A stretch of DNA of 32,611 nt, taken from Xenococcaceae cyanobacterium MO_234.B1. GTDB lineage: Bacteria > Cyanobacteriota > Cyanobacteriia > Cyanobacteriales > Xenococcaceae. The notes beneath the pieces are model-generated. The model was not told where the DNA came from and searched no databases. It worked only from the letters and a program-made list of their open reading frames with translations. A program made the translations under genes and the position numbers. This document shows positions 1-32,611 of this stretch, one piece after another. The DNA is taken from positions 1 through 32,611 of the forward strand of contig JASJEK010000079.1 of NCBI GenBank assembly GCA_030064915.1, given 5' to 3'. Each line of letters begins with the position of its first letter. The stretch's first letter is position 1.

Positions 1-7
1 TTGCGGT

Positions 8-107
8 GCGCGGGGATGGGGGGACTTCAACAAACTACAATCAACTGTGGGAAGCAAAACCTCAAACCAGAAAAGTCCCCCCTATCCACCCCCGCGTCGC
101 CGTCAGG
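8..107. repeat. imperfect inverted repeat, possible IS end or MITE relic
   Basis: A G-rich run at about 8-26 (gcgcggggatggggggact) has an imperfect reverse complement at about 84-105 (agtcccccctatccacccc and following). The two arms could fold into one hairpin. It sits directly before the transposase remnant and probably belongs to insertion-sequence debris. No target duplication could be found because the window starts here. Confidence 0.4.
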
Positions 108-448
108 CGCATCTGGTAGCGCACCGTTGGTTATTCTACGCCGTTTTAGTCGATTTAGGTGATGCAGTGGCTGACGAAATTTCACTTCCTTTTGATTGCA
201 TCTCCTTGGAAATGATTTATCGTGGTCTTTATTATTTTCACAGTGCTTCAACTAGAGGAGAGGCTTCTGACCCCGTTAAATATTTTGCCAATCCTGATAT
301 TCAGAAATGGTTAGGGATTGTTAAAAGACAGCGAAAACCTAAGCAAAAATTAATAATTGCTCCTTTTCCAGAAAAACAACGAGGCTCAGCCCAGTTTTTC
401 TTCCAATACTCTCCCAAATCCTCCTTGACAAGTTGCTTACAAGCTTAA
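47..448 (+). pseudogene. IS4-like transposase, C-terminal remnant
   Basis: The open frame has no credible start. From about base 120 it reads as the C-terminal end of an IS4-type DDE transposase: a helix around HRWLFYAVLVDLGDAVAD, then LEMIYRGLYYFHSASTRGEA, then DPVKYF and LGIVKRQRKPKQKL near the end. The conserved YREK region and the catalytic acidic residues upstream are missing, so this cannot be active. The last 20 or so residues, after about base 388, look like read-through into unrelated DNA. The frame closes with TAA at 446-448, and cas7-like sequence continues in the same frame right behind it, so the IS fragment appears to cut into cas7. The family assignment comes from memory of cyanobacterial IS4 proteins. 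Confidence 0.5.
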
Positions 449-676
449 CTTGTTACCAATGATGCAGAACCTAGCATATCTCCCGATTTAATTGATTTAG
501 TGACAACAGGAGATATCAATCCAGATGAGCTATGGATTGGGGGAAAAATTGCCAAAAACTTTGAATTAAAAAATGCTCATATTAATCAAGGTAAGAAGAA
601 GACTATTTCCGAACTAAAAAAAGTTATTTCTAAAAATTTAGGTGTAACAGAATCAAAACCCACTTCAAATCGATGA
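449..676 (+). pseudogene. cas7 (DevR-like), 3' fragment
   Basis: Directly after the TAA at 446-448, about 75 codons stay open and end with TGA at 674-676. The translation includes LIDLVTTGDINPDELWIGGK and ends in a lysine-rich helix (KKTISELKKVISKNLGV). This resembles the C-terminal end of type I Cas7 backbone proteins of the DevR/Cst2 kind. There is no start codon and the other roughly three quarters of a Cas7 are missing, so it is a 5'-truncated gene. Its stop overlaps the cas5 start as ATGA, the usual tight coupling of cas7 and cas5, which supports the identification. The IS4-like remnant immediately upstream is the likely cause of truncation. Confidence 0.6.
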
Positions 677-1305
677 ATTCTATTGCTTTGTATGTTGATG
701 TTCCTTGTGCTACTTTTCGTCAATCTCGTAGTAGGGAATATGGTAAAACTTATCCTGTTCCACCTCCGTCAAGTGTTTATGGAATGTTGCTGTCTTTGGT
801 TGGAGAGACAGATGCAAGACAACATTGTGGGGTAAAACTATCAATAGCTATGCTGTCTCAACCACAAAAGACTAAAGTGTTGAGAAAGATGAGACGCTTT
901 AAAGTTAAAAATTATAGTGACAGAAGAAATACTGTACCCGAACATCAAGAAATTCTGACTGATATCAAATTTATTGTTTGGATAGAGTCATCAGGGGAAG
1001 ATATAAAGCCGACTCTTGTAGAGAGAATCTATCAAGCAAAAACCAATCCTGCTGCTGTCAAACGCTTTGGTTGTTTGTACTTAGGAGAAAGTAGCGATTT
1101 AGTTAATTCGGTTAGATTGGTTTCTCAAAAACATCTTGATCGAGATAAGTGGTGGTTAGTTCAAGATGATGAGGGAGAAATGACTTTGCCCTATTGGGTT
1201 GACCATGTTGGTTCGAGGGGAACACGATGGTTACGTTATTCTTTGAGAGAAATGACAGTTGATTCTCCACCACTATCTTCTTGGACAGTGATTCAGACTG
1301 ATTAA
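673..1305 (+). CDS. cas5: Cas5 of a type I (DevS/MYXAN-like) CRISPR-Cas system
   Basis: Cas5 proteins bind the 5' handle of the crRNA in type I Cascade complexes. The 210-aa product starts with the RAMP pattern of the family: LYVDVPCATFRQSRSREYGK, then the proline-rich YPVPPPSSVYGMLLSLVGE, where Cas5 proteins have their PTPS.YG motif. The length fits the family (about 200-250 aa). The start ATG overlaps the stop of the cas7 fragment. No cas3, cas8, cas4, cas1 or cas2 follows, and cas7 is truncated, so this is an orphan left from a dismantled locus even though the reading frame is intact. Cas5 of the I-B/MYXAN branch is the best fit. The subtype is inferred from memory of sequence style and is not certain. 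Confidence 0.75.
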   Translation: MNSIALYVDVPCATFRQSRSREYGKTYPVPPPSSVYGMLLSLVGETDARQHCGVKLSIAMLSQPQKTKVLRKMRRFKVKNYSDRRNTVPEHQEILTDIKFIVWIESSGEDIKPTLVERIYQAKTNPAAVKRFGCLYLGESSDLVNSVRLVSQKHLDRDKWWLVQDDEGEMTLPYWVDHVGSRGTRWLRYSLREMTVDSPPLSSWTVIQTD

Positions 1306-1553
1306 AAACAAGCACCTGTGGATGTTAGGAAGTTTTGGGGGAGAAAAATGGCTGTAATAATTGGATGGTAATTGATTGAGCGATTTAATCTTTTTGGGAG
1401 GTGCTTGCATTTTGCTTAAAGCTTTGTAAATCAAGGGGTTGGGTTATTTGATTAATTGGTAATATTGAGTGGTGAGCTTATTTAGCAGTGTTCTAGAATG
1501 GGTGCTTGTAAAATCTTTGATCAGCTATTGTCTGTTATGGGTTTTAGGATTTG
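1306..1553 (+). promoter_or_regulatory. leader-like stretch before the CRISPR remnant
   Basis: This stretch between cas5 and the first repeat has no ORF. It is G/T-rich and carries a short duplicated motif (gaggtgcttgcattttgctt near 1398 and gggtgcttgtaaaatcttt near 1500), ending in a gggttttaggatttg run right against the repeat. Position, composition and lack of coding potential fit a CRISPR leader. The orientation of the array is therefore inferred as plus strand, but cannot be proven from two repeats. Confidence 0.4.
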
Positions 1554-1664
1554 CCCTGCTTCTTGGTTATATGTCTTTAGGCGTTGCTCACCGAATTTGT
1601 TTTGTATGACACTCAATATTTCCTAACCCTGCTTCTTGGTTATATGTCTTTAGGCGTTGCTCAC
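1554..1664. CRISPR. two-repeat, one-spacer CRISPR remnant
   Basis: A 38-bp sequence beginning CCCTGCTTCTTGG and ending GGCGTTGCTCAC is present twice without a mismatch, at 1554-1591 and 1627-1664. The 35-bp interval 1592-1626 between them is unrelated and has the length of a spacer. Repeat and spacer sizes, and a cas5 about 250 bp upstream, fit a type I array worn down to its minimum. Bases outside the two copies diverge at once. With only two repeats an ordinary duplication cannot be excluded. Confidence 0.65.
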
Positions 1665-1709
1665 TGGATAAATTCTTTTGTACATGATCCGAAATGGTTT
1701 TTATTAAAA

Positions 1710-1862
1710 TTAGGCTACAGTCCTAAAAGGGTCATCTACAGTCTCATTGAATGATCGCACCAAAGATACAATTTGGTCGGCATCTTCTTCATTGAACACA
1801 CCATCTAGTCCTTCATAGTGAATGTCAGTGAAGGGAGACTCATAGAGCAGTCCAGGGTTCAT
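1710..1862 (-). pseudogene. HsdR (type I restriction subunit R), C-terminal fragment
   Basis: From an ATG at 1862-1860 a 50-codon minus-strand frame reads MNPGLLYESPFTDIHYEGLD and continues with an acidic ADQIVSLV helix before stopping at TAA 1712-1710. In type I restriction enzymes the motor subunit HsdR ends with a (R)LYE.PFTD...GLDGVF..(A)DE(L/I) stretch, which this matches well. The frame can be extended upstream for several codons (NRI before M). The helicase and nuclease parts are absent. It lies directly downstream of, and in another frame from, the HsdS fragment, so a deletion seems to have joined the two genes. Confidence 0.55.
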
Positions 1863-2154
1863 AATTCTGTTTGTCTCTGGGAGGACAGATAAATTTTAAG
1901 CTTTTTAATCCTTGAGTATTGATATTGTAGTTACCTGCGGTTGTACGAGCTTCCCTTGTTAAACGAGAGCGAAAAGTAGGGAATGAAACTATATCTCGGA
2001 TAAAAGCAGGGTAAAATTTGGGGTATTCCCTACAAACCAATGGAGTTGAGAAGGCGATCGCTTTTATCTTTTTTGTGAGAGAATACACCCAATCTATCGC
2101 GGGTAGTTCACGGTGTAAAAATAGCTTCATTGTAAAATTCTTTAAATAAATCAA
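1840..2154 (-). pseudogene. HsdS-like (type I specificity subunit) fragment
   Basis: A 104-codon minus-strand frame contains SFPTFRSRLTREARTTAGNY followed by NINTQGLKSLKFICPPRDKQ. This is the pattern at the end of a target-recognition domain in HsdS, where a (T)AG.YNIN..GLKSL.(F/I).PP...Q motif leads into the conserved coiled-coil spacer. After DKQN the similarity stops and the frame runs out at base 1840, overlapping the start of the HsdR fragment. The N-terminal 40 residues are not recognised. The gene is clearly broken: one half-TRD in place of a subunit of about 400 residues. Confidence 0.5.
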
Positions 2155-2200
2155 GTCACTTGAGATTCGATAGCATGGAATCGGAGCAAATCAATACAGT

Positions 2201-2443
2201 TTGAATATTTTTCTGGCAGAGCAAGCTATGTATGATTATTTTGAGTCTTTTATCCAGTTAATCGAACAACAACCAGAATTATTTACTGAAGAAGATCGTG
2301 AATATTTACGTCAACAGGAGTGGTCTAAAGATAAAGATGACATAGAAAATGAAATTATGGAATGGGCAAAACCAAGAGCGGCAATTTATACAGCTTTGAC
2401 AAATTTATCTTTAGTGCAAAAAGAAGACCCTCAGCTATGCTGA
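2201..2443 (+). CDS. small acidic hypothetical protein, possibly truncated
   Basis: The frame can start at TTG 2201 or, more probably, at ATG 2228 (MYDYFESFIQLIEQQPELF). The product of 71-80 aa is rich in Glu and Gln and predicted helical, with no membrane segment or known motif. Residues EWAKPRAAIYTALTNLSLVQ form a last helix before the frame ends at 2443. It lies just outside the left end of the tnpB element, so its 3' part may have been lost when the element arrived. A short frame starting at ATG 2175 (MESEQINTV) stops just before it, which hints at a frameshift. I do not recognise a family. Confidence 0.35.
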   Translation: MNIFLAEQAMYDYFESFIQLIEQQPELFTEEDREYLRQQEWSKDKDDIENEIMEWAKPRAAIYTALTNLSLVQKEDPQLC

Positions 2444-2471
2444 TGGGATGAATTTTTGTCAACAAACAAAC

Positions 2472-2531
2472 CCATTTTAGCTTTTTTAAGTAAACTTTAC
2501 ACATAAGATTGGCTTGTGTAAGCTAAAATGG
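2472..2531 (+). repeat. left-end palindrome of the tnpB element
   Basis: The 12-mer ccattttagctt at 2472-2483 is matched exactly by its reverse complement at 2520-2531. A second, inner pair (tacaca 2498-2503, tgtgta 2515-2520) can fold within it. Imperfect subterminal hairpins at this position, directly before tnpB, are the substrates recognised by Y1 transposases in the IS200/IS605 superfamily. Confidence 0.6.
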
Positions 2532-2535
2532 CACT

Positions 2536-3822
2536 ATGCTAACAATGACTTACGAGTACAAGCTACAGCCAACAACCGAACAAATTGCTACTATCGAGCA
2601 AACGCTAGATGTATGTCGTCTGGTGTGGAACTTTGCCCTTAGACAAAGGAAAGATTGGTGTGGGTCTCGCAAGTCACCTGTTAATGCTTGTTCGATTCAT
2701 TCTGAATACATCATTTCTGCCGACGAACCTTTTCCGAATTACCATAAACAAGCCAAGCAGTTAACCGAAGCCAAAAAAATATATCCCTCACTCAAGTTGG
2801 TTCATTCTCAAGTCTTACAGCAAACGCTAAGAACGTTAGATAGAGCTTGGGATGATATGAAAGCTAGGGGTTTCGGTTTTCCCAGGTTTAAAAACAAGTA
2901 TCGGATGCGCTCTTTTGTCTTTCCGCAGTTAGGAAAAGACCCAATCAGAAATGATGCTATTAAGTTTCCTAAATTGGGATGGGTTAGATGGAGACAATCA
3001 AGACCTATCCCAGAAGGGTTTGAAATCAAACAAGCCAGGATAGTTAGAAAAGCATCTGGTTATTTCGTTGCTCTGTCACTACAGCTAAATATCGATGTTC
3101 CTAATCCCTTACCTCATGGACATCCACGAGGTTTGGACTTGGGGTTTGACTTCTTTGTAGCTACCAGTGATGGCTCAGAGATTAAGCGACCCAGATTTCT
3201 GAAAATTCTACAGCGTAAGCTTAAATTGCTACAACGTAGGTTAAAGAATAAACAAAAAGGTTCAAATAATCGCCACGCTCTTAACCAGAAAATAGCTAGA
3301 TTACATCAGCGTATATCTGATACTCGTAAAGACTGGCACTTTAAACTAAGTCATCATTTGGTTAAAGATGCTGGCATGATCTTTGTTGAGGATATCAACT
3401 TTGTTTCATGGCAAAGAGGAATACTCTCATCTTCATCAGCCGATGCTGGTTTTGGTCAATTTGTGAATATTTTAGAGTGGGTATGTTGGAAAACTGATAC
3501 CTATTTTGCCAAAGTAGATAAAGATGGAACTTCCCAAATTTGTCCTAACTGTGGCGCACATACAGGAAAGAAAACTTTAGATGTTAGAATTCACCATTGC
3601 CATGAATGTCAATATACAACTACACGGGATGTAGCAGCTAGCCAAGAAGTCAGAAACCGAGGATTAAGTAAGGTCGCGTCTGCCGAATTTAGTTCGGCAG
3701 CTTGTGACGACCGTGCGCTAGGGCATAGCGTGCTAGAAAATGTCTGTGGACTGGTTGCGACAGGGAGTATCGGTCACGATACTCTAGTTGGCACAGGAAG
3801 AAGCAGAAAATTAGCGTCGTGA
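2536..3822 (+). CDS. tnpB: TnpB-type RNA-guided nuclease (OrfB)
   Basis: TnpB proteins are RuvC-like nucleases guided by an RNA copied from the element's own right end; they are the ancestors of Cas12. The 428-aa product has the N-terminal OrfB helix-turn-helix region (YEYKLQPTTEQIATIEQTLD), the RuvC motif I GLDLGFDFF with Asp201, motif II IFVEDINF with Glu285, a zinc finger with Cys336, Cys339, Cys355 and Cys358, and motif III TTRDVAASQ with Asp365. All catalytic residues are present, so it could be active. The 50 or so residues after motif III are unlike the usual tail and extend into the right end, where the guide RNA scaffold should lie. The start could be ATG 2536 or ATG 2545 (MTYEYKLQPT). 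Confidence 0.9.
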   Translation: MLTMTYEYKLQPTTEQIATIEQTLDVCRLVWNFALRQRKDWCGSRKSPVNACSIHSEYIISADEPFPNYHKQAKQLTEAKKIYPSLKLVHSQVLQQTLRTLDRAWDDMKARGFGFPRFKNKYRMRSFVFPQLGKDPIRNDAIKFPKLGWVRWRQSRPIPEGFEIKQARIVRKASGYFVALSLQLNIDVPNPLPHGHPRGLDLGFDFFVATSDGSEIKRPRFLKILQRKLKLLQRRLKNKQKGSNNRHALNQKIARLHQRISDTRKDWHFKLSHHLVKDAGMIFVEDINFVSWQRGILSSSSADAGFGQFVNILEWVCWKTDTYFAKVDKDGTSQICPNCGAHTGKKTLDVRIHHCHECQYTTTRDVAASQEVRNRGLSKVASAEFSSAACDDRALGHSVLENVCGLVATGSIGHDTLVGTGRSRKLAS

Positions 3823-3828
3823 GGTGCT

Positions 3829-3864
3829 AGAATCCCCCGACTCCGTCGGCGGGAGTATGTCAAT
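3829..3864 (+). ncRNA. right-end hairpin, likely 3' part of the TnpB guide RNA (omega/reRNA)
   Basis: After the tnpB stop, agaatccc leads into a hairpin: tcccccgac (3833-3841), loop tcc, gtcggcggga (3845-3854), with one unpaired C on the 3' side. The sequence then runs agtatgtcaat. In IS605-type elements the end of tnpB and this right end are transcribed as the guide RNA, with the target-matching guide coming from the flank just outside the element (here from about 3865). The same hairpin, including the single-base bulge, recurs at 32472-32493. The role is from knowledge of the family; expression is not shown. Confidence 0.55.
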
Positions 3865-4323
3865 ATTGGCTCCTAGTTAAGCTAGGATTCTTCTCTAACA
3901 TACTAAGTTTATCGATTCAGACAAGGCTCTACGATTATAGATAGGGAGGAGAAGTTTAAAGGGGTGCGAAGTTCTTCCCCCGTCGCTGTAATTTATCGTA
4001 ACAGACTTTGAAACGGGGTTCTAGGGAGGGTAGTGATTCCCATGTAGTGATAGAAGGCGTATCGTCGTACTTTTGTCCTAAAATAAGCCGAAAAGCTTCG
4101 GAGTTAGTTAAGTTTAGCTATAATACATTTGTTCGATGACAAAACTGACGATTCTACAACTAAAGTCTCGTTCTAACGGATTTTGTGGTCTGGGGTCAGG
4201 GAGACAGCGATCGCGATTAAAAGCAGATCCCTTCGGGATCGCTAACTTGATAATTGTTGCCATCGGCGATGGCTGAACCCATTTCTAAAATGCTAACCGC
4301 AACCAAATCAAACCGATATTGAT
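3865..4323. other. intergenic, no gene seen
   Basis: No convincing ORF or RNA gene is visible. A short hairpin (cctag / ctagg, 3871-3885) lies just outside the tnpB right end. A gatccc-ttc-gggatc hairpin and a HIP1-like gcgatcgcg lie near 4207-4242. The rest is mixed-composition DNA that probably contains further eroded mobile-element debris. Confidence 0.4.
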
Positions 4324-4944
4324 ATGACTTCAGCAATACTGAGTAATTTTTTCCAGCTTAAACTTAAAGCCAGCGATCCTGAAGAAAGATTTATCACTTC
4401 TGGTGTCAGTTGGGAAGCTTATAAGACACTTCTGGAATCATTAGGCAATAGCTCTAGTTACCGCTTGGCTTACCTATCAGGAACTTTAGAAATTATGTCC
4501 CCTAGTCGTAGTCATGAATTAGATAAAGAAAATATTGGCAGACTATTAGAAGCTTATCTAGAGGAAAACCGCATCCGTTTTTGGGGATTGGGTTCTACTA
4601 CTTTCCGCAAAGAAGATCAACAAGCAGGGAAAGAGCCAGACAAGTGTTATTGTATCGGTACTGATAAAGATATTCCCGATCTAGCGATCGAAGTTATTTA
4701 TACCAGTGGTGGTGTTGATACCCTAGAGATCTATAGGCGTTTGGGTGTTGGAGAAGTTTGGTTATGGCAAAATAAACAGTTTCAAATTTACTGTTTGCAG
4801 GATAATAGCTATCAGCAAAAACCACAGAGCCAATTACTACCCGATCTAAATTTAGCTTTACTGGCACAATATGTAACCATCAGCGATCCTCTAGAAGCAA
4901 TTATCGAGTGGCGCAAACAAGTTCGAGTTAAAGATTCTCATTAA
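4324..4944 (+). CDS. Uma2-family (DUF820) endonuclease-like protein
   Basis: Uma2 proteins have a PD-(D/E)XK nuclease fold and are greatly expanded in cyanobacteria; their role is unknown. This 206-aa protein has the family landmarks: YLSGTLEIMSPSRSHE (residues 50-65), the helix KENIGRLLEAYLEENRIRFW, the core PDLAIEVIYTSGG (Asp119 and Glu123), and EIYRRLGVGEVWLW. Where relatives usually have Asp-Lys before the LEIY helix (in GG-(I/V)-DKL), this one has Asp132-Thr133, which may weaken catalysis. The start follows directly on cgatattgat and has no strong ribosome site. It appears to be a single-gene unit between the mobile island and the cpe operon. Confidence 0.8.
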   Translation: MTSAILSNFFQLKLKASDPEERFITSGVSWEAYKTLLESLGNSSSYRLAYLSGTLEIMSPSRSHELDKENIGRLLEAYLEENRIRFWGLGSTTFRKEDQQAGKEPDKCYCIGTDKDIPDLAIEVIYTSGGVDTLEIYRRLGVGEVWLWQNKQFQIYCLQDNSYQQKPQSQLLPDLNLALLAQYVTISDPLEAIIEWRKQVRVKDSH

Positions 4945-5402
4945 GATTTACAAAACTTGATGATATTGGCTCTGACAGCATTGTATAAATGAATTTGTAG
5001 AGGTGTTACGAAACTTCAATTTTTTTAAATTGATGAGAGACTAACCTCCATATAGCTACCCCCTTAATAAAAAAATAATAAGGGTATTCCTTCCTGTTAA
5101 ATAAATATAGGGAGCGTTAACCCTGAACATTCCTGGTGATATCCGTTGAGTAATCAACCTCAACAGTTAGCGTAGGGAAGTAAAAAGATTCCATACTTAA
5201 GAGTTTTTTTGTTTCATTGCGTTAGCTAGAGACAAGAAGAAAGACAGTATATCCAAGAGGGTGGAAATTAATAGCGACAAGCATAAGCCTATAGAGAAGT
5301 TCTTGTTAAAGAAATATCCTATGGCTAGTGCTAGAAAATCTGTGTATCAAGACACAATTTCTGCAAAAAAGAAATTATATTCCTTAAAGGGAGATTTTTT
5401 TA
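4945..5402 (+). promoter_or_regulatory. long 5' leader and promoter region of the cpe operon
   Basis: The 458 bp before cpeC hold several inverted repeats: tcaattt/aaattga at 5016-5033, flanked further out by gaggt/acctc; ccctta/taaggg at 5061-5084; and gttgag/ctcaac at 5145-5164. The ribosome site AAGGGAG lies about 9 bases before the cpeC ATG. In Fremyella diplosiphon the cpeC operon is light-colour regulated, and an inverted repeat in its leader is used by the IF3-dependent Cgi pathway. Whether one of the repeats here is the equivalent is inference. No transcription start could be fixed. A 67-codon frame at 5261-5464 runs into cpeC and looks incidental. Confidence 0.55.
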
Positions 5403-6278
5403 ATGGCTTTTGGACCAGCATCCGAACTTGGTGTCGGTTTATTCGAGGACAATGCTCCTTTTGAATACGTACCAGGTCGTTCTGAAGAAGAAGTAGAAAG
5501 CATCATTCGTGCTGTATATAGGCAGGTTTTGGGCAATGCTTATATCATGGAAAGCGAAAGAGCGACTATCCCAGAATCTCAATTCAAGAGAGGAGAGTTA
5601 AGCGTTAGAGAATTCGTCCGTGCGATCGCAAAATCTGACGCATATATCTCTCGTTTCTTTGAAACTAGCCCTCGTTATCGTTTTATTGAGCTAAACTTCA
5701 AACACTTGTTAGGACGCGCTCCTAATAGTTTTGCCGAAATGAAAGCTCACAGCGGTATCTTAGACAACGGTGGTTGGGAAGCAGAGATCGATTCCTATCT
5801 CGACAGCGATGAGTATCAAAACGCTTACGGCGAGTTTATCGTACCTTACTACCGTGGATATAAGAGCCAGCCTGGTCAAACTATGGTGCAATTCACCCAT
5901 ATGTTTGCTATGTTGCGTGGTGCTTCCTCCAGTGATTTTAAAGGTAGCTTAGCTGGTAAGACTCCAGTATTAAACAAAAACATCATTCAAGGTAGTCCTA
6001 TTGCGATAGTTGCACCTTCCGGTGGTACGGCTGGTGAGGGTTGGTCTTTCCGCGAACCCACTCTAGGCTCGTCTAGTCGTCAGGGATTTGGTGCTAGTTC
6101 TAACGGTAAAGTTTACCGCATCGAAGTCAGCGGTTATGCTTCTCCTGGCGCAGTAAATCGTGTATCCAAATTCCGTCGTAGCAATAAGGTTTATTTAGTA
6201 CCTTATGACAAGCTATCTCAGGAATATCAGCGCATTCATAAGCAAGGCGGAAAAATTGCCAGTATAACCCCTGTGTAA
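5403..6278 (+). CDS. cpeC: phycoerythrin-associated rod linker CpeC
   Basis: CpeC is a linker that holds phycoerythrin hexamers together in phycobilisome rods. The 291-aa product has the rod-linker domain at about residues 27-155 (IIRAVYRQVLGNAYIMESER, then RYRFIELNFKHLLGRAP and EAEIDSYLDSDEYQ) and a CpcD-like domain at about 235-290, ending KQGGKIASITPV. A Gly/Ser-rich hinge separates them, and it is longer than in its two neighbours, which fits CpeC being the largest of the three PE linkers. It opens the cpeCDESTR operon. AAGGGAG precedes the ATG. The alternative, a phycocyanin linker CpcC, is less likely because cpeS, cpeT and cpeR follow. Confidence 0.93.
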   Translation: MAFGPASELGVGLFEDNAPFEYVPGRSEEEVESIIRAVYRQVLGNAYIMESERATIPESQFKRGELSVREFVRAIAKSDAYISRFFETSPRYRFIELNFKHLLGRAPNSFAEMKAHSGILDNGGWEAEIDSYLDSDEYQNAYGEFIVPYYRGYKSQPGQTMVQFTHMFAMLRGASSSDFKGSLAGKTPVLNKNIIQGSPIAIVAPSGGTAGEGWSFREPTLGSSSRQGFGASSNGKVYRIEVSGYASPGAVNRVSKFRRSNKVYLVPYDKLSQEYQRIHKQGGKIASITPV

Positions 6279-6295
6279 TTTTTAGTTCTATCTTG

Positions 6296-6315
6296 AGTTA
6301 TCAATTCAGATAACT
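6296..6315 (+). repeat. stem-loop between cpeC and cpeD
   Basis: agttatc (6296-6302) and gataact (6309-6315) pair perfectly over a six-base loop, 17 bases after the cpeC stop. There is no T-run behind it, so it is more likely an mRNA-stabilising or processing element than a terminator. The 127-bp gap to cpeD is otherwise unremarkable until the ribosome site. Confidence 0.35.
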
Positions 6316-6405
6316 ACGGAGATGGGGAGACGGGAAGATTAGTTTTCGCATCAACCCGAAACCCTAACTCCAAAACGCCAATAATTTAATTCAGGAGAAA
6401 TCAAA

Positions 6406-7170
6406 ATGCCAGTTATCGACGCACCATTGGAACTATTTCTAACTAGTAGCGCAGATGATAAAACAACAATAATTAGTGCTGTATATAATCAGGTTCTAGG
6501 CAATCCTTACGTTATGGAAAGTGAACGCCTAGTAACTGCTGAATCTCAGCTATGTAATGGCACTATCTCCGTAAGAGAGTTTGTTCGTGCTGTAGCCAAA
6601 TCTGATTTCTATCGCACTCGTTACTTTGAATCTTGCGCTCCTTATCGTTTTGTCGAGCTAAACTTCAAACACTTACTAGGACGCGCTCCTAACGATCAAG
6701 CAGAACTCTCAGCCCATATTCAAACCTGCATTAACCAAGGTTACGATGCAGAAATTGATTCTTACATTGACAGTGATGAATATTCTGAGAAATTTGGTGA
6801 AAACATAGTTCCTTATTACACTGGTGCGAAAAGCGAAGTAGGGAAGAAACAAGTTAACTACAATCGTACTTTATCCCTATTTAAAGGTTACGCAGAAGTT
6901 GACAGTGCAACAAAATCTGCTGTTTTAGTAGATAGCATAGCTACTAATAGTGCAGTGAAAGCTACTCGCTCTAAAGCTAGTGGTCGGATTGCAGGTTATA
7001 AAGACGCAACTGCAAAAACTTTCAAAATTGTGGTGAAAGGTTCTAAATTTGACGCTCCTCGTCGTGTCAGCACCACAGAATACATTGTTCCAGGGTCACG
7101 TATGACTCCCCAAATTCAGCGTATTAACCGCACTGGAGCCAAAATTGTTAGCATCACCGAGATTGTCTAA
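6406..7170 (+). CDS. cpeD: phycoerythrin-associated rod linker CpeD
   Basis: Second of three linkers. The 254-aa protein has the rod-linker domain at about residues 18-140 ([58 protein letters not shown]) and a CpcD-like domain from about 204 to the end (KTFKIVVKG ... RRVSTTEYIVPGSRM ... NRTGAKIVSITEIV). Length and order match CpeD of PE-containing cyanobacteria. The start is preceded by AGGAG with eight bases of spacing, inside the motif aattcaggagaaa that also precedes cpeE. It sits 127 bp behind cpeC and should be co-transcribed. CpeD versus CpeE is assigned by order only. Confidence 0.9.
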   Translation: MPVIDAPLELFLTSSADDKTTIISAVYNQVLGNPYVMESERLVTAESQLCNGTISVREFVRAVAKSDFYRTRYFESCAPYRFVELNFKHLLGRAPNDQAELSAHIQTCINQGYDAEIDSYIDSDEYSEKFGENIVPYYTGAKSEVGKKQVNYNRTLSLFKGYAEVDSATKSAVLVDSIATNSAVKATRSKASGRIAGYKDATAKTFKIVVKGSKFDAPRRVSTTEYIVPGSRMTPQIQRINRTGAKIVSITEIV

Positions 7171-7291
7171 TAATTAACCTTTCATAACCAGTGTCTATTC
7201 CCAATCAAGACGCGCAAGTAATATAGGCACTGAATTGTGAACCAATGATGTTAAATCATCAACTACTAATTTAAATTCAGGAGAAAGTATC

Positions 7292-8053
7292 ATGTCACTG
7301 TGGGTTAAAGATACCAACTTAGTTGAACTGCGCCCTAATTTTACCGAAGATGACTTACAGCAAGTTATTCGCGCAGTCTATAAGCAAGTTTTAGGCAACG
7401 CTCATCTCTTAGAAGGCGATCGCCTAACTAGTGCCGAATCTCTATTACGTAACGGAGATATAACTGTCAGAGGCTTTGTGCGTCTAGTAGGACAGTCAGA
7501 ACTATATCAAGCTAAATTTTTCAATAATTCTGCTCAATATCGTTTTATTGAACTGAATTGCAAACATTTCTTAGGACGTGCACCGAAAGATCAAGTAGAA
7601 ATTGCTCGTCATGTTTTAATCTATAACGAACAAGGTTATACAGCAGAGATTGATTCCTACATTGATAGTGAGGAATACATCGCTAGCTTTGGGGAAAATA
7701 TTGTTCCCTATGCTTGTAACACTACTACTCAAGTAGGTAGCAAAAACGTCGATTTCAATCGTGCTTTCAGTTTGTTCCGTGGAGATGCTACTAGTGATAG
7801 TGGCAAATCTGCCCGTTTAATTACTGATATAGCTGCAAATTTACCTTCCAAAATCAAGCCAACAGCTAAAGGAAGTGGTAATGCTAGTAATACAGGTAAA
7901 AGATTCCGCATCACTGTAAGTAGTCTCTGTGGCGGAAACATCCGTCGTAGCAATGCTACTTATGAAGTAGGTTATGCTCAGTTGAGTCAAAAAGTTCAAA
8001 ATATTCACAAACTAGGTGGCAAAATTGTCAGTATTACTGAAGTTACCAACTAG
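7292..8053 (+). CDS. cpeE: phycoerythrin-associated rod linker CpeE
   Basis: Third linker, 253 aa. The rod-linker domain spans about residues 20-145 ([59 protein letters not shown]) and the CpcD-like domain about 197-250 ([20 protein letters not shown] ... [15 protein letters not shown]). Compared with CpeC and CpeD the domain motifs drift slightly (HFLGRAPK for HLLGRAPN; two extra Cys). Its ribosome site, attcaggagaaa, is nearly the same as that of cpeD. A strong hairpin with heptamer repeats separates it from cpeS. CpeE is by order; any rod position is inferred from family knowledge. Confidence 0.9.
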
Positions 8054-8062
8054 ATAAAAATT

Positions 8063-8124
8063 GGGGCAATATCTTAACAGTAAACAGTAAGCAGTAACTG
8101 ATAACTGATTTAGTTTATTGCCCC
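8063..8124 (+). repeat. hairpin with heptamer repeats between cpeE and cpeS
   Basis: ggggcaata (8063-8071) pairs perfectly with tattgcccc (8116-8124), followed by gaaaaattt. The 44-base loop is mostly five heptamers in a row at 8074-8108 (ttaacag, taaacag, taagcag, taactga, taactga). The position divides the linker genes from the lyase and regulator genes, so it could act as a partial terminator or mRNA processing site that keeps lyase expression below linker expression. Confidence 0.5.
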
Positions 8125-8165
8125 GAAAAATTTAGACATAAATAAACTAAAAATTAACTAAATAA

Positions 8166-8699
8166 ATGAATATTAATGAATTTGTTAAACTATCTTTGGG
8201 TCGCTGGCGATCGCAGAGAAGCGCCCACCATCTCGCCTTTGCTCATTTTGAAGAAGTAACATCTAATATTGATATTGAAGCATTATCCACTAATGATTCT
8301 AGAGTCATCCAACTATGCAAAACTCACGATATTGACCCCCAGTTAGCTACTAGTCCTTTTAAAATGAGTTGGGAAGGAGAATCGGATTGGGATGAAGACG
8401 AAACCCTTGCAGGTTCAACGATTTTAGTGCCAATTCCCGATGGAGAAAATCTCACTAAAGGCAGACTTTTAAGAGAACAAGGTTATGCAGAAACTATCCC
8501 TTCTATCGGAGAATATCAGATAGGAGAAGATGGAACTTTTTTGTTAGTAACTAAATACGACCGCGCAGCAGCCGAAGAAAAGATTTGGTTTGCTACCCCT
8601 AATTTGCGGTTTCGAGTTTCTTTGATTAAAACTAGTAATGGGAAAGGAGTAACTACTGCCTCTTTCTCTTCAGAAATTCGCTCTTTAAATAATACTTAG
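8166..8699 (+). CDS. cpeS: phycoerythrobilin lyase CpeS (CpcS/CpeS family)
   Basis: CpeS-type lyases attach bilin to the central Cys-82-equivalent of phycobiliprotein subunits; in Fremyella CpeS serves beta-phycoerythrin. The 177-aa, lipocalin-fold protein shows the family's pattern: N-terminal LSLGRWRSQRSAHHLAF, the middle MSWEGESDWDEDETLAGSTI, then DRAAAEEKIWFATPNLRFRV and the final strand ASFSSEIR. These are typical CpcS/CpeS signatures, including the AEEKIWFA..NLR(F/L)R motif. The ATG at 8166 lacks a good ribosome site, which fits low expression next to the linkers. CpeS rather than CpcS or CpcU is chosen from the cpe context. Confidence 0.9.
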   Translation: MNINEFVKLSLGRWRSQRSAHHLAFAHFEEVTSNIDIEALSTNDSRVIQLCKTHDIDPQLATSPFKMSWEGESDWDEDETLAGSTILVPIPDGENLTKGRLLREQGYAETIPSIGEYQIGEDGTFLLVTKYDRAAAEEKIWFATPNLRFRVSLIKTSNGKGVTTASFSSEIRSLNNT

Positions 8700-8746
8700 T
8701 AATCACAGCAAACCTGACTTCAAATTAATTTTTGATCAATTAAAAA

Positions 8747-9388
8747 ATGTTAATAAATGACTATTTAATAAATGACTATAATTCTCCTCAAACAGAAGGT
8801 AGTCTGCTAAGAGATTTAGCTGAGGCGATGGCAGGAGATTTTAGTAATCAGAAACAAGCCTTTGCCGATTCTAGGAATTACGCTCATATCCGTGTTTTTT
8901 TCCGTCCCCTTCCTTGGGAATTTTTCTCAGCGATCGGTTTTTATTCTGAACAAGTATATGATTATGATCTTTGGACTCCCTATCGTCAAGGAGTACATCG
9001 TTTAGTAGAACGAGGAGATGATATTTATATTGAGAACTATAGTCTCAATGATGCCATGGTCTATGCAGGAGCAGGGCATAACCGAGACATTCTGCAAACT
9101 ATTTCTCCTGACTGCATCCAACGTCGTTACAACTGTTCTATGGTATTTAAGCGAGATGGAGACATATTGCGCGGTAGTGTTGAACCAGGAAATAAATGTC
9201 TTATCCCCAAAAAAGGAATAGAAACTTATCTTGTCAGTGATGTAGAAATAACTCAAACAACCTGGGTTAGTTGGGATCGAGGAATAAATCCCACTACAGG
9301 AGAACAAGTTTGGGGTTCAGCAAAAGGTCCTCTGAAATTTGAAAAAAGAGCTAGTTTCGCTAGTGAATTACCTTTATCAAATCTGTAA
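8747..9388 (+). CDS. cpeT: phycoerythrobilin lyase CpeT (CpcT/CpeT family)
   Basis: CpcT/CpeT proteins attach bilin to Cys-155/165-equivalents of beta subunits; CpeT of Fremyella acts on Cys-165 of CpeB. The 213-aa product carries the family core: LLRDLAEAMAGDFSNQKQAF, RVFFRPLPWEFFSAIGFYSE, PYRQGVHRLV, then CSMVFKRDGDILRGSVEPGN and QTTWVSWDRGINPTTGEQVW. Family length is about 200 aa. Two ATG-containing direct repeats at the start (MLINDYLINDYNS) make the exact initiation site uncertain; no ribosome site is evident. It lies 47 bp after cpeS and 58 bp before the preferred cpeR start, in the conserved cpeSTR order. Confidence 0.9.
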   Translation: MLINDYLINDYNSPQTEGSLLRDLAEAMAGDFSNQKQAFADSRNYAHIRVFFRPLPWEFFSAIGFYSEQVYDYDLWTPYRQGVHRLVERGDDIYIENYSLNDAMVYAGAGHNRDILQTISPDCIQRRYNCSMVFKRDGDILRGSVEPGNKCLIPKKGIETYLVSDVEITQTTWVSWDRGINPTTGEQVWGSAKGPLKFEKRASFASELPLSNL

Positions 9389-9446
9389 AAATAGTAGTTA
9401 TTAAGGCAAAAAGTAGTAGATGATAACTTCGGAGCTAACAAAGAGT

Positions 9447-9755
9447 ATGCTGCCTCCAGTAGCTCACAAAAAAATGCAAGGATGGATCAGAAGTAGACAT
9501 CTAATTTGTTCTGGTCATTTTTTTATTTTTGAAACTTTAGAGTATTCTACCGTTGAAAGATTTGAAGAATGTATCAAAAGTTTGGGTGGTAGTTTGATTT
9601 CAGTTGACCCCATAAAGAAAGTTTGGATCGGTAATCATCGTCAAGTGATTCTTTATCAAGCTAAAGCTAGTTTACATACCCCTCATCACGAACTAAAACA
9701 GTATTGGATTAAATACGGTGGTTTTTATACTAGATTTGACGAACGTTCTTGTTAA
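9447..9755 (+). CDS. cpeR: CpeR, phycoerythrin operon regulator
   Basis: CpeR is a small cyanobacterial protein needed for expression of the phycoerythrin structural genes cpeBA, and so it links linker/lyase synthesis to subunit synthesis. The 102-aa product starts MLPPVAHKKMQGWIRSRHLI and continues FFIFETLEY, then SLGGSLISVDPIKKVWIGNH and a C-terminal QYWIKYGGFYTRFDER. This matches my memory of CpeR, and the gene is last in cpeCDESTR, as in Fremyella. A GGAG lies 12 bases before ATG 9447; an ATG at 9420 would add nine residues. It does not carry an obvious helix-turn-helix. cpeBA itself is not in the window. Confidence 0.88.
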   Translation: MLPPVAHKKMQGWIRSRHLICSGHFFIFETLEYSTVERFEECIKSLGGSLISVDPIKKVWIGNHRQVILYQAKASLHTPHHELKQYWIKYGGFYTRFDERSC

Positions 9756-10101
9756 ATACTGCTAACAATCTTAATTAAATAAATTAAATAAAAGTAATTG
9801 GAGGCAAATTGTGAATAATACCTTTATTTAGGGCTTGCTGAAAAAGTTTTTTGGTTGGGATAGGTAATAGGTAATAGGTAATATAGCAATACGTCAGAAG
9901 GTTAGGACATAGGATTTAAAGTAGGGGCTTTTCGCGAAAAGCCCTTACAGAATTTGATTTGTCCTAACCTAAATTTGTAGGGCTATAGTTTTATTCAGCA
10001 AGCTCTATTTAAAAATAATTATTAAAATATAAAGCTTTTCTCCTACAAGTCTTCTCTTAATCTATACTATTGTGTTACGGTATGCTAGGAGATGGCTCGA
10101 T
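9756..10101. other. intergenic region after cpeR, mostly a MITE
   Basis: Between cpeR and the next gene there is no ORF. About 190 bp of it is the MITE-like element described separately (9825-10011). A weak ttgtta/taacaa pair straddles the cpeR stop region (9752-9769) but lacks a T-run, so no clear terminator is visible. Confidence 0.5.
9825..10011. mobile_element. 175-bp MITE-like element with TIRs and a 6-bp flanking duplication
   Basis: Element 9831-10005 starts gggcttgctgaa and ends ttcagcaagctc, a 12-bp terminal inverted repeat with one mismatch. Both sides are flanked by tattta (9825-9830 and 10006-10011), a plausible target duplication, though AT-rich. Inside, a perfect 11-bp inverted repeat (aggttaggaca 9899-9909 with its complement 9960-9970) encloses a perfect 20-bp palindrome (9925-9944). 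A heptamer, ataggta, is repeated three times at 9860-9880. It encodes nothing, so it would need a transposase in trans. The parent IS family is not identified. Confidence 0.7.
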
Positions 10102-10416
10102 ATGAATGGCAAAAAGAAACGCAATAGTCTTCGAGAAGCAGCAAGAAAAAAATCGAAGCTGAATATTGCCGTTTCTGCCCTAACTTTACAAAAGTTATCT
10201 GAAATTGCCCAAAAATTGCCCAAAGAATTAAAATATCGAAATCTGATTTATGTAGCAAGTATTGATAATTTACGAAAAGTAAATTATCTTCTTCAAAGTT
10301 CCCATACTCAAAGTAAAAGATTAATAGTCAGCTTCACATTGCTATTACTTTTGAATGTTGGGATTACAGGGTTTATTGCCAGATATTACTATTGGCAAAC
10401 AATCGGTTTTAATTAA
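10102..10416 (+). CDS. small basic protein with C-terminal membrane anchor
   Basis: No family recognised. The preferred start is ATG 10102, preceded by AGGAG with ten bases of spacing; a GTG at 10072 is possible but has no ribosome site. The 104-aa protein begins with a very basic stretch (MNGKKKRNSLREAARKKSK). A segment follows that resembles a ribbon-helix-helix unit (LNIAVSALTLQKLSEIAQKL), and it ends in one hydrophobic helix, LIVSFTLLLLLNVGITGFIA, with aromatic residues after it. This suggests a tail-anchored protein with its basic domain in the cytoplasm. It lies 18 bp before the large coiled-coil gene, which has the same plan, so the two probably form an operon. Confidence 0.6.
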   Translation: MNGKKKRNSLREAARKKSKLNIAVSALTLQKLSEIAQKLPKELKYRNLIYVASIDNLRKVNYLLQSSHTQSKRLIVSFTLLLLLNVGITGFIARYYYWQTIGFN

Positions 10417-10434
10417 ACATCGGAGGCAAAGAAA

Positions 10435-12174
10435 ATGGTACGAAAAAAACGTAAAACAGACCCTAATAACACTACAATTCTTGATAAAAAACAGATAGGA
10501 ATATCTCTGACTTATGCTGCCTTAGAAAATCTTAATGCTATGGTAGAAGAGACAGGATTATCCAAATCAAAATTGATTGAAGGTTTAGTGACAGGAGAAA
10601 TAGCAACTGCTCATCATCCTGCCGAAACGAAGCTTAACCTTGAAGCTGAAGCAAAAACCTCCCACTCCGATGAAATATCTAAAACATCAGAAACTATCCA
10701 AAAGTTAGAATCTCAATTGGCAGAAAAAATCGCCAATTATAAGACTTTAGAGCGAGCTTCAGAACAGCAACTTGCTCAGATCAAAGAATTAGAAAATCAG
10801 CTTGAGAAACTACAAGAAAAAAATACTAGCACTGAAGAAACAAATCATATTATAGAGCAACTCAAGACACAATTATCTGAATATCAGCAACAAGAAGAAT
10901 CTTGGAAAAATCAACTGACAGAAGCTCAAAATAAGTTAGCAGGAGTAGAACAAGAAGTAGGGCAAAAACAGTCTGAACTCGAAAAATCTATCGAGGAATG
11001 TCGGACTTTACAACAATCTGTAACTGAGACAGAAAAACAACTAGCAGAAGCTAAACAGGAATCACAATCTCACCAGCAACAAAATAGTGAATTACAAGAA
11101 ACTTTATCTCAGCAAAGAACAATTACAGAGTCTTTACAACAACAGTTAGAAGATAAAGATAATGAAATTAATAGTCTTCATCAGCAACTAGAGCAAAATC
11201 GCATTCAGACTGAAGAACAAAATCAAACTCAGCACACTTTACAGCAGCAACTAGATAGCTTACAACAGGAGTTAGGAGATAAAGATCATTGGATTGATAG
11301 TCTTCATCAGCAACTAGAGCAAAATCGCCTTCAGGCTGAAGAACAAAATCAAGTTCAGCACAATTTACAGCAGCAACTAGATAGTTTACAACAGGAGTTA
11401 GGAGATAAAGATCATGAAATTAGTAGTCTTCATCAGCAACTAGAGCAAAATCGCATTCAAACGGAAGAACAAAATCAAGTTCAGCACAATTTACAGCAGC
11501 AGCTAGATAGCTTACAACAGGAGCTAGGAGATAAAGATCATGAAATTAGTAATCTTCATCAGCAACTAGAGCAAAATCGCATTCAGGCTGAAGAACAAAA
11601 TCAAGTTCAGCACAATTTACAGCAGCAACTAGATAGTTTACAACAACAGTTAGGAGATAAAGATCATGAAATTAGTAGTCTTCATCAGCAACTAGAGCAA
11701 AATCGCATTCAGACGGAAGAACAAAATCAAGTTCAGCACAATTTACAACAGCAAATAACTCAACAACAAACAGAACTTGCTCAACAAAAAGAACAGACTA
11801 ACAGTTTACAGCAGCAATTGCGCCAGAGCGAGGAACAAGGTAATAATCTTCAGCAACAACTGCAACAAGAACAAACTCAATCCCAACAGCAGTTAACCAA
11901 TAACCAAAAACTACAGCAAGAGATTAATCAACTCACCGAAAAATTATCTCAACAAGAATCTAGTTATGAATCTTTGCAGCAACAGTTAGAAATAAAAGAA
12001 AACTCTCTTAGTACTTTGCAAACTAAACTAGAAGAACAAAAATCTTTAGTACAGCAACAAAGCAGTGGTAATAAGTATAAAAATATGACCATAGTTGCTC
12101 TAACTATACTCTCACTTACCCTAGCTGTAATCTCTGGGTTACTAGCTAAAACCAATTTTGCAGGGATGTCTTAG
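10435..12174 (+). CDS. long coiled-coil, tail-anchored protein with 42-residue repeats
   Basis: No family recognised. The 579-aa protein has three parts. Residues 1-60 are basic and contain KKQIGISLTYAALENLNAMV followed by EETGLSKSKLIEGLVTGEI, which reads like a ribbon-helix-helix DNA-binding unit. Residues about 75-545 form a Gln/Glu-rich coiled coil; within it five copies of a 42-residue (six-heptad) unit, GDKDHEISSLHQQLEQ and onward, are nearly identical. Residues about 551-572 are a membrane helix (MTIVALTILSLTLAVISGLL). A ribosome site, ggagg, lies 8-12 bases before the ATG. The design suggests a membrane-tethered filament or spacer that may hold DNA or a partner at the membrane; this is inference. 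Confidence 0.75.
   Translation: MVRKKRKTDPNNTTILDKKQIGISLTYAALENLNAMVEETGLSKSKLIEGLVTGEIATAHHPAETKLNLEAEAKTSHSDEISKTSETIQKLESQLAEKIANYKTLERASEQQLAQIKELENQLEKLQEKNTSTEETNHIIEQLKTQLSEYQQQEESWKNQLTEAQNKLAGVEQEVGQKQSELEKSIEECRTLQQSVTETEKQLAEAKQESQSHQQQNSELQETLSQQRTITESLQQQLEDKDNEINSLHQQLEQNRIQTEEQNQTQHTLQQQLDSLQQELGDKDHWIDSLHQQLEQNRLQAEEQNQVQHNLQQQLDSLQQELGDKDHEISSLHQQLEQNRIQTEEQNQVQHNLQQQLDSLQQELGDKDHEISNLHQQLEQNRIQAEEQNQVQHNLQQQLDSLQQQLGDKDHEISSLHQQLEQNRIQTEEQNQVQHNLQQQITQQQTELAQQKEQTNSLQQQLRQSEEQGNNLQQQLQQEQTQSQQQLTNNQKLQQEINQLTEKLSQQESSYESLQQQLEIKENSLSTLQTKLEEQKSLVQQQSSGNKYKNMTIVALTILSLTLAVISGLLAKTNFAGMS
11149..11778 (+). repeat. five in-frame 126-bp tandem repeats
   Basis: Units start at 11149, 11275, 11401, 11527 and 11653. 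Each is 126 bp and codes for 42 residues. The third to fifth are almost identical at DNA level; the first (EDKDNEINSL) and the second (GDKDHWIDSL) differ more, and the fifth diverges at its 3' end. The high DNA identity points to recent expansion by slippage or recombination, so copy number may vary between strains. Confidence 0.92.
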
Positions 12175-12273
12175 AATCTAGAAGTAGCTGTGCAAAATAA
12201 ATTACAAGCTTGGTAGCCGTTTATCTTAAATTTAGCGATCGCCCTGTTTTTCAAAAAGCTCCCCAATGAGTTC

Positions 12274-14022
12274 TTAAAACTTATTAGTGATCCAGAGAGA
12301 TTGATAAGGTTGAAGGAGTAAAGTATCGTAAATATCATCAAAACATTGTCTACTGATTAGGTCGCACCAAGTATCAATAACAACTAAGTTTAAGGAAGAT
12401 AGTTGTAGTTCTTGAGGGCGATCGCTTAAATTAAAGATACAGAAAATACTTTGATCTCGCTCCCTACTTTGTCGCCAAAAAGTGAACAAGGCGTTATTGA
12501 GAGGGTGTAGGGTGTACTGGGTGGCGTAAGGGTGAAAGGCTGGCTGACGACGGCGAATTTGAATGCGCCGACACAATTCAGTAAAGACTCTAGCTTGAGG
12601 TGTATTAGGGTCAGCGAGACGTTGTTCTAGTTCTTCGTAGTTCCAACGATAACGATTAATGGAACGATGGGCTCCTGTTTTTTTAACTCCTTCATGGTAG
12701 TTGGGAGTTGCTAAGAGACTGTGAAGATAAAAGCCAGGGATTCCTTCTATAGACATCTTAATGGTCTGAGAACAGATAAATCGCTCAATTTGCCACTCAT
12801 CTTCCCCTTTGACTGTGCCTTTGAGAGCATCAAAGAGAGAAATATTAATTTCATAAGGGCTTTTTGTGCCGTCAGGCTTACTTCTCATACTGATTCTGCC
12901 CCCAAACTTTGCCATAGTCTCTAGAAGTTGCTGATACTCTTTTTCTTCTAGTAATCCTTCTGCTGGGCGTACTCCAATGCCATCATGGGAAGCAGTAAAG
13001 TTAAAGTAGGCACAACCCATTGGTGCAGGAGGCATACTCATCATCCAAGTTTTGAGATGATCGGATTTTCCTTGAATTAAAGCGTTGACCAGTAAAGGAG
13101 GGAGGCTGAAATTATAGATCATGTGTGCCTCATCCCGATTGCCAAAATAGCTAAGATTTTCCCGATTTGGCACATTTGTCTCGGTAATTAGGGCAACATC
13201 GCTATTGATTATTTGCAACAGTTCGCGAACTATTCTAACTATGGCGTGAGTTTGGGGAAGATGGATACAAGGAGTACCAATTTCTTTCCACAAAAAGCCT
13301 ACGGCATCGAGACGGATATATTTCGCGCCTTTTTCCACATAAAACAGAATAATTTTAATAAATTCAATCAATACATCGGGGTTGGCGAAGTTGAGATCAA
13401 TTTGATCATGACCAAAAGTTGCCCACAGGTATTTTTTCCCTTTTACCGTTTCAATTTCTGCCAACAAAGAGCTACTACGAGGACGCACTACTGCCGATAG
13501 ATCAGTCTCAGGATCGACTTCAACAAAATAATCACATCCTGGTTTTTCCTGCTTTTTATATTGTTCTACCCATACACTTTTACTAGATACATGATTAATG
13601 ACTAAATCCACCATTAAATTAAATTTACTGGCAATAGCTTCGATATCCTTCCAGTCTCCTAGTTTGGGTTTTACCTGAAGATAATCAATTACTGCAAAGC
13701 CATCATCCGAACTGTAGGGGAAAAAAGGTAAGATATGTACTCCTGTCATCGTCTCTGGCAAATATTTACTCAAAAAGCGTTCCAGAGTGACTAAGGGCTT
13801 TTCTGCATTATTGCCAAGGATACTATCACCGTAAGTAATCAAGATAACTTTATTTTCATCCCATTTATCAAGATTTTCGCCTCTAATTTCTGTTAGATGG
13901 TCTTTAAGTAGCTCGTATAGCTGTTTTACTAAATTTTCTGCTGTAGCTTCCCCGTAAACCTTGACCAATAGGGGTATGATGTTACGGAAAATCTGTTTGA
14001 TGTGTTCGTTTGATACAGTCAT
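12274..14022 (-). CDS. GH13 sugar phosphorylase (sucrose/glucosylglycerate phosphorylase type)
   Basis: GH13 subfamily 18 enzymes split a glucoside with phosphate to give glucose 1-phosphate. The 582-aa protein has the (beta/alpha)8 landmarks: VHILPFFPYSSDDGFAVIDY, VDLVINHVSS, the nucleophile Asp239 in YIRLDAVGFLWK, the acid/base Glu281 in ALITETNVPN, and Asp347 in FTASHDGIGVRP. At 582 aa it is longer than typical bacterial sucrose phosphorylases (about 490-500) and closer to the YcjM-like glucosylglycerate phosphorylases, so 2-O-glucosylglycerate, a compatible solute, is a serious candidate substrate. The substrate cannot be settled from sequence reading alone. It is transcribed divergently from the LysR gene across a 223-bp gap and convergently with the coiled-coil gene. 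Confidence 0.85.
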   Translation of the reverse strand: MTVSNEHIKQIFRNIIPLLVKVYGEATAENLVKQLYELLKDHLTEIRGENLDKWDENKVILITYGDSILGNNAEKPLVTLERFLSKYLPETMTGVHILPFFPYSSDDGFAVIDYLQVKPKLGDWKDIEAIASKFNLMVDLVINHVSSKSVWVEQYKKQEKPGCDYFVEVDPETDLSAVVRPRSSSLLAEIETVKGKKYLWATFGHDQIDLNFANPDVLIEFIKIILFYVEKGAKYIRLDAVGFLWKEIGTPCIHLPQTHAIVRIVRELLQIINSDVALITETNVPNRENLSYFGNRDEAHMIYNFSLPPLLVNALIQGKSDHLKTWMMSMPPAPMGCAYFNFTASHDGIGVRPAEGLLEEKEYQQLLETMAKFGGRISMRSKPDGTKSPYEINISLFDALKGTVKGEDEWQIERFICSQTIKMSIEGIPGFYLHSLLATPNYHEGVKKTGAHRSINRYRWNYEELEQRLADPNTPQARVFTELCRRIQIRRRQPAFHPYATQYTLHPLNNALFTFWRQSRERDQSIFCIFNLSDRPQELQLSSLNLVVIDTWCDLISRQCFDDIYDTLLLQPYQSLWITNKF

Positions 14023-14245
14023 AAACCAACTATCTTATTCTCAGTTCTCACTAACTTAAACCCAATGGCAGGGCATTGTCAGAAAATTAAACTTAGCTAA
14101 AAAAAATTGTTTTTACATATATTGCCAAAGTATGTTGCAAAATTTATCTACTATTGGTTTTAATTTATACTAAATTATCCCTTTGGATTCGATATCTTCA
14201 AGAAATAATGGGGTTAACGCAAGATAAGGTTGTCATCAGAGTATT

Positions 14246-15220
14246 ATGCGAATTGAGCAGTTACAAGCTTTTCTGGCAGTAGCAGATACAGGGAATTTTG
14301 GACAAGCAGCCAAAAAATGCGGCGTAACCCAATCTACTATTAGTCGTCAAATTCAGTCTCTAGAACAAGATTTGGGCATCGGGTTGTTTCATCGTACTGC
14401 CCAGGCAAAGTTAACCGTGGGAGGGGCAAAATTACTGCCCCGCGCCCAGAAAATTTGTCAAGAATGGTCAAAAGCGAGTCAGGAATGCACGGAACTTGTA
14501 GCAGGTAAACAGCCAGAATTGTGTGTAGCAGCGATTCATTCGGTGTGCGCCCATTATTTACCCCCTATTTTGCCTCAATTTTGTTCAGATTACCCCAAAA
14601 TCCAACTAAGAGTCACGGCTTTAGGTAGCGATCGCGCTCTCAAAGTGCTGCGAGATGGTTTAATAGATGTAGCGATCGTAATGAATAATCGTCTGTTGAC
14701 AACTTCTGGAGAAATGACCATACAAGTTCTCTATGAAGAAAAAATCCAAGTGTTAATGGCCGCTAATCACCCTTTAACTCTTTACAAGTCAGTTCCTCTC
14801 ATAGAATTAGCTCAATATCCCCAAATAGTATTTAAAGATGGTTACGGTATGCAGCGACTAGTACAGGAGTGGTTTAGTCGTCAAAATATAGAATTGAAAA
14901 CTGTTATGGAACTCAACACCCTTGATGCTTTTCGGGGAGTGGTACGGCAAGGTGAGATAGTAGCCCTTCTGCCCCACGGTGCATTAATTGATTCTATGAG
15001 TGATCCGACTCTAGCAGTGCGCCCTTTAACTCAACCCCCTGATTTATCTGAATCTGAGATAGTTAATCCTCGGAAACAAAATAGTTTTTCCCGTCAAGTG
15101 GTTCTAGTTACTACCAGCGATCGCCTACAAATTCCCCCCATCGCCCATTTCTGCGATTTGGTGCAGAAAAACCTGAAAAATAATTACTTATCTACTTCTC
15201 CATTAGTCAGTTCCTATTAA
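14246..15220 (+). CDS. LysR-family transcriptional regulator
   Basis: The 324-aa protein has a classic LysR N-terminal winged helix (MRIEQLQAFLAVADTGNFGQ, then AAKKCGVTQSTISRQIQSLE, then GIGLFHRTAQAKLTVGGAKL) and a periplasmic-binding-like effector domain from about residue 90 (CVAAIHSVCAHYLPPILPQF ... GLIDVAIVMNN). The effector is not predictable. It lies 22 bp upstream of the TrpD2-like gene, probably in one transcript, and divergent from the phosphorylase gene. LysR proteins often control a divergent neighbour, so either gene may be a target. The tail after about residue 305 (NNYLSTSPLVSSY) is unremarkable. Confidence 0.9.
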   Translation: MRIEQLQAFLAVADTGNFGQAAKKCGVTQSTISRQIQSLEQDLGIGLFHRTAQAKLTVGGAKLLPRAQKICQEWSKASQECTELVAGKQPELCVAAIHSVCAHYLPPILPQFCSDYPKIQLRVTALGSDRALKVLRDGLIDVAIVMNNRLLTTSGEMTIQVLYEEKIQVLMAANHPLTLYKSVPLIELAQYPQIVFKDGYGMQRLVQEWFSRQNIELKTVMELNTLDAFRGVVRQGEIVALLPHGALIDSMSDPTLAVRPLTQPPDLSESEIVNPRKQNSFSRQVVLVTTSDRLQIPPIAHFCDLVQKNLKNNYLSTSPLVSSY

Positions 15221-15241
15221 ACATACCCCTATCTATTAGCA

Positions 15242-16285
15242 ATGAGCGATCAGTTTCGAGAATTATTAAAAAAAGTTGGTAGTGGAACTCACACTAGCAA
15301 ATCTCTCACTCGTGAGGAAGCAACCCAAGCCACGTTGATGATGTTGCAACAACAAGCAACTCCAGCCCAAATTGGTGCTTTTATGATCGCTCATCGCATC
15401 AAACGCCCTACAGGGGAAGAGTTAACGGGAATGCTGGATGCTTATCACCTCTTAGGGAAAAAAATTAGTATCGCACATTTGAAGGAAAACCATCCCCCAG
15501 TGTGCTTCGGAAATCCTTATGACGGGCGTTCTCGCACTGTTCCAGTAATGCCCATCACCGCCCTAATGCTATCTGCCGTAGATATCCCTGTAATAATTCA
15601 TGGTGGTGATTGTATGCCCACTAAATACGGCTTACCCCTAGTAGAAATTTGGCAACAACTGGGAATCGACTTTTCAAGCTTTTCTCTAGCTGATATAGAA
15701 ACTTGCTTGGCAAAAACAGGAATAGGATTTGTCTATCTCCCCCAACATTTTCCTGAAGCATACAACCTGATTCCCTATCGCGAACAAATTGGGAAACGTC
15801 CCCCCTTTGCTACTATCGAGTTAATTTGGTGTCCTGTCAAAGAAGATATCCCCATTATTTGCGGTTTTGTTCATCCTCCCACAGAAGAGCGCATTCGGGA
15901 AACCTTTGCCCTACGAGGAGTCAAGCAATACACCACAATTAAAGGTTTAGAAGGTAGTTGCGATCTAGCTCGTAATCGCACTGCTATTATTGGCAGTAGC
16001 AAAGATGGCAATTTTGAGCGATTAATTATCCATCCTTGGGACTACAATCTTAATGGTAAAGACCTACCATTCACTTCCAATACCCAAGCCATAGCAGAAA
16101 TACAAGCAGTAATTCAAGGTAAATCCACAGAATTAACCCCTAGTGCCATTCTGAATGGAGGCTTTTATCTCTGGCATTTAGGTATTTGTCCTGATCTCAA
16201 CGCAGGGTTAAGTCTGGCTGAAGAATTAATTACAAAAGGGAAAATAGCAGCTAAATTGCATCAACTGCAAACATTTATCATTTAA
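15242..16285 (+). CDS. TrpD2-like (YbiB-type) phosphoribosyltransferase-family protein
   Basis: The 347-aa protein has the fold of anthranilate phosphoribosyltransferase: an N-terminal helical domain (SKSLTREEATQATLMMLQQQ ... ATPAQIGAFMIAHRIKRPTGEELTGML) and an alpha/beta core. However, the PRPP-binding GTGGD motif of true TrpD is replaced by CFGNPYDGRSRTVPVMP, and the KHGN motif by IHGGDCMPTKYG. This is the pattern of the TrpD2/YbiB branch, whose E. coli member binds nucleic acid and does not make tryptophan. A role in tryptophan synthesis is therefore unlikely. It follows the LysR gene by 22 bp. Confidence 0.75.
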   Translation: MSDQFRELLKKVGSGTHTSKSLTREEATQATLMMLQQQATPAQIGAFMIAHRIKRPTGEELTGMLDAYHLLGKKISIAHLKENHPPVCFGNPYDGRSRTVPVMPITALMLSAVDIPVIIHGGDCMPTKYGLPLVEIWQQLGIDFSSFSLADIETCLAKTGIGFVYLPQHFPEAYNLIPYREQIGKRPPFATIELIWCPVKEDIPIICGFVHPPTEERIRETFALRGVKQYTTIKGLEGSCDLARNRTAIIGSSKDGNFERLIIHPWDYNLNGKDLPFTSNTQAIAEIQAVIQGKSTELTPSAILNGGFYLWHLGICPDLNAGLSLAEELITKGKIAAKLHQLQTFII

Positions 16286-16336
16286 CATTCTCCAAAAATC
16301 TCCTCTACCTCGAACAATAGATTAGGATATCTCTGA

Positions 16337-16395
16337 ATCTCTCCGCGCCATCTCTCCGCGCCTCTGCGTCTTTGCGTCTTTGCGTCTTTGCGTGA
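16337..16395. repeat. tctctccgcgcc / tgcgtctt short tandem repeats
   Basis: Two copies of tctctccgcgcc (about 16338-16349 and 16351-16362) are followed by tgcgtctt repeated three times and a final tgcgtga. On the other strand this reads cacgcaaagacgcaaagacg and on, a short repeat common between genes in cyanobacteria and other bacteria. No function is known. Confidence 0.75.
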
Positions 16396-16427
16396 GATAA
16401 TAATTGATTATCGGGAAACAGACCCTA

Positions 16428-16549
16428 ATACTAAATCCGATTATCAAAACCTACTTATCTCTGACAGGTTAAAAACGGCACGCTATACAGGCAAAGTCTG
16501 CCTACGCAGACTTCAAGGATAAAGATGCTATGTAAACAGGATTTGGTAT
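16428..16549. mobile_element. 122-bp MITE-like element
   Basis: atactaaatcc at 16428-16438 is matched by ggatttggtat at 16539-16549, an 11-bp inverted repeat with one mismatch. Between them lies a perfect 8-bp hairpin (aagtctgc 16494-16501, gcagactt 16506-16513). Ends of the type (T)ATACCAAATCC are familiar from cyanobacterial short mobile repeats. No clear target duplication is seen. Confidence 0.5.
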
Positions 16550-16604
16550 AAAACCCTCTCCCAATCTCCATCAGACTTAACCAGCAAATTCGATGTTGAC
16601 TAGC

Positions 16605-17945
16605 TTAAAACTGCAACTCCCTAACCACTTGATCCAACCCAACAGAATTAGAAGCTTTAAATAAAATGCGATCGCCTTCTTGAATTACCTCTTTAAGTCT
16701 TATCGTTAATATCTTTTTGTCAGAGAAACATTCTCCAGTTATTCCTGTTGCACCTGTAATAATATTTTCCGTTGCTGGTTCATCTGCTAACACAAATAAA
16801 CGATCAATAGCTAATTCTCTTACCACTTCTCCTACTTGCTGATGGAGTAATGTAGACTGTTCCCCTAGTTCTTTCATAGTACCTAATACTGCAATGTGCC
16901 TTTTTCCTGGAGTTTCTTTTAGCATTCTTATTGCAGCTACCATAGATTCAAAACCAGCATTGTAAGTTTCATCTAGTAAGACTATATCCTGGGATAATTC
17001 ATAACGATGCGATCGCCCTTTAGGTAAATTGACGGTAATTCCAGCAGTTAGAGGTGTAATATCTATCTCCAAGGCTTTAGCTACTGCGATCGCTGCCAAG
17101 TAGTTACTGGCGTTATGAATTCCTGGTAAGGGTAGGGGAAACTGCTTCCCTTCTACTTCTAAAGTCTCAGAATCAATTAGTTTTCCTAGAATATCCCCTC
17201 CCGTTAATCCATAGGTAAGAGTTTTTCCTTGCCATACTGTAGCTGCGGTTTCTATTAGTAAGGGATTATCATAATTCAAAACTGCTATGCCAGATTTAGG
17301 CATTTGTGCCAACAGTTCACATTTAGCTTGTGCGATCGCTTCTCTTGACCCGAGTCTTCCAATGTGTGCCGTACCGACATTAGTTATAACTCCCACATCG
17401 GGACGGGCAATATCTGTTAGTAAAGCAATTTCTCCTAAGCCTCGCATTCCCATTTCAATCACTGCATAATCATCTTCAGGGGAAATTTCTAGCAAAGTTT
17501 TGGGAACACCAATTTCATTATTATAGTTAGCTTGGGTTTTGAGTACCTTTCCCTGAGTACCTAAAACTCCAGCAATTAACTCCTTGGTACTGGTTTTTCC
17601 CACCGAACCAGTCACCGCAATGACAGGAAGGGAAAAGCGGTTGCGCCACCAATGGGCAATCTGTTGATAAGCTTGCAGAGTATCTGAAACAATAAATTGA
17701 GATATCTTATCTGGTAACTGACGGTCAACAATAACTGCGATCGCTCCTTGCTCCACAGCAGTAGTGACAAAATTATGTCCATCAAACTTGTCTCCCACCA
17801 AAGCAATAAAAATGTCTCCAGGTTTGAGAGTGCGGGTATCTGTTGTAATTCCCGTCCCTGAGTTTGGTTCATCAACAATACTGAGATTCGTTAAATTATG
17901 AGAAAGAATTTCACTAAGTTTTGTTAAAGAAATTTTGAGAGTCAT
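16605..17945 (-). CDS. murF: UDP-N-acetylmuramoyl-tripeptide--D-Ala-D-Ala ligase MurF
   Basis: MurF adds D-Ala-D-Ala to the muramyl tripeptide in the cytoplasm, the last soluble ligation of peptidoglycan precursor synthesis. The 446-aa product fits the family length. It has the N-terminal UDP-binding domain (DTRTLKPGDIFIALVGDKFD GHNF at about residues 36-58), the ATP-binding loop VTGSVGKTSTKE (residues 111-122), YNNEIGVPKTLL, the central motif VIEMGMRG and VGVITNVGTAHIGRLGS, the HNASNYLAAIAVA segment, and a C-terminal domain with DETYNAG. A single-gene unit on the minus strand; the 270-bp gap upstream also drives the divergent paralog pair. Confidence 0.95.
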   Translation of the reverse strand: MTLKISLTKLSEILSHNLTNLSIVDEPNSGTGITTDTRTLKPGDIFIALVGDKFDGHNFVTTAVEQGAIAVIVDRQLPDKISQFIVSDTLQAYQQIAHWWRNRFSLPVIAVTGSVGKTSTKELIAGVLGTQGKVLKTQANYNNEIGVPKTLLEISPEDDYAVIEMGMRGLGEIALLTDIARPDVGVITNVGTAHIGRLGSREAIAQAKCELLAQMPKSGIAVLNYDNPLLIETAATVWQGKTLTYGLTGGDILGKLIDSETLEVEGKQFPLPLPGIHNASNYLAAIAVAKALEIDITPLTAGITVNLPKGRSHRYELSQDIVLLDETYNAGFESMVAAIRMLKETPGKRHIAVLGTMKELGEQSTLLHQQVGEVVRELAIDRLFVLADEPATENIITGATGITGECFSDKKILTIRLKEVIQEGDRILFKASNSVGLDQVVRELQF

Positions 17946-18214
17946 TAGTTTAAGTACTGAAGTTTTTTAAAAAATTATGTTTTTATGTCATTAATGCTCC
18001 TTGATTATACATATAATAGTGGCTTTTTTTGAGATTTTTTATCCCTAAAAGGTTAGTAAACATACTGATTTTATTTATGAGCAAGTTTGATTATAAATTT
18101 TATTTAATTTATTAAACTATAATTGTAATATGAAGTTTAGAGAAAGCTTTTTAGCTCAAAAAAATAACTTTAAATTTAAGGGTTCCCTCGGTGTTATAAA
18201 AGAGATGGTAAGGT

Positions 18215-19615
18215 ATGGCAACAAGCAAGAAGGTCAAATCCAATTTTCAACTTATCAAAGAACAATCACAAATAATTTACAATCATCTACAAGACTGTCT
18301 TCAAGAAGATAGTCCAGAAAAGATAATTGAGCGATTTCGCTATTTATTTATCAAAGGAACAGGCTACAATAATCTTCAAGTGCGTCTAGCTCTAGATGGA
18401 ATTGTTGAATCCAGTATTGTCGAACAAGACTTTTACTGTTTTCTCAATCGTTGTTTCCAGATTATTATTAATTATTGGCATAAGCAGCCAAATCTAAAAA
18501 ATAGTATTCCCCTATTAATTGCTCAATTAGATTTAGCTTTACCACCTAATTCTGCTCATTCTAAATCATCAAGAAAGTTAAGACAGTTAGTTCGCAATTT
18601 TCAACAGACAGAGCAATATACCAAGCTCAAATGCCTAAGTAATTTAATTAGTCAACGCAGAAAAAACGATACTCTTCAAACCTTTGAATCCGTAGGCAAT
18701 TTAATTCAACGCTACCCTTACTTACATCAACACTGCTTATTGAGTGAAGATAGTAGTTATGAATTTCAAAAAACAATTAAAACCATACAAAAACAGATTC
18801 AATGTCGTTATGAACTTGAACTTTCTCAATATGTAACTTATAGGGCGAGACTTTCAGAAATTGCTCGTAAATCTAAAGTATCTAATGGTAAAGTTCTTAA
18901 TAAATCTCTTATTCAACCAGTAAAAAATCCGACTTTACTCAGCGATCGCAAACTAGATAGTACTCTACGTCAATATCTGGGTAAAGTAGAAAAAAATTAT
19001 ACTTATAAAGATTTAGCTTACAATTTTTTAAATCATAGTGCTGACATAACATCTTATAAAGTTTTTAAGAATGATTTTTATGAATATCTAACTTTAGGAC
19101 TAGATTCTAGATATTGTCATTCTAAACTAAATCCCAAAATCTATCAGTGGTTACAAGAAATTTTACCTGATATTGGCAGTCGTAACCTAGATGAATTTAC
19201 GATGATTCGGGCTTGTTCTTATTTATTAAAATCTTTAATAGTTGACAGTAAAAAAAATCCCGATCATTATTTATTTATTGATATTGTTGCCAATATAGGG
19301 ACGACTCAAGTTATTGGACTATTGCTAAAATTGGTTTTAATATGCTCTAAGGTAAAACCTTATTTAGAACAAAGATTTGCGATTCTTTTCTCTCATTACG
19401 AATCTTTTGCCAAAGATGAATTAATGTGGTTAATCAATTCTTTAGAGAAATTGCAGTTAGCATTCACTATTCATTTTGGGAAAGTTGATTTATCTTTGGT
19501 TAAAATTATCGGTTCTACCGAACTTACCTATAGTAAACTAACAATGAGGAATCAGGAACAGGTAACAGGTAACAGGGAACTCGTTGAGTTATACTCGCTA
19601 AAATACAGTCACTGA
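18215..19615 (+). CDS. conserved hypothetical protein, first of a tandem paralog pair
   Basis: No domain recognised. The 466-aa, largely helical and basic protein shares the whole length of its plan with the next gene: FRYLF near residue 43, an INYWHKQ segment, QLVRNFQQTEQYTKLK, YPYLHQHCLL, the RYELELSQYVTYRARLSEIA block, TLRQYL, and the best conserved C-terminal block (ANIGTTQVIGLLLKLVLI ... LEQRFAILFSHYES). There is no signal peptide or clear membrane helix. Compared with its paralog it has about 30 extra residues at the end, coded across heptamer repeats, so the original stop may have been lost. The start ATG 18215 overlaps a longer upstream frame in another phase that looks spurious. Confidence 0.75.
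   Translation: MATSKKVKSNFQLIKEQSQIIYNHLQDCLQEDSPEKIIERFRYLFIKGTGYNNLQVRLALDGIVESSIVEQDFYCFLNRCFQIIINYWHKQPNLKNSIPLLIAQLDLALPPNSAHSKSSRKLRQLVRNFQQTEQYTKLKCLSNLISQRRKNDTLQTFESVGNLIQRYPYLHQHCLLSEDSSYEFQKTIKTIQKQIQCRYELELSQYVTYRARLSEIARKSKVSNGKVLNKSLIQPVKNPTLLSDRKLDSTLRQYLGKVEKNYTYKDLAYNFLNHSADITSYKVFKNDFYEYLTLGLDSRYCHSKLNPKIYQWLQEILPDIGSRNLDEFTMIRACSYLLKSLIVDSKKNPDHYLFIDIVANIGTTQVIGLLLKLVLICSKVKPYLEQRFAILFSHYESFAKDELMWLINSLEKLQLAFTIHFGKVDLSLVKIIGSTELTYSKLTMRNQEQVTGNRELVELYSLKYSH
19554..19581 (+). repeat. heptamer repeats inside the 3' end of the first paralog
   Basis: Four heptamers in a row (aggaaca, ggtaaca, ggtaaca, gggaact) occur within the last codons of the preceding gene. The same kind of heptamer is intergenic at 8074-8108 and 9860-9880, so here intergenic repeat DNA appears to have become coding. 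Confidence 0.6.
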
Positions 19616-19716
19616 GACTTTTCACCACATCCTCTTAAGTAGTTCAGTCCTTGAGGATGTCAAATATTTGTTTGAGGCTATAATAGGACAAAAGTAATAA
19701 TGTCTTAGACTTATAC

Positions 19717-21009
19717 GTGACTAAATCTCAAGATAATCTTGTTTGGCAACAGGCTAAACAGGAAAAAGTGATTTATGAATACCTGCGAAATTCCGTCGAA
19801 AGTAAACCGCCTCAGGAAATGATCGGGGAATTTCGCTATTTATTTCTGGAATTAAGACATAATAATACTGAAGTTCGTCAAACGTTAGAAAACATTGTTC
19901 TTTCTAAGCACAAAGAATATATGTTTTTACAAATATTAAACTATTGCTGTCATATATTAATTAACTATTGGTCACAAAAAGCTGAAACCTATCCCTACAT
20001 ATGGGAATTACTTGAGTTATTTAATCCCGTCAATTTTCGGCAAACAAAACGAGTAAGATACCATGATCGTCGTAGGCAAAAGCTATTTGATTTGGTTCAA
20101 AATTTTAACCAAACTGAATACTATCTTAAACTAATACGCATAGCAAAATTTGTTAATACTAGTTCAGCAATTAAATTAAAAGAGCAATCTTTTATTGGTG
20201 ATTTACTTTCCCATTATCCTTATCTCTATTCCCCTGTACTCCTAGGTAAAGAATCTATCCCGGGAACTAGTAATTTGATTCTTAATCTTCAACAAAAACG
20301 CCAGAAGAAGTTTGAATTGCAACTAGCACAGCACATGATTTATCGTTCTAGATTAGTTCAAATCGCTCGTGCCAAACAGCTATCTAACAGGGCAGGTAAA
20401 ATAATTAAAAGAGTAGATAATCCTACTTTTTTAGGGGAAGCAGACTTAAAAAAAACTTTAAAACAATATCTAAATAAAATAGATGAAACAGGAACAATTT
20501 ATCAGCATGCTAAACGATTTTTGATAGAAATTAAATTTATTAAATCTTACAAAGAGTTCAAACAAAGTTTATATCAATATCTTATACTTGGTATCCGACA
20601 ATCTACAACCAATAAATACCTCCTACAGCAAAAATTAAAACAAGTAATTGATGATATTTATTATCAATCAGATTCTCAACCTTGTACCAATAGTTTGATG
20701 CTTCAAACTTATCAAAGATTATTAAGATTTTTTGTAGTTGACACTACCCGTCAAAATGATCATCATCAATTGATTGAGTTAATTATGAATTTGGGGACAA
20801 CTCAAACTACTGCTTTACTGCTCAAAATTATTTTAATTTCTCCTCATGTCAAATTAGACTTGGAGCAAAGATTAGGTATTCTTTTTTCTTCCTATGAATC
20901 TCACACTATAGAAGATGGAAAATGGCTAGTCAAACTTTTAGAAAATATCCTAATTGCTTTTAGTCTCTACTTTGGTGATATTAATCTATCTATTCCCAAA
21001 GTTATTTGA
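19717..21009 (+). CDS. conserved hypothetical protein, second of a tandem paralog pair
   Basis: No domain recognised. The 430-aa protein starts with GTG 19717 (TKSQDNLVWQQAKQEKVIYE) and follows its paralog block by block: MIGEFRYLFLELRHNN, INYWSQK, LFDLVQNFNQTEYYLKLI, YPYLYSPVLL, KKFELQLAQHMIYRSRLVQI, DNPTFLGEADLKKTLKQYLN, and MNLGTTQTTALLLKIILI with LEQRLGILFSSYES. Identity looks low outside these blocks, so the duplication is old. It ends IPKVI at 21009, overlapping by 8 bp the end of the convergent response-regulator gene. Mostly helical, no membrane segment seen. Role unknown. Confidence 0.75.
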   Translation: MTKSQDNLVWQQAKQEKVIYEYLRNSVESKPPQEMIGEFRYLFLELRHNNTEVRQTLENIVLSKHKEYMFLQILNYCCHILINYWSQKAETYPYIWELLELFNPVNFRQTKRVRYHDRRRQKLFDLVQNFNQTEYYLKLIRIAKFVNTSSAIKLKEQSFIGDLLSHYPYLYSPVLLGKESIPGTSNLILNLQQKRQKKFELQLAQHMIYRSRLVQIARAKQLSNRAGKIIKRVDNPTFLGEADLKKTLKQYLNKIDETGTIYQHAKRFLIEIKFIKSYKEFKQSLYQYLILGIRQSTTNKYLLQQKLKQVIDDIYYQSDSQPCTNSLMLQTYQRLLRFFVVDTTRQNDHHQLIELIMNLGTTQTTALLLKIILISPHVKLDLEQRLGILFSSYESHTIEDGKWLVKLLENILIAFSLYFGDINLSIPKVI

Positions 21010-21685
21010 TATCTTCTCGCATTACATAGCCTACACTACGCACAGTCTGAATTAACCTGGATTCATTATTGGCTTCTAGTTTAAGACGTAAATAACGAAC
21101 ATAAACTTCAATAATATTAGAATCCCCCATAAAATCATATCCCCAAACACGCTCCAAGATTTGGTCACGGGTTAAAACTTGACGCGGATGAGAAATTAAA
21201 TACTCTAGTAAATCAAACTCTTTCGCAGTTAACTCGATCCGACGACTACCACGATACACTTCTCTCGATGAACGGTCTAAACGCAAATCAGCAAATTGCA
21301 ATACATTACCATCTTCTTCTTGATTGCGTCGTAAATTAGCCCGAATTCTAGCTAATAACTCTTCAATGCTAAATGGTTTAACAATATAATCATCTGCACC
21401 ACCATCTAAACCTGTAACGCGATCGCTGATTTCATCTTTAGCAGTTAAAAGAATAATGGGTACTTTATCTCCTGTTTGGCGTAAGCGATGACAAATTTCT
21501 ACTCCTGAAACTCCAGGTAACATCCAATCTAGCAAAATTAGGTCAGGATTCTTTTCTCTTGCTGTAGCTAATCCCTCTAAACCATCGTGGTTAACAGTTA
21601 CCTCATAACCTTCATATTCCAACTCTAACTTAATGAATTGAGCCAGCTTGGCTTCATCTTCTACAATTAAGATGTGATGTTTCAT
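21002..21685 (-). CDS. OmpR/PhoB-type response regulator
   Basis: The 227-aa protein has a receiver domain (ILIVEDEAKLAQFIKLELEY, phosphoacceptor Asp53 in LILLDWMLPGVSG, IILLTAKDE, and the Lys in ADDYIVKPFS) and a C-terminal winged helix (LTAKEFDLLEYLISHPRQVL, DSNIIEVYVRYLRLKLE, TVRSVGYVMRED). All phosphorylation-site residues are present, so it should act as a phosphorylated DNA-binding regulator. It resembles cyanobacterial regulators of the NblR/ManR/RppA style, but I would not fix one name. It is third in the unit mutT / PATAN-REC / this gene, 17 bp after the PATAN-REC stop. No histidine kinase is adjacent; one lies about 3.6 kb upstream. Confidence 0.92.
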   Translation of the reverse strand: MKHHILIVEDEAKLAQFIKLELEYEGYEVTVNHDGLEGLATAREKNPDLILLDWMLPGVSGVEICHRLRQTGDKVPIILLTAKDEISDRVTGLDGGADDYIVKPFSIEELLARIRANLRRNQEEDGNVLQFADLRLDRSSREVYRGSRRIELTAKEFDLLEYLISHPRQVLTRDQILERVWGYDFMGDSNIIEVYVRYLRLKLEANNESRLIQTVRSVGYVMREDIK

Positions 21686-21702
21686 TTTTTGTAGCTAAAT
21701 TT

Positions 21703-22959
21703 TTACGCCTCCGATACTTCAGATGGTAAATGCTGAGCAATAGTATGGAGTAATTTATCAGCATCTACTGTTTTCTGAAGAAAACAGGATGAGCCTACCA
21801 TTTTACTTTTAATTCTATCAATCACATTCTCGCTACTCGTGAGAAAAATAATCGGAGTCTCGGCAAAATTAGGGTTTTGACGTAGTTGGGTGCAAAGCTC
21901 ATAGCCATCCATCTGAGGCATATAGAGGTCGAGTAAAATTAAATCTGGCTGGTACTCTGTTAAGCGAGAAATAGCTTCTAAGGGGTTGTTAATTGCCAGA
22001 AACCGATATCCTGCGATCGCTAAAATTTGCTCCATCATCGAAGTAATCGCTCGACTATCATCAATACAGGCGATGAGTGGTTGCTGTCGATTTTTTCCTG
22101 GAATTAAATAATTATCTGTAACATTAGGTGGTGAGAGATCAGCCACCTCAACTAATCCTATAATCCCTGATTGGATATAGGGGAGAAGGAATTGAATTAC
22201 TTCTAGAGGAGGTATTTTTTTAGCTACTGCTATATCCCTCAATGTTTGCTCTCCATTTAACAGATCATGCCAATCTTGATAAAATTCCGATGTTGTTCTC
22301 TGTTTCAGTTGATTAGGTTGTAGAATTACTGGTGCTAGATTAGGAGAGCGATCTGCAATCATTGCATCTTGCCATTCCTGCCATTGTTTTTGAGTTTCAG
22401 GAATTACAGACGCTAAAGATATTGCATCTAACAGAGGTGATAAGGAATCGTCTACCTCAACTTGACAAATAACCTCCATTCCTTGGGTAATATCAAATAA
22501 AATTTCGGCAACAGTAGCATAAATTAAATTTTGAGCTTGCTCAGAGGTAATTTTCTTATTTTCTACCCAGGTATGTAACAGTTTATATTCCCAAAAAGGT
22601 TGGTTAATTTCTACCGTATTATTATTATTATTGTTATTATTTTCAGTCAAAGAACTACTAGTAGATAAATGATCTACTTTTTGATACATATTTTGATACA
22701 TAGAGGATAGATCAAAATCGACTTCAGGCAGAAAAAAAGTCAGATTTCTTTGCCAACGTCTTAGGGGATGTTTGCCTCCCGTAGCGTATAAGACTTGACC
22801 TTGATATAGAGCAAAATACCACTGAGTTTGCTGTAATGGGTTAATAAAAGTTAGATAGCCAGTTAAGCCAGCTTGTAGAAGAGATTGAAATAATTTAATT
22901 TGTTTGGAACTCGTAAACTCTTTAATAACTGGATTATCAGGAGCATTAGTTACAGACAT
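21703..22959 (-). CDS. PATAN (DUF4388) - receiver response regulator
   Basis: The 418-aa protein resembles PatA/PixG-type regulators of cyanobacteria, which act in motility, phototaxis and cell patterning by protein contact and not DNA binding. Residues about 15-275 form the PATAN module, beginning FQSLLQAGLTGYLTFINPLQ with LYQGQVLYATGGKHPLRRW. Residues about 294-410 are a receiver with Asp344 in DLILLDLYMPQMDGYE, a DD pair (CIDDSRAI), and a Lys in FLQKTVDADK. A run of eight Asn (107-114) sits in the linker of the N-terminal module. The start is one base after the mutT stop, so translation is probably coupled. Confidence 0.88.
   Translation of the reverse strand: MSVTNAPDNPVIKEFTSSKQIKLFQSLLQAGLTGYLTFINPLQQTQWYFALYQGQVLYATGGKHPLRRWQRNLTFFLPEVDFDLSSMYQNMYQKVDHLSTSSSLTENNNNNNNNTVEINQPFWEYKLLHTWVENKKITSEQAQNLIYATVAEILFDITQGMEVICQVEVDDSLSPLLDAISLASVIPETQKQWQEWQDAMIADRSPNLAPVILQPNQLKQRTTSEFYQDWHDLLNGEQTLRDIAVAKKIPPLEVIQFLLPYIQSGIIGLVEVADLSPPNVTDNYLIPGKNRQQPLIACIDDSRAITSMMEQILAIAGYRFLAINNPLEAISRLTEYQPDLILLDLYMPQMDGYELCTQLRQNPNFAETPIIFLTSSENVIDRIKSKMVGSSCFLQKTVDADKLLHTIAQHLPSEVSEA
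22618..22641 (-). repeat. trinucleotide microsatellite coding eight asparagines
   Basis: An (att)n run, interrupted once by attgtt, codes for Asn107-114 of the PATAN-REC protein. Such runs can change length by slippage, in steps of one residue. Confidence 0.85.
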
Positions 22960-22960
22960 T

Positions 22961-23377
22961 TTATTTAGCTTGCATTTTTAGTGTATCGACAATCTTAGTG
23001 TTAGCTTCAGGGAAAGTGTATTGATCGATATCCTCAACCTTCACCCAAAGTACTTCATCACATTCTATAGTCTGTGGCTCTCCAGATAAGTACTGACAAT
23101 GGTGCACCAATAAGGTTACTGTAAATTTGACATATTCGTGATGGATCGTCAGCAGGCGTTCTTGTACTGCTACCTCCACACCCAATTCTTCTCTAATCTC
23201 TCTTCTGATACATTCTTCTACTGTTTCATTTGGTTCTATTTTTCCCCCTGGAAATTCCCACAATCCAGCCATCTCCCCCGACTTTAGCCTACGGTCAATC
23301 AGGATTTCCCCATTGTGGTTACGAATAACTCCTACTCCAATAACTTTGTGAGGAATTGAGGATAATATTTCAGGCAT
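22961..23377 (-). CDS. mutT: MutT-type NUDIX hydrolase (8-oxo-dGTP diphosphatase)
   Basis: MutT removes oxidised nucleotides such as 8-oxo-dGTP from the pool, which matters in a phototroph. The 138-aa protein fits MutT length and has a complete Nudix box (GX5EX7REUXEEXGU) at residues 45-67: GKIEPNETVEECIRREIREE then LGV. Upstream are VIGVGVIRNHNGEILIDRRL and AGLWEFPGG, a typical MutT start. The gene leads a three-gene unit with the PATAN-REC and OmpR-type regulators, with a one-base gap to the former. Confidence 0.9.
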   Translation of the reverse strand: MPEILSSIPHKVIGVGVIRNHNGEILIDRRLKSGEMAGLWEFPGGKIEPNETVEECIRREIREELGVEVAVQERLLTIHHEYVKFTVTLLVHHCQYLSGEPQTIECDEVLWVKVEDIDQYTFPEANTKIVDTLKMQAK

Positions 23378-23417
23378 TGGTAGTTATTGACAATTAGTAA
23401 CAGTTAGTTTTGCTGAT

Positions 23418-23753
23418 TTATTCCCCATGCAAATTGCCACTTATCCCTTCTAAAGATTTTTCAAAAGCCATACGCTGTTCTACATTACGCAGAAAGTACC
23501 CACTCATCATGGCTGATGCTAATAGTTTTCCTAAATGTTCTCGGTTAGTACTAATTGACACTTCAAATTGTCCTGATGGTATATTGCCCAATAAACTTAT
23601 AATGTTGCGTTCCATCACCTGAAATACTTCTTGAGAGTCTGGTCGAGAAAGTTGGGCAATAGTTTCTGGACTAAGAGACTGGACATACTGCCATAAGTTA
23701 TTGATTTGATTATTATTGCCAAAAATGTTTTCAGTGCGATTTTCTGGGTTCAC
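23418..23753 (-). CDS. DUF760 family protein
   Basis: DUF760 proteins are small soluble proteins of unknown function, widespread in cyanobacteria and chloroplasts. The 111-aa product carries the family core: LWQYVQSLSPETIAQLSRPD, VMERNIISLLGNIPSGQFEV, STNREHLGKLLASAMMSGYF and LRNVEQRMAFEKSL. I chose GTG at 23753-23751 because a perfect AGGAGG lies six bases before it; an ATG at 23822 would add 23 residues not typical of the family. It is a separate transcription unit or the distal part of one with mutT, 40 bp apart. Confidence 0.85.
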   Translation of the reverse strand: MNPENRTENIFGNNNQINNLWQYVQSLSPETIAQLSRPDSQEVFQVMERNIISLLGNIPSGQFEVSISTNREHLGKLLASAMMSGYFLRNVEQRMAFEKSLEGISGNLHGE

Positions 23754-23914
23754 CTGTAACCTCCTAAGAATATTGAGGATGTGGGAGTTAGAGTCTAATG
23801 ATTGTGCTACTCGAAGTAGCATTCCTTAACCACTCTAACAGTTTTCCAATCTCTTTGCTGTTAGTAGAACCGAACCTCTATGATTACGGATTTCATGATT
23901 GCCTCAATTCATTT

Positions 23915-24871
23915 TTAACTAGCTAGATATTCGCGAATCACTGTTTTTTGCTTACGCAATTTGGCAAGGGCTTCTCTTTCAATTTGTCGGACTCTTTCCC
24001 TACTAATATTTAAATAATCACCGATTTTGGCCAAGGTCAAGGGCTTTCCATTAGCCAACCCAAACCGAAGGGATATTACTTCTCGCTGTTGGGGGGTCAA
24101 ATTGGACATTAATTTTTCTAAGTCTCTTTTCAATGAAGAAGAAACAGCATAGTCTTCTGGAGACTCACCCAAATCTTCTAGCATATCTCCCAATTCTGTA
24201 TCATTATTGTCACCAACTCTGACATCTAAAGATATGGGTTGACGGGATTTTTCTAGATAGTCTCTAACTTGCTTAGGAGTTAAGTCTAGTTCTTCTGCTA
24301 GTTCTGAGATAGTTGCGGTTCTGCCCTTTTGTTGTGCGAGATTTCTTTGGGCTTTTTTAATTTTATTGAGTTTTTCGGTGATGTGAATTGGTAAGCGAAT
24401 TGTGCGTCCTTTTTCCGCGATCGCTCTAGTAATGGCTTGGCGAATCCACCAGTAAGCATAGGTTGAAAAACGATACCCCTTAGTAGGATCGAATTTTTCT
24501 ACTCCTCGCTGCATGCCGATAGTGCCTTCTTGAATCAAATCCAGCAAGTCTAGGTTGCGTTTGAGATATTTTTTGGCAACCGACACCACTAAACGGAGAT
24601 TTGCCTCGATCATTTTGCGTTTAGCTGCTTCTCCCGCCTCAATGATCCCTTCTAGTTCTTGTACTGATAGGTTTGCCTCTTTTGCCCACTCTTCCTGGGT
24701 GGGTTCTGTTCCTAATTTTTCAGTTAAAGATTCGCGAATTTTGGTCAGAGCAATTTCTTTTTGCACTCTTTTGGCATAAAGAATCTCTTCCTCATGGGTA
24801 AGGAGTGGCACACGACCAATTTCTTTGAGGTAACTTCGGACTAAATCGTTAGACTTTTGGGCTAATTTCAT
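23915..24871 (-). CDS. sigD: group 2 sigma-70 factor, SigD-like
   Basis: Group 2 sigma factors are non-essential relatives of the housekeeping SigA and serve stress and light responses in cyanobacteria. The 318-aa protein has region 1.2 ([20 protein letters not shown]), regions 2.1-2.4 ([60 protein letters not shown]), region 3 and region 4 ([40 protein letters not shown]). Length (318 aa) and the [11 protein letters not shown] wording suggest SigD rather than SigB, SigC or SigE, but the paralog is not certain without a tree. A 15-bp tandem duplication lies 24-54 bases upstream. Confidence 0.8.
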
Positions 24872-25330
24872 GATAATTGTGAGCTACTTATGAATTTGTA
24901 TCTATTATCTTTGTATCTATTATCTATGAGACCCAGGAAATATTTGGGTTAGAAAGATACTGTCATCTAAAAGACAGAAGAGCAGTTTATGAAAATTTAG
25001 TTGTAGTTTTATTAAAGATTCGAGTCTCTATCTATGAGTGAGTGGGTCAGTGCGTCATTAGTTTGGCTATAGCTCTGAGGTTACACTAAGATATTAAGGG
25101 TCTGTGATTGTGAGTCTACTAGATGATGAATCAAGTTGACACTGGATGGATTAATTTATTCGGTTTTATATCTATAAGAATACCCTAATTTGTTAACTAT
25201 TGTAAAGTTTATTAGAACTTTACAATAATTACCCTCATAAATAAACTCTTCTATAGAGTAGAATACCTAGAATAGCACAGACAAAATGCATCCTAGGCAA
25301 CAGAACTTAGTAAATATAGATTTATGGTGA
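24872..25330. promoter_or_regulatory. promoter region of the sigma factor, with tandem repeat and hairpin
   Basis: No ORF. Close to the sigma gene, ttgtatctattatct is present twice in direct tandem (24896-24910 and 24911-24925). Farther away, near the end of the histidine kinase gene, a perfect 12-bp inverted repeat with a six-base loop occurs at 25198-25227 (tattgtaaagtt / aactttacaata). Without a T-run it is not a plain terminator; it could still end the kinase transcript or serve as an operator. Confidence 0.55.
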
Positions 25331-27019
25331 TTAAACTGTTTTCATTACTGGAAGATGGGTTATGGGAACAGTAAAAGTCACAGTCGAGCCTAGCCCTTCT
25401 CCCATGCTATAGAAAGAGGTTGTACCCCCCATAGCTTCTACTAGTTTTTGAGAAATTGCCAACCCTAAACCTGTTCCTCCATAGGATTTAGTCCGAGAAC
25501 CATCTATTTGAAAGAAATTTTCAAATAACTTATCTTGTTTTTCCAGAGAGACCCCGATTCCTGTATCAGCAACGCTGATTTTTACCATTCCAGGGAACTC
25601 TTGTGGTTTACCAAGGGTTTTTTTGGGGATCACTTCCGCAGTAATCACGATTCCTCCCTCATGGGTGAACTTAATGGCATTACCCACAAGATTCAGTATA
25701 ATTTGCAACAATCGTTGATAGTTCCCATAAACAGTCAGAGGTGTTAGAGTTGCAGGATACTTAATCTGAAAACTGAGGTTTTTTTGTTCTGCTTGAGTCC
25801 GAATCAAATTATCTACATCTTGTAATAACTCATTTAATTCTATTTCTGTTAACTCCAACTCCATTTTGCCTGCTTCAATTTTGGCAATATCCAGGATATC
25901 GTTGATGAGATTTAGCAAATGTATAGAGGATTTGTAAGCTTCTTGGATAAATTCTCGCTGCTCTTCAGGATTATCTGCCATACCTTCCAGCAGCAATTTG
26001 AGAAACCCGAGAATACTATTGAGAGGAGTCCGTAATTCGTGGGATGTATTGGCTAAAAAGTCACTTTTGAGGCGACTTGCTTCTTCTGCTTGGATACTAG
26101 CTAATTCTAACTCTTGATAAAGCTTGGCATGAGCGATCGCAGTTCCTATGTGTTCTGCAAGCTCTTTAACCAACTCAATTTCTGCGGTTGTCCAACGGCG
26201 ATCGCGATCGCACTGTTGTAAACAGATAATGGCATTACTTTCGTTATTGTAAGAAGTAGATACTACCAAAACAGATTTAGAATCTGAAGAGCTGGAAGCT
26301 AGTCTATTTAAAGCGATGGGTTTAGTAGAACTGAGGGCTTGCTCAAAATAAGGTTCGGTTTCCCAATCAAAGGTAGAACCTAGAATTGAAGATATTTCTG
26401 GCTGATGATATTCTGCTTGTACCTTCAACTTGTGAGGCTTCAAATCATGGGACAAAATTAAACAGCGACTCACCGAAAGTACTTCACCCAAACTGTCAAC
26501 GGTTTGTTGCCATATCGTCTCTAGATTAAGACTGCGACGAATTTTACGTGCTATCTGAGTCAGAATTTTTTGATAACTGTAGATAGGAATAGGAGAATTA
26601 GAACTACTCAAGGGAAACACCTCAGTTTCGTTGAGTAAATGGCCCATAACAAGAACTGTTCTTGGCTCTCCTTTGGGAGGTAATATCGGACTAATAATTA
26701 ATTCTAGAGGAAAAGATTGTTCTTGATACTGAAACAAGCAGTAACACTGTTCAGGAATTCTTCGTTTGAGAACTCTTCTTACTTTACTAATGTACGCTTC
26801 TTTATCTAAGGGAGTAAAAATATCCTTATAGGAAGAACCCACTAACTCCTGATTATCCAAGTCATATTCTTGAGCTTTTGCCCACCAAAAAGAAATATAC
26901 TTACCAGAATTGTCTTGAGTAAAAACTAATTCTGCTCCTAAGTTTTGCCAACTTATAGAGTCAGTTACCGTTGGAGCAGTGTTACTATTACTATGCTCTG
27001 AATTCAATCCAGTAAACAT
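25331..27019 (-). CDS. PAS-GAF sensor histidine kinase
   Basis: The 562-aa soluble protein has an N-terminal PAS-like domain (about residues 22-130), a GAF domain (about 150-300, ending ELAEHIGTAIAHAKLYQELE), a dimerisation domain with phosphoacceptor His327 in FLANTSHELRTPLNSILGF, and a full ATPase domain: N box LVGNAIKF, G1 ADTGIGV, F box FENFFQID and G2 GGTGLGLAISQKL. The last residues (LPVMKTV) end it with no receiver attached. The GAF domain lacks a clearly placed bilin-binding cysteine, so a phytochrome role is not supported. Its partner regulator is not adjacent; the OmpR-type regulator at 21002 is one candidate. Confidence 0.9.
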   Translation of the reverse strand: MFTGLNSEHSNSNTAPTVTDSISWQNLGAELVFTQDNSGKYISFWWAKAQEYDLDNQELVGSSYKDIFTPLDKEAYISKVRRVLKRRIPEQCYCLFQYQEQSFPLELIISPILPPKGEPRTVLVMGHLLNETEVFPLSSSNSPIPIYSYQKILTQIARKIRRSLNLETIWQQTVDSLGEVLSVSRCLILSHDLKPHKLKVQAEYHQPEISSILGSTFDWETEPYFEQALSSTKPIALNRLASSSSDSKSVLVVSTSYNNESNAIICLQQCDRDRRWTTAEIELVKELAEHIGTAIAHAKLYQELELASIQAEEASRLKSDFLANTSHELRTPLNSILGFLKLLLEGMADNPEEQREFIQEAYKSSIHLLNLINDILDIAKIEAGKMELELTEIELNELLQDVDNLIRTQAEQKNLSFQIKYPATLTPLTVYGNYQRLLQIILNLVGNAIKFTHEGGIVITAEVIPKKTLGKPQEFPGMVKISVADTGIGVSLEKQDKLFENFFQIDGSRTKSYGGTGLGLAISQKLVEAMGGTTSFYSMGEGLGSTVTFTVPITHLPVMKTV

Positions 27020-27466
27020 CGGCAGGTCAATTAGGGTTTGGATAAAGGTAAGTCAGCGTTACTCCGTCATGGACATCTTAAAGTGGTGAATTTATCTAGC
27101 CACCCATGTCCTTGTATAATAAACGCGGCGTATAAACTTGAGGGGGGCGATTGGCGAGGGGTTTTCGCTAATTCAAGTCCCCCGTCTGAGATATCTTCAG
27201 AAGACAGCCCCTCCGAAGCCTATGGAGGAAGGGGGCTTGTTTGATTTATTTATAAATCTGACAGATAAATCTGTTGTTATAGCCCCATTCCCCGACCGCA
27301 TTCCGCGCTCATCAAGTTTAACCTCTTTCCTGAAACTATAACCTATAGATATCCTAGATAGGAAAATTTCAGAAGCGTACATAATAGATATTTTGTGGTT
27401 AGGGCTGAAAGAGAGATAGAAATGAGCAGAAGTATAGTCTAGCTAAATCCTTGGTAATTCTTGTAT
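27020..27466. other. intergenic, GC-rich inverted-repeat debris
   Basis: No believable gene. Imperfect inverted repeats occur at about 27134-27190 (gaggggggcg / aagtccccc) and 27206-27237 (agcccc with ggggct, plus ctcc / ggag inside). The block 27120-27310 is richer in GC than its flanks and resembles short mobile-repeat relics. Confidence 0.4.
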
Positions 27467-27697
27467 CTAGTCGTTCCATTCTCCTCGTGGTGGAAGAGGT
27501 GGGTTACGCCTAAAAGTTCGTGTTAAGTCGCTACTAGCTTCTCTTTCCCCTTTTAGCCATTGTTTAATGGCAACTTCGATAGTTTTGCTAGGATCGTTGG
27601 TCAAATGCTGCAATTGTTCTAGAACTTCTGAGTCTAGATGAATAGAGACTTCTACCTTTTCGGTAGAACGCTCTTGTTCAGTGGCATTATCGTTCAT
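27467..27697 (-). CDS. small ribbon-helix-helix-like protein
   Basis: The 76-aa product contains KVEVSIHLDSEVLEQLQHLT followed by NDPSKTIEVAIKQWLKGE, which has the beta strand and two helices of a ribbon-helix-helix unit. Such proteins are often antitoxins or small repressors. The C-terminal tail (RTFRRNPPLPPRGEWND) is proline-rich and unlike the family. No toxin gene is adjacent on either side, so an antitoxin role is not supported by context. Confidence 0.6.
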   Translation of the reverse strand: MNDNATEQERSTEKVEVSIHLDSEVLEQLQHLTNDPSKTIEVAIKQWLKGEREASSDLTRTFRRNPPLPPRGEWND

Positions 27698-27760
27698 AGG
27701 CTTTTGATATTACTTTCTACCTAATATTGTAACTGTTTAGCCTATTTCTCTAAACAATGT

Positions 27761-27800
27761 TTTGACGACTCCCATCGTGCTCATGGGAGGGATTCTGATT
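27761..27800 (-). mobile_element. solitary IS200/IS605-type right-end relic
   Basis: On the minus strand agaatccctcccat leads into a hairpin (atgggag 27783-27789 with ctcccat 27769-27775) and then gtcgtcaaaac. This copies the layout of the tnpB right end at 3829-3864 (agaatccccc, hairpin, gggagtatgtcaat). Upstream on the same strand, cgtgagtgcc recalls the cgtgaggtgc just before the tnpB right end. No tnpB remains. It may be a decayed element or a stand-alone guide-RNA scaffold. Confidence 0.5.
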
Positions 27801-27908
27801 CTGGGAGGCACTCACGGGAACCCGTTGTGTTCGATCCTGGAAAGCACAGCCAGCAACACGTGAGTTCGATGAACTTAAAAAAGAGCAGGAGGTAGAGCAG
27901 GTAAGCCT

Positions 27909-28919
27909 TTAAACTCTAAATTCTTTCCCTACAATATTTCTCACTCGATAAATCGGTCGTCTTTGGGACTCATGATAAGTGCGCATCAATAACTCAGTGA
28001 CTAAACCAAAACAAAATAGTTGAACTCCTGTTAAAACTAATAGCACTGAGAGAACTAGTAAAGGACGAGCGCCGATATTTTGCTGAAAGACAAATTTAAT
28101 CACGGTTAAATATAAACCCATTGCTATCCCCAAAGCAAAGGAAATTACTCCTCCTAAACCAAAGACGTGCATGGGTCGAGTCAGAAATTTTTTCATAAAG
28201 AAAATCGTTAACAAGTCCATAATGACTCTAATAGTCCGTCCCAAACCGTATTTACTTTTACCAAAACGACGGGGATGATGACGGACAGGGATTTCAGTAA
28301 TTCTTGCTCCTTCGATATAGGCTAGTGCTGGTAAGAAACGATGTAATTCACCATAAAGGTTCATATCTGCAACTAATTCGGAACGGTAAGCTTTTAAAGA
28401 GCAACCATAATCATGGAGTTTTACCCCTGTTACCTTCCCAATCAGCCAATTAGCAATTTTAGAGGGAAGTAATCTTGTTAGAGCAGCATCTTGTCTATTT
28501 TTGCGCCAACCATTCACTAAGTCGTAACCTTCATCTAGTTTAGCTAGAAGTAAGGGGATATCTGCTGGGTCATTTTGCAAGTCACCATCTAAGGTAATAA
28601 TTATCTTTCCTGTTGCATATTCAAAACCGGCTGCCATTGCTGGGGTCTGACCATAGTTGCGACGTAAAATCACTCCTTTAAGATCGTTGCGTTGGAGAGC
28701 TATTTCAGTCAATATCTGAGTCGAACCATCTATGGACCCATCATCAACACAAATAATTTCATAGCTGAGTTGGGTTTCTTTAACAGCAGACGCGATCGCT
28801 TCAATTAAAGAAGGAAGACTCTCTGCTTCATTATAGATAGGCACGACTACAGATAAGTCAAGAAGTTCAGGATTTCTGGCTTCACTGACAAGAGGGTTTT
28901 GTGACGAATAGTATTGCAT
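27909..28919 (-). CDS. GT2 membrane glycosyltransferase (GtrB/DPM1-like)
   Basis: This type moves a sugar from a nucleotide donor onto a polyprenyl phosphate at the cytoplasmic membrane. The 336-aa protein has the GT2 domain (LSVVVPIYNEAESLPSLIEA, VDDGSIDGS, LDGDLQNDPADIP with the DxD-type metal site, RRNYGQTPAMAAGF) and two membrane helices near the end (FGLGGVISFALGIAMGLYL and LLVLSVLLVLTGVQLFCFGL). The plan matches cyanobacterial GtrB and bacterial dolichol-phosphate-type synthases. Donor sugar not predictable. The ATG at 28919 has no strong ribosome site. Confidence 0.88.
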   Translation of the reverse strand: MQYYSSQNPLVSEARNPELLDLSVVVPIYNEAESLPSLIEAIASAVKETQLSYEIICVDDGSIDGSTQILTEIALQRNDLKGVILRRNYGQTPAMAAGFEYATGKIIITLDGDLQNDPADIPLLLAKLDEGYDLVNGWRKNRQDAALTRLLPSKIANWLIGKVTGVKLHDYGCSLKAYRSELVADMNLYGELHRFLPALAYIEGARITEIPVRHHPRRFGKSKYGLGRTIRVIMDLLTIFFMKKFLTRPMHVFGLGGVISFALGIAMGLYLTVIKFVFQQNIGARPLLVLSVLLVLTGVQLFCFGLVTELLMRTYHESQRRPIYRVRNIVGKEFRV

Positions 28920-29012
28920 TGCTACTTGCTTCTGGCAAACTAAATTTTATATATTGTTGCATCTTACATCTATCGAGATACAAAATTAGTCACCAGCAAG
29001 AGCTATCGACTG

Positions 29013-29207
29013 CTAATCTATGAATTTGTCATCTTTATCTTCTGCCCTGTCTGATGAGTCGTCAGTTTTATTGCTAGCAAAACCCTTAGCATTGCTAGCA
29101 AAACCCTTACCTTTGTAACCACCACGACCAGATTTTTTTTGAAACTGTCTCGCATAGGCTCTATTGCGAGCAGCTTTTTCTTTTTTTACGTTTCGACGTT
29201 TAGCCAC
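29013..29207 (-). CDS. small highly basic conserved protein
   Basis: The 64-aa product begins MAKRRNVKKEKAARNRAYAR and continues with a Gly/Lys-rich stretch holding a direct repeat (GFASNAKGFASNK, coded by a DNA duplication around 29076-29112). It ends in an acidic tail (SSDRAEDKDDKFID). The basic head suggests RNA or ribosome binding. It follows the RRM gene on the same strand at a distance where cyanobacteria often carry rpsU, but the sequence is not ribosomal protein S21. An upstream ribosome site is present (gagaacaaaaa is weak), so the start is supported mainly by the MAKRR opening. Confidence 0.65.
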   Translation of the reverse strand: MAKRRNVKKEKAARNRAYARQFQKKSGRGGYKGKGFASNAKGFASNKTDDSSDRAEDKDDKFID

Positions 29208-29720
29208 AGTTTTTGTTCTCAGTTATAGACCATACAACAAATCTAGAGGGTAATTAATTATTAGTTAATAACTATTAACTAAGTCGAAGCAGGGGAGGGG
29301 GAGATGCACGACGCAGGTTCGCGACGGAGGTCACAAGGGGAGGGGGCGGTTGCGGATCGATTCCACAACTCTAGACCCCCATGCCTCCTCCATTTTAGAC
29401 CCACGTTCCGCCTTTTAAAGGCGGAGTACCTTTGACCGATTCCACTCCCTAGAAACTTTATTTAGCTATTAGTTCTGAAAGAAAGCAGATTAAATTGTTC
29501 AACCTAATAAGCTTAGACGCAAAAACAATTGCACTTTAAAATTCTCAAACGCCTTATGGAAAAGGAACAGAATAGGTAACTTTAGTGCGTCTAAGCTTAC
29601 CTATCAGCTAAGAGCTAACAGTTACCTTTAACTCCGATAGAGTATTGATCTAGCTACTTTTGATAAACTTTATTATCTATAGGCTCCAGAACTCATAACT
29701 ATAAGAGGTTTCTCCCAATC
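29208..29720. other. intergenic with large inverted repeat and GC-rich patch
   Basis: No gene. A perfect 14-bp inverted repeat, taagcttagacgca (29508-29521) and tgcgtctaagctta (29586-29599), encloses 64 bases. A near-palindrome ttagttaata / tattaactaa lies at 29261-29282, close to the start of the small basic protein. A GC-rich patch at 29285-29440 contains a tccgccttt / aaaggcgga hairpin (29407-29425) and looks like mobile-repeat debris. Confidence 0.55.
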
Positions 29721-30011
29721 TTAGAAGCGGAAACTCCTGCGATAGTTACCACCACCAGAGCGTCTTGGCTCCCGAGGTCTAGCTTGATTAACTTTGAGAG
29801 TTCTACCCATCCATTCTGCTCCATCTAAAGCAGAAATAGCAGCAGCTTCTTCTTCTTCTGTTTCCATTTCTACGAATGCAAAACCACGTTTGCGACCAGT
29901 TTCTCTATCGCTAGGAACATGAACTCGTTTCACACTTCCATATTCGGAAAATACTTTTAAAAGGTCATCTTGCTCTAAACTATAGTCAAGATTCCCCACA
30001 TAAATCGACAT
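29721..30011 (-). CDS. RRM-type RNA-binding protein (Rbp)
   Basis: Cyanobacterial Rbp proteins carry one RRM and are often cold-induced; some direct mRNAs of photosystem genes to thylakoids. The 96-aa product has RNP2 (IYVGNL, residues 3-8) and RNP1 (KRGFAFVEM, residues 41-49) in the right spacing, and a short Gly/Arg tail (RREPRR-like, then SGGGNYRRSFRF). A short tail with few glycines is characteristic of some members. Likely regulated at its 5' region, which contains a 12-bp direct repeat. Confidence 0.92.
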   Translation of the reverse strand: MSIYVGNLDYSLEQDDLLKVFSEYGSVKRVHVPSDRETGRKRGFAFVEMETEEEEAAAISALDGAEWMGRTLKVNQARPREPRRSGGGNYRRSFRF

Positions 30012-30273
30012 AACTTTTGTCTCCTAATCTAGATGCTAATGGAGAGACAAGATTTCGGAAAAAGCCTATCAATACTTTTACGGACAAACCTATCAATACT
30101 GAATGCAAACTCATATACCGATCCTGATTCTCAAAGAAATGATAACACTTTAATTAAGCTTCGGACAAAGAATACTTCTTGCATAAGTCTCAATTTGTTG
30201 GTTGGGGAAAATAGGGAGAATTTGATTGTAATTTAAATTTATTTGGGCAATAAGCCTATAATATTCTCATAAC
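30012..30273 (-). promoter_or_regulatory. upstream region of rbp with 12-bp direct repeat
   Basis: cctatcaatact occurs at 30065-30076 and again at 30089-30100, 24 bp apart, 55-90 bases upstream of the rbp start. On the transcribed strand it reads agtattgatagg. The spacing, about two helical turns, would suit paired binding of a regulator. A ribosome site, aggag, lies just before the rbp ATG. Confidence 0.45.
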
Positions 30274-30723
30274 TTAGGATTTTTGGACTGCTTGTACGGC
30301 ATAATTGCGAAACCGCTCCATATCTGCTTGAATCGTTGATTCGACAATTCTGCCGAGAAATAGATCATCCATTAATTTACCGAGAATTCCTGGTATTTTA
30401 TAGGCTACTGACAGTTTAACGATACTAGCACTGTCCCCACGGTTATAGAATCGAATTGCTCCCCGATTGGGTAATCCATCTACAGATTCCCACTGAATAA
30501 TTTGTTGGGGTACGATGTTGACGATTCTTGATAACCAACTAAACTCAAATCCCCCACTAGCTAGTTTCCAGCGAGATAATTCAGGATTGTCTGAGAGTAT
30601 ATCCACTGAATCGATCCATTTCATCCAACGGGGCATTTGTTCTAAATCTGACCAGAGATTCCACACATTTTCGATGGAAACTGGTACTTCTACTTGTACT
30701 GTATGCTCAAGCCAATCTGACAT
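30274..30723 (-). CDS. SRPBCC (polyketide cyclase/dehydrase-like) protein
   Basis: The 149-aa protein has the START-like helix-grip pattern: HTVQVEVPVSIENVWNLWSD, LEQMPRWMKWIDSVDILSDN, RWKLASGGFEFSWLSRI, IQWESVDGLPNRGAIRFYN, and a long last helix (IQADMERFRNYAVQ). Such proteins bind hydrophobic ligands. It directly follows crtQ with an 18-bp gap, an arrangement common in cyanobacteria, so a role in handling a carotenoid or its precursor is plausible but inferred from position. Confidence 0.85.
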   Translation of the reverse strand: MSDWLEHTVQVEVPVSIENVWNLWSDLEQMPRWMKWIDSVDILSDNPELSRWKLASGGFEFSWLSRIVNIVPQQIIQWESVDGLPNRGAIRFYNRGDSASIVKLSVAYKIPGILGKLMDDLFLGRIVESTIQADMERFRNYAVQAVQKS

Positions 30724-30741
30724 GGAATTATTTAATGATTA

Positions 30742-32193
30742 CTAGGAATTGAGTTTGAGTTGTTCTGCATGCTCTAGAATCGCTTTGGCAGCTTGCTTTC
30801 CAGATATGGTCGCCCCTTCCATACTATCTATATAGTCTTGTTGGGTATAACTACCTGCGAGGAAAAAATTGGGAATAGGGGTTTTCTGTGCAGGGCGATA
30901 AACATCCATACCTGGAGCTTCTCGATAAAGGGATTGAGCTAGTTTTACTACACTATACCAGGTCATGTTTAGCTCTTTAGAAGCAGGAAATAGCTGGTGA
31001 ACTTGCTCTAGGACGTGATGAGCGATCGCTTCATTGCTTTGTTTAATAAAGGGGTCTCCTGGGGTTAAAACCAGTTGCAGTAGAGAGCCTTCCCCTTCTT
31101 TATAGTAATCCCCTGGACTAGCTAGGGCGAGATCGGCAAAGCAAGAAAAGTCGGCATCAGGAGTGTAGAGTAGATTATCAATGCCTACTGCTTTTTCTAG
31201 TTGTTTCCTTTGTTGGGCATCATGTAATTCTGTAACCCAACCGTCAAAACGAAGTTGCACAGTAGCCACAGGTACAGCATCCAGTTGGTAGATATTGTCA
31301 AATTCTGACCATTTCCGCCATTCTTGGGGTAGTACTTTTTTAATTCCAGGGACATCACAAGCGCATACATAAGCATCTGCGGTGATGATTTCTGTGGTGT
31401 CTCCATTGGCAACGACTAATCCAGTTACTTTGCAGTCATTATCTTGAGCAAAGAGGATTTCTCTGACTTGACGACGGGTATGGATTTTAGTCCCTCTAGC
31501 TTCGAGATACTCCACAATGGGTTTATGCAAGTATTCGTGGGGGGAACCTTCTAACATTCGGAGTATTGATGCTTCCGTTTTTGTAGCGAAAAATTGAAAG
31601 ATAGTCAGCATACAACGGGCAGAGATATTTTCGGTATCTATAAAACCCAAAGCGTAAGCAATGGGATTCCACATCTTTTTCAAACTGTTCTTATTGCCTC
31701 CGTGACTGCGAAACCAGTCCGCAAAACTAATTCCATCGAGGTTGCGGATCGTTTTCATAGCACCTTCAAAATCTACTAAGCCTCTGACAATGGGGCTAGT
31801 ACCGAGGGCTAAAGAGTTAAAGATTTTGTCTGCTGCTGACAATTGAGAGGTGGTGAAGAATGCTTTTAAACCATTAAAGGGTGCGCCTGTCAGAAAGCGA
31901 AAATCTAATTCTCCCACTCTACCTCCTTTGTTAATGAAGGTATGGGTATGTTCTTTGAGGCGGAGATTGGCGATCGCACCTACTTTTTCCATTAAGGCAA
32001 ATAGATTGTAGTAGCAACCAAAGAAAACATGCAAACCCATTTCGATATGATTCCCGTCACCGTCGATCCAACTGCCGACTTTACCCCCTACAAAGGGACG
32101 AGATTCAAAGATTTCTACTTCAGCACCAGCGTCTGCCAAGTCGATCGCCGTTGCCATACCAGCTAGTCCTGCTCCTACAATTGCAACACGCAT
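30742..32193 (-). CDS. crtQ: zeta-carotene desaturase CrtQ (Zds)
   Basis: CrtQ introduces two double bases into zeta-carotene to give prolycopene, in the plant-type carotenoid pathway of cyanobacteria. The 483-aa protein opens with the FAD-binding motif [20 protein letters not shown] and [20 protein letters not shown]. It has the [20 protein letters not shown] region typical of CrtQ and plant Zds, and the C-terminal FAD contact [21 protein letters not shown] preferred ATG 32193 (MRVAIV); a TTG at 32208 would add five residues, and the AAGGA right before the ATG is too close to be an ideal ribosome site, so this is open. It heads the operon with the SRPBCC gene. Confidence 0.95.
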
Positions 32194-32208
32194 TCCTTCT
32201 TTTTCCAA

Positions 32209-32611
32209 TTATTTGCTTTACATATTTTAATGTATCTTATACCCCTTCTCATAAGACTTGTTCCATAAGTCCGATACATCTTAACGTGAATTCGGAGTGA
32301 GGTTCCCACTTCTGAGTTAGAAGATTCTATCTTTCTTCCGCGAGAGGACACCCGATTTATCGGGCGACGGGGCTTATAAACTGCGCGGCGGGGTTCATAA
32401 ACGGAGGGGCTGTGACGCGAGGTCTCCTCGCGTCCTTGAAAGCTCCGAATCTCTAAGAGTGATCTAGAGAATCCCCCGCAAAGCGCGGTGGGAGTATTGT
32501 CAATTAACTAGACCAAAGCTCCTTGGAGTCACGGGAGTTCGGAGTTCGTAGGGACGTATCAGGTCACGTCCCTACAGGAGTTATGATTTTTTCAACGAGA
32601 GAATGGGCAAG
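32209..32611. other. intergenic tail with hairpins and element relics
   Basis: No gene in this end stretch. It holds a perfect 9-bp hairpin (gacgcgagg 32414-32422, cctcgcgtc 32426-32434), a perfect 10-bp hairpin (gtagggacgt 32548-32557, acgtccctac 32566-32575), and a right-end relic at 32465-32505. The GC-rich block from 32340 is unlike the AT-rich flanks. Confidence 0.5.
32465..32505 (+). mobile_element. solitary IS200/IS605-type right-end relic
   Basis: ctagagaatcccccgc leads into a hairpin (tcccccgc 32472-32479 with gcggtggga 32485-32493), including one unpaired T on the 3' side, and is followed by gtattgtcaatt. The tnpB right end at 3829-3864 has the same order, hairpin and bulge (ctagaatcccccgac, gtcggcggga, gtatgtcaat). 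No tnpB frame lies upstream within the window, only a GC-rich block with crtQ before it in the other direction. Confidence 0.6.

Follow-up and report, generated by a model that had tools for sequence, protein, structure and literature searches.

An apparently undescribed ribbon-helix-helix-headed coiled-coil protein family associated with phycobilisome-rod genes in Cyanobacteriales

Do two adjoining cyanobacterial genes, each encoding a basic head and a membrane tail, form one functional unit, and what could such a unit be for? The question is raised by a contig of Xenococcaceae cyanobacterium MO_234.B1 (GenBank assembly GCA_030064915.1, contig JASJEK010000079.1); "the window" below is the whole stretch analysed, 32,611 nucleotides in length. 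A sequence-only reading proposed two open reading frames here, and both were found, 18 bases apart, each with a plausible AGGAG/GGAGG-like ribosome-binding site (Table 1). It interpreted them as a short and a long arm of one membrane-tethered scaffold and knew of no described system with such a layout; our literature search, with subscription journals mostly outside its coverage, returned no description of the long-protein family. Few light-harvesting machines have been studied as thoroughly as phycobilisomes; nonetheless, the long protein appears to belong to a conserved cyanobacterial family, linked to phycobilisome rods, that has not been described.

Table 1. Features of the window that are discussed in the text
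Feature	Position	Strand	Basis or remark
Three phycobilisome rod-linker genes	5403-6278, 6406-7170, 7292-8053 (span 5403..8053)	+	PF00427 / profile search
CpeS-type lyase	8166-8699	+	PF09367, 1.5e-63
CpeT	8747-9388	+	PF06206, 7.1e-67
CpeR-like gene, 111 aa	9420..9755	+	94-95% identity in congeners
Coiled-coil rod-linker gene, start remnant	9800..9828	+	86% over 29 bp vs the linker start in L034
Nested repeat elements, ~59 bp, then ~108 bp palindromic	9825..9990	.	occupy the place of the rod-linker gene
Conserved leader, AATAATTATT palindrome and -10-like TATACT	10000..10101	+	kept in G002, G003
Short gene, 104 aa; TM helix and a basic head limited to strand and helix A	10102..10416	+	
TM helix of the short protein, residues 74-92	10321-10377	+	
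Long gene, 579 aa: RHH head, coiled coil, C-terminal TM helix	10435..12174	+	
RHH domain, long protein residues 18-55	10486..10599	+	
Coiled coil, long protein residues 75-545	10657..12069	+	period 3.50 vs shuffles
126-bp tandem repeat, 4.9 copies (42 aa = six heptads)	11134..11754	+	
C-terminal transmembrane helix, residues ~551-571	12085..12147	+	Kyte-Doolittle 2.28 over 21 residues

Architecture of the long protein

The head of the long protein is, as judged from profile searches and a predicted model, a ribbon-helix-helix (RHH) fold. Taken alone, the protein of the window scores 17.4-17.5 bits against Pfam RHH_1, under the cut-off of 20.5; the same entry is matched by 24 of the 27 aligned family members (best 1.3e-6), and the family profile of the head finds CopG in the PDB with E=5e-8. 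In the AlphaFold model helices occupy residues 27-40 and 44-53 in the two-helix arrangement of RHH proteins, and the top Foldseek matches of this model are CopG chains (probability 0.87-0.97, with E values of only 0.1 to 0.3). Within the family alignment the start of helix B, GLSKS, is strongly conserved, and a basic arm of the MARKKRK type is present in nearly all members. Codon comparison gives the head a dN/dS of 0.25 (0.04 for the CpeR-like gene), which indicates purifying selection. Such a head would most likely bind DNA. Its outward strand positions in the window are Q20-G22-S24, and the counterparts in CopG are R4-T6-T8; base-specific contacts may therefore be weak.

The Gln-rich coiled coil of about 470 residues described earlier is borne out: the hydrophobic period peaks at 3.50 with a power of 7.9 (the best of 500 shuffles reached 1.6), and the region is proline-free, with Gln making up 26% of it. 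At 0.149 nm per residue, its 470 residues could reach a length of about 70 nm. Part of it is built from the 126-bp tandem repeat, and the total length of orthologs varies from 202 to 804 aa; coil length differs so widely among them that a fixed ruler is not expected. We dismissed matches to XLF, Lebercilin, SMC, Rad50 and Crescentin as coil-driven and compositional; for SMC and Rad50, the ATPase head domains are absent and the matches of the coil region lie far below the cut-offs.

The single C-terminal membrane helix that had been read in both proteins is found in both (Table 1). In the long protein it is kept in the congener G003, and the last 45 codons have a dN/dS of 0.11, at synonymous sites near saturation; the C-terminus also appears to be under purifying selection.

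The short gene and the proposed pair

The two proteins had been assigned a common plan with an RHH-like basic N-terminus. The basic start is present in both (net +8 in 20 residues of the short one), and the RHH part holds for the long protein alone. In the short protein the strand and helix A align with those of intact relatives; set against L051 and L052, it lacks the entire coil and about eight residues of helix B, so that a complete strand-helix-helix is not formed. Structure prediction gives the RHH helices for the long head and, for the short protein, one unbroken helix over residues 26-102, lacking a turn, at low confidence.

A full-size partner of 189-211 aa, consisting of RHH, short coil and TM helix, is located directly upstream of the long gene in L046, L051 and L052. 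The short protein of the window resembles it in the head (33-42% identity, E 5e-7 to 1e-6) and in the tail (E 5e-6). The long gene is carried by 24 of the 27 genomes of the family; the partner is intact, and the pair complete, in only three (G004, G005 and G011), and no intact partner was found in the remaining long-gene-bearing genomes among the 27. What is left in the congener G002 is one relic of the head and one of the tail, separated by hundreds of bases that include stops and inserted sequence; in the congener G003 the frame is likewise broken. For the head codons, the short gene set against the relic of G002 yields a dN/dS of 0.70, as compared to 0.25 for the long head and 0.04 for the CpeR-like gene. 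Scans of the named genomes yielded zero matches to the short protein, and nine loci only in the search with the head. On these comparisons the short gene is a deletion derivative of an RHH-coil-TM partner and a decaying remnant.

For the long protein a membrane-tethered RHH scaffold is a fair description; a functional two-component scaffold of a short and a long arm, although the three adjoining full-length pairs speak for it, seems to us highly improbable considering the truncated short head in the window, the relics, and the other genomes with a long gene and no intact partner.

Gene neighbourhood and the common C-terminal tail

The antenna context of the long gene was overlooked in the sequence-only reading. 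In the window a phycoerythrin cluster, cpeC/D/E-S-T-R, lies just upstream of it. The first two rod linkers match PF00427 at 3.3e-49 and 9.4e-52, and the third was matched by profile search; the name CpeR is our assumption from the gene order of the cpeCDESTR operon. In the congeners G002 and G003 an intact coiled-coil rod-linker gene follows cpeR. The window keeps approximately its first 29 bases, and the inner palindromic element of about 108 bp that lies in its place has about 30 near-identical copies in the same genome. A leader resembling that of the window is also found in L033, L035, L040 and L042. Downstream of the long gene is an amylase-family gene on the opposite strand. At the start of the window, a Type I-MYXAN Cas5 gene (TIGR02586) and a TnpB-family gene occupy positions 673-1305 and 2536-3822.

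Orthologs of the long protein were found in about 15 families of Cyanobacteriales, and in at least eight of them they are housed in phycobilisome-rod gene clusters: f1 (the family of the window), f4, f5, f7, f13, f17, f24 and f27, as well as strain ESFC-1. In f4 and f13 the gene is located between two lyase genes of the CpcS/CpeS type, near phycobiliprotein genes. No phycobilisome cluster directly adjoins the gene in f2, f6, f11, f14, f23 and f29, some of the stretches there being short; in f1, too, several members carry the long gene at a distance from the antenna cluster. A plasmid search for the long protein gave no match. By simple arithmetic, in a genome such as G042, with about five linker loci, the stretches no more than 5 kb from a linker locus add up to about 2% of the length; that the placement recurs in eight families is far from this chance expectation, even though the families are not fully independent. 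Among 33 genomes from outside the window's family, five have both cpeR and the long gene, seven the long gene only and four cpeR only. This weak correlation relates the long gene to phycobilisome rods generally and not to phycoerythrin alone.

One could regard the protein as a general coiled-coil cytoskeletal or membrane protein that lies near antenna genes by happenstance. The six families with no adjoining antenna cluster and the low-complexity coil with its expanding tandem repeats agree with this; however, the placement in at least eight families and the specificity of the common tail described below make it quite unlikely. An RHH antitoxin of a toxin-antitoxin pair was also considered and rejected: no toxin adjoins the gene, which is surrounded by antenna genes, the short remnant and the amylase-family gene. 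Other RHH genes of the same genomes were set aside as distinct. One group forms a separate family of 173-186 aa with a different C-terminal domain (L182, L183, L184, L185, L186 and L187, from several genomes of the window's family), its C-terminal half (GAFLVTNFAQFAYVGSS-type) resembling a GIY-YIG domain by eye; the others are TetR-type regulators fused to a C-terminal RHH, beside transport-type genes (L189:3326-4234 and L190:4282-5148).

Outside f1, nearly all orthologs lack the terminal TM helix and carry in its place a conserved tail, A-x-I-G-E-x-x-L-N-[KR]-W-R-x-R-x-F. Proteins retrieved with a profile of this tail are mainly of two kinds: the RHH coils, and rod linkers in which PF00427 is accompanied by a coiled-coil extension; a search of solved structures with the motif gave nothing past generic coiled coils. 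The tail-bearing rod linker is located directly upstream of the RHH gene or RHH pair in L033, L034, L046, L054, L055 and L066. Linkers of this kind occur in f33 genomes as well, in which the long RHH protein was not found. In L054 (f24) the RHH protein has a TM-like end and the neighbouring linker has the tail; the exchange of tail for TM helix there and in f1 suggests the same anchoring job for both. The tail also accompanies a coil with no RHH in L174 and L176, so the head may be dispensable, and it occurs together with an N-terminal TM segment in L161, so it need not be a membrane anchor. The proteins concerned are L174:9377-9805, which occupies the slot between the lyase genes and retains the basic start, coil and tail, and L161:8373-8837, a small protein with the LNKWR tail encoded beside another tail-bearing coil. 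Beside the RHH gene of L055 lies a rod linker with two PF00427 domains, a coil and the LNKWR tail (L055:7261-9045).

These observations can be read in a purely structural way, in which the RHH only dimerises, and coil and tail make up a rod scaffold or a scaffold for lyase delivery with no role for DNA. The same tail motif at the end of a rod linker, the position between lyase genes in two families, the two tail-bearing coils lacking the RHH and the variable coil length are all consistent with it. The phosphate-binding turn and the basic arm of the RHH are, however, conserved beyond the needs of a plain dimeriser, and we consider this structural reading possible, if not the one that we prefer.

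It is also tempting to propose feedback: the RHH would control rod operons, and regulator and rod linker would compete through their tails for a common partner, so that the antenna status feeds back on transcription. The tail common to both proteins, the adjoining activator gene cpeR and the conserved palindrome-bearing leader upstream of the unit point in this direction. Nevertheless, the family of the window has a TM helix instead of the tail, and partner and operator are only hypothetical; we believe this regulator to be rather improbable.

Possible role and comparison with known systems

The reading that we favour, tentatively, is a membrane-docked DNA tether or regulator for rod genes; it ranks above the purely structural antenna factor, which is close behind. 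The long protein would form a parallel coiled-coil dimer, in keeping with the RHH fold, which itself dimerises. Its C-terminus would be fixed to the membrane by the TM helix in f1 and by the rod-linker-type docking tail in most other families, and the basic head would be presented on the cytoplasmic side. There it would bind DNA, probably at or near rod-gene operons, and the antenna genes or their expression would be held at the membrane where the rods are assembled. The short gene, a decaying duplicate of the same plan, would not be needed for tethering.

We prefer the tether because GLSKS and the basic arm are conserved and both ends of the protein appear to be under purifying selection, because phycobilisome genes adjoin in eight families and ESFC-1 with the lyase slot in f4 and f13, and because PF00427 linkers have the tail too, and f1 and L054 have a TM helix in place of it. 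The Q-G-S strand, the RHH-less proteins of L174 and L176, the tail of L161 and the six families with no adjoining phycobilisome cluster count against it. The narrower version, in which the RHH-headed coil holds rod genes or their expression specifically at the thylakoid assembly site and does so with a linker-type tail in most families, is doubtful in our estimation.

In any case, the family joins a fold of the DNA-binding type either to a membrane anchor or to a tail that a structural rod linker also has. Should the head bind DNA, antenna genes would be physically linked to the membrane on which antennae are assembled; should the protein be only structural, the common LNKWR tail still points to a novel docking partner of antenna linkers.

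Among known systems, CopG and Arc-type RHH repressors have the fold of the long head; the long protein differs from them in its strand residues and continues into a long coil that ends in a membrane or docking tail. MatP, the organiser of the Ter region in E. coli, combines an RHH DNA-binding fold with a coiled coil. Lipid binding has been reported for it (PMC6538776). In contrast to MatP, the long protein has its RHH at the very N-terminus, a much longer coil, a true TM helix and an antenna-cluster context, and membership was rejected, as no MatP family is found among its Pfam or NCBIfam matches. HmpF, Slr7083 and Syc2039 are coiled-coil-rich cyanobacterial proteins, one with a predicted TM segment (PMC7002697); the long protein is similarly rich in coil, and that paper mentions neither ribbon-helix-helix nor phycobilisomes. 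CpcL, a protein of the phycobilisome, has a transmembrane region that is predicted to serve as its thylakoid anchor (PMC10322944). The long protein shares such a region with CpcL and differs in the absence of the PF00427 linker domain; a linker identity was rejected on this ground. In relatives, the tail-bearing linker next to the gene does have the domain. By analogy, the mode of action of the long protein would come closest to a cross between an RHH-plus-coil DNA organiser in the manner of MatP and a membrane anchor in the manner of CpcL; the protein belongs to neither.
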